This document shows, piece after piece, positions 1 through 44,759 of a DNA stretch of 44,759 bases (its first letter is position 1; each line of letters opens with the position of its first letter). The stretch comes from a virus. Below the pieces are notes generated by a model. It did no database searches. It saw nothing but the letters and a program-made list of their open reading frames with translations, and had not been told where the DNA came from. A program made the translations under genes and the position numbers. The stretch spans positions 1-44,759 of the IMG/VR virus record IMGVR_UViG_3300019776_000369; one strand, written 5' to 3'.

Positions 1-29
1 AAGATAAACCAACTGAGAAAGCGAGTTGA
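1..29 (+). CDS. 3' end of an unknown gene (partial)
   Basis: Only the last eight codons (DKPTEKAS) and a TGA stop lie inside the window. The stop overlaps the ATG of the NinG gene (TGATG), the same coupling seen between most neighbouring genes here, which is the main reason to believe it. Nothing can be said about function. Confidence 0.35.
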
Positions 30-646
30 TGAAACAGACGACAGAATTAAAACGTACCGGGTTTAAGCGGAAATTGCCCGGTACAGAGCCGAAACAAAGA
101 ACGCGGAAGTGCGCTTTGAAGACTTGCCGCCAGCCATTCCAGCCGCGCAACATGACCCATACCGCCTGTTCTCCAGAATGCGCCCTAGAAGTGGCTAGAT
201 TGAAGCGTGAGCGCGCAGAAAAGGCCGACACAAGGGTAAGGCTGGCTAAACTCAAGACGCGCTCAGATTGGCTTAAATCAGCTCAACATGCTTTTAATGC
301 TTGGGTGCGTATGAGGGATCAGATAGCGGGGCATCCTTGTATTTCCAGCGGCAAGCCTCTAGACTGGTCTGGCAATGCCGTTGATGCTGGTCACTGGCGC
401 TCTACTGGTTCCGCACCACATCTGCGCTTTAACGAAAATAATTGTCACGCACAAAGCAAGCACGATAACCGCTACTTAGCAGGCAACGCAGTTGAATATC
501 GCGCAGGACTAATCAAGCGCATAGGCATAGAAGCAGTTGAAGCACTGGAAGCCGACAATACGCCACGGAAGTACAGCATTCAAGACTTGCAGGAAATAGA
601 GAAGCATTACAAACTGAAGCTTAAACAATTGAAGGAGAAATTATGA
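29..646 (+). CDS. ninG: NinG-like recombination protein
   Basis: 205 aa, close to the roughly 200 residues of phage lambda NinG (Rap), which promotes phage recombination by resolving branched DNA. The very basic N-terminus holds four cysteines (C28, C33, C47, C51) spaced like a zinc-binding knuckle. The C-terminal half has the family's His/Asn/Cys-rich block (DAGHWRS, then NENNCHAQSKHDN). The ATG at 29 is preferred to the in-frame TTG at 26 because it overlaps the previous stop. Its own TGA overlaps the ATG of the next gene. In lambdoid phages ninG lies in a late-early operon; the other nin genes are not recognisable here. Confidence 0.85.
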   Translation: MKQTTELKRTGFKRKLPGTEPKQRTRKCALKTCRQPFQPRNMTHTACSPECALEVARLKRERAEKADTRVRLAKLKTRSDWLKSAQHAFNAWVRMRDQIAGHPCISSGKPLDWSGNAVDAGHWRSTGSAPHLRFNENNCHAQSKHDNRYLAGNAVEYRAGLIKRIGIEAVEALEADNTPRKYSIQDLQEIEKHYKLKLKQLKEKL

Positions 647-837
647 TTGATAAATTTAAAGAAAAACTCAAATCCTATTTGAGCGACAATAAGGACAAAT
701 TTGTAATTGTCAGTGAATGGAATGGAAGCACTGAAGCTGGCTTCTATGATACAGAAGAAGTTGACATGGATTCTTTGATGAATTTGATTGATGAATTCAG
801 CGAAGAGTTTAAATCAAAAACAAAAGGTAAATCATGA
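643..837 (+). CDS. Small acidic hypothetical protein
   Basis: 64 aa, rich in Asp, Glu and Lys, with no recognised domain. A strong site (GAAGGAG) precedes the ATG, which overlaps the NinG stop. The stop in turn overlaps the start of the next gene, so it is translated as part of the ninG operon. Confidence 0.75.
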   Translation: MIDKFKEKLKSYLSDNKDKFVIVSEWNGSTEAGFYDTEEVDMDSLMNLIDEFSEEFKSKTKGKS

Positions 838-1223
838 CACAAGAATTTCTGAATGAAAACAAACTGCTATTTAAAGACTGCACACGTGAAGATCAGCATA
901 TTTTGCTGGATGCTGTGCTTGATGGGAAAGCAGAATATTTTTGGATTGCTCGTGACATGTGGAGCAAATCAGACTCAAGAGTACCTTTCCCTGAAGTCAT
1001 CTACCGCACCAAGCCCATCAAGCGCCTTGCAATACCATGGGAGCATATCAAGCCTGAGTATAAATTTGCACGTTTGACTTCTGGAGGAAGATTGTTTTTT
1101 TATAATAGCAATCCAGAGTTGAAATCGCCTTATCGTGTTTGCGAAAGCAGTGATGCTCTCAACATAGACACCGACGGAATTGACTGGCGTGATAGCCTGG
1201 TCGAGCGCCCCGCTGATAAATGA
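834..1223 (+). CDS. Hypothetical protein, 129 aa
   Basis: A 129-residue soluble protein with an N-terminal acidic segment and several Trp and Tyr residues. The site AAAAGGT lies before the ATG and the start overlaps the previous stop (ATGA). Phage proteins carrying text like 'W..AR...SKS....F..V.YR' are common in early regions, but the family is not one I can name. A smaller frame inside it (from 853) is a shadow. Confidence 0.7.
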   Translation: MTQEFLNENKLLFKDCTREDQHILLDAVLDGKAEYFWIARDMWSKSDSRVPFPEVIYRTKPIKRLAIPWEHIKPEYKFARLTSGGRLFFYNSNPELKSPYRVCESSDALNIDTDGIDWRDSLVERPADK

Positions 1224-1233
1224 AAGGTAAGCC

Positions 1234-1482
1234 ATGACATGGAACTACAGAGTATGGAAAGATGAAACTGAAGAAGGTGATGTTTTCAGCATCAAGGAAA
1301 CTTTCTACAATGCAGACGGCGGAATATGGGCATGTTCATCAGAAGCATCAACGCCATTTGGTGAAAATTTGGAGGAGTTTAAACGCGACTTAAAGAACTT
1401 TGCTAAAGCAATAGACCAGCCAGTTTTAATTTTCAAAGGATTTAAATTCTCGACCAACGATAACTTGAGAGATGACCTATGA
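1234..1482 (+). CDS. Hypothetical protein, 82 aa
   Basis: 82 aa beginning MTWNYRVWKDETEEGD. It resembles short beta-sheet phage proteins of the form 'NYRV..........F.I.E.YY....' that end in an acidic helix, but no function is known to me. GAAAGGT precedes the ATG. The last bases overlap the start of the next small gene. Confidence 0.7.
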   Translation: MTWNYRVWKDETEEGDVFSIKETFYNADGGIWACSSEASTPFGENLEEFKRDLKNFAKAIDQPVLIFKGFKFSTNDNLRDDL

Positions 1483-1643
1483 ACACCCGCACCCTGATAT
1501 CCCGTAACAAGCGCGAAGGCAGGTATGCTGGCCGATGCCAAGGCTTGCAATTAAGAACCTTGCGCGATTACCAAGTTCATCAAGTTAAATTTCCATCCGC
1601 AGACCTGGTTACAATGCTTTTATTTGAACGCGGATTTATTTAG
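1479..1643 (+). CDS. Small basic hypothetical protein, 54 aa
   Basis: An open frame starting at the ATGA overlap with the previous gene and ending in TAG. The product (MNTRTLISRNKREGRYAGRC...) is basic in its first half and hydrophobic at the end. Support is the translational coupling and the snug fit after the upstream gene; there is no homology I recognise. Confidence 0.5.
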   Translation: MNTRTLISRNKREGRYAGRCQGLQLRTLRDYQVHQVKFPSADLVTMLLFERGFI

Positions 1644-1653
1644 TCCCACCGCC

Positions 1654-1736
1654 GCCTGTCGGTCTCAGGCAACTTAATCGAACTCCTGCAAATTATGCAG
1701 TAGTTGCCACTCCAGCGCTACCCTCCCAAGTAGCGC
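1654..1736 (+). other. Three tandem hairpins in an intergenic leader
   Basis: Between the genes ending at 1643 and starting at 1756 there are three consecutive perfect inverted repeats: GCCTG/CAGGC (1654-1670), CTGCA/TGCAG (1686-1700) and GCGCTAC/GTAGCGC (1715-1736, 7-bp stem, 8-nt loop CCTCCCAA). None is followed by a T run, so they look like RNA structure rather than a simple terminator. The last loop carries CCTCCC, complementary to a Shine-Dalgarno sequence. Confidence 0.5.
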
Positions 1737-1755
1737 GTAACCGAAGGAAGAAAAA

Positions 1756-1989
1756 ATGAGAGAATGGAAAGAGTTAAATCCGCGAACACTTGAAATTATG
1801 AAAGAGTTTGGCAATTTTGGCCCGACTACTAACCCTACGAATGGCGAAATAAAGGGAACCATGTGCGATGCAGAGCTAGATGTAGGCAAGGTCTATTTCG
1901 ACAGCAAAGACTTGCGCGAGTATGCATCGGCTTTCATAGAGGTTGCCGATTGGCTGGATGCGCGAAAACTTTCTGCCATTCCGGAATAA
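1756..1989 (+). CDS. Hypothetical protein, 77 aa
   Basis: 77 aa, acidic, beginning MREWKELNPRTLEIMKEFG and ending in a helical stretch (LREYASAFIEVADWLDARK). Site GGAAGAA precedes the ATG. It lies alone between the triple-hairpin leader and a clear terminator, so it may be separately expressed. Function unknown. Confidence 0.65.
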   Translation: MREWKELNPRTLEIMKEFGNFGPTTNPTNGEIKGTMCDAELDVGKVYFDSKDLREYASAFIEVADWLDARKLSAIPE

Positions 1990-1997
1990 CCCCCTCA

Positions 1998-2030
1998 AGC
2001 GCCCCGGCTAATCCCCTGGCGCTATTTTTT
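1998..2030 (+). terminator. Rho-independent terminator
   Basis: Stem AGCGCC (1998-2003) pairs with GGCGCT (2018-2023), followed by ATTTTTT. It lies directly after the 1756-1989 gene and just before the site of the next gene, so the downstream gene depends on readthrough or an unseen promoter. Confidence 0.7.
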
Positions 2031-2040
2031 AGGAATAGTC

Positions 2041-2223
2041 ATGACCAAAAGTGAGGAATTGAAAATACTGCGCAACTACCATGCAGAGGTCATGCAAGAT
2101 AAAACACGCAGGCAAGACTTGCTGGTTAATGCTGGCATATTTGTACGGGCTGAGAATGGAGAAATAAAGCCGTCCGATATGTTCAAAAGTATATTTACAG
2201 ATAAGAAAACGCGCCACTTTTAA
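2041..2223 (+). CDS. Hypothetical protein, 60 aa
   Basis: 60 aa, mixed charge, one predicted long helix near the N-terminus (SEELKILRNYHAEVMQDK). AGGA lies ten bases before the ATG. Its stop codon lies within the loop of the next terminator. No recognised family. Confidence 0.6.
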   Translation: MTKSEELKILRNYHAEVMQDKTRRQDLLVNAGIFVRAENGEIKPSDMFKSIFTDKKTRHF

Positions 2224-2240
2224 CGGTAGCGCGTTTTTTT
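2206..2240. terminator. Bidirectional terminator between convergent genes
   Basis: Nine-base perfect stem AAAACGCGC (2206-2214) / GCGCGTTTT (2229-2237), with T runs on both strands. It separates the rightward small gene ending at 2223 from the leftward homing endonuclease ending at 2240. Confidence 0.8.
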
Positions 2241-2725
2241 CATCCATGGTTTGCAAATTCGCCGTGTAGCTCTTCGCGTTTTATGCGGACTGCTTCGGCA
2301 GCATCATCAATATTTTCAAAACTTCCTAGATAATATTGTTTTTTGTGACAATAAATATGCGCAATCCAAGTTTGATTTTGCTTGTGCCAATAAACGCCTT
2401 TTACTTTACTGGTACTGTTTTTATATATTGGTGAATTGCAATTGTTCTGATGCTTTGTCGCCAATCGTAAATTATTCCACGAGTTGTTATGCCTAATTAA
2501 ATCTCTATGGTCAATATCGAAATCTGGAAATTCGCCATTCATAAATAACCAAGCAAGTCTATGTGCTTTGTAATTTATTTTATTAATTTTTATTTCTACG
2601 TATCCTTCGTGAATATGCCCTGCTGGCTTTCCAGTCCAGCCTTTTCTTGATGATTTTAACCAAGTAAATATCCCCGTTTCAGGATCGTAGTGAAGTAATT
2701 CTCTTAGGTGTGCTTGCGTAAGCAT
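2240..2725 (-). CDS. HNH homing endonuclease with AP2-like DNA-binding domain
   Basis: 161 aa. It opens with the segment YDPETGIFTWLK typical of this phage family, then the HNH core AHRLAWLFMNGEFPD-DIDHRD with NNSWNNLRLAT, in which H and N ligands are visible. It ends with an AP2/ERF-like domain (GVYWHKQNQTWIAHI, KKQYYLGSFENIDDAAEA). Such free-standing enzymes cut DNA at intron- or gene-less alleles and spread by homing. It is on the opposite strand to its left neighbours, is visibly more AT-rich than they are, and resembles the enzymes at 12021 and 31724. Confidence 0.9.
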   Translation of the reverse strand: MLTQAHLRELLHYDPETGIFTWLKSSRKGWTGKPAGHIHEGYVEIKINKINYKAHRLAWLFMNGEFPDFDIDHRDLIRHNNSWNNLRLATKHQNNCNSPIYKNSTSKVKGVYWHKQNQTWIAHIYCHKKQYYLGSFENIDDAAEAVRIKREELHGEFANHG

Positions 2726-2761
2726 AATTGGCTCCGGTTAAGGCGTTATGAGGAAAATCGG

Positions 2762-2784
2762 AAGGGGGGTAACGAATCCCCCTT
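2762..2784. terminator. GC-rich hairpin downstream of the Gly/Gln-rich gene
   Basis: AAGGGGG pairs with CCCCCTT around a 9-nt loop. It lies just past the end (2825) of the leftward gene and before the leftward homing gene. The trailing T run on the minus strand is weak, so termination is plausible but not certain. Confidence 0.4.
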
Positions 2785-2824
2785 ATCGCCTGCCAGCTAT
2801 CCGACTTACTGCTATTTTACTACA

Positions 2825-3721
2825 TCAGCGCACGTTTGTATTGGTGCTTGCTTGCGTTCCAGACGCAGTCATTGTGCCCAAATTGACAATATCTTGATTG
2901 GCGCGATTGATCTGGCTAAACAACGCAGGGAACAGACCGACAACTTGATTCAGCGCTTGTTGCTGTTGCTGCTGCTGAGATTGCAACTGATTGGTATTCT
3001 GTATCATGTTGATACGAATATCATTCTCACCAGCTTGGCGGCGACCTTCATTGCGAAGCTCAATTATTTCTGCTGCTTGCGCACTGATCAAGCGGCTATC
3101 GTTCGCTTTGTCAATGGATTGAATCAGCGCCCGGGTCTTTTCGGCTTCATCGACAACAACTTGCTTTGTAGAGCAGGCCGATTCAGCTATTTCACGTTGA
3201 GTTGTGCAAAAGCCTTGCTGATTAGCTAGTTGGCCTACAAAGTTTTGATTCAACAATTGCAGGGTTTGCGCCTGAGATTGATTATTGATGTCATTTTGTA
3301 CACCTGCTAACGCCAGTTGAACTTGTGATTCGGCCAACGGAACAGATGCCTTGATATCCCCCAGCGCCTGCATGATATTCCCGGACTCAATCGTCCCTTG
3401 CAAGTTATTCAGCCCCGACACATTTTCTCCGCCACCGCCAAACAAGCCGCCATTGCCGCGCCCCAGCAACGCCAGAAGCAGAATAGGCCAGAGATTGTTT
3501 TGATTGTTACCTTGTGCTGCCAGCAATGGCGCAATCGCCGCCATGCCACCATCTGCGCCGCCTAAATGGACGTTCACACGATCATTGACTGTTTCGCTCA
3601 TCTTATCACCTCGTTTAAGTTTCTGGATTTCATCGTTTAACCATTGCGCCCTACGCTCTGAGTTGTACTCATGAGTTTTGAGCCGGTCTTCAATTTGTGT
3701 TGCAAGTTCATGTATTTCCAT
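2825..3721 (-). CDS. Gly/Gln-rich hypothetical protein, possibly virion-associated
   Basis: 298 aa from the ATG at 3721, chosen because AAAAGGAGG lies eight bases upstream; the open frame runs back to 3760 but without such a site. A second in-frame ATG at 3601 (MSETVNDRV) also has a good site (GAGGTG), so a shorter 258-aa form is possible. Residues 1-40 look like a coiled coil. A hydrophobic stretch LWPILLLALLG (about 77-87) is followed by a glycine-rich patch (NGGLFGGGG), and a run of seven to eight glutamines lies near residue 250. Gln/Gly-rich composition matches the structural proteins of the right half, yet it is isolated on the other strand. No function assigned. Confidence 0.75.
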   Translation of the reverse strand: MEIHELATQIEDRLKTHEYNSERRAQWLNDEIQKLKRGDKMSETVNDRVNVHLGGADGGMAAIAPLLAAQGNNQNNLWPILLLALLGRGNGGLFGGGGENVSGLNNLQGTIESGNIMQALGDIKASVPLAESQVQLALAGVQNDINNQSQAQTLQLLNQNFVGQLANQQGFCTTQREIAESACSTKQVVVDEAEKTRALIQSIDKANDSRLISAQAAEIIELRNEGRRQAGENDIRINMIQNTNQLQSQQQQQQQALNQVVGLFPALFSQINRANQDIVNLGTMTASGTQASTNTNVR

Positions 3722-3776
3722 ACTGACAACCTCCTTTTGCCCCTGTAAAATATTGGGCAATTAATTGTCAGCGAAA

Positions 3777-3791
3777 CATCGTTATACGATG
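3777..3791. promoter_or_regulatory. Perfect palindrome in divergent intergenic region (operator candidate)
   Basis: CATCGT-TAT-ACGATG, six-base arms around a TAT centre. It lies between the leftward gene starting at 3721 and the rightward ribbon-helix-helix gene starting at 3802, immediately before that gene's ribosome binding site. The same 6-3-6 geometry with the same TAT centre occurs at 7463-7477. Confidence 0.55.
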
Positions 3792-3801
3792 CGGGGTAAT
3801 G

Positions 3802-3987
3802 ATGAAAAAATTGGATGAAGCTCAGGACGAGCCTTGCAAGACGGTTGCCCAGAAGCTGACGCATAGACAGATCAGGATTGCCAGGAGGATTGGTCAGGGG
3901 AACATTTCGGAGGGTATCAGGCGCTGCATAGAACGTGCGGCCGCCGACTTTGAGTTCATGGAAGCACTGCCAAAGGTGCCAAAGTGA
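3802..3987 (+). CDS. Small ribbon-helix-helix-like DNA-binding protein
   Basis: 61 aa. The segment LTHRQIRIARRIGQGNISEG followed by IRRCIERAA reads like the helix-turn-helix portion of Arc/MetJ-type ribbon-helix-helix proteins ('GNxSEGIRxAxE' signature). The ATG at 3802 is preferred to that at 3799 because GGGG sits five bases upstream. It starts next to the palindrome at 3777-3791, which suggests autoregulation. The family call is by motif reading, not alignment. Confidence 0.6.
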   Translation: MKKLDEAQDEPCKTVAQKLTHRQIRIARRIGQGNISEGIRRCIERAAADFEFMEALPKVPK

Positions 3988-4133
3988 TACGCGCATATTT
4001 TCGGCTTGATGGTAGATTACATCACCTGGATTTACCGACAGATAGCCTGTGCTGCGCTCGTCAGCAGGCTAGAGAATACCTTTGGCATCACTTTGCGGTG
4101 TGGAAATGCAGAATATTGCTTATTTTTGTTTGA
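3984..4133 (+). CDS. Small hypothetical protein, 49 aa (GTG start)
   Basis: A frame beginning with GTG that overlaps the previous stop (GTGA), with AAAGGTG upstream. The product (VIRAYFRLDGRLHHLDLPTD...) has an Arg/His-rich start and a Trp/aromatic C-terminus. Coupling and fit favour a real gene; no homology is recognised. Its stop lies within the -35 element of the next promoter. Confidence 0.45.
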   Translation: MIRAYFRLDGRLHHLDLPTDSLCCARQQAREYLWHHFAVWKCRILLIFV

Positions 4134-4158
4134 AATTTTTTGGAAGTTGATATAAGAT
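4130..4158 (+). promoter_or_regulatory. Sigma-70-type promoter candidate
   Basis: TTGAAA (4130-4135), 17-base spacer, TAAGAT (4153-4158). A start about seven bases downstream would fall at about 4165, exactly the first base of a perfect hairpin. Confidence 0.5.
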
Positions 4159-4164
4159 GTATAT

Positions 4165-4329
4165 ATTCATCTGGCGGGATGAATGGTTTTAATGGAAATT
4201 TACAAGATTAATAGCCTCAAGTGTATTTCAGAGGGCTGCTCTGGTTTAAGATTCGCGTTCTTGTTCGCATCCAAATCTTCTACTTGCGCCGCCGCGCCAG
4301 CCCTCTAAAGTATTCTTGGGGCTTTTTTT
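4165..4329 (+). ncRNA. Structured leader or small RNA candidate
   Basis: From the predicted start at about 4165 the RNA opens with a 5' hairpin ATTCATC/GATGAAT (4165-4184). A long-range stem AGAGGGCTG (4230-4238) / CAGCCCTCT (4298-4306) encloses a second stem AAGATT/AATCTT (4248-4279) extended by GCG/CGC. The segment AGCCC (4299-4303) can instead pair with GGGCT (4319-4323) to form a terminator, so two mutually exclusive folds exist. A 41-codon frame (4183-4308) runs through it and stops inside the terminator, so a leader peptide or a tiny gene is an alternative reading. It is not a tRNA: no T-arm or anticodon arm fits. Confidence 0.45.
4299..4329 (+). terminator. Rho-independent terminator
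   Basis: AGCCCT / GGGGCT stem (one G-T pair) with a 13-nt loop followed by seven T. It closes the leader starting at about 4165 and would limit transcription into the helicase operon. Confidence 0.65.
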
Positions 4330-4762
4330 CGTCTCAAGAAATGTTTCAAGACAAAATCAGCTTGAATTAAATGATTGCGATAGGCATCAGCATGTAGGGA
4401 AGATTGCAGAATATGGAGGGCACAACCGCCGAACGACTGCAATTTGAAGTGCCAAGAACGACCGATAGGGCAAGCGTGGGGTCTAGTGATTAGAGCGCAT
4501 CGGGCATCGAAAGATGGACAGTCTGATCTATGTGCGGAGTTCCAACAATTGGAATTTTGGACAGCTACCGAATGGAAGTCTTTTGATTTCCCATTGGGGG
4601 TGCTGTTGACTTTGCCTTATTCAGTAAATCACTTTTACTGTTATTAGTATACATAGGGGGATTGCGAAAAAAATTTAAAAGTTGTAAAAGTTATCAGTAA
4701 TACCGAAGCACTGTGATTAATCAGACTGTGAAAAATCAGTCTTACACTTGAAGGGTAATAAA
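4330..4762. other. Non-coding region upstream of the helicase: dyads and AT-rich tract
   Basis: No convincing gene lies here; short frames (4413-4493, 4514-4609, 4444-4647) lack good sites. Inverted repeats are TTCCAA-CAA-TTGGAA (4540-4554), CAGTAAA-5-TTTACTG (4622-4640) and AGACTG-8-CAGTCT (4723-4742). A TATACA at 4648-4653 could be a -10 element with a poor -35. An A/T-rich tract (about 4668-4690) is followed by tandem repeats at 4710-4739. The combination suggests control of the replication genes or a replication origin; this is inference. Confidence 0.4.
4710..4739 (+). repeat. Two tandem 15-bp repeats (iteron-like)
   Basis: ACTGTGATTAATCAG is followed without gap by ACTGTGAAAAATCAG; the units differ only at the two central bases. 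They end 23 bases before the helicase ATG. Direct repeats beside an AT-rich tract are typical of initiator-binding sites, but regulator binding is equally possible. Confidence 0.55.
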
Positions 4763-6241
4763 ATGGAACTTGAACCGAGGTACTACCAGACTGACGGCAT
4801 AACGATGGTTAAAAACTCGTTATCTCAGGGAAATAAACGAGTAATTGTTGATCTTGCGACAGGTGGAGGAAAGAGCCTAGTCTGTGAAATCATCATCAGG
4901 GGGGCGCTGTCAAAGGGTAAGCGCGTAATGTTCCTGGTTAACCGTGTCCAGCTTTCAGACCAAATGTCTGACCACCTGAATAGGGCAAAGATAGAACACG
5001 GCATACTGCAAGGTGCCAATACCCGGGCAACCTATCATGACTGCATAATTGCCTCAATCGACACAATCCACGCCCGTGGATATCCAGAAGTCGACTTGAT
5101 ATTGGCTGACGAAGTGCACGGCGCAGCAGGCTCAAAGAAATACATCAAGCTCATTGAGCATTACAAAGAAATCCCCATCATTGGCGTAACAGCGACCAGC
5201 TTTGTTAAAGGGCTTGGCAAGATGTACCCGTGGGGACAGTTGTTCCAAGACATTGTACGGCCTGTGACGATACCTGAATTGATTGAACAAGGGTACTTAG
5301 TCGACGTCGACATATACGCGCCCTGTGACCCTGATTTAAAGGGCGTGAAGATCGTAGCAGGCGATTATCACGAAGAACAGTTGTCTAAGGCAATGGATAA
5401 GCCCACGCTGATAGGCGACATAATCAAGACGTGGAACAAGCTTACCCCGGGCAAGCAAACAATCGTCTTCGCGGTCGACATTGCTCACAGTACGCACATA
5501 GTCGACCAGTTCAATAAAAGCGGCACCAGCGCCGTGCATATCGACTACAAAATGACCTACGACGAAAAGAAGGATATCGTTAAGCGGTTTAAGAATCAGG
5601 AATTTACCGTCTTATCAAATTGCGCGCTATTGGCTGAGGGATTCGATGCCCCGGCTACGGAAGTAATGATTTTGGCGCGACCGACAAAGAATAGAAAACG
5701 CTATATGCAGATGGTAGGCCGTATCCTGCGACCGTACCCGGGCAAAGAGCGGGGAATATTACTTGACCATTCTGGATCAACCGGGCAGCTAGGCGACCCT
5801 ACCGCATTGCGGGAGCTTGTGCTTGATGATGGCAAGCCGAAGCTGTCGACTGGATCAGACAAGAAAAAAGAGTTTGAACTGTCAAAATGTCCACAATGCA
5901 CGTTTATGCGTAAGCGCCCGGGCGCATGTCCGGTTTGCGGATTTACAGCTAAAAAGCAGAGTGACGTTGAAACAATCGACGGTGAATTGCATCTGACCAA
6001 AAAGGAAAAAGCCAAAAAAGCCAAGATTGATGGGCTGGATAAACAAAATGTCTACTCAGAACTTAACTACATAGCAGACCAGCGCGGCTTTAAATCGGGC
6101 TGGGTAGCTAATCAGTACCGTACCATCTTCGGGGTATGGCCGAAGGGTTTGCAGGATACCAAGCGCATACCGAGCCTGGTTGTGCAAAATATGGTCAAGG
6201 CAGCTTTCATCCGATATCACAAAGGACAAAAGAATGCTTAA
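4763..6241 (+). CDS. DExH-box superfamily 2 DNA helicase
   Basis: 492 aa. The ATG at 4763 is chosen (site AAGGG eight bases upstream) over an in-frame TTG at 4748. Visible motifs are the Q-like RYYQ at the N-terminus, Walker A ATGGGKS (32-38), motif II DEVH (116-119), motif III TATS (143-146) and motif VI QMVGRILRPYPG. A Cys4 zinc knuckle follows (CPQC...CPVC). This order fits phage helicases of the restriction-enzyme-R/UvsW-like group, which unwind DNA using ATP. It overlaps the primase gene by eight bases, so the two are likely coupled as the replication module. Confidence 0.92.
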   Translation: MELEPRYYQTDGITMVKNSLSQGNKRVIVDLATGGGKSLVCEIIIRGALSKGKRVMFLVNRVQLSDQMSDHLNRAKIEHGILQGANTRATYHDCIIASIDTIHARGYPEVDLILADEVHGAAGSKKYIKLIEHYKEIPIIGVTATSFVKGLGKMYPWGQLFQDIVRPVTIPELIEQGYLVDVDIYAPCDPDLKGVKIVAGDYHEEQLSKAMDKPTLIGDIIKTWNKLTPGKQTIVFAVDIAHSTHIVDQFNKSGTSAVHIDYKMTYDEKKDIVKRFKNQEFTVLSNCALLAEGFDAPATEVMILARPTKNRKRYMQMVGRILRPYPGKERGILLDHSGSTGQLGDPTALRELVLDDGKPKLSTGSDKKKEFELSKCPQCTFMRKRPGACPVCGFTAKKQSDVETIDGELHLTKKEKAKKAKIDGLDKQNVYSELNYIADQRGFKSGWVANQYRTIFGVWPKGLQDTKRIPSLVVQNMVKAAFIRYHKGQKNA

Positions 6242-7139
6242 ACCGCGAACACTTGACTTAGCCGTTGGCCGCTGGTCTGGCATCTTCCTGCATTTCGGGC
6301 TGGCTGATACCTATCTTGGTAAGAAACACTGCCCCTGTCCGCTTTGTGGAGGCGTTGACCGATACAGATATGTCGATTGGGAGGGTACAGGCTCATATTT
6401 CTGCTCTCAGTGCGGAAAAGGCTACGGCATTGACTTGCTGATGAAACTCAAGGGCTGGGACTTTAAAACCGCAACGCATGAGATTGACAAAATTATCAAT
6501 AACGTAAAGCAAGAATCCATTAAGACCGAAAGATCAGAGTCAGAGAAGGTGTCGTATATCAAGAAGGTGCTGAAAGAATGCAGGGCAGTCACACCGGGCG
6601 ACCCGGTGGACTTGTATCTAAAACGGCGTGTAGGGGCTGTAGCTGTGCCTACTGACCTGAAATATCACCCTAGTCTAGGTCATTCTGAGGGCGGCTTTCA
6701 TCCGGCGATGATTGCGATTATGCGCGATGAGAAGGGGGCGGGACTAACTTTGCACAGAACTTATCTTACTGCATCAGGGGAAAAGGCGAACGTTACCCAA
6801 GTGAAGAAGTTCATGCAGGGACGGAAACTGAACGGCGGGGCAATCCGGCTATCTAGCATTCAAGAAGTCATAGGTATAGCAGAGGGGATTGAGAGCGCGA
6901 TATCAGCCAGCCAGCGATTCAATATACCAGTATGGGCGGCTAGTAATTCTGTTCTACTGGAGCAATGGATTCCGCCTGCCGGGGTGAAGGAAGTGATTAT
7001 TTGCGGCGATAACGATCAGAACTACACCGGGCAAGCTGCCTCGTTCAATCTGGCAAAGCGGCTACATAGAGAAAACCTGAAAGTATCGGTACAAATACCA
7101 GAAAGGGCAGGCGATGACTGGAACGACGTTAAGGGTTAG
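6234..7139 (+). CDS. Primase with zinc-binding and Toprim domains
   Basis: 301 aa from the ATG at 6234, which follows AAAGGA and overlaps the helicase stop; an upstream in-frame start is not needed. A P4-type zinc domain has Cys35, Cys38, Cys57 and Cys60 (HCPCPLCGG, CSQCGKG). A Toprim domain follows with the acidic residue in GIAEGIESA (about 216) and the GDND motif (about 256). Phage and plasmid primases of this type make RNA primers for replication. No helicase domain is fused; that activity is the separate gene just upstream. Confidence 0.88.
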   Translation: MLKPRTLDLAVGRWSGIFLHFGLADTYLGKKHCPCPLCGGVDRYRYVDWEGTGSYFCSQCGKGYGIDLLMKLKGWDFKTATHEIDKIINNVKQESIKTERSESEKVSYIKKVLKECRAVTPGDPVDLYLKRRVGAVAVPTDLKYHPSLGHSEGGFHPAMIAIMRDEKGAGLTLHRTYLTASGEKANVTQVKKFMQGRKLNGGAIRLSSIQEVIGIAEGIESAISASQRFNIPVWAASNSVLLEQWIPPAGVKEVIICGDNDQNYTGQAASFNLAKRLHRENLKVSVQIPERAGDDWNDVKG

Positions 7140-7374
7140 TCGGTCATTTTTAAAAGATTTTGCAGAAATTGCATCAAGGTACGAATGGTCAGAAGCTGAC
7201 ATTGAAGAATGCAAGCAGGCGACAAGGGATAACCCGGGCCTTAAACAATACTGGTCAACATTGGCATACGCACACAGAAACGGTTATGAGCAAACAAAGC
7301 AAAACGGGTATGAACGGCTGGAGACATGGCTTGCTAAGCGCGGTGAATTGTCTATGCTGGTTGGTGTCGGATAG
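7114..7374 (+). CDS. Small hypothetical protein overlapping the primase end
   Basis: 86 aa, starting 26 bases inside the primase gene after AAAGGGCAGG. It is helical and charged (SEADIEECKQATRDNPGLK), with no recognised domain. A competing frame at 7160-7447 is Arg/Lys/Asn-rich and has no site, so it was discarded. Its position suggests a role with helicase and primase, but nothing in the sequence proves it. Confidence 0.65.
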   Translation: MTGTTLRVSRSFLKDFAEIASRYEWSEADIEECKQATRDNPGLKQYWSTLAYAHRNGYEQTKQNGYERLETWLAKRGELSMLVGVG

Positions 7375-7455
7375 AGAATGCCCTAAATTTTCAGTGGCGG
7401 GGGATGCGGTGATTGAACAAAGACGAAAGGAATACAAAAATAATTAAAATAGTCC

Positions 7456-7484
7456 TTGCAAAGCTCATTATATGAGCCTATAGT
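7456..7484 (+). promoter_or_regulatory. Strong sigma-70-type promoter
   Basis: TTGCAA (7456-7461), 17-base spacer, TATAGT (7479-7484). It precedes the long operon beginning at 7520. The spacer is almost filled by a perfect palindrome (7463-7477), so a repressor bound there would block RNA polymerase. Confidence 0.75.
7463..7477. promoter_or_regulatory. Operator candidate inside the promoter spacer
   Basis: GCTCAT-TAT-ATGAGC, a perfect 15-base palindrome between the -35 and -10 boxes. The Cro-like HTH protein encoded 280 bases downstream (7756) is a natural candidate to bind it; that link is inference. Confidence 0.65.
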
Positions 7485-7519
7485 TAGTCATCAGCAGCAC
7501 AAATTAACTGGAGAATAAA

Positions 7520-7753
7520 ATGTTTGAGTGGCAAAAAATAAAAGATGAGATTGGGTTTATCCATACATTGAAAGCTTCTGATGTTGCTTACGTTAAGGTA
7601 GAAAAAACACGTGGTGGTGACTACAGCATTACTGCAATGCGCAATGATGATGCCGCAGGTGGCGAGGTTGAATACAGAAATACATTAAATGCCGCCAGGG
7701 ATTTTGCAGAGCGCATTATTACTGATGGGTCATGGATTGAGTATCTGCCTTAA
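7520..7753 (+). CDS. Hypothetical protein, first gene of the small-gene operon
   Basis: 77 aa, mixed alpha/beta composition, beginning MFEWQKIKDEIGF. A good site (GGAGAA) precedes the ATG. It is the first gene after the promoter at 7456 and is followed two bases later by the HTH gene. No recognised domain. Confidence 0.7.
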   Translation: MFEWQKIKDEIGFIHTLKASDVAYVKVEKTRGGDYSITAMRNDDAAGGEVEYRNTLNAARDFAERIITDGSWIEYLP

Positions 7754-7755
7754 AA

Positions 7756-7959
7756 ATGGCAAACATTAAAAGAACATCAACAGTAACCGCCGCCGATATC
7801 AAAGCGGTGCGCGGTTCACTGACCCAGGTAGAAGCTGCTGAACTCATCGGAATTAAGCGCACAGCATATCAGTCTTACGAGCGCGGCACGGTGGCAATGA
7901 CAGAAGCGGCATTTGAATGGTTTAAATTGCAAGTAAAGAAAACAAAGGGGAAATCGTGA
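7756..7959 (+). CDS. Cro/XRE-like helix-turn-helix regulator
   Basis: 67 aa. LTQVEAAELIGIKRTAYQSY (about residues 22-41) matches an XRE-type helix-turn-helix with the usual Gln and Ala in the first helix and Tyr-Glu at the end of the second. Size fits a Cro-like repressor without oligomerisation domain. It starts two bases after the previous gene with a weak site, so it probably relies on coupling. Likely target: the palindrome in the operon's own promoter. The basic tail (KKTKGKS) may aid DNA binding. Confidence 0.75.
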   Translation: MANIKRTSTVTAADIKAVRGSLTQVEAAELIGIKRTAYQSYERGTVAMTEAAFEWFKLQVKKTKGKS

Positions 7960-8324
7960 AAACTGATACTCTCACAGGACATAATTTGTCTTATCACATC
8001 GCTGCTTTAGAAAATAAAACAGAAATAAGGATAGACGGTGACGATTGTTTAATATTTGATGACAATGAATTTGGATTTGAATATTTTAGCTACGCCGACC
8101 CTGCCACTTTCCAGCCTATTGCTGAGCGTGAAGGCATATCATGCACCGTAACAATTGGTGACAATGGGAAGCCAGCCTTCTGGTCTGCAATGACTCTATC
8201 CAAGATATCGCAAGACAACGCTAAGTATCAAAGAATAATTAAGGCACATGGCGACACTGAAGCCGAAGCCCGTATGCGCTGTTACGTCAAGTCATACCTG
8301 GGCGACGATACCAAAGGGGATTGA
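7956..8324 (+). CDS. Hypothetical protein, NinX/DUF2591-like
   Basis: 122 aa from a GTG that overlaps the HTH stop; AAGGGGAAATC precedes it. The C-terminus (HGDTEAEARMRCYVKSYLG) resembles the ending of phage proteins in the DUF2591 (NinX) group, whose role is unknown. The match is by motif reading only. Confidence 0.65.
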   Translation: MKTDTLTGHNLSYHIAALENKTEIRIDGDDCLIFDDNEFGFEYFSYADPATFQPIAEREGISCTVTIGDNGKPAFWSAMTLSKISQDNAKYQRIIKAHGDTEAEARMRCYVKSYLGDDTKGD

Positions 8325-8325
8325 G

Positions 8326-8559
8326 ATGTTTTACGACGACGAATGCGATTGTGAATCAACAGCCGAACTCCTGTATGAAAAGTTAGGCGATGAGCCAGAT
8401 ACCGACAAATGTCATCAGACATGCTTAATGCAGGCAAAAAAGATAGAAGAAAAAACAATTGAAAGAGTAATTTATTGCATATACACATTCTTTGATGGCT
8501 CAAAGCTGACCATCGGCAACAACGGCTTTATTGGTAGCGAAACGCCAGCCAAGGAATAG
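8326..8559 (+). CDS. Cysteine-containing hypothetical protein, 77 aa
   Basis: The ATG at 8326 (AAAGGGG upstream) is preferred to an earlier in-frame start at 8248 that would run far into the preceding gene. Cys7, Cys9, Cys29 and Cys33 could bind a metal. The C-terminus is beta-like. Function unknown. Confidence 0.65.
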   Translation: MFYDDECDCESTAELLYEKLGDEPDTDKCHQTCLMQAKKIEEKTIERVIYCIYTFFDGSKLTIGNNGFIGSETPAKE

Positions 8560-8561
8560 CC

Positions 8562-8807
8562 ATGATCAACAACTTGCCTAACCTAGCCCTATATAGTTTC
8601 ATCAAGGAGTTTATCGCAAGCAATGGATATTCACCGACGAGAGACGAAATACTGGCAGGCATGGGCAAAGGTTCAGTCAGGCAATACATGATTGAAATGG
8701 CAAGGTTAGAGATGCACAATTTGATTACATTCACGCCGGGTAAAGCTCGGTCGATAAAATTGATAGGGGAAAAAAATGAACAACAATACCGAGCCACCCG
8801 CCAATAA
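8562..8807 (+). CDS. LexA-like winged-helix DNA-binding protein
   Basis: 81 aa. FIKEFIASNGYSPTRDEIL, then SVRQYMIEMARLEMHNLI and an RSIKL wing follow the N-terminal DNA-binding domain of LexA. There the same 'NGYxPTxxEI' and 'vxxhlxxLexkglI' pattern occurs. The self-cleaving protease domain is absent, so it cannot respond to RecA as LexA does. AAGGAATAG precedes the ATG. Probable small regulator, possibly acting on host SOS-type or phage promoters. Confidence 0.7.
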   Translation: MINNLPNLALYSFIKEFIASNGYSPTRDEILAGMGKGSVRQYMIEMARLEMHNLITFTPGKARSIKLIGEKNEQQYRATRQ

Positions 8808-8931
8808 CATGCCAGCCAACATGTACAAAGAGCGCGTAACGCATTATTTGGTAGTTGGTGAGCAGTACAAAGTAGAGCAGCCAAAGCAGGCTGAGCCGAT
8901 TGATTTTGATTATTCTGGACTGGTGCAATGA
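8776..8931 (+). CDS. Small hypothetical protein, 51 aa
   Basis: Frame with AGGGGAA before its ATG, overlapping the end of the LexA-like gene by 32 bases and ending with an ATGA overlap into the next gene. Asn/Pro-rich N-terminus, then KERVTHYLVVGEQYK and an acidic end. Unknown function. Confidence 0.55.
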   Translation: MNNNTEPPANNMPANMYKERVTHYLVVGEQYKVEQPKQAEPIDFDYSGLVQ

Positions 8932-9251
8932 TCATGAGAACAGTAAAAGGAACTATCGGGGCATATATCACGGATTTTTCCAGCTTGCATATGGGTAATC
9001 TGGAAACGGTGAAAGAAGAATCATTGATTGATCACCTTACTTATTGCAAATTCGTTGATGATGAATTGCCGAAGGGATGGATAAAAGTTGGATCAGTAGA
9101 AGTTATTGTGACAATGTTTGATAACAAGAAAATCAACAAAGCACAAATTGCCACTTTGCGCGAAATGAAGAAAACCGTACAAGCTGAAGCTCAGAAAAAG
9201 ATTATTGAGATTGAGCATCAAATTCAATCACTTTTGGCAATTGAGGGATAG
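8928..9251 (+). CDS. Hypothetical protein, 107 aa
   Basis: Begins at the ATGA overlap (a second ATG lies two codons later). The first half is beta-like. The last 45 residues form a charged helix that may coil (QIATLREMKKTVQAEAQKKI). No recognised family. Confidence 0.65.
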   Translation: MIMRTVKGTIGAYITDFSSLHMGNLETVKEESLIDHLTYCKFVDDELPKGWIKVGSVEVIVTMFDNKKINKAQIATLREMKKTVQAEAQKKIIEIEHQIQSLLAIEG

Positions 9252-9253
9252 CC

Positions 9254-9343
9254 ATGGAAACGCTAGGTAAATACATCTGCCACGCTGCATTGCTTGGCGC
9301 TGTTATGCTGGTCTTATATGTAGCGGGGTTTTATTGTGGATAA
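9254..9343 (+). CDS. Tiny single-span membrane protein, 29 aa
   Basis: Starts two bases after the previous gene with GAGGG upstream. The product has one hydrophobic span (AALLGAVMLVLYVAGFY) and almost nothing else. Its end overlaps the next start by eight bases. One of several tiny membrane proteins in this phage. Confidence 0.5.
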   Translation: METLGKYICHAALLGAVMLVLYVAGFYCG

Positions 9344-9590
9344 GCTATATATCAGAAACACCAAGCACGCAAAATTGTGCATAGGTCAGACAATCTATTG
9401 GGACGACAGAAGCTTTTGCAGAGTCAATAGCGGCAAGCTGGAAGATGTAAAAGGCAAGAATCTCATGATAGATGGTGACTACAAGTGGATGCCGCAGCTT
9501 ATCGGCTTACGGAACTTTGAAGGCAATCATTTTAATGACAAAGGCGGCATGGCTAACCTAGCATCGCTTGTCTATGTGATAAAGGAATAA
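9336..9590 (+). CDS. Hypothetical protein, 84 aa (GTG start)
   Basis: GTG start overlapping the tiny membrane gene. Basic N-terminus (MDKLYIRNTKHAKLC) and a beta-rich body with several Trp and Gly residues. Followed two bases later by the next gene. Unknown function. Confidence 0.6.
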   Translation: MDKLYIRNTKHAKLCIGQTIYWDDRSFCRVNSGKLEDVKGKNLMIDGDYKWMPQLIGLRNFEGNHFNDKGGMANLASLVYVIKE

Positions 9591-9592
9591 TC

Positions 9593-10135
9593 ATGGGCAA
9601 CGTGATAGATTGCGAAAAATGCGGAGAGCATCATTCTGGCCGTTGCCGCCGCGATGCTATGCCAGCAACGCAAGAAACCAAAAACGGTAAAGTGTACACG
9701 TATGATGCTACTGGCAGACTGTTGACCATAGAATCTGCATTCTTGGTTCCACAATGCGACATACTCAGCACCACCGCCGAGATTAAATCCGACGATGCCG
9801 AAGTAGCCGCCCTGATGATGGAAGCCGACATTACCGCGCCGATCAAAGAGCAATGCGAAGAGAATGCGCGGCTGATGCGGGAGATAGCGGCATTGAAAGC
9901 ACAGCGCAACGCTGACGCAGCACAATACAAAGCAATTGGCGCTGAACTGGCAAAGATCACTCTGCTAGAAAAGCAATTTACTGATGATCTTGACCGCGTT
10001 AAGGCGCAGATGGACGCACTGGAGCGCGAGAACTGCCGCATATTGACTGAAAACGCAGAATTGCAAGAGAAGGCCACAAAATACGAAAACGCTTGCAAGG
10101 CAATGGCTAATTGCTTGCATGAACTGGAGGGGTAA
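9593..10135 (+). CDS. Coiled-coil protein with N-terminal zinc-knuckle-like motif
   Basis: 180 aa. CEKCGEHHSGRC near residue 7 could bind zinc; residues about 75-175 are a strong heptad-type coiled coil rich in Glu, Lys, Leu and Ala. AAGGAATAATC precedes the ATG. Such proteins occur in phage accessory operons without known role. A 173-residue frame on the other strand is a shadow of the coiled coil. Confidence 0.65.
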   Translation: MGNVIDCEKCGEHHSGRCRRDAMPATQETKNGKVYTYDATGRLLTIESAFLVPQCDILSTTAEIKSDDAEVAALMMEADITAPIKEQCEENARLMREIAALKAQRNADAAQYKAIGAELAKITLLEKQFTDDLDRVKAQMDALERENCRILTENAELQEKATKYENACKAMANCLHELEG

Positions 10136-10137
10136 TA

Positions 10138-10308
10138 ATGCAACTTGATCAACTAAAAGAAGACGCAGAAATAAAGCTGAATCGCCTGGAAAATTTGCTG
10201 AACTTGGATATCAGCGATCATCGCGATGAAATAGCCAAGGCCATTGTATCGGCAGCAGTAGCGCAAATGATGGTTGAATTGCATTTTGACTTTGGAGCGA
10301 TGAAATGA
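10138..10308 (+). CDS. Small helical hypothetical protein, 56 aa
   Basis: Strong site GGAGGGG and an ATG two bases after the previous stop. Helical and acidic (QLDQLKEDAEIKLNRLENLL). Its stop overlaps the next ATG. Unknown function. Confidence 0.6.
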   Translation: MQLDQLKEDAEIKLNRLENLLNLDISDHRDEIAKAIVSAAVAQMMVELHFDFGAMK

Positions 10309-10487
10309 CCGACCAAATACTGAATGATAATTTACTTGAGCAATTACACATTTTGGCAATGGATTATCGTGGTGCAGATCGTAGAAACGTGCAAGAAGCA
10401 TGGGAAAGATTGGTTAAATTGGTAAGCTATGCATGCGATGAATGCGTGGCTTTGAATTATCAAATGGGAGATGAGTATAAATCATGA
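10305..10487 (+). CDS. Hypothetical protein, 60 aa
   Basis: Starts at an ATGA overlap with GGAGCGA upstream. Acidic helical protein with two cysteines (SYACDECVALNY). No family recognised. Confidence 0.6.
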   Translation: MTDQILNDNLLEQLHILAMDYRGADRRNVQEAWERLVKLVSYACDECVALNYQMGDEYKS

Positions 10488-10867
10488 AACCACTGACCAG
10501 CAAAGAGCAAATACTCCGCTACCTGCGCAATAACCCAGGCGAGAAATTCACCATTGCCGAAATAACAGCGCATTTCATGGCTAGCGAGAGCAGGATACGC
10601 GAACTGATGAAGCAGATGGTGAACGACTTGCAGATAGAAAGCACCACAGGCGGCACAAGATCGCGTAATGTGTACAAAGATGTTCAGTACTACGCAAAGG
10701 CTCTGGACATCGTAGAGCCAGCCTATGCGCCAGTAAAACCGCTACAGATGACACTGGCTAAGCGCATTGCACTGGAACGCTGCCAAGAAATGTATCCGGC
10801 TGATAGGCACCACTTTGAGTGCGTATCTAAAATACCTGGAAACCCAAGCCTAAAAGGGGATGAGTGA
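10484..10867 (+). CDS. Winged-helix DNA-binding protein
   Basis: 127 aa. Residues about 5-65 (SKEQILRYLRNNPGEKFTIA, then ASESRIRELMKQMVNDLQI and TTGGTRSRNVY) give the three helices and wing of a MarR/ArsR-like winged helix. The rest (about 70-127) has no recognisable fold. It starts with an ATGA overlap, so it is co-translated with the operon. It may regulate the operon or the following late genes. Confidence 0.6.
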   Translation: MKPLTSKEQILRYLRNNPGEKFTIAEITAHFMASESRIRELMKQMVNDLQIESTTGGTRSRNVYKDVQYYAKALDIVEPAYAPVKPLQMTLAKRIALERCQEMYPADRHHFECVSKIPGNPSLKGDE

Positions 10868-11346
10868 TGGCAACGAAACGCAACAAGAAATACAAACCGC
10901 GCCAGGTAATCCAGAACCCCATGCAGTATATTTGCGGCGGGTTCAAAAAGATAGATCAGGAGCGTAAGCAGGTGCTTAATACAAAGAACTCTGCTGCTAT
11001 GCTCAAGATCGTCAACGGCACGGCAGACAAGCCAGACTTTGATTTGCTCATAGGTGCGTCAAACATGGCCCTGGTGCTGTGCGAGATTCACGACCATGAC
11101 AATGTGCACGACGACTTGATTAAAGCCCGTGACGCGCTGCATAGCCTCGGCAAGCGGTATCTGGAGTTGGGCAGGTTCGTATTGAAGGGCGACGAGATGC
11201 GCGCAATCAACCACATGCTTGAGATACACGACGAGCAGCTAAACGTCATGCGCGTGGTGGACGTAGAGCGTGGCTATGCAGAGATACAACGCAGGTTGCG
11301 GCATCACATTGGAACTAAGACGATTATTGAGAGGGCGGCAGCATGA
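10867..11346 (+). CDS. Hypothetical protein, 159 aa
   Basis: Starts at an ATG sharing a base with the preceding stop, with AAGGGG six bases upstream; a GTG at 10864 is less likely. Very basic N-terminus (MATKRNKKYKPRQVIQNPMQ) then a mainly helical body. Similar short basic-start helical proteins are common in phages infecting beta- and gamma-proteobacteria; no role is known to me. Confidence 0.7.
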   Translation: MATKRNKKYKPRQVIQNPMQYICGGFKKIDQERKQVLNTKNSAAMLKIVNGTADKPDFDLLIGASNMALVLCEIHDHDNVHDDLIKARDALHSLGKRYLELGRFVLKGDEMRAINHMLEIHDEQLNVMRVVDVERGYAEIQRRLRHHIGTKTIIERAAA

Positions 11347-11510
11347 TGCACCAAATCTCAATACTCGCTTGGGTAATCGCATTCTTCGGCTGCATCGGCT
11401 GGATATTTCTACTGTCGCATGACTATTACCGCGCTGCAAAGGTTACGGGCTGGATTGCGCTGATATCGTTTGCGGTTTGGTTTGTGACTTCGCTGAAGTG
11501 GTTTAATTAA
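11343..11510 (+). CDS. Small two-span membrane protein, 55 aa
   Basis: ATGA overlap with the previous gene. Two hydrophobic spans (ISILAWVIAFFGCIGWIFLL and VTGWIALISFAVWFV) joined by HDYYRAAK. It sits with another membrane protein directly downstream at the end of the operon. Function unknown; an accessory role in the host envelope is possible. Confidence 0.55.
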   Translation: MMHQISILAWVIAFFGCIGWIFLLSHDYYRAAKVTGWIALISFAVWFVTSLKWFN

Positions 11511-11511
11511 A

Positions 11512-11628
11512 ATGGCGCAAATATTCTTAGTCGGCGTGTTCTGCGGGGCTTGTATAGGCATAGGCTGCTGTCTGCTTGGTGAGTGGCTTGGCGGCATCAT
11601 GTATGAAAAACACAAAGATGATCAATAA
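11512..11628 (+). CDS. Tiny membrane protein, 38 aa
   Basis: Starts one base after the previous stop. One Gly/Cys-rich hydrophobic span (FLVGVFCGACIGIGCCLLG) followed by a short charged tail. Last gene of the operon that starts at 7520. Confidence 0.5.
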   Translation: MAQIFLVGVFCGACIGIGCCLLGEWLGGIMYEKHKDDQ

Positions 11629-11859
11629 TGCCTTGTAGTGGTTTGTCTTACACGGCATGTAGGAAAAAGCCTGTAGGATGAATTCCTATGCTAATGTAGG
11701 AAGTTTTCTAACGCAAGAAATGATTTTTTGCTGACAGCTTATTTTCTTTTTGGAAATTACAATGCTTCTAATTAGTCTTTTTCGTTACCACTGCAAAGCC
11801 TCACGCAAAGACACGCTCAACCTTGCGCTTGCCTTCCAGTTTAATGTGGTAAAAGCGCC
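11629..11859. other. Intergenic region without a visible gene
   Basis: Gene-free stretch after the small-gene operon. It contains an inverted repeat TAGGA...TCCTA near 11671-11684 and the word TGTAGGA repeated three times between 11658 and 11701. No open frame with a site was found. Confidence 0.4.
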
Positions 11860-11888
11860 TTGAATAAATGTAGTTTGTGATGTAGTAT
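11860..11888 (+). promoter_or_regulatory. Sigma-70-type promoter candidate
   Basis: TTGAAT (11860-11865), 17-base spacer, TAGTAT (11883-11888). Transcription would enter the long stem-loop at 11925 almost at once. Confidence 0.5.
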
Positions 11889-11924
11889 GTATGAATCAGC
11901 TAGCTTGGAATCTGGCAAATTAAC

Positions 11925-12003
11925 AAGGCTTTAAATGCGTCGTGGTGGGTGTTAATCCCATTATTCCAACTCCGAAAGGTGACGGCGCATTTAAAGCCTT
12001 TTT
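11925..12003 (+). terminator. Long stem-loop with T tract
   Basis: A perfect 15-base stem AAGGCTTTAAATGCG (11925-11939) / CGCATTTAAAGCCTT (11986-12000) encloses a 46-nt loop and ends in five T. It stands 17 bases before the homing endonuclease ATG. It may end the upstream operon or act as an attenuator of the promoter at 11860; the loop is unusually large for a terminator. Confidence 0.55.
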
Positions 12004-12020
12004 GCATTGGGCAATTGAAA

Positions 12021-12506
12021 ATGATTACGCAAGAGGAATTAAAGTCGCTATTAACGTATAACCCTGAAACTGGAATATTCCATTGGCTAAAAAAAGGAAC
12101 AGGAAGGAGACCTAATTTAGTTGCCGGAACTATTCGGAAAGATGAATACGTCCATATTGCAATTTCAAGATCGCAATATTATGCGCACAGATTGGCATGG
12201 CTTTATGTATATGGGAAATTGCCGATTAATGAAATTGACCATATTAATCAAAATAGAAGTGATAACAAAATATCAAATTTAAGGGATATTGCACAAGCTA
12301 AAAATAAGAAAAATAAAGCCCTTTATAAAAAAAATTCAACTGGCATGAGTGGCGTTTATTTAGAAAAGTTTGGGACTTATGCAGCCAGTATAACTGTAGA
12401 TAAAAAACAATTATGGCTAGGAAGATTCAAAAATATTGAAGATGCTTTTAGCGCAAGAAAAGAAGCGGAAATTAAATACGGATTCCACGAAAACCACGGA
12501 AAGTAA
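12021..12506 (+). CDS. HNH homing endonuclease with AP2-like domain
   Basis: 161 aa from the ATG at 12021, which gives the same N-terminal layout ([20 protein letters not shown]) as the enzymes at 2240 and 31724; the frame is open further upstream but enters the stem-loop. HNH core: [32 protein letters not shown]. AP2-like end: [34 protein letters not shown]. Strongly A/T-rich compared with neighbours, a sign of separate origin. The only one of the four on the same strand as its neighbours. Confidence 0.9.
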   Translation: [161 protein letters not shown]

Positions 12507-12513
12507 TAGATTG

Positions 12514-12544
12514 CTAGGCGTTTCTTTGCCTGACGAGAGCCTAG
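12514..12544 (+). other. Inverted repeat in the intergenic leader
   Basis: CTAGGC (12514-12519) pairs with GCCTAG (12539-12544) across a 19-nt loop. No T tract follows, and it precedes the gene starting at 12571 by 26 bases. Confidence 0.35.
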
Positions 12545-12570
12545 TTCACCATTAGCAGATAGGATTTTAT

Positions 12571-13068
12571 ATGTCAAAACGCTTCGGGAGAAATCAAAGG
12601 CGTGCTATGCGCGAAAAGATTTCCAGTCTTGCATTAGAAAAAACTTTTGTAGAAGTCGATAAGAAAACAGCACTAAACAAGCTACATCAAGTTGAGTGCG
12701 AGTTGAGAGAAATAAAAGAAATTATCGGGCATAGCACAATACTATCTAAGCATCTGGATACGGTTGAAACAAACTATGAAATGGAGTTTTACAACAAATT
12801 CCCATATGAACAGTTTGACACTATGTATTTTTGCAAAAAGGATGACCCTGACCCAATGCTATCAATGCGAAGTTTCAAAACACTTGATGTTTTAAAAATA
12901 AAGGCTGTCATTGATCATCTTAGATTATTGATGCATGTCAGGCTAACATGCGGCGGAAAAGTGTATGGGTATGCGCTGACAAAAGAAGCATTGACACAAA
13001 TACCGACCGATAAACTAATAAAAGAAGTTGCCTATCAATTAGGCCACGCCCTGAAAAACGCCAGTTAA
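12571..13068 (+). CDS. Hypothetical protein, 165 aa
   Basis: Starts MSKRFGRNQRRAMREK, a basic N-terminus followed by a coiled-coil stretch (about 25-60) and a mixed C-terminal domain with aromatic residues. AGGATT lies upstream of the ATG. Phage proteins with this basic opening are frequent next to tail- and early-accessory genes, but no function is known to me. Confidence 0.65.
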   Translation: MSKRFGRNQRRAMREKISSLALEKTFVEVDKKTALNKLHQVECELREIKEIIGHSTILSKHLDTVETNYEMEFYNKFPYEQFDTMYFCKKDDPDPMLSMRSFKTLDVLKIKAVIDHLRLLMHVRLTCGGKVYGYALTKEALTQIPTDKLIKEVAYQLGHALKNAS

Positions 13069-13077
13069 GGAATAACC

Positions 13078-13557
13078 ATGACCGACATATCAAAACTGAA
13101 AGCGGAAGCCGAGAAAGCCCGCCAAAACTTGATTGATGCATTAGGCGTAAAAATCAATCCATCGCGCATAGCCGACAACATCATTGCCGCCACGATTGCC
13201 CAAATAGCCCTGCAAACTGCGGAAAAAGAGGCGGAGGCGCATAAGTATGAGCAGCCAAAGCCTTATGATGATCGTAAAATGATTGAAGCTACGCTTGCAT
13301 ATTATGGCGGAAATCCAATGGTTTGGAAGCGTCAAGAAAGCACTGATCCTGCCCCTATTGCTGACGATGGCTGGATAAAGTGGGAGGGCGGGGAATGCCC
13401 GGTGCATTCCTCTGCAATAGTAGAAATAAAATGCTCATGCGGAAGATTAGAAATAGGAAAGCCGGACGAAATGCATTGGAATGCGCCAAGAGATAACGAT
13501 CATATAATCATCGCATACCGCATCGTTACACCTGTTGCTGATCGTATAGAGGAATAG
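13078..13557 (+). CDS. Hypothetical protein with 'W.KWEGGECPV' domain
   Basis: 159 aa. The N-terminal 60 residues are a charged helix. The C-terminal part (GWIKWEGGECPVHSSAIVEI ... NDHIIIAYRIV) matches a small beta domain seen repeatedly in accessory proteins of enteric and Burkholderia phages, of unknown role. AAGGAATAACC precedes the ATG. Two bases separate it from the next gene. Confidence 0.65.
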   Translation: MTDISKLKAEAEKARQNLIDALGVKINPSRIADNIIAATIAQIALQTAEKEAEAHKYEQPKPYDDRKMIEATLAYYGGNPMVWKRQESTDPAPIADDGWIKWEGGECPVHSSAIVEIKCSCGRLEIGKPDEMHWNAPRDNDHIIIAYRIVTPVADRIEE

Positions 13558-13559
13558 CC

Positions 13560-13874
13560 ATGACAGATGAAGACAAAGAATTGCTGATGCTGGCGGCTAA
13601 GGCTGGGGGAATTGATCTGTGGCGCGGGGATGCATTTCGCGGAAATGGGTTTTTGCTTGCTTGTGGAACAACATTATGGAATCCAATTGCCAGTGATGCG
13701 CAAAATCGCAGATTGCAAATAAAACTGCGTATTGGCCTTGTCCCGCAAGAAGAAGGCGCATGGGTATGCTTGACATACAATAGCGAAGGCGAAGAGGTAA
13801 TGCTATCAGCAGACAATTGCCCAAATTTAGCTGTAGTAAAAGCTGCTGCTGAAATTGCAAGGAAGATGAAATGA
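13560..13874 (+). CDS. Conserved phage hypothetical protein, 104 aa
   Basis: LLMLAAKAGGIDL near the start and the central TTLWNPIASDAQNRRLQIKL resemble the 'WNPLxDDgdalRLavkL' signature of a widespread phage protein of unknown function. Ends with an ATGA overlap into the next gene. Confidence 0.65.
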   Translation: MTDEDKELLMLAAKAGGIDLWRGDAFRGNGFLLACGTTLWNPIASDAQNRRLQIKLRIGLVPQEEGAWVCLTYNSEGEEVMLSADNCPNLAVVKAAAEIARKMK

Positions 13875-14173
13875 CCCCCGAAGAAATCCTAAAGATTGCG
13901 CGTGAGGCCGGGTTCCAAACTGGAACTATCAATTATCAAGATGGAAGTGAAAAGAATTTCATCCGGCCTTTGGAAAAAGAAAACATCATGGGAGACTTGT
14001 TGAAATTTGCTGCTGCCATGGTGCTTATTGAGCGTGAGGAATGCGCAAAGATATGTGATGAAGCAGCTAAAAGCCTGTTTGAGTTTGTTGACGACGCAGT
14101 TTATGACGCAGGTAAAAACACATGCGAGAACTTGGCTAAACGAATCCGCAACCGTGAAGCGATGAAATCATGA
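13871..14173 (+). CDS. Conserved phage hypothetical protein, 100 aa
   Basis: The segment MVLIEREECAKICDEAAK is a common signature of small phage proteins (ER..CAK.CD). The conserved Cys pair and acidic helix may bind metal. Starts with an ATGA overlap. Function unknown. Confidence 0.65.
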   Translation: MTPEEILKIAREAGFQTGTINYQDGSEKNFIRPLEKENIMGDLLKFAAAMVLIEREECAKICDEAAKSLFEFVDDAVYDAGKNTCENLAKRIRNREAMKS

Positions 14174-14529
14174 GCAAATGGCACGCGCCTGGAATGGGCG
14201 AAGTACATTCTGAAGACGACAAGATCATTATCTGGTGCAGCAAAGAAAATGATGCTGGCGAAGATTTGGCTTGCGATGAAACTGCGCGGATGGTGTGTGA
14301 TAGGCTGAATGCGCCAGTTTGGCACAAGGTAGAGGATGTATTGCCGGAAGGCGGCCAAGATGTGCTTACTTGCTTTAAATATAAATCTGCTATAGATGGC
14401 AGTCCTAAAATCTTGTATGAGATTGCGGCCTTTGATAGTGAAGAGGGTAAATTTTATGCGCAGTATGGTGACTATCCATCAAGCCCTACGCACTGGACGC
14501 CGCTCCCGGAATTCAAGGAAGAATCATGA
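14170..14529 (+). CDS. DUF551-containing hypothetical protein
   Basis: 119 aa. The C-terminal half, with WHKVEDVLPEGGQDVL and the ending SSPTHWTPLPEF, reads as the DUF551 domain found in many accessory phage proteins. The N-terminal 50 residues are unrelated to that domain. ATGA overlaps on both sides. Confidence 0.75.
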   Translation: MSKWHAPGMGEVHSEDDKIIIWCSKENDAGEDLACDETARMVCDRLNAPVWHKVEDVLPEGGQDVLTCFKYKSAIDGSPKILYEIAAFDSEEGKFYAQYGDYPSSPTHWTPLPEFKEES

Positions 14530-14801
14530 CCGAATATGAACTATACACAAGCATAATCCTAGTCACTCTGCTTATTGTCGGTCTGATGGGGTGGCTGAAA
14601 GGTGAGTTTGAGAAATTGAGCTTGCCTAAAGTCGTACCACTTGATCGACTGCCAGAGCCATGGGCGACAATTGAACGCAAGAAATGGCTAGCTTTCAGAG
14701 AATTAATGCACGATCCTGAGCTAACAAGAGCAGAAATGCTTTTGCCGACTAGCCAGCCAAAGCGCCGGAAATACCGCGATAATCCTACAAGGGGGAAATG
14801 A
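14526..14801 (+). CDS. Membrane-anchored hypothetical protein, 91 aa
   Basis: One N-terminal membrane span (SIILVTLLIVGLMGWL, about 8-23) followed by a soluble basic tail. Starts with an ATGA overlap. Unknown function; orientation probably N-out or N-in cannot be decided. Confidence 0.6.
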   Translation: MTEYELYTSIILVTLLIVGLMGWLKGEFEKLSLPKVVPLDRLPEPWATIERKKWLAFRELMHDPELTRAEMLLPTSQPKRRKYRDNPTRGK

Positions 14802-15007
14802 TGAATCAATTAACAGAATCAGAAAGTCGTCAGGTTGAGGAGATATTGACTAGGCGCGCAAATGAAATAGCTGGGTTCCTGAGCGAATACCGTAGTGATT
14901 CTAAACACTATGGCAGTGTAGAATTAGCGCTGACAAGAGAGGTTGACCGACTCAGGCGATTGGCTGCAAAAATAGCGCCTGATAAAATTGGCGTTGAGGA
15001 TGATTAG
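14801..15007 (+). CDS. Small helical hypothetical protein, 68 aa
   Basis: The ATG at 14801 (GGGGG five bases upstream) is preferred to that at 14798. Helical and charged (SESRQVEEILTRRANEIAG). Last gene before the promoter at 15010. Unknown function. Confidence 0.6.
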   Translation: MNQLTESESRQVEEILTRRANEIAGFLSEYRSDSKHYGSVELALTREVDRLRRLAAKIAPDKIGVEDD

Positions 15008-15009
15008 TC

Positions 15010-15038
15010 TTGAATGCCCCTGCTATTTGGGCTATTAT
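15010..15038 (+). promoter_or_regulatory. Strong sigma-70-type promoter
   Basis: TTGAAT (15010-15015), 17-base spacer, TATTAT (15033-15038). The spacer carries GCCC...GGGC at its two ends. It precedes the small gene at 15063. Confidence 0.7.
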
Positions 15039-15062
15039 GAATGAACATAAACGGAGAAGCAA

Positions 15063-15236
15063 ATGTCTGAAAATGAAAAAAAAGTAACGTATAGCGTTAA
15101 ACCAAAAATAACCTATACCGTGGCAAAATTTGTAGAAGATGGGAAAGCATTTTCTATTTCTGGAATTTGCGAAGTCGAGCGTGAAGAGCAGGCAAACGCA
15201 ATAATTGCCGCTTTGCAGGCAGCAGAATCAAAATAG
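15063..15236 (+). CDS. Small hypothetical protein, 57 aa
   Basis: ATG preceded by ACGGAGAAGC. Lys-rich start, a beta strand and a helical Ala-rich end (EEQANAIIAALQAAESK). Directly follows the promoter at 15010. Unknown function. Confidence 0.6.
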   Translation: MSENEKKVTYSVKPKITYTVAKFVEDGKAFSISGICEVEREEQANAIIAALQAAESK

Positions 15237-15258
15237 TTTCAAGTGTTGTTGTAGGTCG

Positions 15259-15393
15259 TTGGTCATTGGTATAGACAGTAGCACGTCTCAAAAATGGTTC
15301 CTCACATATGGGGTAATAGTCTCCTTGCTATTACAAGTCTGGTACACGGTCGGCCACACCACTCCAGAGCCAGAGACGATAATTAAAGGTTAA
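15259..15393 (+). CDS. Possible small membrane protein, 44 aa (TTG start)
   Basis: An open frame with a hydrophobic span (FLTYGVIVSLLLQVWYTVG) fills the gap between two genes. The best start is TTG at 15259 after a weak GTAGG. The frame runs back to 15205 without a better start. Start uncertain. Confidence 0.35.
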   Translation: MVIGIDSSTSQKWFLTYGVIVSLLLQVWYTVGHTTPEPETIIKG

Positions 15394-15395
15394 GC

Positions 15396-15608
15396 ATGAA
15401 CCCGATAGAAATCAATTTCAGCACAATGAAAATTGGCGATTTAGCCCTCCTGCCAGCCAATAAATGGCCTTGCCCACACGCTAGGAAAGCACTAGAAGCA
15501 TCGCAAGTCTACTCGCTATCCAGCCACGATGAAGTAAAGCCGCAATACCAGCTAGTATTCCAAGGTGGTGAGGCTGGAGTCGTAAAGGGCATTGAAAGAA
15601 TACGTTAG
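15396..15608 (+). CDS. Hypothetical protein, 70 aa
   Basis: AAAGGTTAAGC precedes the ATG. Soluble with mixed secondary structure; no domain recognised. Its stop lies four bases before an unusual hairpin. Confidence 0.6.
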   Translation: MNPIEINFSTMKIGDLALLPANKWPCPHARKALEASQVYSLSSHDEVKPQYQLVFQGGEAGVVKGIERIR

Positions 15609-15611
15609 ACC

Positions 15612-15639
15612 CCTCTTTTTTCGATGAAAGGAGGTGATC
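15612..15639 (+). promoter_or_regulatory. Extended anti-16S sequence held in a hairpin
   Basis: GAAAGGAGGTGATC (15626-15639) is complementary over 14 bases to the 3' end of proteobacterial 16S rRNA. Eight of its bases (15627-15634) can pair with CCTCTTTT (15612-15619) around a TTCGATG loop, hiding the site. No ATG, GTG or TTG lies at normal spacing. The nearest possible start is CTG at 15644, opening a 24-codon frame (15644-15718) that stops inside the next terminator. Confidence 0.5.
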
Positions 15640-15693
15640 ATATCTGGCAACCGCACCGCTTCCCCCTCGTTTGAGCATTCGTTCACGAGTTCG

Positions 15694-15730
15694 CCCGGTC
15701 AGTCTAGGAAATGGCTGATCGGGTATTTTT
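15694..15730 (+). terminator. Rho-independent terminator
   Basis: CCCGGTCAG (15694-15702) pairs with CTGATCGGG (15715-15723) with one G-T pair, followed by TATTTTT. Ends the transcript carrying the hidden ribosome-binding hairpin and precedes the gene at 15751. Confidence 0.7.
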
Positions 15731-15750
15731 ACAGATAGGAATATGGTAAA

Positions 15751-15930
15751 ATGATAGTGTCGCTTGTTGAACTTTACCCTACATACCAAGAAGACATAAC
15801 GACTTGTCAGTTTTTGGAATGGATGAATCGGCAAGGCCACATTGAAGAAATGCTGTATGAATCGCCATGGGATGAAGATTTTATGTTGTTGATGGATAAG
15901 TTTTACTCTGAAACCACACTTTTACACTGA
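15751..15930 (+). CDS. Small acidic hypothetical protein, 59 aa
   Basis: ATG with a moderate site (AGGAATATGG). Acidic and Met-rich (EEMLYESPWDEDFMLLMDKF), no membrane span. Lies just after the terminator, so it needs readthrough or its own promoter. Unknown function. Confidence 0.5.
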   Translation: MIVSLVELYPTYQEDITTCQFLEWMNRQGHIEEMLYESPWDEDFMLLMDKFYSETTLLH

Positions 15931-15939
15931 GGTAACACC

Positions 15940-16152
15940 ATGAAAAAGCTGGATTTAACAAGGAATTATGATCGCACATCAAGTTTGACAGATGCTGCTC
16001 ATGCAATGGGAATCACGCAGCAGGAAATAAAAACACTTGAAGATCAAATACGAGACGACCCAGCGTATAGCGTAGAATTGCTTGCAATAAGGGTTTTGAT
16101 GATTGAAAAGAAACTATCGAAAATTGAGGTAAGTCATGAAAAAGCCATCTAA
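15940..16152 (+). CDS. Small hypothetical protein, 70 aa, possibly HTH-like
   Basis: GAGG precedes the ATG. The middle (LTDAAHAMGITQQEIKTLED) resembles a helix-turn-helix of the Fis/terminase-small kind, and the rest is helical. Its end overlaps the tiny gene at 16136 by 17 bases. Confidence 0.55.
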   Translation: MKKLDLTRNYDRTSSLTDAAHAMGITQQEIKTLEDQIRDDPAYSVELLAIRVLMIEKKLSKIEVSHEKAI

Positions 16153-16204
16153 GCCAGCACCAGGAAAGAATCCAATGCCTAAGCCCGGCAAACGCGGCTG
16201 TTAA
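16136..16204 (+). CDS. Tiny Lys/Pro-rich peptide, 22 aa
   Basis: ATG with GAGGTAAG upstream. The product is almost only Lys, Pro, Gly and Ser and ends in Cys. A similar Pro/Lys-rich 28-residue peptide is encoded at 40311. Short, so support is mainly the site and position. Confidence 0.4.
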   Translation: MKKPSKPAPGKNPMPKPGKRGC

Positions 16205-16215
16205 GGTATCGGTGA

Positions 16216-16380
16216 ATGAAAATGAAAGACGACGATTTCAAAGTCCGCAAAGTTTCAAACGGCTACATAGTCCTAAGTTGCGCTGATAACTTAGAAACAA
16301 TCTTCGCAACTGCTAAGGATATGGGTAAATGGTTCGCTGATCTTGACAAGAAGACCGAGACACCAGCGCCGACAGAGTAG
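16216..16380 (+). CDS. Small hypothetical protein, 54 aa
   Basis: ATG with ATCGGTG upstream, eleven bases after the tiny peptide. The sequence (FKVRKVSNGYIVLSC ... MGKWFADLDKK) is compact and resembles short phage proteins that end in a Pro-rich tail. Function unknown. Confidence 0.55.
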   Translation: MKMKDDDFKVRKVSNGYIVLSCADNLETIFATAKDMGKWFADLDKKTETPAPTE

Positions 16381-16421
16381 TAATTCAATCAACTAACGAT
16401 AATCCAAAGGGAACCGTTAAA

Positions 16422-17060
16422 ATGACAAATCAATTCAAATTTTCAGTCCATGAAATAGATGGGTTAATCTATTTGCGTGAATATGGCGGCAAACAAAAAA
16501 TATTCAAAACTCGCAAAGAGCTTGCCGACTACATCAGCCCCCGGACAATAGCCCAAGCCACACCAGCCGCACCACCATTCCCCAGCAACCAAGCAAGTGC
16601 CATGAATATCAATGCTGCAAATCAATATTGCGGCGGGGTGCAATACAGCATGAGTAATCAATATAATGCACTCGATTACCTTGCAGGCCAACAGTACAAT
16701 TGCAGCATATCTTCTGCATCACTGCCAAAACAATATGACTGCAACAATTGCAAAGGAATCAAGAACCAAGATGGCTCATGTGGCTGCAAATCAAACGCCG
16801 AAAAAATAAAAAGTGACATGGAGCAGCAATGGCGCGCCAGAGAAAAGCAAAGGCAGGCAATTGATAATATTCTTGCCGAACAAGACAAAATCCAAAAAGA
16901 GCATGATGCCGAGAATAAGCCTGAAGAATTCATTGGCGACAAATTGCGTCACATGATTGAATTCGCTGTAAAGGCAGGCTACGGTAACAACCTGGCTCAA
17001 TTTGCTGCTGACGTGAAGGCTTTGAGAGAGCAAGCTAACCTACAGGATGACGGGAAATGA
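16422..17060 (+). CDS. Hypothetical protein with cysteine cluster and coiled coil
   Basis: 212 aa. A beta-like N-terminus (FKFSVHEIDGLIYLREYGGK), a Gln/Asn/Tyr-rich linker, a cysteine cluster (CNNCKGIKNQDGSCGC) at about 107-122 that probably binds zinc, and a charged helical C-terminus. AAAGGGAACC precedes the ATG. Ends overlapping the next start. No family recognised. Confidence 0.65.
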   Translation: MTNQFKFSVHEIDGLIYLREYGGKQKIFKTRKELADYISPRTIAQATPAAPPFPSNQASAMNINAANQYCGGVQYSMSNQYNALDYLAGQQYNCSISSASLPKQYDCNNCKGIKNQDGSCGCKSNAEKIKSDMEQQWRAREKQRQAIDNILAEQDKIQKEHDAENKPEEFIGDKLRHMIEFAVKAGYGNNLAQFAADVKALREQANLQDDGK

Positions 17061-17494
17061 GCGCCGACCTACAAGCCAAGCCTAAATTTACAAGGCCGAA
17101 AGATTACGTATATTATCCAGACATAAAATCGTCTGAAGCTCTGCGTAAGGCTAAGGAGATGATCCAGTCGCCCGATAAGTGGACATCCAAGGCTTTCGCA
17201 GTAGATGCAAATGATCAGCCAATTGCTTTTATTGACCAAGATGCGCGCAAATTTAGCTCGGAAGCAGCGATAATGCTTATCCAAGGCGAATATCCAATGG
17301 TCAACAGCGGGAAGCTTTATCTCTATCAAGCAATAGGCAAACAAAACAACGGCTTAGAATTGTTGAAATATGAACAAAGTCACACGCATGATGAAGTTAT
17401 GGCAATATTTGATAAGGCAATTGCATTAGCTGAAACTGACCCTGAAGACGGGCTGATAAAGCACAATTACAGATGGGAGCCTAAGCGTGACTGA
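17057..17494 (+). CDS. Hypothetical protein, 145 aa
   Basis: Starts at an ATGA overlap with ACGGGAA upstream. A globular protein with a central segment (AFAVDANDQPIAFIDQDARK) and helical ends. No recognised domain; lies in the accessory stretch just before the terminase genes. Confidence 0.65.
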   Translation: MSADLQAKPKFTRPKDYVYYPDIKSSEALRKAKEMIQSPDKWTSKAFAVDANDQPIAFIDQDARKFSSEAAIMLIQGEYPMVNSGKLYLYQAIGKQNNGLELLKYEQSHTHDEVMAIFDKAIALAETDPEDGLIKHNYRWEPKRD

Positions 17495-17768
17495 CCTACA
17501 AGCCAAATACAACGCCCTGCTCCTGAAATTCGTAGGCGATAACACAATGCCAAAAGACCCAGAAGCAGAGATGGACATTCACAAAGACATCGCACAATAC
17601 ATGCACGAGAAGAACAAGCGCATCCAGGCAAGAGCGCAAGCTGATTATGATGCGCTGGTAGCAAACATCGGTGAGCCATCGGTGCGTGATGCAAGATTAG
17701 GCGCAATGGCTGTGCAACTGCTGGAAGCTCACAAGAAGCAACCTTTTACAGGGAAGTTGACAAAGTGA
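17487..17768 (+). CDS. Hypothetical protein, 93 aa (GTG start)
   Basis: GTG with GGGAG upstream, overlapping the previous gene by eight bases. Helical, charged, with no recognised domain. Its stop overlaps the next GTG. Confidence 0.6.
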   Translation: MTDLQAKYNALLLKFVGDNTMPKDPEAEMDIHKDIAQYMHEKNKRIQARAQADYDALVANIGEPSVRDARLGAMAVQLLEAHKKQPFTGKLTK

Positions 17769-17962
17769 TTTCACTACAAGAGCATAACAACCTGAAGCGT
17801 CAATTACACGCAGCAGGCTTTGCAAAGAAGAACGGTATCGCTTGCCCTAAGTGCGGCCATGAGATGGTGGATACAAGCCCAGGCATATTGCTTATGTCAG
17901 ACCCGCCACAGAAAGATGTGCATTGCCCACTGTGCAGCCATCACGATTACGCACTAGCATAA
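17765..17962 (+). CDS. Small zinc-ribbon protein, 65 aa (GTG start)
   Basis: Two Cys pairs (CPKCGHEM at about 28-31 and HCPLCSHH at about 57-61) make a zinc ribbon. The site AGGGAAG precedes the GTG. Small zinc-ribbon proteins in phages are often DNA- or protein-binding; the target is unknown. Confidence 0.65.
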   Translation: MISLQEHNNLKRQLHAAGFAKKNGIACPKCGHEMVDTSPGILLMSDPPQKDVHCPLCSHHDYALA

Positions 17963-17976
17963 ATGGAGTTATCAAA

Positions 17977-18618
17977 ATGACCAAGCAAGACAGCGAAAAG
18001 CCGAGCAAGATATATTGTAGAGTTGATAGATATTCTGGCAAATTCATTATCGCTGTTGATGGAAAGCCATACAATGAGATTGAAATTGACTCATCTGCTC
18101 AATTAAAAGCTGTTCCAGGAATAACGGAAGACATAATACATTGCTGGGTAAAATACAAGAATAGCAGCAAGAAAGTGATTGCTGATGAGTTGGCAGAATT
18201 AAAGGCGCAACTTCATCGTGCATGGGAAGTAAAAGACGGTGATTGTGTTATTGTTAAGAAGGCATTTGCAGTAACAAAATGTTATCCAGTTGATAGGCGA
18301 AGAAAAGTAAAGTATGCAGTTGATCGAGTACAAAAGTACGTAGTAGGTGGAATTGCCCCATTCAAAGCATCAAACTGCTGCCTAATAAATTTGAATGGCG
18401 AAGAGTTCATGGCATATTATGGACAACTTGTAAAAGTTGATGCGAATGATAACCCAGAACAGGTAAGAGCCAAGCTAAAGGAAAGACAGCGCCTAGAAGC
18501 GCTAATCTGGGCAAAAGAACAGCAAATTAACACGACTTACTTTTACAATGGGCGAGAAGATACGCCAAGACCAATTAACGCAAAAATGCCCGGTGAGACT
18601 GAATTGCCAAGGATATGA
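17977..18618 (+). CDS. Hypothetical protein, 213 aa
   Basis: The ATG at 17977 (GGAG upstream) is preferred to an in-frame start at 17923 inside the previous gene. Mixed alpha/beta. The last third is a charged helix with KERQRLEALIWAKEQQIN. Last gene before the packaging module, ten bases from terminase small subunit. Function unknown. Confidence 0.65.
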   Translation: MTKQDSEKPSKIYCRVDRYSGKFIIAVDGKPYNEIEIDSSAQLKAVPGITEDIIHCWVKYKNSSKKVIADELAELKAQLHRAWEVKDGDCVIVKKAFAVTKCYPVDRRRKVKYAVDRVQKYVVGGIAPFKASNCCLINLNGEEFMAYYGQLVKVDANDNPEQVRAKLKERQRLEALIWAKEQQINTTYFYNGREDTPRPINAKMPGETELPRI

Positions 18619-18627
18619 GAGAGAAGC

Positions 18628-19056
18628 ATGGAAGATGATACTCAATTGACACCAAAGCAGGAGAAGTTTGCGCAATGCGTTGCCAGTGGTATGACCCAGG
18701 CTGACGCATATCGCAATTCCTTTGATGTGAGAGAGACAACTAAGGATTCATCTATCCACGTAAGCGCTTCAAAGCTCATGGATGACCCTAAGGTTTGGCA
18801 AAGGGTCGAAGAGATACGCAAGCCTATCGTTCAAAAGGCTCAGATAACGCTTGAAAGCCACCTAGAAGAGCTCCGCGTACTTAGGGAGCTAGCCAAGGAT
18901 GCAAGCCAATTAAGCGCGGCTATAGCGGCTGAAGTATCGCGTGGCAAGGCATCTGGTCATTACTCTGACAAAGTGGAACTAACTGGTAAAGACGGCGCTC
19001 CGATTGAGCAAAACTTGACCGTTTCTTTTGTTAAGGCAAAGTCTGAAACAAAATAA
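18628..19056 (+). CDS. terS: Terminase small subunit
   Basis: 142 aa. The N-terminal LTPKQEKFAQCVASGMTQAD ... AYRNSFDVRETTKDSSIHVSAS matches the DNA-binding helix-turn-helix of the small terminases of the Terminase_2 family, followed by a helical oligomerisation region. It recognises the phage genome for packaging and hands it to the large subunit. A site GAGAG precedes the ATG. A 104-base gap with no convincing promoter follows. Confidence 0.85.
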   Translation: MEDDTQLTPKQEKFAQCVASGMTQADAYRNSFDVRETTKDSSIHVSASKLMDDPKVWQRVEEIRKPIVQKAQITLESHLEELRVLRELAKDASQLSAAIAAEVSRGKASGHYSDKVELTGKDGAPIEQNLTVSFVKAKSETK

Positions 19057-19160
19057 TATTCGGTTAAATAAGCATTTGTTTGAATTGCTACGAGCTAGGT
19101 ATTTGTGAAATCAGAATTTAACGTAAAAATATTCATATAGAGAAGAATGCAAATATATTT

Positions 19161-20408
19161 ATGGATATAACGTTTCCAGAAAAGCTTGAGTTCCTATTTC
19201 AACCATCGCGCTATAAGGTAGCTAGGGGCGGGAGGGGGTCGGGTAAATCATGGGGATTCGCTAGGGCATTGTTAATCCTTGGCACGATGAAAACGGAGCG
19301 CGTCCTGTGCTGCCGTGAAATCCAGAAATCAATCAAGCAATCTGTGCATCAACTGCTGAAAGACCAGATTGAAGCGATGAACCTTGGTCATTTCTATCAA
19401 GTGCTCGAAACAGAGATTCGCGGCAAGAATGGTACGCGCTTTTACTATTCCGGCCTGAGCGATCAGACAGTCGACACAATCAAATCATTCGAGGGTTGCA
19501 CTAAAGCATGGGTAGAAGAAGGCCAAGCGGTGACGGAGCGGTCTTGGTCAATACTTGCGCCTACGATCAGGACTGCTGACTCCGAGATATGGGTAACATA
19601 CAATCCGGAACTGGACACCGATCCGACGCATGTGCGCTTTGTCATCGATCCGCCGCACGATTGCGTATCGATACTCATGAACTGGGAGGATAATCCCTGG
19701 TTCCCTGAAGTGCTGGAGAAAGAGCGCCTGACCTGCTTGCATCGCGATCCTGAAGGCTACAAGAATATCTGGGGCGGTGAATGCAAACCCGCTGTTGCTG
19801 GAGCGATCTATTACAACGAGGTTGCCGCCACTGAAGCAAACGGGCGAATATGCAATGTGCCTTATGACCCATTGCTGAAAGTGCATCTTGTTTGGGACTT
19901 GGGCTGGAATGACGCAATGACAATCAGCCTTGTCCAGAAGCAAGCATCAGCATTGAACGTCATTGGATACTATGAAGACAGCCATCAAACATACGACCAC
20001 TTTACAACGTTACTAAAAGAGAACAAATACAATTGGGGCAAGTGCTATTTGCCGCACGATGGCCGGGCAAGAAACGCACAGACAGGCAAGAGCGCGGAAG
20101 AATGCTTGACTGCATTGGGCTGGGACGTTGAGATAACGCCGAACATGAGCATAGAAGACGGCATCAAGCTGACGCGCATGACATTCGTACGGATATACTT
20201 CGACAAAGAGAAGGCCAAGCGCCTGATTCAATGCGCAAAACGTTATAAGCGGTCAATCAATGCGCAAACCCAGGAACCCGGCGCACCTTTACACGATGAA
20301 TTCAGTCATGGCGCTGATAACCTGCGTTATATATGCGTGAATGCCGAGAACATGACCAATGAAGAATGGGGCGGCAAACTCAATTACCCTAAACTCACAA
20401 CAACATGA
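19161..20408 (+). CDS. terL: Terminase large subunit
   Basis: 415 aa, typical length for the PBSX-type (Terminase_3) group. Walker A GGRGSGKS (23-30) and Walker B with the catalytic Glu in AWVEEGQ (116-121) drive packaging. The C-terminal nuclease domain shows acidic residues in VWDLGWND (about 238-245) and HDEFSHGADNLRY near the end. The enzyme cuts the concatemer and pumps DNA into the prohead. The ribosome binding site is weak, suggesting low expression. Confidence 0.93.
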   Translation: MDITFPEKLEFLFQPSRYKVARGGRGSGKSWGFARALLILGTMKTERVLCCREIQKSIKQSVHQLLKDQIEAMNLGHFYQVLETEIRGKNGTRFYYSGLSDQTVDTIKSFEGCTKAWVEEGQAVTERSWSILAPTIRTADSEIWVTYNPELDTDPTHVRFVIDPPHDCVSILMNWEDNPWFPEVLEKERLTCLHRDPEGYKNIWGGECKPAVAGAIYYNEVAATEANGRICNVPYDPLLKVHLVWDLGWNDAMTISLVQKQASALNVIGYYEDSHQTYDHFTTLLKENKYNWGKCYLPHDGRARNAQTGKSAEECLTALGWDVEITPNMSIEDGIKLTRMTFVRIYFDKEKAKRLIQCAKRYKRSINAQTQEPGAPLHDEFSHGADNLRYICVNAENMTNEEWGGKLNYPKLTTT

Positions 20409-20448
20409 CAATAATTGTCATTGACAAAATACGTCAAATAAGTGACAA
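20406..20448 (+). repeat. Cluster of TGACAA words between terminase and portal
   Basis: TGACAA occurs at 20406, 20422 and 20443, with its complement TTGTCA at 20415; TGACAAT-A-ATTGTCA (20406-20420) is a perfect palindrome. It lies just upstream of a promoter and starts at the terminase stop codon. Probably a binding site cluster for a regulator of late genes. Confidence 0.45.
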
Positions 20449-20451
20449 GAC

Positions 20452-20480
20452 TTGGCAACATAGTTTATCATTGCGATAAT
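20452..20480 (+). promoter_or_regulatory. Sigma-70-type promoter for the head genes
   Basis: TTGGCA (20452-20457), 17-base spacer, GATAAT (20475-20480). It lies before the portal gene and a short leader hairpin, and would drive the structural operon. Confidence 0.65.
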
Positions 20481-20494
20481 TTGAGCAAAACAAA

Positions 20495-20506
20495 CGTCGA
20501 GAGACG
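20495..20506 (+). promoter_or_regulatory. GNRA-loop leader hairpin before the portal gene
   Basis: CGTC-GAGA-GACG, immediately followed by C and the GAGGG ribosome binding site. Similar hairpins precede three other head genes. Confidence 0.55.
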
Positions 20507-20515
20507 CGAGGGAAT

Positions 20516-22879
20516 ATGGCTGACAAAGGCATGAATGACAATGAACTAAAAGCCATGGTGCAAATGGAGATGCGCCAATCATTAGGGTACTCATCGTCAA
20601 AACTATCAAACGCCAGACAGAAGGCCGAGTATTATTATCTTGGCTTGGCTGTTGGTGATCTTTCCCCGCCTGAAGTTGACGGGCGCTCGTCTGTTGTTTC
20701 TACGGATGTTCGAGACACCATTGAAGCAATGCTTCCTCAGCTCATGGTCACGTTCTGCGGCGGTGATACTGTTGCCGAATTTGACGCGCAGACACCAGAC
20801 GACGAGCCAAAGGCAAAGCTTGCCACAGAATACATCAATTACCTTTTCTTCAAGAAGAACAACGGGCATAAGATCGCCTACACTTGGATGAAAGATGCGC
20901 TTCTGCAAAAGAACGGCATCATTAAAGTCTGGTGGGACACTCGCTTTGAAGAGAAGAAAGAAGAATACAAGAATCTCAGCCAGGTAGAACTGGCGCAAGT
21001 CATGGATGATCCAGAGATTGAGGTCATAGCGCAAGACGCTTACCCTGACGAGTATGACGCTAAACAGCGCCAAGAAGCATTAGACCAAGCAAATACCCAG
21101 CTTCAGCAAGCGCAACAAGCCGCCATGCAGGGCAATCCGCAAGCACAACAGGCCGTTGCCCAGCTTCAGCAGCAGATACAGCAGATTCAATCTCAGCCGC
21201 CTGTCATGGCTTATGACATCACATGCAAACGGGTGAACAAAGAAGGCAAGATACAGATAAGCAACGTCCCGCCTGAAGAATTCCTCATTGCACGTAACGC
21301 CAAGAATATACAAGACGCAAAGTTTGTCGGGCACCGCGTACAACGCACAGTATCCGAATTGAAGTCAATGGGCTATAAAAACGTTGACGACATCAGCGGC
21401 GAAGACCAAAGCCAAGCCGTCAACCTGGAGCGCATCCAGCGTCTAAGCTGGAATGACGAAAACGCCTACCTGTCAGACGAAACATCAGTAGATGAAAGCC
21501 AGCGCCTTGTCTGGGTAACAGAATGCTATGTTCGCGTGGACTACGACGGTGACGGCATTGCAGAGCTGCGCAAAGTCACTGTTGCTGGCAATGAAATGCT
21601 AGACAATGAAGAAATCGACATTATCCCGTTTGTTGACATTACGCCCGTTCCTCTGCCGCATACCTTCTTTGGTTTGTCGATTGCTGATCTGGCAATGGAA
21701 AGCCAAAAGGTCAAGACAAGCATTTTGCGCAGTCAGCTTGATAACCTGTACCTGAATGTGAATGGTCGTTACTACGCAGTTGAAAACCAAGTCAATCTTG
21801 ACGACCTGCTGACTTCGCGCCCAGGCGGTGTGGTGCGCGTCAAGCAGCCTAACTCAGTAGGCCGACTTGATCAAGCACAAGGCAACACAGCCGAAACCAT
21901 GGGCTTGATGGAATACATGCAGCAAGACCTAGAAAACCGCACCGGCTGGTCTCGTCAATCCATGGGCAATGATGCGTCTGGCCTGAATGTAGGCACAGCA
22001 ACGCAGGCTAACATTGTCACCAACAAAGCCGACATGCGCCTTGACCTGATAGCGCGCAACTTTGCCGAAGGCTTTGCAGAACTATTCAAGCAAGTCCTGA
22101 AGCTCATAGGCCAGCATCAGAACAAGCGCACTGAAGTCAAGCTGAATGGTCAGTGGGTGGATATTGACCCCCGCGAATGGCGTAATGGTTTCGACGTAAA
22201 TATCAATGTCGGCATTGGCCTGGGCAACAAAGATCAAAAAGTTGGTCACTTGATGGCACTAGCTCAGAAGCAGCAATCTGATATGCAGATAGGTGTTGCC
22301 ACTCCAGAAAACGTTTATAATCTCAATGTCGAATTGTCAAAGACAATCGGCTATAAGAACGCCGACAAGTTTTTCAGTGACCCAAGCAAAGCACCGCCGA
22401 AGCCTGAACAGCCTAATCCAGAACAAATGAAGATTCAAGCGCAGATGCAGCTTGAGCAACAGAAATTCCAGATGCAGACTCAATCTGACCAGCAGAAGCA
22501 CCAAGGCCAGATGCAAGTACGACAAGCAGAACTCGCAGCAGAATCACAAGCAAGGCACGATGAGCTGAACCTTGAAGCAACCAAGCAAATGCAGCAAGCA
22601 CAGTTTGACATGCAGGAACGTCAACACAAAGCCGAGCTTGATGCACAGCTTGAACGTGACAAGTGGGCATATGACGCACAAGAAGCAGAGAAGCAACGAG
22701 CATTTGAAGCATGGAAAGCTCAACTTGATGCTGAGACAAGAATATTGACAGCGCAAATAGCGGCCAAGACAACTGTCACCGCTGCGCAAATAGGCGCTGC
22801 TGAAGCCATAGAGGAAGAAGAACAGGCAGAGATGCCGGGCAATGAAGGTTACGAGCCACAAGAAGGGCAGCCAGAATGA
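20516..22879 (+). CDS. Portal protein
   Basis: 787 aa. It forms the dodecameric ring at the capsid vertex through which DNA is packaged and ejected. Position after terL, length and N-terminal text (YYYLGLAVGDLSPPEVDGRS, then SSVVSTDVRDTIEAMLPQL) agree with portals of podovirus-like phages. Residues about 160-240 and 620-760 are Gln/Ala/Lys-rich coiled coils; the second is long and repetitive (QMKIQAQMQLEQQKFQMQTQ) and ends in an acidic tail. It is larger than the 500-700 residues common in this family because of that extension. The stop overlaps the next start (ATGA). Confidence 0.9.
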   Translation: MADKGMNDNELKAMVQMEMRQSLGYSSSKLSNARQKAEYYYLGLAVGDLSPPEVDGRSSVVSTDVRDTIEAMLPQLMVTFCGGDTVAEFDAQTPDDEPKAKLATEYINYLFFKKNNGHKIAYTWMKDALLQKNGIIKVWWDTRFEEKKEEYKNLSQVELAQVMDDPEIEVIAQDAYPDEYDAKQRQEALDQANTQLQQAQQAAMQGNPQAQQAVAQLQQQIQQIQSQPPVMAYDITCKRVNKEGKIQISNVPPEEFLIARNAKNIQDAKFVGHRVQRTVSELKSMGYKNVDDISGEDQSQAVNLERIQRLSWNDENAYLSDETSVDESQRLVWVTECYVRVDYDGDGIAELRKVTVAGNEMLDNEEIDIIPFVDITPVPLPHTFFGLSIADLAMESQKVKTSILRSQLDNLYLNVNGRYYAVENQVNLDDLLTSRPGGVVRVKQPNSVGRLDQAQGNTAETMGLMEYMQQDLENRTGWSRQSMGNDASGLNVGTATQANIVTNKADMRLDLIARNFAEGFAELFKQVLKLIGQHQNKRTEVKLNGQWVDIDPREWRNGFDVNINVGIGLGNKDQKVGHLMALAQKQQSDMQIGVATPENVYNLNVELSKTIGYKNADKFFSDPSKAPPKPEQPNPEQMKIQAQMQLEQQKFQMQTQSDQQKHQGQMQVRQAELAAESQARHDELNLEATKQMQQAQFDMQERQHKAELDAQLERDKWAYDAQEAEKQRAFEAWKAQLDAETRILTAQIAAKTTVTAAQIGAAEAIEEEEQAEMPGNEGYEPQEGQPE

Positions 22880-23160
22880 ACGACTCGCAACGAATATATG
22901 AGGGCAACCGCGCAACTGAAGTACTTCAAAATGAAGTATTTCAAAATGTGTTTGCCGCCATAGAAAAGGAAATGACAGAGCAATGGATGAATTCACCCGC
23001 AAGAGACGCAGAGGCAAGAGAGAAGATTTACATGTATCTGCAAATGCTCAAGCGGGTAAAGATTCACTTAACAACAGCAATGGAAACAGGAAAACTGACA
23101 TGTCTCGAATTGGAACACAAGAAAAGCCTGGCGCAACGTTTGACGAGCTGGTCAAGCTAG
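22876..23160 (+). CDS. Conserved small head-module protein
   Basis: 94 aa helical protein. Segments EGNRATEVLQNEVFQNVFAA and EQWMNSPARDAEAREKIYMY recur in small proteins directly downstream of portal genes in many podovirus-like phages; function unknown. Starts at an ATGA overlap with the portal gene and overlaps the next gene by 61 bases. Confidence 0.75.
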   Translation: MNDSQRIYEGNRATEVLQNEVFQNVFAAIEKEMTEQWMNSPARDAEAREKIYMYLQMLKRVKIHLTTAMETGKLTCLELEHKKSLAQRLTSWSS

Positions 23161-23312
23161 TTGCTGACTTCGACGTAACGAATGACTCTATCGCTATGGC
23201 GTGGCATCCTGAGCCTAAATCCGAAATGATCTCTGCCAAACGTGGCTGGGTGCGCGTACTGAAAGGTAAAGCTGGTTACGACACGAATAACGGGCTGCAT
23301 GTAGATTTGTAG
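23100..23312 (+). CDS. Hypothetical protein, 70 aa
   Basis: The ATG at 23100 (ACAGGAAAAC upstream) lies inside the previous gene; the upstream part of the frame is a shadow. C-terminal text (SAKRGWVRVLKGKAGYDTNN) is globular. Its role in the head module is unknown. Confidence 0.5.
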   Translation: MSRIGTQEKPGATFDELVKLVADFDVTNDSIAMAWHPEPKSEMISAKRGWVRVLKGKAGYDTNNGLHVDL

Positions 23313-23403
23313 TAAAAAGGTTTGACTAAGAAAATAATTTGTGCATTGGAATCAAGCATGATTTATACTGTCAAGCAATAAGCACTGCTTAGAGTTTTTT
23401 AAC

Positions 23404-23415
23404 GCTCGAAAGAGC
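23404..23415 (+). promoter_or_regulatory. GNRA-loop leader hairpin before the scaffold gene
   Basis: GCTC-GAAA-GAGC, with a weaker copy GTC-GATA-GAC at 23429-23438. It sits 43 bases before the ATG, farther than the other copies. A TATACT at 23364-23369 upstream may be a -10 box, but no good -35 fits. Confidence 0.45.
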
Positions 23416-23457
23416 ATAACGCCTCACCGTCGATAGACCTCGGGCAAAGGAAATAAA

Positions 23458-24435
23458 ATGGACAATCAGGGAACTGAATCCAGCGGTAACGAAGCACTTA
23501 GCATTAACGATGCAACACAAGCTTTTAGCAGTCTGTTTGAAGGAAACGACGAGCAAAGTGCTAAAGATTTAGAAGAAAAGAAGGACGACCCAGAAGCACC
23601 TCAAGACCCTGAAGAGGACAATCCTGAAGCTGATGAGCCTGAGAAAGAAGAACCAGCCGAGCCTGAAGCGGACAGCAATGAAGTCACCATAGAAGTAGAT
23701 GGCAAGACAGTCAAGCTGACCAAAGAGGAATTGGCAGAAGCCTACAAAAATGGTCTGCGTCAATCCGACTACACCAAAAAGACCATGGAAGTAGCCGAGC
23801 AGCGTAAAGCCGCCGAAGCAGAAATGCAGAAAGCGCAGCAAGAGCGCCAACAGTATGCAAACGGGCTAAATAAGCTCAGCGCGCAGATTGAGGGTGATCT
23901 GGCACAATTTAACAACGTCGATTGGAAATCATTATCTGAAAATGATCCTGTTGAGTATGTCCGGTTGCAGCACCTCTTTAACGAGAGACAATCTGCACTC
24001 CAGAAAATACACCATGATCAGCAGTTAATTAAGCAAATCGACCAGCAAGAGTACCAAAAACATTTGAAGATCGTTGAAGCGACGGAATTTCAGAATTTAC
24101 TGGAAAAAATTCCTGAGTGGAAAGACCCAAAAAAGTTTGAAGCAGAGAAGGTTGCAGTTCGCAACTACATGCTTGAAAAAGGTTTTGACGAACAAACTCT
24201 TGCAAATTTGTACGACCATAAAGCCTATTATCTCAGTCGTAAAGCGATGCAATTCGACGCGATGATGGCGAAGGCAAGTGCAGCAGCCAAAAAGGTTGCT
24301 GAAGTGCCGCAAAAAGTATTGAAACCAGGAAGCGGCGAGAAACCGGACACAAGTTCCAACAAGCAAAACATGGAACGACTGAAAAAATCAGGAAGTGTCA
24401 TGGATGCCGCAAACGTATTTAAAGGCTTAATCTAA
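23458..24435 (+). CDS. Scaffolding protein
   Basis: 325 aa placed between portal and capsid genes. It has a very acidic, Glu/Pro-rich N-terminus (about residues 38-75) and a helical, Gln/Ala-rich middle (EVAEQRKAAEAEMQKAQQER). A positively charged C-terminus probably contacts the coat protein. It would guide prohead assembly and leave before DNA fills the head. Sequence is not conserved in scaffolds, so the call rests on composition, size and position. Confidence 0.82.
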   Translation: MDNQGTESSGNEALSINDATQAFSSLFEGNDEQSAKDLEEKKDDPEAPQDPEEDNPEADEPEKEEPAEPEADSNEVTIEVDGKTVKLTKEELAEAYKNGLRQSDYTKKTMEVAEQRKAAEAEMQKAQQERQQYANGLNKLSAQIEGDLAQFNNVDWKSLSENDPVEYVRLQHLFNERQSALQKIHHDQQLIKQIDQQEYQKHLKIVEATEFQNLLEKIPEWKDPKKFEAEKVAVRNYMLEKGFDEQTLANLYDHKAYYLSRKAMQFDAMMAKASAAAKKVAEVPQKVLKPGSGEKPDTSSNKQNMERLKKSGSVMDAANVFKGLI

Positions 24436-24436
24436 A

Positions 24437-24448
24437 CGTCAAGAGACG
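24437..24448 (+). promoter_or_regulatory. GNRA-like leader hairpin before the capsid gene
   Basis: CGTC-AAGA-GACG, followed by CAGGAG, the ribosome binding site of the major capsid protein. The stem starts two bases after the scaffold stop codon. Confidence 0.5.
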
Positions 24449-24462
24449 CAGGAGAAATAATC

Positions 24463-25386
24463 ATGGCAGCACCATCAGGTACCTTTGTTACCACGAGCGC
24501 AATCGGTAACCGCGAAGATTTGACAGACATCATCTATCGCATTTCACCAACCACTACCCCTTTGATGAACCTCGCAGCAAAGGGCAAAGCAACAAATACA
24601 AATCACGAGTGGCAAACTCAAGATTTGGCAGCCGCAGTGACATCCAATGCGCAAGCTGAGGGTGACAATGCATCTGCAAAAACCGTGACCCCTACTGTTC
24701 GTTTGAGCAATTCTACTCAGATTGCGACAAAAACAGTGATCGTCTCCGGTACGCAACAAGCGATGAATCCAGCAGGCCGCAAAGACGAACTGGCTTACCA
24801 GTTGTCCATGGCTTCCCTGGAACTGAAGCGCGATATGGAATCCGCTCTGTGCCAATTGGGTGTTAAGGCATCCTCTCCACGTCAAGCACGTGGTCTGCCC
24901 GGCTGGCTGGTAGATAACGTCGATAACAACGGCGGTACTCTGGCAAGCTACACAGGCAACACTGATCGCACTCTGGGTACACAACGTGCATTCACTGAAG
25001 CCCAGCTCAAGAACGTCTTGCAAAAGATATTCACCGCTGGTGGCGATCCTGACACAATCATGGTCGGCTCTGCACAGAAGCAAACATTCTCCACATTCTC
25101 TGGTAACCAAACCCGTATCGGACAAGCCGCAACGTCTAAACTGGTTTCGTCCATTGATGTGTACGAATCTGATTTCGGCACGATGAAAGTCGTTCCAAAC
25201 CGCTTCCAGCTTGGCCGCGATGCGTTCATCATTCAGTCTGACATGGTATCGATATCTTACCTGCGTCCATTCCAAACCATCGAATTGGCGACAACAGGCG
25301 ATGCGCTGCAACGTGAATTGATTGTTGAGTACACGCTCGAATATCGCTCGCCGAAAAGTGGCGGCGCTGTCTACGACCTATTATGA
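24463..25386 (+). CDS. Major capsid protein (SU10-type)
   Basis: 307 aa, with the text of the SU10-type major head family (DUF5309). It has an N-terminal NREDLTDIIYRISPTTTPLM, a central TATKTVIVSGTQQAMNPAGR-like region, and a C-terminal ELIVEYTLEYRSPKSGGAVY. These proteins have an HK97-like fold and form the icosahedral shell. A GGAG site and a hairpin precede the ATG. A 7-bp cUUCGg hairpin follows the gene. A 255-residue frame on the opposite strand is a shadow. Confidence 0.92.
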   Translation: MAAPSGTFVTTSAIGNREDLTDIIYRISPTTTPLMNLAAKGKATNTNHEWQTQDLAAAVTSNAQAEGDNASAKTVTPTVRLSNSTQIATKTVIVSGTQQAMNPAGRKDELAYQLSMASLELKRDMESALCQLGVKASSPRQARGLPGWLVDNVDNNGGTLASYTGNTDRTLGTQRAFTEAQLKNVLQKIFTAGGDPDTIMVGSAQKQTFSTFSGNQTRIGQAATSKLVSSIDVYESDFGTMKVVPNRFQLGRDAFIIQSDMVSISYLRPFQTIELATTGDALQRELIVEYTLEYRSPKSGGAVYDLL

Positions 25387-25404
25387 TATTGACAACTTAA
25401 ATAT

Positions 25405-25422
25405 AGGCGGCTTCGGTCGCCT
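25405..25422 (+). terminator. UUCG-tetraloop hairpin after the capsid gene
   Basis: AGGCGGC-TTCG-GTCGCCT (one G-T pair) lies between the capsid stop and the next gene. Only three T follow, so partial termination or protection of the abundant capsid mRNA is more likely than full termination. Confidence 0.55.
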
Positions 25423-25446
25423 GTTTGAAAATGAAAGGAAGATATC

Positions 25447-25917
25447 ATGGCAGGTAATTACGTACAGCGTCCAGATGGCGGCGTTGATATCCAGGACTCC
25501 AACTCAGTTGCAGTTGCGTCCTTTGGCGGCGGCGTTCAGAACTACCGTGGCATCAAAGTGGCAAAGATTGCCATTACTGGTGTTGCGGCTACAACTGGCG
25601 GCGCGTTGTTCTCTTGGGCAAACCCTGAGAACAGTTCAATCATCATTGAACGCTTTCAAATTGACATCACAACCAAGTCAACAGGTGCGGCAAATGGCTC
25701 CTTTGGCGTGGCAGCAAATGGTACGACATCAAGCGCAAACTTGATTGATACTTACGCGCTGGGTGGTACTGAGAAAGTCGTCGATAATCATGTAGATGGC
25801 TCAACAAACGGCAAGTTCGTACAGAAAATGACGACTTCGCAGTTTGTGACTGGCACAGGCTCAGCAACTACAGCGGGTTTGGTCGGTAACGTGTATATTC
25901 ACTACTACGTGATCTAA
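25447..25917 (+). CDS. Probable structural protein (capsid decoration type)
   Basis: 156 aa. Gly/Thr/Ala/Ser-rich and beta-strand-rich from end to end, with a good AAAGGAAG site, directly downstream of the capsid gene. Composition and position suit a head decoration or stabilising protein; there is no specific family match. Confidence 0.55.
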   Translation: MAGNYVQRPDGGVDIQDSNSVAVASFGGGVQNYRGIKVAKIAITGVAATTGGALFSWANPENSSIIIERFQIDITTKSTGAANGSFGVAANGTTSSANLIDTYALGGTEKVVDNHVDGSTNGKFVQKMTTSQFVTGTGSATTAGLVGNVYIHYYVI

Positions 25918-25922
25918 GAACA

Positions 25923-25941
25923 GGCGGGTGAAAGTCCCGCC
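25923..25941 (+). other. Hairpin after the 25447 gene
   Basis: GGCGGG-TGAAAGT-CCCGCC, six perfect pairs, five bases after the stop codon. No T tract follows directly. Confidence 0.45.
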
Positions 25942-25962
25942 ATTTCCCGAATTGAAGTAAAA

Positions 25963-25974
25963 CGCTGAGAAGCG
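25963..25974 (+). promoter_or_regulatory. GNRA-loop leader hairpin before a structural gene
   Basis: CGCT-GAGA-AGCG followed by CAGGAG and the ATG at 25987. Relative to the copies before portal and capsid, both stem strands have changed together (TC/GA to CT/AG), so pairing is conserved. Confidence 0.55.
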
Positions 25975-25986
25975 CAGGAGAATTTC

Positions 25987-26292
25987 ATGGATGGTGGATA
26001 TATCACCGTATCAAGCCAGACTACGGGCGTGGCAATCACCACATCCGGCACGTCTGCTTCAGTGACAATACCAAATGATTCAAGTGGCAACCTGCCGCGC
26101 TACATCCGCATAGCTGCGACAGCGCCTGCATGTGTGCGCCTTGGTAAAACGTCGGCTACAGCGGTTACAACAGACTTGCAAGTGCAGCCTGGTGATGCAG
26201 TTATCTTGACAGTGAATGGTAACGACAAGATAGCAGCAATTCAGGTTTCATCTGCTGGTGTCGTGCAGGTATCGCCACTCGAAAACATGTGA
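25987..26292 (+). CDS. Probable structural protein, 101 aa
   Basis: All-beta Thr/Ser/Val-rich protein (SSQTTGVAITTSGTSASVTI), preceded by the leader hairpin and GGAG. Located between capsid and adaptor genes; likely a minor virion component. A short intergenic stretch follows without a promoter. Confidence 0.55.
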   Translation: MDGGYITVSSQTTGVAITTSGTSASVTIPNDSSGNLPRYIRIAATAPACVRLGKTSATAVTTDLQVQPGDAVILTVNGNDKIAAIQVSSAGVVQVSPLENM

Positions 26293-26302
26293 GATTGACA
26301 AC

Positions 26303-26587
26303 ATGGATATCCAAACCAAAATCCACGTCAATGACGGCAATGTCACGTTTGAACGGGTGCAGGATTGCACAGCGATTGCCGAACATACTCAAGCCTTGCA
26401 CAAAGAAGGCCATCATGGGACAAGCGAAATGCGTCATGTGGCATCTATTCCCATGGTCATGGTTGAAAAGTACATCAACGACAAAGGCATCAGCTTTGAG
26501 GAGTTCATGGCTAACCGTGTGCATATCAAGGCAATGGTGAATGATCCAGCTTTGGCAGCGTTCCGCGTTTGGGGCGGTAAGGTATGA
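26303..26587 (+). CDS. Conserved small head-tail module protein
   Basis: 94 aa; the ATG at 26303 is chosen over an upstream in-frame start at 26258 inside the previous gene. His-rich centre (HTQALHKEGHHGTSEMRHVA) and C-terminus ending RVWGGKV; proteins with this ending are common next to adaptor genes. Function unknown. Overlaps the adaptor start by four bases. Confidence 0.65.
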   Translation: MDIQTKIHVNDGNVTFERVQDCTAIAEHTQALHKEGHHGTSEMRHVASIPMVMVEKYINDKGISFEEFMANRVHIKAMVNDPALAAFRVWGGKV

Positions 26588-27192
26588 GCGCAATAACTGA
26601 TTATGCGAGTCTTCAGGCTGCGATAATTAACTGGCTGCATCGTGCTGATCTAGCGACAGTCGCGCCAGACTTTATCAGCTTGGCAGAAGGCCGCATGTCA
26701 GCAGACCTTGACGCAAGGTCAATGGAAGTACGCACTAATTTAACAGCCACGGCAGGTAATGCATATATTACATTGCCAAGCGACATGCTGGAAATGAAGC
26801 GCTTGATACTGGTCACTGATCCGGTTATCCCATTGCGGTATGAAGCGCCAGACCAGTTGACAGCAGATTATCCCACATCGCAAGTCGGAAAACCTGCAAT
26901 ATTCGCTGTCATCGGTGCGCAGATTCAACTTGCACCAATACCAGACACAGCTTATACGCTTGAGCTGACATATCAGCAAAGAATACCGTCACTGAGCAAT
27001 ACAAATACAACAAACTGGCTGCTAACAAACTTCCCAAATTGCTACCTGTGGGCGGCATTGTGTGAAGCACAGCCTTTCATCATGAACGATGCAAGAATCC
27101 CTGTATTCCAGGCTAAATATCAAGAAGCCGTCGCAGCCATCAATTCGATTGATTGGTATTCCGGCTCTACCATGAGAGTGAGGGTGAAATAG
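26584..27192 (+). CDS. Head-tail adaptor protein (SU10-type)
   Basis: 202 aa. The N-terminus (SLQAAIINWLHRADLATVAP) and the central PRYEA-like strand plus YYQRIP-like segment (LELTYQQRIPSLSN) match adaptor proteins of the SU10 type, which form the ring under the portal. A GGTAAGGT site precedes the ATG. A reverse-strand homing gene is inserted two bases past its stop. Confidence 0.78.
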   Translation: MSAITDYASLQAAIINWLHRADLATVAPDFISLAEGRMSADLDARSMEVRTNLTATAGNAYITLPSDMLEMKRLILVTDPVIPLRYEAPDQLTADYPTSQVGKPAIFAVIGAQIQLAPIPDTAYTLELTYQQRIPSLSNTNTTNWLLTNFPNCYLWAALCEAQPFIMNDARIPVFQAKYQEAVAAINSIDWYSGSTMRVRVK

Positions 27193-27194
27193 TG

Positions 27195-27707
27195 TCAAAT
27201 ATGCGCCCAACGCTCACGCCTGATAATCCTGTGGCATTGCTGTGGGCATACATTGTATTTCTTTGCCAGTTTCACAAAGGAAATGCCGCCAGCCGCATAT
27301 TCAGCGCGCATGGCAATAACGTCTTGTTCGGTGACTTTGGAGTGAGTACATTCTTCGCCTTTTTTATTCGCAAGCCTATGTCGAGAATGATAGATGTTTT
27401 GTTGATGTGTAGCCCATTCCAAATTAGAGACATGATTATTTGTTGGATCAAAGTCAATATGATTAACTTCGCATCCTTCAGGTGCGGGCGAAATAAAATG
27501 AATTGCAACAAGACGATGAACCAAAGCTTTATATTTTTTACCGTTTTTATAAAGTTGAATGCCGCAATGACCATATTTACCTTTTCCCGGAGAAAGAATT
27601 TTTCCAAGCCTTTTGCTATCCGTAGATGGAATACTTTTTACATTCCCAAAATTGGACACTTGATACATACCTTCAAATCCAGTTACATCTTTCCATTGCT
27701 CTATCAT
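27195..27707 (-). CDS. HNH homing endonuclease (NUMOD4 type)
   Basis: 170 aa from the ATG at 27707 (GGAG upstream); a longer frame to 27740 is open. It has the NUMOD4 start (EQWKDVTGFEGMYQVSNFGN), an HNH core (VHRLVAIHFI, CEVNHIDFDPTNNHVSNLEW) and a C-terminal helix-turn-helix (SFVKLAKKYNVCPQQCHRII). It differs from the three AP2-type enzymes and is inserted, reversed, between adaptor and fibre genes. A rightward 205-residue frame over it is a shadow. Confidence 0.92.
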   Translation of the reverse strand: MIEQWKDVTGFEGMYQVSNFGNVKSIPSTDSKRLGKILSPGKGKYGHCGIQLYKNGKKYKALVHRLVAIHFISPAPEGCEVNHIDFDPTNNHVSNLEWATHQQNIYHSRHRLANKKGEECTHSKVTEQDVIAMRAEYAAGGISFVKLAKKYNVCPQQCHRIIRRERWAHI

Positions 27708-27759
27708 GTCGTCTCCATAATCAAAAACATTCAAACACAAACACCTAGGGGATTATATC

Positions 27760-29931
27760 ATGGGTCTTGAGTCAGGCGTATATATCAATGATCTTGTTGT
27801 CACCAACCCACTTGGGTCGGACGCGAAATCGCTCGGCGATGATCATTTTCGTCTTGTGAAGACGACTAATAAGAATACCTTCCCCGGTTTCACTGGCGCA
27901 GTTATGGTCGGCGGCGTATTCTCTGGTACTGCATCAGCACACGTCCTTACTCCTACAGTTGCTCTTGCATCCTATACATCGCAAACCATGTTTGTCTATG
28001 TGCCGACACTGGCTGGCATTGGCGGTTCTGTTACCATCAATGTCTCTGGTCTTGGCGCAAAGTCAATTAAGACAGTGCTAGGCGCTGACCCAAGCGCTGG
28101 TGATATCGTCGCAAATCAACCATTGTTGTTGTATTACGATGGTACAAACATGGTGCTGCTGGGCGGCTCTGCATACTTGGCGCGCACTGGCAACCAGACA
28201 TTTACCGGCAATCTTACAATGGTCGGTACACAAGCCGTAACAGGTGACTTATCGGTGTCTGGCACATTGTCCGGCCCCAGCATGACTGCAAAAGGCAATG
28301 TCGCTGGTCAGGCATGGACTGGAGCGCAAGATTTTACTGGTGCTACTACAACAGTTGCGACTCAAGCTGCTGGGAATAGCTCCACATTGGCAGCAAGTAC
28401 CGCATTCGTAGCGGCTACAGCGTTTGCATCTGCTTTGCCAGCTCAGGCGGGTAACGCAGGTAAATACGTCACTACTGACGGAACCAATGCAAGCTGGGCT
28501 GCTTTGAATGTCACTGGCGGCGCATCTGTCGTCAGCAGTGCTACAAGCATCACACTGACATCTTCAAGCAATCGCTACCAGATCGTATCCATGACCGCTG
28601 CTGGTCAATCGGTTAATCTTCCCGCTGAAAGCACATTGTCACTTGGCGGCCCCGCTCAGGCAATCCGCAATAGTGGCTATTACTCGTTTAACGTAGTAGA
28701 TAGCAGCGGCAACATCAAAGCCACTTTGTTGCCTGGACAATTCGCCACTTTTTACGTCGCAGCGAACTCAGTCAATGGCACTTATGCAAACTGGTTTGTA
28801 GGCAATGAAAACTTTGATGCAAGCCCTCTGTTTCCATTTGGAAATGGGTCGATAACTGCTGCAAATGCTGTTGCTGTTATTAACACTGCGGCAAATGCAG
28901 TGCAAGGCGTGGCCTTGTCTGCTACAAAATTTTTGCTTTTGTGGATGGAAAATGCTTCGCAAAAAATTGTTTCTGTGATTATTGATATTACATCAGGTAA
29001 CACAATAAATGTTGGAACTCCGTTTGATGTAATAGCAAGTGCTGCTGCCGCTACTTCAACTGGATTTTCAATATGCAAATTAACATCTACGACAGCATTA
29101 GTTTATTACACATTAAGTAGTTCTGGCTTCCCAAATGCTGTAGTGCTTTCTGTTTCTGGCAGTACTTTGAGCCGTGGCACACCATTACAAATAACTGGCA
29201 ACGCGCCCACTTCTGGAACTCTTTCAGCTTGCGCTCTTTCGGCTACTGAATGCCTTTTGACCGCATACGCAAATAGCGCAATGCGCGTTTTTGATGTGGC
29301 AATATCAGGTACAACAATTACTAATTCTGGCAACGCTGCTGGCACTGCAAACGCTACCAATTATGCAAATATAAGCCCAATTAACAGTACTTCTGCATTT
29401 TTAAGTTATCAGAATACAGTAGATACTTTTGCTTATGGCGCAGTAATATCAGTATCCGCTGGAACACCAACAATCAATACTGCGCAAAATCTATCTGGTG
29501 CGGTAGCAGCGACGTATGTATCATCATGCGTGGCGAACTCCACACAGGCTATAGTTACATGGGCTAATGGCTCAACAAATGGGCAGGCAATTATTGCCAC
29601 AATTAGCGGCACATCGGTTTCAATAACTGGCAATACTGTGCTTACTTTTAAAGGCTCTGCTATCACGCATAACCGCTTGACATGGGTAGGTGATCGAGCA
29701 ATTGCAGGCTATGCAAACAGTAGCAATTTCCCAGAACAAAGCGCACTGACAATTTCGCAGTATTCATCTGGGGCATTGAATGTTGCTAGCTTAGTCAATG
29801 TCATCCCGACAAACAGCGTTACAAGTACGCTAAATAACGTGTTCTATATGGGTAATGGCAAAGTTCTGTCAGCATGGCGAAACGGCACGACTACCTTCGT
29901 CAATGCCGTAGTAACTGACGTTTTGTTATAG
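27760..29931 (+). CDS. Tail fibre or receptor-binding protein with C-terminal repeats
   Basis: 723 aa. The N-terminal 150 residues (GVYINDLVVTNPLGSDAKSL and following) form the virion-attachment domain seen in many phage fibres. Residues about 150-380 are Thr/Ala-rich with knob-like shaft repeats. From about 383 to the end there are seven repeats of about 49 residues, each with a hydrophobic strand, a Gly/Thr turn and a 'SGTxITxG'-like strand. This is consistent with a seven-bladed beta-propeller that would contact the host surface. AGGGGA precedes the ATG. No chaperone or lyase motif was seen. Confidence 0.78.
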   Translation: MGLESGVYINDLVVTNPLGSDAKSLGDDHFRLVKTTNKNTFPGFTGAVMVGGVFSGTASAHVLTPTVALASYTSQTMFVYVPTLAGIGGSVTINVSGLGAKSIKTVLGADPSAGDIVANQPLLLYYDGTNMVLLGGSAYLARTGNQTFTGNLTMVGTQAVTGDLSVSGTLSGPSMTAKGNVAGQAWTGAQDFTGATTTVATQAAGNSSTLAASTAFVAATAFASALPAQAGNAGKYVTTDGTNASWAALNVTGGASVVSSATSITLTSSSNRYQIVSMTAAGQSVNLPAESTLSLGGPAQAIRNSGYYSFNVVDSSGNIKATLLPGQFATFYVAANSVNGTYANWFVGNENFDASPLFPFGNGSITAANAVAVINTAANAVQGVALSATKFLLLWMENASQKIVSVIIDITSGNTINVGTPFDVIASAAAATSTGFSICKLTSTTALVYYTLSSSGFPNAVVLSVSGSTLSRGTPLQITGNAPTSGTLSACALSATECLLTAYANSAMRVFDVAISGTTITNSGNAAGTANATNYANISPINSTSAFLSYQNTVDTFAYGAVISVSAGTPTINTAQNLSGAVAATYVSSCVANSTQAIVTWANGSTNGQAIIATISGTSVSITGNTVLTFKGSAITHNRLTWVGDRAIAGYANSSNFPEQSALTISQYSSGALNVASLVNVIPTNSVTSTLNNVFYMGNGKVLSAWRNGTTTFVNAVVTDVLL

Positions 29932-30002
29932 ATTGTAAAGTGGTAAAATGTAGGTGCTGGTATTGCAAGCCAGTATTTCTTAACAACCTATAGGTGATTT
30001 GA

Positions 30003-30419
30003 ATGAAAAAACTTTTTACTACTTTGCTTTTTTCCTTGTTTGCGATGGTCGCAAGTGCTGAAGAACTCACATATAACAACAACATGAATAAGGTCAATCT
30101 CGACCAAGTTGTATATGTGAAAAAAGCCGACAATCAAGATGGCGCAGTTTTCTACCTGACAAATGGCGCGTCTACCGCTGCAATCCCTGGTGTCTATGCT
30201 TCTGTCATGAGCAATAACAAGTTTGTCTGCGACGGCAACTATTACATCAACGCAACCAACTCTGCAAAATGCATCAATAAAAATCTGGTAATCAATGCAT
30301 ACCGTAGCGCTGGTTTCCAAGGCAATAGTCAAGTAAATTACACAATGGTCGGCGGCTATGCCCTGACATTGGATATGGGTTCGGAATCCTTCTTGGGTTC
30401 TTACTGGTCTAATCTGTAA
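30003..30419 (+). CDS. Secreted protein with signal peptide
   Basis: 138 aa. A classic signal peptide (MKKLFTTLLFSLFAMVASA, cleavage likely after A19) precedes a beta-rich mature part with two cysteines (about 77 and 90) that could form a disulfide in the periplasm. AGGTGA lies upstream. Phage structural genes rarely encode signal peptides, so it may be a host-modifying accessory gene expressed between the fibre and tail genes; that is inference. Confidence 0.7.
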   Translation: MKKLFTTLLFSLFAMVASAEELTYNNNMNKVNLDQVVYVKKADNQDGAVFYLTNGASTAAIPGVYASVMSNNKFVCDGNYYINATNSAKCINKNLVINAYRSAGFQGNSQVNYTMVGGYALTLDMGSESFLGSYWSNL

Positions 30420-30436
30420 TAAAACGTGGGGTCAAG

Positions 30437-31708
30437 ATGGCAACTAATCAATATAATTTCGGTGGATATGGTTATAATCCGCTTGACCCCGGCGCGCAGT
30501 TCATGACGAGTGACGCAAGGGTCAATGCGGTATCCGACCCTTATCTGGCTAAGCCTTTCGGCGCATCTGATGCTGATGCATTAAGAGGTGGCATACAAGG
30601 CAGTATCAAAGGTCAAGGCATGGGTGGCTTGATGCAGCAAGGTCAGCCAGCTTTGCCCGGGTCTATCAGTGGTGGTACAGGCGGATTTTTAGGCGCGCAA
30701 GATGCATCGTGGCTTGGTGGTGCTGGTGGCCCTATGAATCAAGCATCAGCAGCCAATGCGCAAAATCAAGCAATGCCAATGAATGGCGCAAAGCCAGAAT
30801 TTACAGTACAAGGCGGCAATTACCGTGGTCCCGACTTCAATGCGTTGATGAGCCAAGCAGGCCAGCAAGGGCAAGGCGCATTCCTTGACAAGCTTCGCCA
30901 ACAATATGCAGGCTACGGCCAAAATCCGACAGATTCAAATAACGCATTCAACACTCTTGGCGGCGCTGAAACATTTATCAGCTCACTTGCAAACGGTGCA
31001 GGTCAAGGCGCGACATTCGGCGACAATCAAAGGCAGCAAGCGCAGATAGATGCAATGCTGGCTAACCAGTTGGCCTATGGTGGAACGTCTAACAGCCACA
31101 TGAGCCAAGGCTTCTTGGATTCGCTGAACCAGAACCAATATCAAGCGCCGCGTGAAGACCCATTTGCAGGCCAAAATCTGAATGACGCATCTGTACAGTT
31201 CCAGATGAAACAGTACATGCAGACTCACCCTGATTTTGTCCCGGTCAATACGTACAAGGGTGAAGCCCCACGGCTGCCCGGTGAAATCAACCAAGATACA
31301 GGCATGCGCACGATGGACGGCGTATCAGGCCAAAACCCATGGATTACTAACAAAGGTTTCGTTCAGCAAATGCCATGGCAAGGTCAACAACAGCAGCAAG
31401 CGCCTTACCAAGCGCCACAGGCTCAACAACAGTCTAATCCATACTTGCAGCCATTTCAGCAAACGCAACAGTATCAGAAGGCAATGAATACGAACTATGC
31501 CAGCCCAAACCAGCCACAAGCCCAAAACTATTGGGGTAATCAAGGCGCGTTCGGCAACGGCACACAGAACAACAATTTCCAAAGCCCATTTCAGCAAAAT
31601 TCAGGCTTCGGGCGCAATCAATTCCAGACTGGCGGACAACAACAAGGCGGCGGAGGTTTGCTGGGTGGTGGTCAGTACGGCAAGAATAAATATGGGTTGC
31701 TAGGTTAA
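30437..31708 (+). CDS. Gln/Gly-rich virion protein candidate
   Basis: 423 aa, mostly low-complexity Gln, Gly, Asn, Pro and Ala, ending in GGGGLLGGGQYGKNKYGLLG. A start at 30437 has GGGGTCAAG upstream. Composition matches the ejection proteins at 34929 and 36479, suggesting an internal or tail protein. No enzyme motif seen. Confidence 0.65.
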   Translation: MATNQYNFGGYGYNPLDPGAQFMTSDARVNAVSDPYLAKPFGASDADALRGGIQGSIKGQGMGGLMQQGQPALPGSISGGTGGFLGAQDASWLGGAGGPMNQASAANAQNQAMPMNGAKPEFTVQGGNYRGPDFNALMSQAGQQGQGAFLDKLRQQYAGYGQNPTDSNNAFNTLGGAETFISSLANGAGQGATFGDNQRQQAQIDAMLANQLAYGGTSNSHMSQGFLDSLNQNQYQAPREDPFAGQNLNDASVQFQMKQYMQTHPDFVPVNTYKGEAPRLPGEINQDTGMRTMDGVSGQNPWITNKGFVQQMPWQGQQQQQAPYQAPQAQQQSNPYLQPFQQTQQYQKAMNTNYASPNQPQAQNYWGNQGAFGNGTQNNNFQSPFQQNSGFGRNQFQTGGQQQGGGGLLGGGQYGKNKYGLLG

Positions 31709-31723
31709 TATGCCATTCGTCAA

Positions 31724-32215
31724 CTATCTATGCGTGGGACAAAATGTATGATACTTAGCTTTTGCCTCGCAATATGCTTTGTAAGCGCTTTCCTTGTCAT
31801 CAAAAGAGCCAAGGGATATTTGCTTTCTATTCAGCGTAATATAGGCTCGCCATTTTTGAGTAAGTTTATGCCAGCCAACTCCAGGATATCCAGAAGTATT
31901 ATTGGATTGAATACCTTTGTTTTGGTGATTTTCTGCATGTGTGCATTCTCTCAAATTGCAAATTCTATTATCCGACCTTATGCCATTGATATGATCAAGA
32001 AATTTAGGAAAGTAGCCAAACATGTAAAGCCAAGCAAGGCGATGCGCTTGAAACTTCCCGTATTTTGTTCTTATTATTACAGCGCCAGTTTTAATCAATT
32101 CACCTGTTTGTTTTCCAATAAGCCTCTTATCAAGGCATTTTTTCCAGTGGAAATTTCCGGTTTCTGGATAGAATACAAAAAGCTCTTTAACCTGCTCTTG
32201 AGTAATATGTTTCAT
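31724..32215 (-). CDS. HNH homing endonuclease with AP2-like domain
   Basis: 163 aa. The ATG at 32215 has GAGG upstream; the frame is open six bases further. HNH core AHRLAWLYMFGYFPKFLDHI, then NGIRSDNRICNLRECTHAEN; AP2-like end GVGWHKLTQKWRAYI, KQISLGSFDDKESAYKAY. It is the third of the AP2 type in this phage, closely resembling those at 2240 and 12021, and lies reversed between two rightward genes. Confidence 0.9.
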   Translation of the reverse strand: MKHITQEQVKELFVFYPETGNFHWKKCLDKRLIGKQTGELIKTGAVIIRTKYGKFQAHRLAWLYMFGYFPKFLDHINGIRSDNRICNLRECTHAENHQNKGIQSNNTSGYPGVGWHKLTQKWRAYITLNRKQISLGSFDDKESAYKAYCEAKAKYHTFCPTHR

Positions 32216-32319
32216 AATCAACCTCTGTTTGTTGAATGCTCTGTGATGATGATGTGTGGATCACGGCACAGAAACCGTTTTTCGGGAGCTACCCTATCCA
32301 CACATAATGGGATTTTATC

Positions 32320-33873
32320 ATGGTAATGGTGAGCGTGCCAAATGTTGGTCAGTATGGGGTAAACAAAGATCTTGCCGCGACTACGCTTCCTCAAAACGCC
32401 TGGAGTGACGCTCGTAATATCCGTTTTCTTGATGGTTATGCAGGTCAATTCTACGGACATGGTGAAGTCTATAACTCGCCTTCCGTGGTTCCTCAGTACG
32501 TTTTTCCTGTCAATATCTCAGGTAATCGGTATTGGATTTACACCAGCGCAGCCAAAACATACGCCGTGACTTCATCCGGTGGTGTCGTGACGCATACCGA
32601 CATTACGCATGCAACACCACGCGCCGGGGTAGTTAATCAGTGGACGCATGCCATGCTGTCTGGTATCCCTGTCTTGAACGTAGGCGATACGAGTAAAGTT
32701 CCGATGTCTTGGGATTTGAACACAGCGAACAAGTTTATTGATCTTGCTAACTGGCCTGCGAATACCTATTGCAAGTCTATGCGCGCCTACAAGAATTTCT
32801 TGATTGCTTTGAATGTGACTAAAGCAGGCACATCTTACCCATTCATGGTGAAATGGTCGCATCCGGCCGACCCTGGAACATTGCCATCAACTTGGGATCC
32901 GACCGACACAACCAAAGATGCAGGCGAATTAGACGTAGCTGAAACGACCGATCCTATCGTTGACGGTCTTACGTTGCGCGACTCGTTCATCATCTACAAA
33001 GAATCATCTACTTATCGTCTCGATTATGTTGGCGGTCAGTTCATCCAAAAGCTGACTAAAGTTTTCGGCATGTCCGGTATGCTTAACCGTAATTGCGCGG
33101 TAGAGTTCGACGGCTGGCATTTTGTGGTTACTGGATCAGATGTAGTAATCCATGACGGGCAGACTGCACAGTCTGTACTTGACAAGCAAACGCGCCGTTT
33201 CTTCTTCCAGAATATCGACGTTACTTATCGCACAAATGTATTTGTTTTCAAGAATCCATTCCTAAATGAGATTTTCTTGTGCTATCCGTCTATAGGTTCG
33301 ACAGTCTGCGACAAAGCAATGGTGTACAACTATGTTGATAAAACTGTCTCATTCCGCGATCTGCCAAACCTGAACCATGCAAACTATGGCTCAGTATCAA
33401 ATGACCTTGGCGGCACATGGGCGCAAGATAGCGATGCTTGGGACTCGGATTTGACAGCCTGGAACGGCCCAGATTACACGCCAGACACTACCCGCGTACT
33501 AATGGCATCCACAGATACTAAGCTTTACATGCTTGACGCTTCAGCCAGTTTTAACGGTTCAATACCGACAGCATACCTTGAGCGCCGGGGGCTGACATTT
33601 GATGCGCCAGACAAGATTAAGCTCGTCAAGGGACTAAGGTTGCGCATTGATGGCAATAATGGCACAACAGTAATGATTCAAGTTGGCTACAGTGATACAA
33701 TTGACGGTGAACCGACATATAGCACAGCAGTACCATATACGATAGGATCAACGGTAGCAACAGACCTCTTTGTTTCTGGGCGATACATTGCAATAAAGAT
33801 ATCAAATGGCACGGCTTACGTGTGGCGATTGGTCGGATTTGACGTAGATCTTGACGTGGCTGGTTCTTGGTAG
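32320..33873 (+). CDS. Tail nozzle / stabilisation protein candidate
   Basis: 517 aa. N-terminal text (VPNVGQYGVNKDLAATTLPQ, then NAWSDARNIRFLDGYAGQFY) and an all-beta composition resemble the packaged-DNA stabilising and nozzle proteins of short-tailed phages (P22 gp10 type). Gene position downstream of adaptor and fibre agrees. Such proteins extend the portal to form the tail tip. The site GGGATTTTATC precedes the ATG. The call is moderate as I cannot align it. Confidence 0.62.
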   Translation: MVMVSVPNVGQYGVNKDLAATTLPQNAWSDARNIRFLDGYAGQFYGHGEVYNSPSVVPQYVFPVNISGNRYWIYTSAAKTYAVTSSGGVVTHTDITHATPRAGVVNQWTHAMLSGIPVLNVGDTSKVPMSWDLNTANKFIDLANWPANTYCKSMRAYKNFLIALNVTKAGTSYPFMVKWSHPADPGTLPSTWDPTDTTKDAGELDVAETTDPIVDGLTLRDSFIIYKESSTYRLDYVGGQFIQKLTKVFGMSGMLNRNCAVEFDGWHFVVTGSDVVIHDGQTAQSVLDKQTRRFFFQNIDVTYRTNVFVFKNPFLNEIFLCYPSIGSTVCDKAMVYNYVDKTVSFRDLPNLNHANYGSVSNDLGGTWAQDSDAWDSDLTAWNGPDYTPDTTRVLMASTDTKLYMLDASASFNGSIPTAYLERRGLTFDAPDKIKLVKGLRLRIDGNNGTTVMIQVGYSDTIDGEPTYSTAVPYTIGSTVATDLFVSGRYIAIKISNGTAYVWRLVGFDVDLDVAGSW

Positions 33874-33892
33874 TTTGACGCTTGGATAAATA

Positions 33893-34168
33893 ATGAAAAC
33901 TCCAAATTTAGGCACAGTAAGCTATGCGCCGGATCAAGTCCCAGATGATCCAGAAGAATTGAAGCGGTTTTTGCGCAGTGAGTTTCAGAAAATACAGGTT
34001 GCAATTCAGTTGCTTGCAGCAGGTCACTTAGACATAACGACCGTAGCACCGACAAAGCCGCGTGATGGTGATATACGTTATGCTCAGGGTACATCATGGA
34101 ACCCCGGGAGCGGTGTAGGAATTTATTATTACAAAGGCGCGACTAGTGCCTGGGTCTTTTTAGGATAA
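33893..34168 (+). CDS. Small conserved tail-module protein
   Basis: 91 aa. The end GDIRYAQGTSWNPGSGVGIY and YYKGATSAWVFLG is a signature of short proteins between nozzle and ejection genes in many podovirus-like phages. A possible coiled-coil N-terminal half (ELKRFLRSEFQKIQVAIQLL). Function unknown. Confidence 0.7.
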   Translation: MKTPNLGTVSYAPDQVPDDPEELKRFLRSEFQKIQVAIQLLAAGHLDITTVAPTKPRDGDIRYAQGTSWNPGSGVGIYYYKGATSAWVFLG

Positions 34169-34171
34169 ATC

Positions 34172-34495
34172 ATGGGACTATTAGACAGTATGCCACAGCA
34201 AGGAATGCAACAGGGTTCTGCTCCACAAATGGGCGGCTTGCTGGGTAGCGCGCCACCACAAATGCCGCAAGCGCAAGGTATGCAGGCTCCGTCACAGGGT
34301 GGCAATCCTATGCAGCTCTTAATTAGTCTGTCAAAAAGCCCAACGCCGCAAATTGCTAGTCAGGTCGTCGCTGCATTAATGCAAAAAGGTACGCCAGAAG
34401 CAAAACAAATGGCACAAGCACTTGATCAGATGAAAGATAGCCCAGAAGCAGTCAAGAAGTTTGCTGATGGAATAATGCAGCAACTTGGGGGCTAA
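34172..34495 (+). CDS. Gln/Met-rich small virion protein candidate
   Basis: 107 aa beginning MGLLDSMPQQ and containing MGGLLGSAPP, a pattern also found at the start of the 36479 and 42348 products. The C-terminal half is helical (ASQVVAALMQKGTPEAKQMA). Low complexity. Three bases separate it from the previous gene; its stop overlaps the next start. Confidence 0.6.
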   Translation: MGLLDSMPQQGMQQGSAPQMGGLLGSAPPQMPQAQGMQAPSQGGNPMQLLISLSKSPTPQIASQVVAALMQKGTPEAKQMAQALDQMKDSPEAVKKFADGIMQQLGG

Positions 34496-34497
34496 TG

Positions 34498-34926
34498 ATG
34501 GGTGAAATTGTTTCAAAAAAATCGATAAATGAATTTGAGGCAATGCTTTTGCAGTTGCCTCAGGTAGATTTGCCAATTACCCACACACTCAGCGGTGGCA
34601 TGTACGCTAGAACAATGAGCATACCAGCAGGCGTGGCAGTAACTGGAGCGACGCATAAGAAGGACCATCTCTGCGTCATTGTTGGCGACATATCGGCGAC
34701 TACAGATAATGGAGTGGAGCGTTTGACAGGATACAACGTAATTGCTGCCAAGGCAGGCATAAAGCGCGCAGTGTTCACACACAGCGATACAACATGGACG
34801 ACGATTTGCAAGACAGATTTGGTCTGCATTGAAGATATTGAGGAAGAATTAGTTGAAGAAAGTGATCGACTAATGACCAGAAAAGCATTATCTGGGCCTA
34901 GAGAAATCAAGAAAATAGAGGAATAA
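34498..34926 (+). CDS. Cupin-like virion protein candidate
   Basis: 142 aa. SGGMYARTMSIPAGVAVTGA and HKKDHLCVIVGDISATT, then a later AGIKRAVFTHSDTTWTTI, give the conserved beta-strand pattern and His residues of a small cupin barrel. Such proteins occur in the tail or ejection operons of podovirus-like phages. GGGGG precedes the ATG. The role is not known; it may bind a metal. Confidence 0.6.
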   Translation: MGEIVSKKSINEFEAMLLQLPQVDLPITHTLSGGMYARTMSIPAGVAVTGATHKKDHLCVIVGDISATTDNGVERLTGYNVIAAKAGIKRAVFTHSDTTWTTICKTDLVCIEDIEEELVEESDRLMTRKALSGPREIKKIEE

Positions 34927-34928
34927 TC

Positions 34929-36479
34929 ATGTCTTTCGGACTTTCAGCAGGAGCGATTGCAGGCATTGTTAGTGCGGGGGCCGCTGTTTATTCCGCAAGC
35001 AAATCAGGCAAGGCGCAAACAGGTACCCAACAGCAGCAACTTGACCCACGCGCACAAGACATACTGTACGGTTTTCAGGGAAATCTGAAGCCAGGTGCCA
35101 AGCCTACCGGAACTGATGCTAATGGTAACCCAATCTATGCAGATAGTGATTACGAAGGCCGCAATCTTGGCTTGTTGCCGCAGTTTCAGGGCTTATTGAA
35201 TAAGCCACAAGACCCGGGTATGCAACTTGCAGGGCAGGCTGCAAGTAATTATGTCGGCAAATTTACTCCTTTTGATTTGGAGCAAATGAGACAAGGTGCT
35301 CTGGGTTTGACTAACAGCAGCGGTTTAGCGCATCAAATGCAAGCCGCGCTAGGTGGATACACTTCACCATATGATGTTGCTCAATCCAGTTTGCCATACG
35401 GCTATGGACCACAAACGGCAAATGCAAATACTGCACAAGCCAGCTTGATCAATGCCCCAAGTCAGAATGCTTTGAATTTGAATCCAGCATTGGGAAATTT
35501 CGTCTATGGCGACCTGGGTAACAATCCATATTTGACTGGCTCAATTCAAAAAGGGCTAAATCAAAGTGCAAACCAGTTCAGCGACTTGCAAAACAACATG
35601 ACCAAGAATTTCAAGGAAAATATACTTGGCTCATTGCGCGGTGAAGCGATTGCAAACGGTGGCTATGGTGGTTCGCGTCACGGTATTGCTGAAAGCAAGG
35701 CAGCAGACGCTTTCGCCACTCAAATGGCTAATGCACTGTCACAAGTCGGTCAAAACAACACTGATGCCGCCGTACAAGCTCAGGCAAACGCCTACAACCA
35801 AGACCGCGCAAACCAACTTAATGCAGTCATGGGCTTATCTGGACAACAATATAATGTTGCCGGACAAAACGCAGGAGCACAAAACCAAGTGGGGCTATCC
35901 AACGCGCAGATGCTTAATCAGATGGGACAATTTAACGCAGGCGTTGGAAACAATTATTTGTCTCAGTTGCTGCAAAATTCCCAATTTAATGCCGGGGCCA
36001 AGAATAATGCCTTGTCTCAGCAATACGCAGGTAATCAAGGTATGAATTTGGCTAATCTGCAAAATCAGCAAGGTGCTAATCAGTACAACGCAAATGCATT
36101 GTTCAACATGGATCAGTTGAACAGCCAAAACAAAGCTACAGGTATTGGATTGCTCGGCAACCTTGGAAACAACATTTACAATATGGCAAGTAACCAAAAC
36201 GATTACCAGATTAATCAAGCTGGCAAAGTCAATAGCCTGATGTCGCCTTATTTGGGAATGGGGCAAACAACTGTGTCCAGCCAGCCTCTTTATCAAAATC
36301 AGGGCGCTAATGTGCTTGGTGGGGCTTTGGCTGGGGCGCAACTGTTCAAAAATTTTGGCAGCAACTTCGGCAGTAATCAAGGCGCGGCAAACGTAGGCAA
36401 TAGCGCATATGCTGGCTATGCCAATCCGAGTGATTTCAGCAGTAGCAATCCCTACCAAGTAACCTACGGGGGAACATAA
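34929..36479 (+). CDS. DNA-ejection protein (internal virion protein) candidate
   Basis: 516 aa. A hydrophobic N-terminus (LSAGAIAGIVSAGAAVYSAS), then Asn/Gln/Ala-rich repeats and an amphipathic middle (IAESKAADAFATQMANALSQ). It is the first of three large proteins in the location where P22- and T7-like phages encode the proteins expelled with DNA to form a transenvelope channel. No enzymatic motif is visible. AGGAATAATC precedes the ATG. Confidence 0.72.
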   Translation: MSFGLSAGAIAGIVSAGAAVYSASKSGKAQTGTQQQQLDPRAQDILYGFQGNLKPGAKPTGTDANGNPIYADSDYEGRNLGLLPQFQGLLNKPQDPGMQLAGQAASNYVGKFTPFDLEQMRQGALGLTNSSGLAHQMQAALGGYTSPYDVAQSSLPYGYGPQTANANTAQASLINAPSQNALNLNPALGNFVYGDLGNNPYLTGSIQKGLNQSANQFSDLQNNMTKNFKENILGSLRGEAIANGGYGGSRHGIAESKAADAFATQMANALSQVGQNNTDAAVQAQANAYNQDRANQLNAVMGLSGQQYNVAGQNAGAQNQVGLSNAQMLNQMGQFNAGVGNNYLSQLLQNSQFNAGAKNNALSQQYAGNQGMNLANLQNQQGANQYNANALFNMDQLNSQNKATGIGLLGNLGNNIYNMASNQNDYQINQAGKVNSLMSPYLGMGQTTVSSQPLYQNQGANVLGGALAGAQLFKNFGSNFGSNQGAANVGNSAYAGYANPSDFSSSNPYQVTYGGT

Positions 36480-38245
36480 TGGGCTTACTAGATCAATACC
36501 TTAGCGACACTGATATACAATCGCCACAGAACCAGCAAATGTCTGCTATTGCTGCTGCGCTGTTGCAGGCTGGTGGGCCTTCGCTTCGCCCGATCAGCTT
36601 TGGGCAGGCATTAGGCGGAGCTTTGAATGCTGGCAATCAAGCGTATCAAAGTGCGCAAGATCGTGCGTTAATGCGTCAGATGAAAGATGAAGATTTAAAG
36701 CTGAAGCAATTATCAGAAAAGCGCGCTCAACAATCGTTTGACCAACAGCAAGCATGGATGAAGAAGCTGACTGGTGATCAGGGTGATTATGGTAGCCAGT
36801 CGCAAGCGCAACAAATGCCACAATCAATTCAACAGCCGTTAAAGCTTGGTATGGATTCTGATGGAAATATGGGATTTCAGTCACAGCCAAACATTCAAGC
36901 GCCAGCGCCACAACAAGGCCAAATGCAACAAAGGCCGCAATCTGGCGGCATACAAAACTTGTCATTGGATGACTTGGGCATGGCTGCTGTCGCTGGTATT
37001 CCCGGCGCAAAGGAACTGCTAGACATCAAGAAATTCCAGTTAAATGGCATCAAGCGCGAAAACGCAACTTACATTGACCCGATTACAGGTAAGCAGCAAT
37101 ATTTCGCTGATCCAACTAAAGGACTTGATTACAATCCAGAAACAAAAACTGTCACTGGATTAACCAATTTTAATCAGGTCAATGCTGCAATGAAAGGCGC
37201 TGAAACATTTGCTCAGGAGCAGGCAAAAGCACAATTCAATCCAATGATTATCAATGGGGTTGATGAATATGGCCGCGCTCGTCCAGAGCAAACGACCGTA
37301 GCAGATTTTGTACAGCAACGCTCAGCCATGCAGCAGCCACAGCAAGGCCAAATCCCACAAGGTCAGCAAGTACAGGCACAGCAAGCGCCAAACGGACAGC
37401 AGACGGGGCCACAAGGTCTTGATATTTCGCGCCTTTCACCTCAGCAAATACAGGCTTTGCAACGCCGTGATCCTGAAGCATTCTATAACGGCATGAATGA
37501 TTTCGCGCAAACACGCGGTCAAGCTCCGGCGCAAACTCAACAAGGCATGCAGCAACCTCAAGCCGTGCCACAACAAGCATTCAATCAGCCGCGTTTCGGC
37601 ATACCGATTCAGTCTGAAGCGCAAAAGGCCGAAGAATTGGCTAATGTGAAATTGCGCACTGAGCCAGGTATAACGCAGCAAGTCGGCGCTGTATCTGGCA
37701 AGCAGGGTACAACTAATGCCCTCAATGAGAACTGGATTAAGCAGAGCTATAACCCTGTACTAGAGGCTGGCAAGACATCGCGTGACATTCTTGGCGGTCT
37801 TGATGCGCTGAAGACAATCGATCTTAAAACAGGCTGGGGAACTGAAGCTAAAGCCAATGCAGCCAATATCCTGACAAGTCTCGGAATCGCGCCAAAGAAT
37901 GCAGAATTGTACGCAACCAATGCGCAAAGGTTCCAATCTGTCGCTATGGGTAAATTGCTTGACACTCTGGCAGCGCAAAAGGGGCCTCAAACAGAAGGCG
38001 ATGCACAACGCGCACAAAAAACATTTACCATGTTGAGCAATACGCCACAGGCTAATCAATTTATTGCGGATTTTGCCAGAGCTAAAGCTAATCTTGATGC
38101 ACGTAAAGCCGCGTTCTACCAAGAAGCATTGCCAATTGCTCAGCAGACAGGTGATCTGAACGAGATTGATCGCCGCTGGATGAAATTACAAGGATCAATC
38201 TGGAGTGATCCAGTCTTGCAACAGTATAAATTAGGGGCTAAATAA
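36479..38245 (+). CDS. DNA-ejection protein candidate
   Basis: 588 aa, Gln-rich and low complexity, beginning MGLLDQYLSD. The N-terminal 120 residues are helical (QSPQNQQMSAIAAALLQAGG and coiled-coil KDEDLKLKQLSEKRAQQSFD). A helical C-terminal domain (residues about 430-588) has no known enzyme signature. It starts at the last base of the previous stop and its stop overlaps the next start. Confidence 0.7.
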   Translation: MGLLDQYLSDTDIQSPQNQQMSAIAAALLQAGGPSLRPISFGQALGGALNAGNQAYQSAQDRALMRQMKDEDLKLKQLSEKRAQQSFDQQQAWMKKLTGDQGDYGSQSQAQQMPQSIQQPLKLGMDSDGNMGFQSQPNIQAPAPQQGQMQQRPQSGGIQNLSLDDLGMAAVAGIPGAKELLDIKKFQLNGIKRENATYIDPITGKQQYFADPTKGLDYNPETKTVTGLTNFNQVNAAMKGAETFAQEQAKAQFNPMIINGVDEYGRARPEQTTVADFVQQRSAMQQPQQGQIPQGQQVQAQQAPNGQQTGPQGLDISRLSPQQIQALQRRDPEAFYNGMNDFAQTRGQAPAQTQQGMQQPQAVPQQAFNQPRFGIPIQSEAQKAEELANVKLRTEPGITQQVGAVSGKQGTTNALNENWIKQSYNPVLEAGKTSRDILGGLDALKTIDLKTGWGTEAKANAANILTSLGIAPKNAELYATNAQRFQSVAMGKLLDTLAAQKGPQTEGDAQRAQKTFTMLSNTPQANQFIADFARAKANLDARKAAFYQEALPIAQQTGDLNEIDRRWMKLQGSIWSDPVLQQYKLGAK

Positions 38246-40212
38246 TGGCGACATGGGACGAATTAGAGCAAAAGTACAGCGCTGTGCCTGCGTCTCAACC
38301 TGCGCAAGATAGCCCATGGTCATCACTTGAGCAAAAATATGCAGCGCCTGCACCGCAAGAACCGCCACAAGTAATGAAAGCGGCAGCAGCACCAGCAAAG
38401 CAAAACATTAACCAAGCAACATGGCAACAATATCAAAACGCCAAAGATCAAGGCGCAAGAGATTTGGTTGGCGGCCTGCTTTCTGGTGCTGGCTCAATTG
38501 GTGCGACAATTCTCTGGCCTATCGATAAGGCGATGGATGTCATTAAAGGCGATCGTGGCCCGAATGTTTCAGGCTTGGTCACTGGCAAGCAGCCAATGAG
38601 CCGAAATGAAGAGCGCCGTATGCAGATTAACCAGGGCTTGCGAGAATTGGGCGTTGATACTGAAAGCTTGCCGTTCCAAGGAAGTAAGATAGCCACTCAA
38701 ATTGCTGGCACTTCTGGCGTTGGTGGTGCGTTAGGTGCATTGTCATCAAAAGTTGCGCCAAATGCACCAATAATCAGCAATGCTCTCTCATCTGGGGGTT
38801 TTAATCTCGGTGACGCTGCTGCTAAAGGCACAGGGTTCCTTCCATGGCTGCAAAATATGGGCGCTCGTGTCGCTGGTGGCGCTGTTACGGGCGGCGCTAG
38901 TGCTGGGTTAGTCAATCCAAATGATGCGGCTACAGGCGCTGTCGTTGGCGGCGTATTGCCTCCCGCTGTTGGTGCAGTCAATACTACAGGGCGATGGATC
39001 GGAAACACTGCAAAATCTCTCATTCAGCCATTTACTGAAAGTGGTCAAAATGCCATAGTAGGCAATATCCTGAATAAAGCTGCTCAGGGCGGCCCGACAA
39101 CGATCAATGCAACTGAATTAGTTCCTGGTTCTATGCCGACACTTGCCGAAGCAATGGGCAATGCAAAGATAGCAGGTCTTCAGCGCGTTGCAAGGGATAT
39201 CAACCCGAATCCATTTGCAGAGCTTGAAAAGGCAAATGCAGCGGCCAGAAGTGCTGCACTTGAAAAGGCGTCAGGAAATGAAATTGCTTTGGAGGCAGCT
39301 AGAGATACTCGCTCTACGCAAGCTAAGTCACTTTATAATCAAGCAATTGCTAAAGGTGTCGATCCAGCTTCTCTCACGCCTCAAATTGTTGGTGAAATAA
39401 CCGATTTAATGAGTCGTCCTGCGATGAAAAGTGCCGCCGCTAAGGCTAAAGAAATGGCACAGAATGCAGGTATCACCATTGATGACACTGGCTCAATGGC
39501 GGGTATGCATTTTACGAAAATGGCGCTTGATGATCAGATAGGTGCAGCAACACGCGCTGGAAATAACACAGAAGCAAGGATATTACTTGGTGTAAAAGAT
39601 AAACTAGGCAATGTGCTTGAGAATATCAGCCCAGATTACATGCAGGCTTCGCGTAAGTTTGCCGAATTGAGTCAGCCAGTCAATCAAATGGAAGTGCTAC
39701 AAGGCCTGAAACTTACTGATCAAATGGGCAAGATCACCTTATCCAAGATTCAAAGCAATATTGATAGCCTTGAAAAAGCCATGAAAGCACCTGGCATCAA
39801 TCCTGCAAAATCATTGACTGCGGATCAACTCGGAGCATTGCAATCAATTCGTGATGACTTGTTACGTCAGCAAAATCTCAATCTAGGCAAGTCTGCTGGG
39901 TCAAACACGTTCCAAAACATCGCGACAAATAACATTTTGGAAAATGCATTGCCGTTTGGCTTAGGGAAAATGGCAACCAACAAAGTTGGCCCTGTACTTG
40001 GTCAATTAGGCCGTATTCCTTACAGTGGTGCAAATGAAGCCATACGCAATAAGCTCGCCGATGCCTTCCTTGACCCTACCGCAGCTAGTGTGCTGATGTC
40101 TCGCGCTGCTTTAGCCGATCCTAGTGGCTATGGCGGTTTATTGGGTACTCTTGCGCGTCCGCAGCCAGTTATAATGGGTGGGCTATTGAATAACTACTCA
40201 ACAAATCCTTGA
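38245..40212 (+). CDS. DNA-ejection protein with hydrophobic segment
   Basis: 655 aa, the largest of the three. N-terminal repeat-like WDELEQKYSAVP ... WSSLEQKYAAP; a hydrophobic Gly-rich region (LVGGLLSGAGSIGATILWPI, then AGTSGVGGALGALSS) suggests membrane insertion; the rest is helical. It ends in GGLLGTLARP and GGLLNNY. No lytic transglycosylase catalytic motif seen. No gene follows for about 100 bases. Confidence 0.7.
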   Translation: MATWDELEQKYSAVPASQPAQDSPWSSLEQKYAAPAPQEPPQVMKAAAAPAKQNINQATWQQYQNAKDQGARDLVGGLLSGAGSIGATILWPIDKAMDVIKGDRGPNVSGLVTGKQPMSRNEERRMQINQGLRELGVDTESLPFQGSKIATQIAGTSGVGGALGALSSKVAPNAPIISNALSSGGFNLGDAAAKGTGFLPWLQNMGARVAGGAVTGGASAGLVNPNDAATGAVVGGVLPPAVGAVNTTGRWIGNTAKSLIQPFTESGQNAIVGNILNKAAQGGPTTINATELVPGSMPTLAEAMGNAKIAGLQRVARDINPNPFAELEKANAAARSAALEKASGNEIALEAARDTRSTQAKSLYNQAIAKGVDPASLTPQIVGEITDLMSRPAMKSAAAKAKEMAQNAGITIDDTGSMAGMHFTKMALDDQIGAATRAGNNTEARILLGVKDKLGNVLENISPDYMQASRKFAELSQPVNQMEVLQGLKLTDQMGKITLSKIQSNIDSLEKAMKAPGINPAKSLTADQLGALQSIRDDLLRQQNLNLGKSAGSNTFQNIATNNILENALPFGLGKMATNKVGPVLGQLGRIPYSGANEAIRNKLADAFLDPTAASVLMSRAALADPSGYGGLLGTLARPQPVIMGGLLNNYSTNP

Positions 40213-40310
40213 TACACGCCATACAAAAAGGATGCAGCACAAAGCAACACAAATTTAAGTATCATGAAATCAATGTAATCCATTTATCACCCACAATCGA
40301 AAGGTAAGAC

Positions 40311-40397
40311 ATGAACACAGTATATCAGCCTGGTGGCAAACGTCCAGACCCAAACCCTGAACCAGCTAACAAGACAACTCCAAAGAAGAAAAAATGA
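40311..40397 (+). CDS. Tiny Pro/Lys-rich peptide, 28 aa
   Basis: The ATG has CGAAAGGTAAG upstream and the stop overlaps the next ATG. The product (MNTVYQPGGKRPDPNPEPAN plus a Lys run) has no membrane span. Similar composition to the 22-residue peptide at 16136. Function unknown. Confidence 0.45.
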   Translation: MNTVYQPGGKRPDPNPEPANKTTPKKKK

Positions 40398-40825
40398 TGT
40401 ATAGCTGGAAGCTTAGAATAACGCTGTTGCTGTTTTTATCTTGCGTAAATTTTATTTACTCAGGTGCGATAGCAGGCATGGACTTGCTTCCAGCAAATTA
40501 CTTCATTGCGGCAATATTTGAAACTATCATCGTATTGTCGCTATCTAATTTTGGCAGTAGCAGACTCGTTGTAGATTTGCAGATTATCAGCACAACATTA
40601 GCTTTTGTGCACTGCTACGGGTTTATAATTTACATGTTTTATCAAGAGCCATATTCCTATGACCAAATGCAAATAGTGCCAAATATTGCCCAATTTGCGC
40701 GCCTGTTATGGATACGTAAGCATGACAACGATAATTACAGCGGCGATGGTCATAACTGGCTTGCTTGGCTTCGGAACACTTATTTTAATTTGCTTGGAAG
40801 CCATAGAAAGGAATCGTACAAATGA
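40394..40825 (+). CDS. Multi-span membrane protein of the lysis region
   Basis: 143 aa with about three hydrophobic spans (LRITLLLFLSCVNFIYSGAI, YFIAAIFETIIVLSLS, LQIISTTLAFVHCYGFIIYM). It precedes the holin and endolysin genes, so it may be a lysis protein or antiholin. The last third overlaps another possible gene in a second frame (40722). Confidence 0.6.
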   Translation: MMYSWKLRITLLLFLSCVNFIYSGAIAGMDLLPANYFIAAIFETIIVLSLSNFGSSRLVVDLQIISTTLAFVHCYGFIIYMFYQEPYSYDQMQIVPNIAQFARLLWIRKHDNDNYSGDGHNWLAWLRNTYFNLLGSHRKESYK

Positions 40826-40883
40826 ACTTCGACGACAACATCAAGAGCGCGTCAGACAGCATAACCCAGATGATAATGGATAG
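40722..40883 (+). CDS. Nested small membrane protein, 53 aa
   Basis: In a different frame from both neighbours, spanning the end of the 40394 gene and the start of the 40822 gene. One clear span (ITAAMVITGLLGFGTLILIC) followed by a basic, Gln/Arg-rich tail (NRTNELRRQHQERVRQHNPD). A weak GGATACG lies upstream of the ATG. Small nested membrane proteins are typical of lysis cassettes; alternatively a shadow frame. Confidence 0.45.
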   Translation: MTTIITAAMVITGLLGFGTLILICLEAIERNRTNELRRQHQERVRQHNPDDNG

Positions 40884-41118
40884 CCCTAAAGTTGCCCAGA
40901 TTATCCCATGGGGAACCGCAGCGGCTGCTAAATTGGCTGAATCTGCAACGCGCCTTGAAATCCTTTCTGAAATTCAGGCAATCATATCTGTGATGGCTGC
41001 TGTAATCGGTATTGCTATCTCATCGGTAGTTTTCTATCACTGGCTGATCAAGGTTGACATTGCCAAGATGGACAGGAAAGCAGCGCAACTCAAGATCAAG
41101 GAGTTAGAGCATGAGTAA
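40822..41118 (+). CDS. Holin candidate
   Basis: 98 aa. Acidic N-terminus, one long hydrophobic segment (IISVMAAVIGIAISSVVFYH, about 53-76) and a charged helical C-terminus (DRKAAQLKIKELEHE). It ends eight bases inside the endolysin gene, the usual holin-endolysin arrangement. GAAAGGAATCG precedes the ATG. With one clear span it fits a class III-type holin, or a spanin-like protein; not proven. Confidence 0.55.
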   Translation: MNFDDNIKSASDSITQMIMDSPKVAQIIPWGTAAAAKLAESATRLEILSEIQAIISVMAAVIGIAISSVVFYHWLIKVDIAKMDRKAAQLKIKELEHE

Positions 41119-41593
41119 TTTCGACAAAGCCATTGACCGCTTGCTAGGAAATGAAGGGGGCTATGTATTCAACCCTGCTGACCCAGGGGGCGAGACTAAT
41201 TGGGGGATTTCCAAGCGCAGCTATCCAAACTTAGACATCAAGTCAGTTACTAAGGATATCTCCAAGGCATTGTACCGCCGCGACTTTTGGGATGCCCTTG
41301 GTCTTGATTCATGGCATCCGGCGATTGCAGAGCAGATGCTTGACTTTGCCGTGAACTCTGGCAATAGCAACGCAATACGAGCCTTACAGCGCGCAGTTGG
41401 CGTAAATGATGATGGACATATCGGCCCTGTTACTTTGGCTGCTGTGAAGGCGCAAAAGCCTAGCTATGTCGTCATGAATCTGCTGGCTGAGCGTATCGAG
41501 TTCATGACCAAGTGCAGCACATGGCAAACCTTCGGCAAAGGCTGGGCGCGCCGCATAGCTACACAATTGAGATATGGAGCACAAGATGTTTAG
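41111..41593 (+). CDS. Endolysin (GH108 lysozyme-like)
   Basis: 160 aa. Begins with the GH108 signature FDKAIDRLLGNEGGYVFNPA, in which Glu15 is the catalytic acid, then DPGGETNWGISK and YRRDFWDALGLDSW. The C-terminal part (GVNDDGHIGPVTLAAV) is the small peptidoglycan-binding domain common in this family. It cleaves peptidoglycan after release by the holin. No signal sequence is visible. Overlaps the holin gene by eight bases. Confidence 0.9.
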   Translation: MSNFDKAIDRLLGNEGGYVFNPADPGGETNWGISKRSYPNLDIKSVTKDISKALYRRDFWDALGLDSWHPAIAEQMLDFAVNSGNSNAIRALQRAVGVNDDGHIGPVTLAAVKAQKPSYVVMNLLAERIEFMTKCSTWQTFGKGWARRIATQLRYGAQDV

Positions 41594-42038
41594 CATACTC
41601 GGAAACCTCGGCAAGTTCTACGATATTTTCACCAAGGGCAAGCAAGTAGCTGATGCCGTCAAAACAAAGAATCAGCAAAACTTTGTCAATGCGCTTGGTG
41701 CAGTATTGACTGTTGGTGCTGGACTTTGGAGGGCATATGGACACAACTTTCCGCTTACGGATGCTGATTTGCTTCAGCTTGCTGGTACTGCTGGTGTTAT
41801 CTTCGGGTTGTTCAATGTTGGCTCCACTGTTGCGAGTACCGACAAAATCGGACTGCCGCCAAGGAAGCAACCAGATGCAAACGTCGATCCAGTCAGCTAC
41901 ACCGCAGTGTCAGCAGTACCTGACCCAGAGCCACAAATCACTGTGCAGCCTGAGCATAAAACCCTTGCTCGGGTCGGCGGCGAACTCATCGACTCAGATA
42001 ACCCACTCGCAGGACTTGACACGACTTATCGAGGGTGA
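41586..42038 (+). CDS. Membrane protein, holin-like
   Basis: 150 aa from the ATG at 41586 (GGAGCAC upstream). Two hydrophobic parts (ALGAVLTVGAGLW and LLQLAGTAGVIFGLFNVGS) then KIGLPPR, a layout like 2-span holins; the C-terminal 60 residues are Pro/Val-rich and soluble. A second gene lies within it in another frame. It starts eight bases inside the endolysin gene. Confidence 0.6.
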   Translation: MFSILGNLGKFYDIFTKGKQVADAVKTKNQQNFVNALGAVLTVGAGLWRAYGHNFPLTDADLLQLAGTAGVIFGLFNVGSTVASTDKIGLPPRKQPDANVDPVSYTAVSAVPDPEPQITVQPEHKTLARVGGELIDSDNPLAGLDTTYRG

Positions 42039-42102
42039 AGTATCAGACATAATCCACAGTGTCGATGGTGTAAAATTGCAGTACAAATGTAGGTCTTATT
42101 GA
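41737..42102 (+). CDS. Nested lipoprotein, outer-membrane spanin candidate
   Basis: 121 aa in a different frame from the 41586 gene, which covers most of it; the last 64 bases extend past that gene and fill the gap to the next one. GGAGGG lies just before the ATG. Charged start (MDTTFRLR), hydrophobic core and lipobox LSSGC with the lipid-modified Cys25. Rz1-type outer-membrane spanins are lipoproteins nested in another lysis gene, and this has that arrangement, although the host gene is not a typical Rz. Confidence 0.62.
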   Translation: MDTTFRLRMLICFSLLVLLVLSSGCSMLAPLLRVPTKSDCRQGSNQMQTSIQSATPQCQQYLTQSHKSLCSLSIKPLLGSAANSSTQITHSQDLTRLIEGEVSDIIHSVDGVKLQYKCRSY

Positions 42103-42112
42103 AAGGTTTATC

Positions 42113-42346
42113 ATGGCCGTATTCTTCCAAATCGTCTCTTTCCTGCTGGCTAATCGCGCTCAAATCAAGCAATTGATTTTGGATATTCAGGGTTTAATTC
42201 CTGATGCACCTGGTGCTGAGAAAGCCGCTGCTGTTCGCCATTTCATCGGCGCTGCATTAAACATCAGTGATCAGATTGAATCTGCTTGGCCTATGGTTGC
42301 GCCAATATTTAATTTGTTTGTAGCAGATACTAAAGCAGGCAAATAA
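42113..42346 (+). CDS. Hypothetical protein, 77 aa, amphipathic
   Basis: An N-terminal hydrophobic helix (FFQIVSFLLANRAQIKQLIL) and an Ala/Ile-rich body. GAAAGGTTTATC precedes the ATG. One base separates it from the next gene. Function unknown; it could be a virion or membrane-associated protein. Confidence 0.55.
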   Translation: MAVFFQIVSFLLANRAQIKQLILDIQGLIPDAPGAEKAAAVRHFIGAALNISDQIESAWPMVAPIFNLFVADTKAGK

Positions 42347-42347
42347 C

Positions 42348-42719
42348 ATGGGCTTACTTGACCAAACTCAGCCAAAACAGATAGGCGGCCTGCTTGGTCA
42401 ATTACCGAGCGATGACGCACTTTCCAAGATGTCGCAGTATGATCTATACCAACTACGTCTTAAAGCGCGTGGCATGCCTGAATTACAGGCTAAACTAGCT
42501 CCGTTTGAGCACCAGGCTACTGCGCGTGAGCAGGTGGCAGAAAGCCCATTTACAGCGCCTGTTTGGGCATTGATGCCTGCCGGATACCAAGCATTCAAGG
42601 CAGCCGGACTGAATGAGCGCGACGACATGACCACCCCGGCTAGCCTTGATCAAGCACTAGCCGGGATGAAGGGAACTGCACAGGGCTTGTCTCAGGCGCT
42701 GAGTAAGTATTTCAAGTAG
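42348..42719 (+). CDS. Hypothetical protein with MGLLD start, 123 aa
   Basis: Begins MGLLDQTQPKQIGGLLGQLP, sharing the MGLLD and GGLLG words with the virion-protein candidates at 34172 and 36479. The rest is helical with some hydrophobicity. Last rightward gene of the late region; its end overlaps the converging gene by eight bases. Confidence 0.6.
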   Translation: MGLLDQTQPKQIGGLLGQLPSDDALSKMSQYDLYQLRLKARGMPELQAKLAPFEHQATAREQVAESPFTAPVWALMPAGYQAFKAAGLNERDDMTTPASLDQALAGMKGTAQGLSQALSKYFK

Positions 42720-42915
42720 TGCGATAAATAATTTCTCCGCACCTGGTGCAAATATCAAACTCGTACTTGCTTTCCTTTGATGCTGGATAGAAATTTACCG
42801 TATGCGCATCAATCCTATTGCTGTGCTTTGTTACAACTGGCGCGCTTTCGCTGAATCTTGGTTTGAAATTATGCCCAAAGACAGCTCCAATAATTCCCTT
42901 GCATTCGTTGCTCAT
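42712..42915 (-). CDS. Small zinc-ribbon-like protein, 67 aa
   Basis: The ATG at 42915 has GAGG upstream. The N-terminal part (IIGAVFGHNFKPRF) and the CTRCG near the C-terminus resemble small phage proteins of unknown role that bind metal. Last gene of the leftward operon; convergent overlap with the rightward gene. Confidence 0.6.
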   Translation of the reverse strand: MSNECKGIIGAVFGHNFKPRFSESAPVVTKHSNRIDAHTVNFYPASKESKYEFDICTRCGEIIYRTT

Positions 42916-42919
42916 ATGC

Positions 42920-43141
42920 CTACCTCGCTTTATATTTGTCGCAGACTTTTACTTCTTGAATTAATGGCGTATTACTCATGTATATGATGCTTTGTTCGGT
43001 ATGACTATTTGCACATTCTGTTTGCGATTGGTAATTGGAGGAAACAGTTTTCGCTAAAAGACATCCTAAAATAATTCCAATTGGGATTATTGATGCGACT
43101 GACATCATATTTAAAAAATCAACAACTTGTGATGGTCTCAT
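42920..43141 (-). CDS. Single-span membrane protein, 73 aa
   Basis: One span (SVASIIPIGIILGCLLAKTV, about 14-33) and a soluble C-terminus. AAAGGTG lies before the ATG, and the start overlaps the winged-helix gene stop. Function unknown. Confidence 0.55.
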   Translation of the reverse strand: MRPSQVVDFLNMMSVASIIPIGIILGCLLAKTVSSNYQSQTECANSHTEQSIIYMSNTPLIQEVKVCDKYKAR

Positions 43142-43470
43142 ATATTCACCTTTGAATAAAACGCCGCCAGCATCGGATCATTTCTAAACGCTGGGCTGGC
43201 TGATGTAACTTGCTTATTGCTTTCTTCCAGCGCGATACGCTCATCTACAGTCGTTGCTTTGTACTGACTAAGATTAGTTGCGTATTTAACTCTACGGTTT
43301 GCCACTTTCTTGACTAGCCCACGTCTTGCCAGTTCACGCATATCTTTTGCGACTGTTTCGTGATCTGCATATTTCCTAAGCGTGATGTAAATATGATCGG
43401 CTATCTCTGCTATTGTTCGCGGCGTGGATTGTGTGAATGATATGATTGCGTCTTGTAACTGCTTGTTCAT
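43138..43470 (-). CDS. Winged-helix DNA-binding protein
   Basis: 110 aa. PRTIAEIADHIYITLRKYAD, then ETVAKDMRELARRGLVKKVA and a VKYAT wing form a winged-helix fold. It could regulate the leftward operon. It overlaps the dUTPase stop (ATGA). Confidence 0.62.
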   Translation of the reverse strand: MNKQLQDAIISFTQSTPRTIAEIADHIYITLRKYADHETVAKDMRELARRGLVKKVANRRVKYATNLSQYKATTVDERIALEESNKQVTSASPAFRNDPMLAAFYSKVNI

Positions 43471-43925
43471 TTGCCAGTACTCCCAAAGCCTCCAGTACCG
43501 CGCTGTGTCTCGCTGAGTTCATCCACTTCCTCGAACTCTACTTTCGGGTATGGCATGATGATGCCTTGGGCTATGCGGTCACCGTGATAGATATTAATGT
43601 GCTTGTAGTAATCAGCACGTTCATTACTATCATTGATTAGCTTAACCCTCAGTGATCCCCTGTAATCTGCATCCAAAACACCAACGGCATTCGACAATCT
43701 CACGTTACTGTTAAACCCATGACCAGATCGGGAGTAAATCAACAATACATGACCTTCAGGAATTTCAAATGATAGGCCAGTCTCAAACGTGCCATAGAAA
43801 CCTGGTTTAATTCGGCAAGATTTTTCTTCTGGCATATACGCATAAATATCAAACGCCGCCGATCCATCCGTTGCATAGGTCGGCAATTGCGCATCGGGGT
43901 ACAGTTTCTTTACTTTTACTTTCAT
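43467..43925 (-). CDS. dut: Trimeric deoxyuridine triphosphatase
   Basis: 152 aa, the family's usual length. Five motifs are visible: ATDGSAAFDI (18-27), SRSGHG (65-70), GVLDADYRG (82-90) with the conserved Tyr88, GDRIAQ (about 115-120) and the glycine-rich C-terminal RGTGGFGSTG. It hydrolyses dUTP to dUMP, keeping uracil out of phage DNA and feeding dTMP synthesis. Starts with an ATGA overlap on the previous gene. Confidence 0.94.
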   Translation of the reverse strand: MKVKVKKLYPDAQLPTYATDGSAAFDIYAYMPEEKSCRIKPGFYGTFETGLSFEIPEGHVLLIYSRSGHGFNSNVRLSNAVGVLDADYRGSLRVKLINDSNERADYYKHINIYHGDRIAQGIIMPYPKVEFEEVDELSETQRGTGGFGSTGK

Positions 43926-44320
43926 TTTTCACTTTCATAAATTGGTTCAGGCAGTCCATCGGGAAATTTTAAATCTACCAAAGTAACAATGCAGGTTTCG
44001 ATTAAAGATGGATAAATTTTCCCGCAATATATGCATTTATTATTTTCATTACCAATTTTGTACAGAGCAATAAATTTATCATTTTCATCATGATTAAATA
44101 TTACATTATAGCTATTGAATAGCTTTCCAATAATCGGCAATGCCAGCGCAGGGTTTGTGGTTGGGCTGTATGCTTTTGGCAAAGTATTTCGTTCGTCGCC
44201 AATGCAACAAATATACGTATCTTCACGTTCATGCTTCCTCAATCGCGGATTAGGCATATTCTCTGCAAGTGCGCAGTAGTAGTCCAGCAGGTAGCCGGAT
44301 AGTGTGGATGTATCAATCAT
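43922..44320 (-). CDS. Hypothetical protein, possibly NinX/DUF2591-like
   Basis: 132 aa. The central part (YSPTTNPALALPIIGKLFNS) resembles the 'Y.P..n...a.pIi.......' pattern of NinX-type proteins of unknown role. Cys residues near CIYCGKIYP may bind metal. Weak site upstream of the ATG. Confidence 0.55.
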   Translation of the reverse strand: MIDTSTLSGYLLDYYCALAENMPNPRLRKHEREDTYICCIGDERNTLPKAYSPTTNPALALPIIGKLFNSYNVIFNHDENDKFIALYKIGNENNKCIYCGKIYPSLIETCIVTLVDLKFPDGLPEPIYESEK

Positions 44321-44321
44321 T

Positions 44322-44561
44322 TTAGTAGCCCATGTTAAATTCTTGAGCTTGCTGAGTCAGTGCAATCAGTGCCTGCCCACGTCTGGCTGCTTTGCAAAGG
44401 TCTTCCATTTCCTCATGCATTGAATGCCATACACCATGAATCACTTTACCTTCACCTCTGCCAGCCAGCGCCATCATTCTAGCTACTTGATCTGCGTGGA
44501 ATAATGCACGTTCAGTTTTGCAATGCATCTCGCAATAGCCTATAAGTTCTAAATCAGTCAT
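44322..44561 (-). CDS. Hypothetical protein, 79 aa
   Basis: The ATG at 44561 is preferred over a GTG at 44570 because the upstream tiny gene's TGA overlaps its start. Helical with a Cys/His-containing N-terminus (YCEMHCKTERALFHADQVAR). Unknown function. Confidence 0.6.
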   Translation of the reverse strand: MTDLELIGYCEMHCKTERALFHADQVARMMALAGRGEGKVIHGVWHSMHEEMEDLCKAARRGQALIALTQQAQEFNMGY

Positions 44562-44664
44562 TTTTATCACTCTTATATTTTAAGTAAATCAAAAAACAAA
44601 AGAAAACCCACGGCGCAATTGATTCAAGCATGTTACAAATCATCTTCACTGCTTCATCGCTCAT
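44554..44664 (-). CDS. Tiny single-span membrane protein, 36 aa
   Basis: Strong site AAGGGGAAATC before the ATG. A short acidic start, one span (IAPWVFFCFLIYL) and a Lys-rich tail. Overlaps the next gene by eight bases and the previous gene's stop by four. Confidence 0.55.
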   Translation of the reverse strand: MSDEAVKMICNMLESIAPWVFFCFLIYLKYKSDKND

Positions 44665-44759
44665 GATTTCCCCTTGATCTTTCTTTGCACAAAATCAATG
44701 CCAATAATTATGATTAGCGTGGCTATAAAACATAAGGCAATAACGCCAGCATAACCCCA
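44661..44759 (-). CDS. C-terminal part of a membrane protein (partial)
   Basis: The frame is open to the window edge with no start codon inside it. 32 residues remain: a hydrophobic span (VIALCFIATLIIIIGIDF) and a basic tail. Its stop overlaps the ATG of the 36-residue membrane protein. Confidence 0.5.
   Translation of the reverse strand, partial: WGYAGVIALCFIATLIIIIGIDFVQRKIKGKS

Follow-up and report, generated by a model that had tools for sequence, protein, structure and literature searches.

A short RNA element with a GNRA-capped hairpin precedes late virion genes in otherwise different phages and is a candidate translational operator

Small hairpins in front of head genes of a phage genome (IMG/VR record IMGVR_UViG_3300019776_000369, analysed over its whole length of 44,759 nt and referred to here as the window) are shown by sequence comparison to be part of a conserved RNA element that recurs in many otherwise different phages and finds no match in Rfam 15. 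The full element spans about 20 nt, with the consensus YYUAA [NGYN GNGA NRCN] CYGG, and is built of a 4-bp apical stem, a UAA/CY internal loop (3 x 2) and a 2-bp basal helix with a covarying outer pair. With a probability of roughly one half, we propose that it acts as a post-transcriptional translational operator in the 5′ leaders of late virion genes; its structure, position and class of downstream gene come directly from comparison, and from these we infer the function. How tailed phages tune the amounts of capsid, scaffold, portal and ejection proteins made from one late transcript is poorly understood beyond a few models, and an element this short, with a well-defined consensus and a place in front of such genes in unrelated environmental phages, offers a testable handle on this question.

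A preliminary description had reported hairpins in the leaders of four window genes, and all four are present where it placed them (Table 1). In the whole window, a plus-strand 4-bp stem that has three or more GC pairs and is capped by a purine loop occurs only five times: in these four leaders and once towards the end of the portal coding sequence. The 60-nt leaders of 25 late window genes hold five hairpins (the portal-end one included) against 0.09 expected from shuffling, and none of 2000 shuffles reached five. The ribosome binding site said to lie close behind three of the four stems is found there, at a gap of 1–2 nt, the exception being the scaffold leader, in which an AAAGGA ribosome site lies ~30 nt further 3′, past a second predicted hairpin. 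Under the covariance model R1, the major capsid copy, a site outside the training set, scores 25.2 bits (E=9.6e-6 in the window), the copy before the 101-aa gene, itself a training site, 27.1 bits (E=2.2e-6 in the window), and the portal copy, with one base inserted before its ribosome site, 13.7 bits (E=0.053 in the window); the model does not pick up the scaffold hairpin in this window scan. In sum, the window carries two good copies (major capsid and 101-aa gene), one weak copy (portal) and one diverged hairpin (scaffold). The sigma-70-like sequence upstream of the portal leader would place the portal hairpin near the 5′ end of a transcript.

Table 1. Hairpins, genes and other features of the window
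Feature	Position	Strand	Details
Sigma-70-like promoter	20452..20480	+	TTGGCA-17-GATAAT; consensus match only; upstream of portal leader
Portal leader copy (weak)	20487..20514	+	hairpin 20495-20506, CGTC-GAGA-GACG; GAGGG ribosome site 20508-20512; ATG 20516
Portal protein gene	20516..22879	+	phrog_1216, E=3.3e-153
Scaffold leader hairpin	23404..23415	+	GCTC-GAAA-GAGC; diverged; relatives have the canonical element at the same position
Second imperfect hairpin, scaffold leader	23421..23445	+	GCCU/GGGC, inner GUC-GAUA-GAC; predicted fold; larger in relatives
Head scaffolding protein gene	23458..24435	+	phrog_3927, E=1e-58
Major capsid leader copy	24429..24455	+	hairpin 24437-24448, CGTC-AAGA-GACG; AGGAG ribosome site 24450-24454; ATG 24463
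Major head protein gene, DUF5309 type	24463..25386	+	phrog_1328, E=1.2e-98; DUF5309 from annotation of a relative
101-aa gene leader copy	25955..25981	+	hairpin 25963-25974, CGCT-GAGA-AGCG; AGGAG ribosome site 25976-25980; ATG 25987
101-aa gene after capsid gene	25987..26292	+	no family match
Rfam int-alpA RNA	2743..2807	-	65 bases

Orthologous leaders were compared in relatives, that is, IMG/VR loci encoding a relative of the window's capsid protein. At the same spot of the capsid leader, the closer relatives have GGTC-GCGA-GACC, GGTC-GTGA-GACC, CGTC-GAGA-GACG, CGCC-GCGA-GGCG, TGCC-GAGA-GGCA or TGCC-GTGA-GGCA, mostly two bases before GGAG, and the stem differences (GGTC, CGTC, CGCC, TGCC) are compensatory changes around true GNRA loops. 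The element also occurs in the leader of the 101-aa gene among relatives and, in some of them, in the portal leader. Scaffold leaders of relatives carry copies such as CGCC-GTGA-GGCG, CGTC-GCGA-GACG and CGCT-GTGA-AGCG, after which comes another, larger hairpin, and the ribosome site stands some 30–40 nt from the element; the window's scaffold leader follows the same plan, its first hairpin having diverged. In another branch of relatives, Pseudomonas prophages included, the hairpin is absent from the capsid leaders. The view that selection acts on RNA pairing, not on sequence, is thus strongly supported, since pairing is kept by compensatory change both in orthologous leaders and across unrelated genes, and related phages do have the pairing, the lack of which would have spoken against it. 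Other parts of the preliminary description need revision. The apical stem is real, but the conserved unit is larger and includes an internal loop and a basal helix; four purines are not the rule for the loop, as relatives have GNRA there, in most cases GNGA with no constraint on the second base; and head genes do carry hairpins, but the placement extends to virion genes in general. The AAGA loop of the window's capsid leader is a deviant from the GNRA loop rule.

The geometry of the hairpin is narrowly defined. In loci chosen by protein, with no use of the motif, 33 hairpins with a 4-bp stem and a 4-nt loop lay by GGAG..ATG, compared with six direct-repeat controls; 25 of the 33 had GNGA loops and 29 were spaced exactly 2 nt from GGAG, while loops of 3, 5 or 6 nt stayed at background level in these loci. 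When the collection was scanned with AACGYYGNGARRCGCNGGAG, a pattern that allows 16 stem combinations of which four are complementary, the stems were complementary in 128 of the 133 sites; like all collection-derived counts here, this covers the matches listed only, and the sites are related by descent. Matches to R1 do not fall at random places: all 51 with E<0.01 were in the 18 carrier phages, some of whose sites trained the model, and at this threshold there was none in seven related non-carriers or in three named phages.

Evidence for the rest of the element comes from the flanks of the stem. An alignment of 143 sites among the matches listed has CYUAA 5′ and CYGGAG 3′ of the stem and, further upstream, a stretch rich in pyrimidines that covers approximately positions -17 to -3, and a second scan in which no ribosome site was required recovered copies with C-Y-G after the stem and no GGAG nearby. 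Some unpaired positions are invariant; however, the search patterns prescribed the two As, C12 and G14, and part of the conservation at those positions was thereby imposed. Among 198 non-redundant sites from the matches listed, position -5 covaries with +15 (CG155 TA10 GC9 TG9 AT2), this pair having the third-highest mutual information, behind two stem pairs. In 138 of the 198, the ribosome site lies next to the apical stem and its GGAG provides the 3′ strand of the basal helix. In the other 60 listed sites, which lack an adjoining ribosome site, pair (-4,14) is formed in 93% and pair (-5,15) in 92%, falling to 37–57% and 35–55%, respectively, once the partner is shifted in the 3′ direction; shifts in the 5′ direction run into bases that are invariant in the element itself and tell less. 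In a 63-sequence alignment, the covariation score was 0.384, whereas shuffling gave 0.188 and slid registers no more than 0.191. RNAalifold, unaided, predicted the apical stem and no basal helix, so the basal helix rests on covariation, and it is absent from some copies, that of the window's 101-aa gene among them.

A gene start follows 188 of the 198 listed sites, most start codons lying 10–19 nt past the stem. The 147 distinct downstream proteins of the listed sites fall into about 30–31 families, mostly of virion genes, including capsids (DUF5309, P22-like and HK97-type) and several portals of unrelated types, a major tail protein and other virion structural proteins; the commonest is that of the window's 101-aa gene, with 40 of the 147. 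A carrier phage typically contains two to five copies, all of them on the same strand and in front of late genes, and among the listed sites 12 leaders have two elements in tandem, 13–30 nt apart. In the scaffold leaders and the tandem arrays the 3′ basal strand is not a Shine–Dalgarno sequence, and on account of these copies the idea that the element does no more than space the ribosome site was rejected. The UAA before the stem was also considered as the stop codon of an upstream gene and this was rejected, as only 20 of 156 such UAA triplets end an ORF of at least 60 codons. Because most genes behind the element are structural, and several of these have no known family otherwise, the element could help to annotate virion genes in unannotated phage contigs.

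Outside phages, the element is essentially absent from host chromosomes other than in prophages. Pattern scans of 200 and 294 host-group genomes gave sites in one and five genomes, the five comprising three prophage sites from Undibacterium or Undibacterium-like genomes, one other prophage-like tandem site and one non-complementary site. A whole-genome R1 scan of one Undibacterium returned only the two prophage sites at E<0.05. Mimicry of a host element was rejected, as R1 on Undibacterium and Pseudomonas genomes gave only those two prophage sites at E<0.03. Among prophages with this capsid type, the Undibacterium copies have the element, and three copies from Pseudomonadaceae and one further Burkholderiales copy are without it; these few cases are only suggestive of a dependence on host order, there being too few prophages of this capsid type. 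Three consensus sequences gave no convincing match in 50,697 phage records, and Rhodoferax phage P26218, EBPR podovirus 1 and other named phages are without the element. Against Rfam 15, the window region gave no match up to E=2 and eight carrier loci only sub-threshold chance matches. The literature search, of partial coverage, returned no relevant description, so an earlier one may exist.

In the operator that we propose, a candidate trans-acting factor (which may be an RNA-binding protein of the host, the ribosome or a phage protein that escaped detection) would recognize the GNRA loop and the internal loop, this recognition would set how easily ribosomes reach the ribosome site, and production of the capsid, portal and scaffold proteins, and of further components of the particle, would thereby be tied together. 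The invariant loop, the internal loop, the fixed register and the occurrence of copies next to the ribosome site as well as at a distance from it argue for recognition by something; the tandem and the distant copies are more readily explained by binding of a factor than by spacing. In predicted folds, the GG of the ribosome site is less open than it is in other leaders of the same phages (0.19 vs 0.35), which is compatible with a regulated site. On the other hand, virion proteins are needed in bulk, so that a partly closed ribosome site calls for an activator or for easy opening, which counts against the operator. Occlusion of the ribosome site by itself hardly accounts for copies that do not touch that site, and this too counts against the operator.

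As to the factor itself, no gene family is present in all carriers and missing from non-carriers, the best carrier-only family occurring in nine of the 18 genomes. A shared phage-encoded factor was accordingly rejected as a candidate, no family tracking the element, and the lack of a gene that separates carriers from non-carriers is a hint that the ribosome or a factor of the host is involved; a phage protein that has diverged is also conceivable. A search for a phage RNA polymerase found no match, but the control was silent too, so this is no evidence of absence. Of the roles considered in the preliminary description, the best fit is with translation control or a shared target, and processing of the mRNA is a less likely alternative. 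More tentatively, and as something we hold possible rather than probable, phages with unrelated capsids may have kept a previously undescribed RNA operator through which one host-encoded factor, or the ribosome, jointly sets the synthesis of virion proteins. If so, unrelated phages would share a post-transcriptional code for their late genes.

Several features would also suit a passive translation enhancer, in which the hairpin shields the ribosome site from long-range pairing and the upstream pyrimidines aid 30S loading on virion genes that are strongly expressed, with no regulator involved: the fixed 2-nt gap to GGAG, the pyrimidine-rich stretch itself, the predominance of particle proteins downstream, the lack of a common phage factor among carriers, and the short, weak basal helix. 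We regard this as unlikely, though a serious contender, because the scaffold and tandem copies off the ribosome site share loop, internal loop and basal pair with the rest, a pure spacer would need neither UAA/CY nor GNGA, and the predicted openness of the site GG is reduced in comparison with other leaders. Less probable is a signal for mRNA processing or stability, whereby an RNase of host or phage origin, or a protein that protects the RNA, would recognize the element and the late polycistronic mRNA would be cut into messages of separate stability. Such a signal would agree with the position in intergenic leaders of late operons, the tandem copies, the copies apart from the ribosome site and the single orientation within each genome, but the strict 2-nt register to GGAG is unexpected for a cut site, and a 4-bp stem is too short as a substrate for RNase III. 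An inverted repeat common to many phages and often intergenic might further be read at the DNA level, as a late promoter, an operator or a DNA hairpin promoter; this is highly improbable given the strict orientation and register to the ribosome site and start codon, the GNRA loop rule, the U-G pairs in the basal helix and the ordinary sigma-70-like promoter already upstream of the portal leader. Finally, chance or an inherited repeat without function, conceivable for hairpins of only 12 nt whose four window stems differ in sequence, is effectively refuted by the shuffles, none of which matches the window count, by compensatory change in many phages with unrelated genes and by the near absence from host genomes apart from prophages.

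Among known systems, one close parallel is the coat operator of MS2/PP7 type, in which coat protein binding represses translation: both are small hairpins with the ribosome site within the lower stem (as at the 138 of 198 listed sites described above, with pair (-5,15) covarying) and candidate protein-binding translational switches in phage mRNA. However, the MS2-type operator has an ANYA loop and a bulged A in its stem, whereas the element has a GNRA loop, no single bulge and the 3 x 2 UAA/CY internal loop; it is also multi-copy per genome, occurs in DNA phages, and protein binding is only a candidate role. Lambda boxB, likewise a small hairpin in phage RNA and capped in a GNRA-like way, has a 5-nt loop, stands next to boxA, is recognized by N and serves antitermination; the element differs in its 4-nt loop and 4-bp stem, its repetition before several virion genes and its lock to the ribosome site, and 5-nt loops were at background. 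CsrA/RsmA targets share GGA at the ribosome site and, sometimes, several sites per leader. CsrA sites are ANGGA with GGA typically in a hairpin loop, whereas the element has its GGA at the stem base and GNGA as its loop, many copies off the ribosome site have no GGA, and no CsrA gene was found in carriers. The N4 virion RNA polymerase promoter, associated with a giant phage-encoded RNA polymerase, has a 3-nt loop on a longer stem and is not matched here, 3-nt loops being at background and the longest window ORF being the portal (787 aa). The 5′ strand CCUAA and the 3 x 2 internal loop closed by CC/GG recall the 11-nt GAAA tetraloop receptor, CCUAAG paired with UAUGG; the 3′ strand of the element is, however, CYGG and not AUGG, so the receptor motif is not reproduced. 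The same window contains another structured RNA, the Rfam int-alpA RNA, which differs in being a separate RNA gene elsewhere in the window, on the opposite strand (Table 1).

The gene most frequently found behind the element, the GNRA-capped RNA of about 20 nt that precedes phage virion genes, is the ~100-aa gene that follows the capsid gene (25987-26292 in the window, and in relatives). This gene is without a match in PHROGs or Pfam and probably encodes an abundant head protein. In L246 and L248, loci from other phages, terminator-like hairpins enclose copies of the element, AGCCCTTAACGCTGTGAAGCGCCAGAGGGCTTTTTTT.

Comparison of related loci showed that the 6-bp hairpin ahead of the 101-aa gene is kept in relatives, in the form GGCGGGTGYAAG.CCCGCC, and it is possibly the terminator of the gene upstream. 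The 156-aa gene has a UUCG-capped hairpin in its leader, and two relatives carry a different GC-rich hairpin at that position.

Marine relatives (loci L046, L054 and L063) carry on the minus strand a GGGC-GAAA-GCCC hairpin followed by a AAGAAAGGA ribosome site; lying on the strand opposite to that of the capsid gene, this hairpin is perhaps a separate element.

An Rfam search of the whole window matched int-alpA RNA only, which suggests that the phage is temperate or recently temperate.

Additional RNA features of the window
Feature	Positions	Strand	Location or basis
6-bp hairpin GGCGGGTGAAAGTCCCGCC	25923-25941		between 156-aa and 101-aa genes
UUCG-capped hairpin GGCGGC-TTCG-GTCGCC	25405-25420		156-aa gene leader
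int-alpA RNA	2743-2807	-	Rfam match
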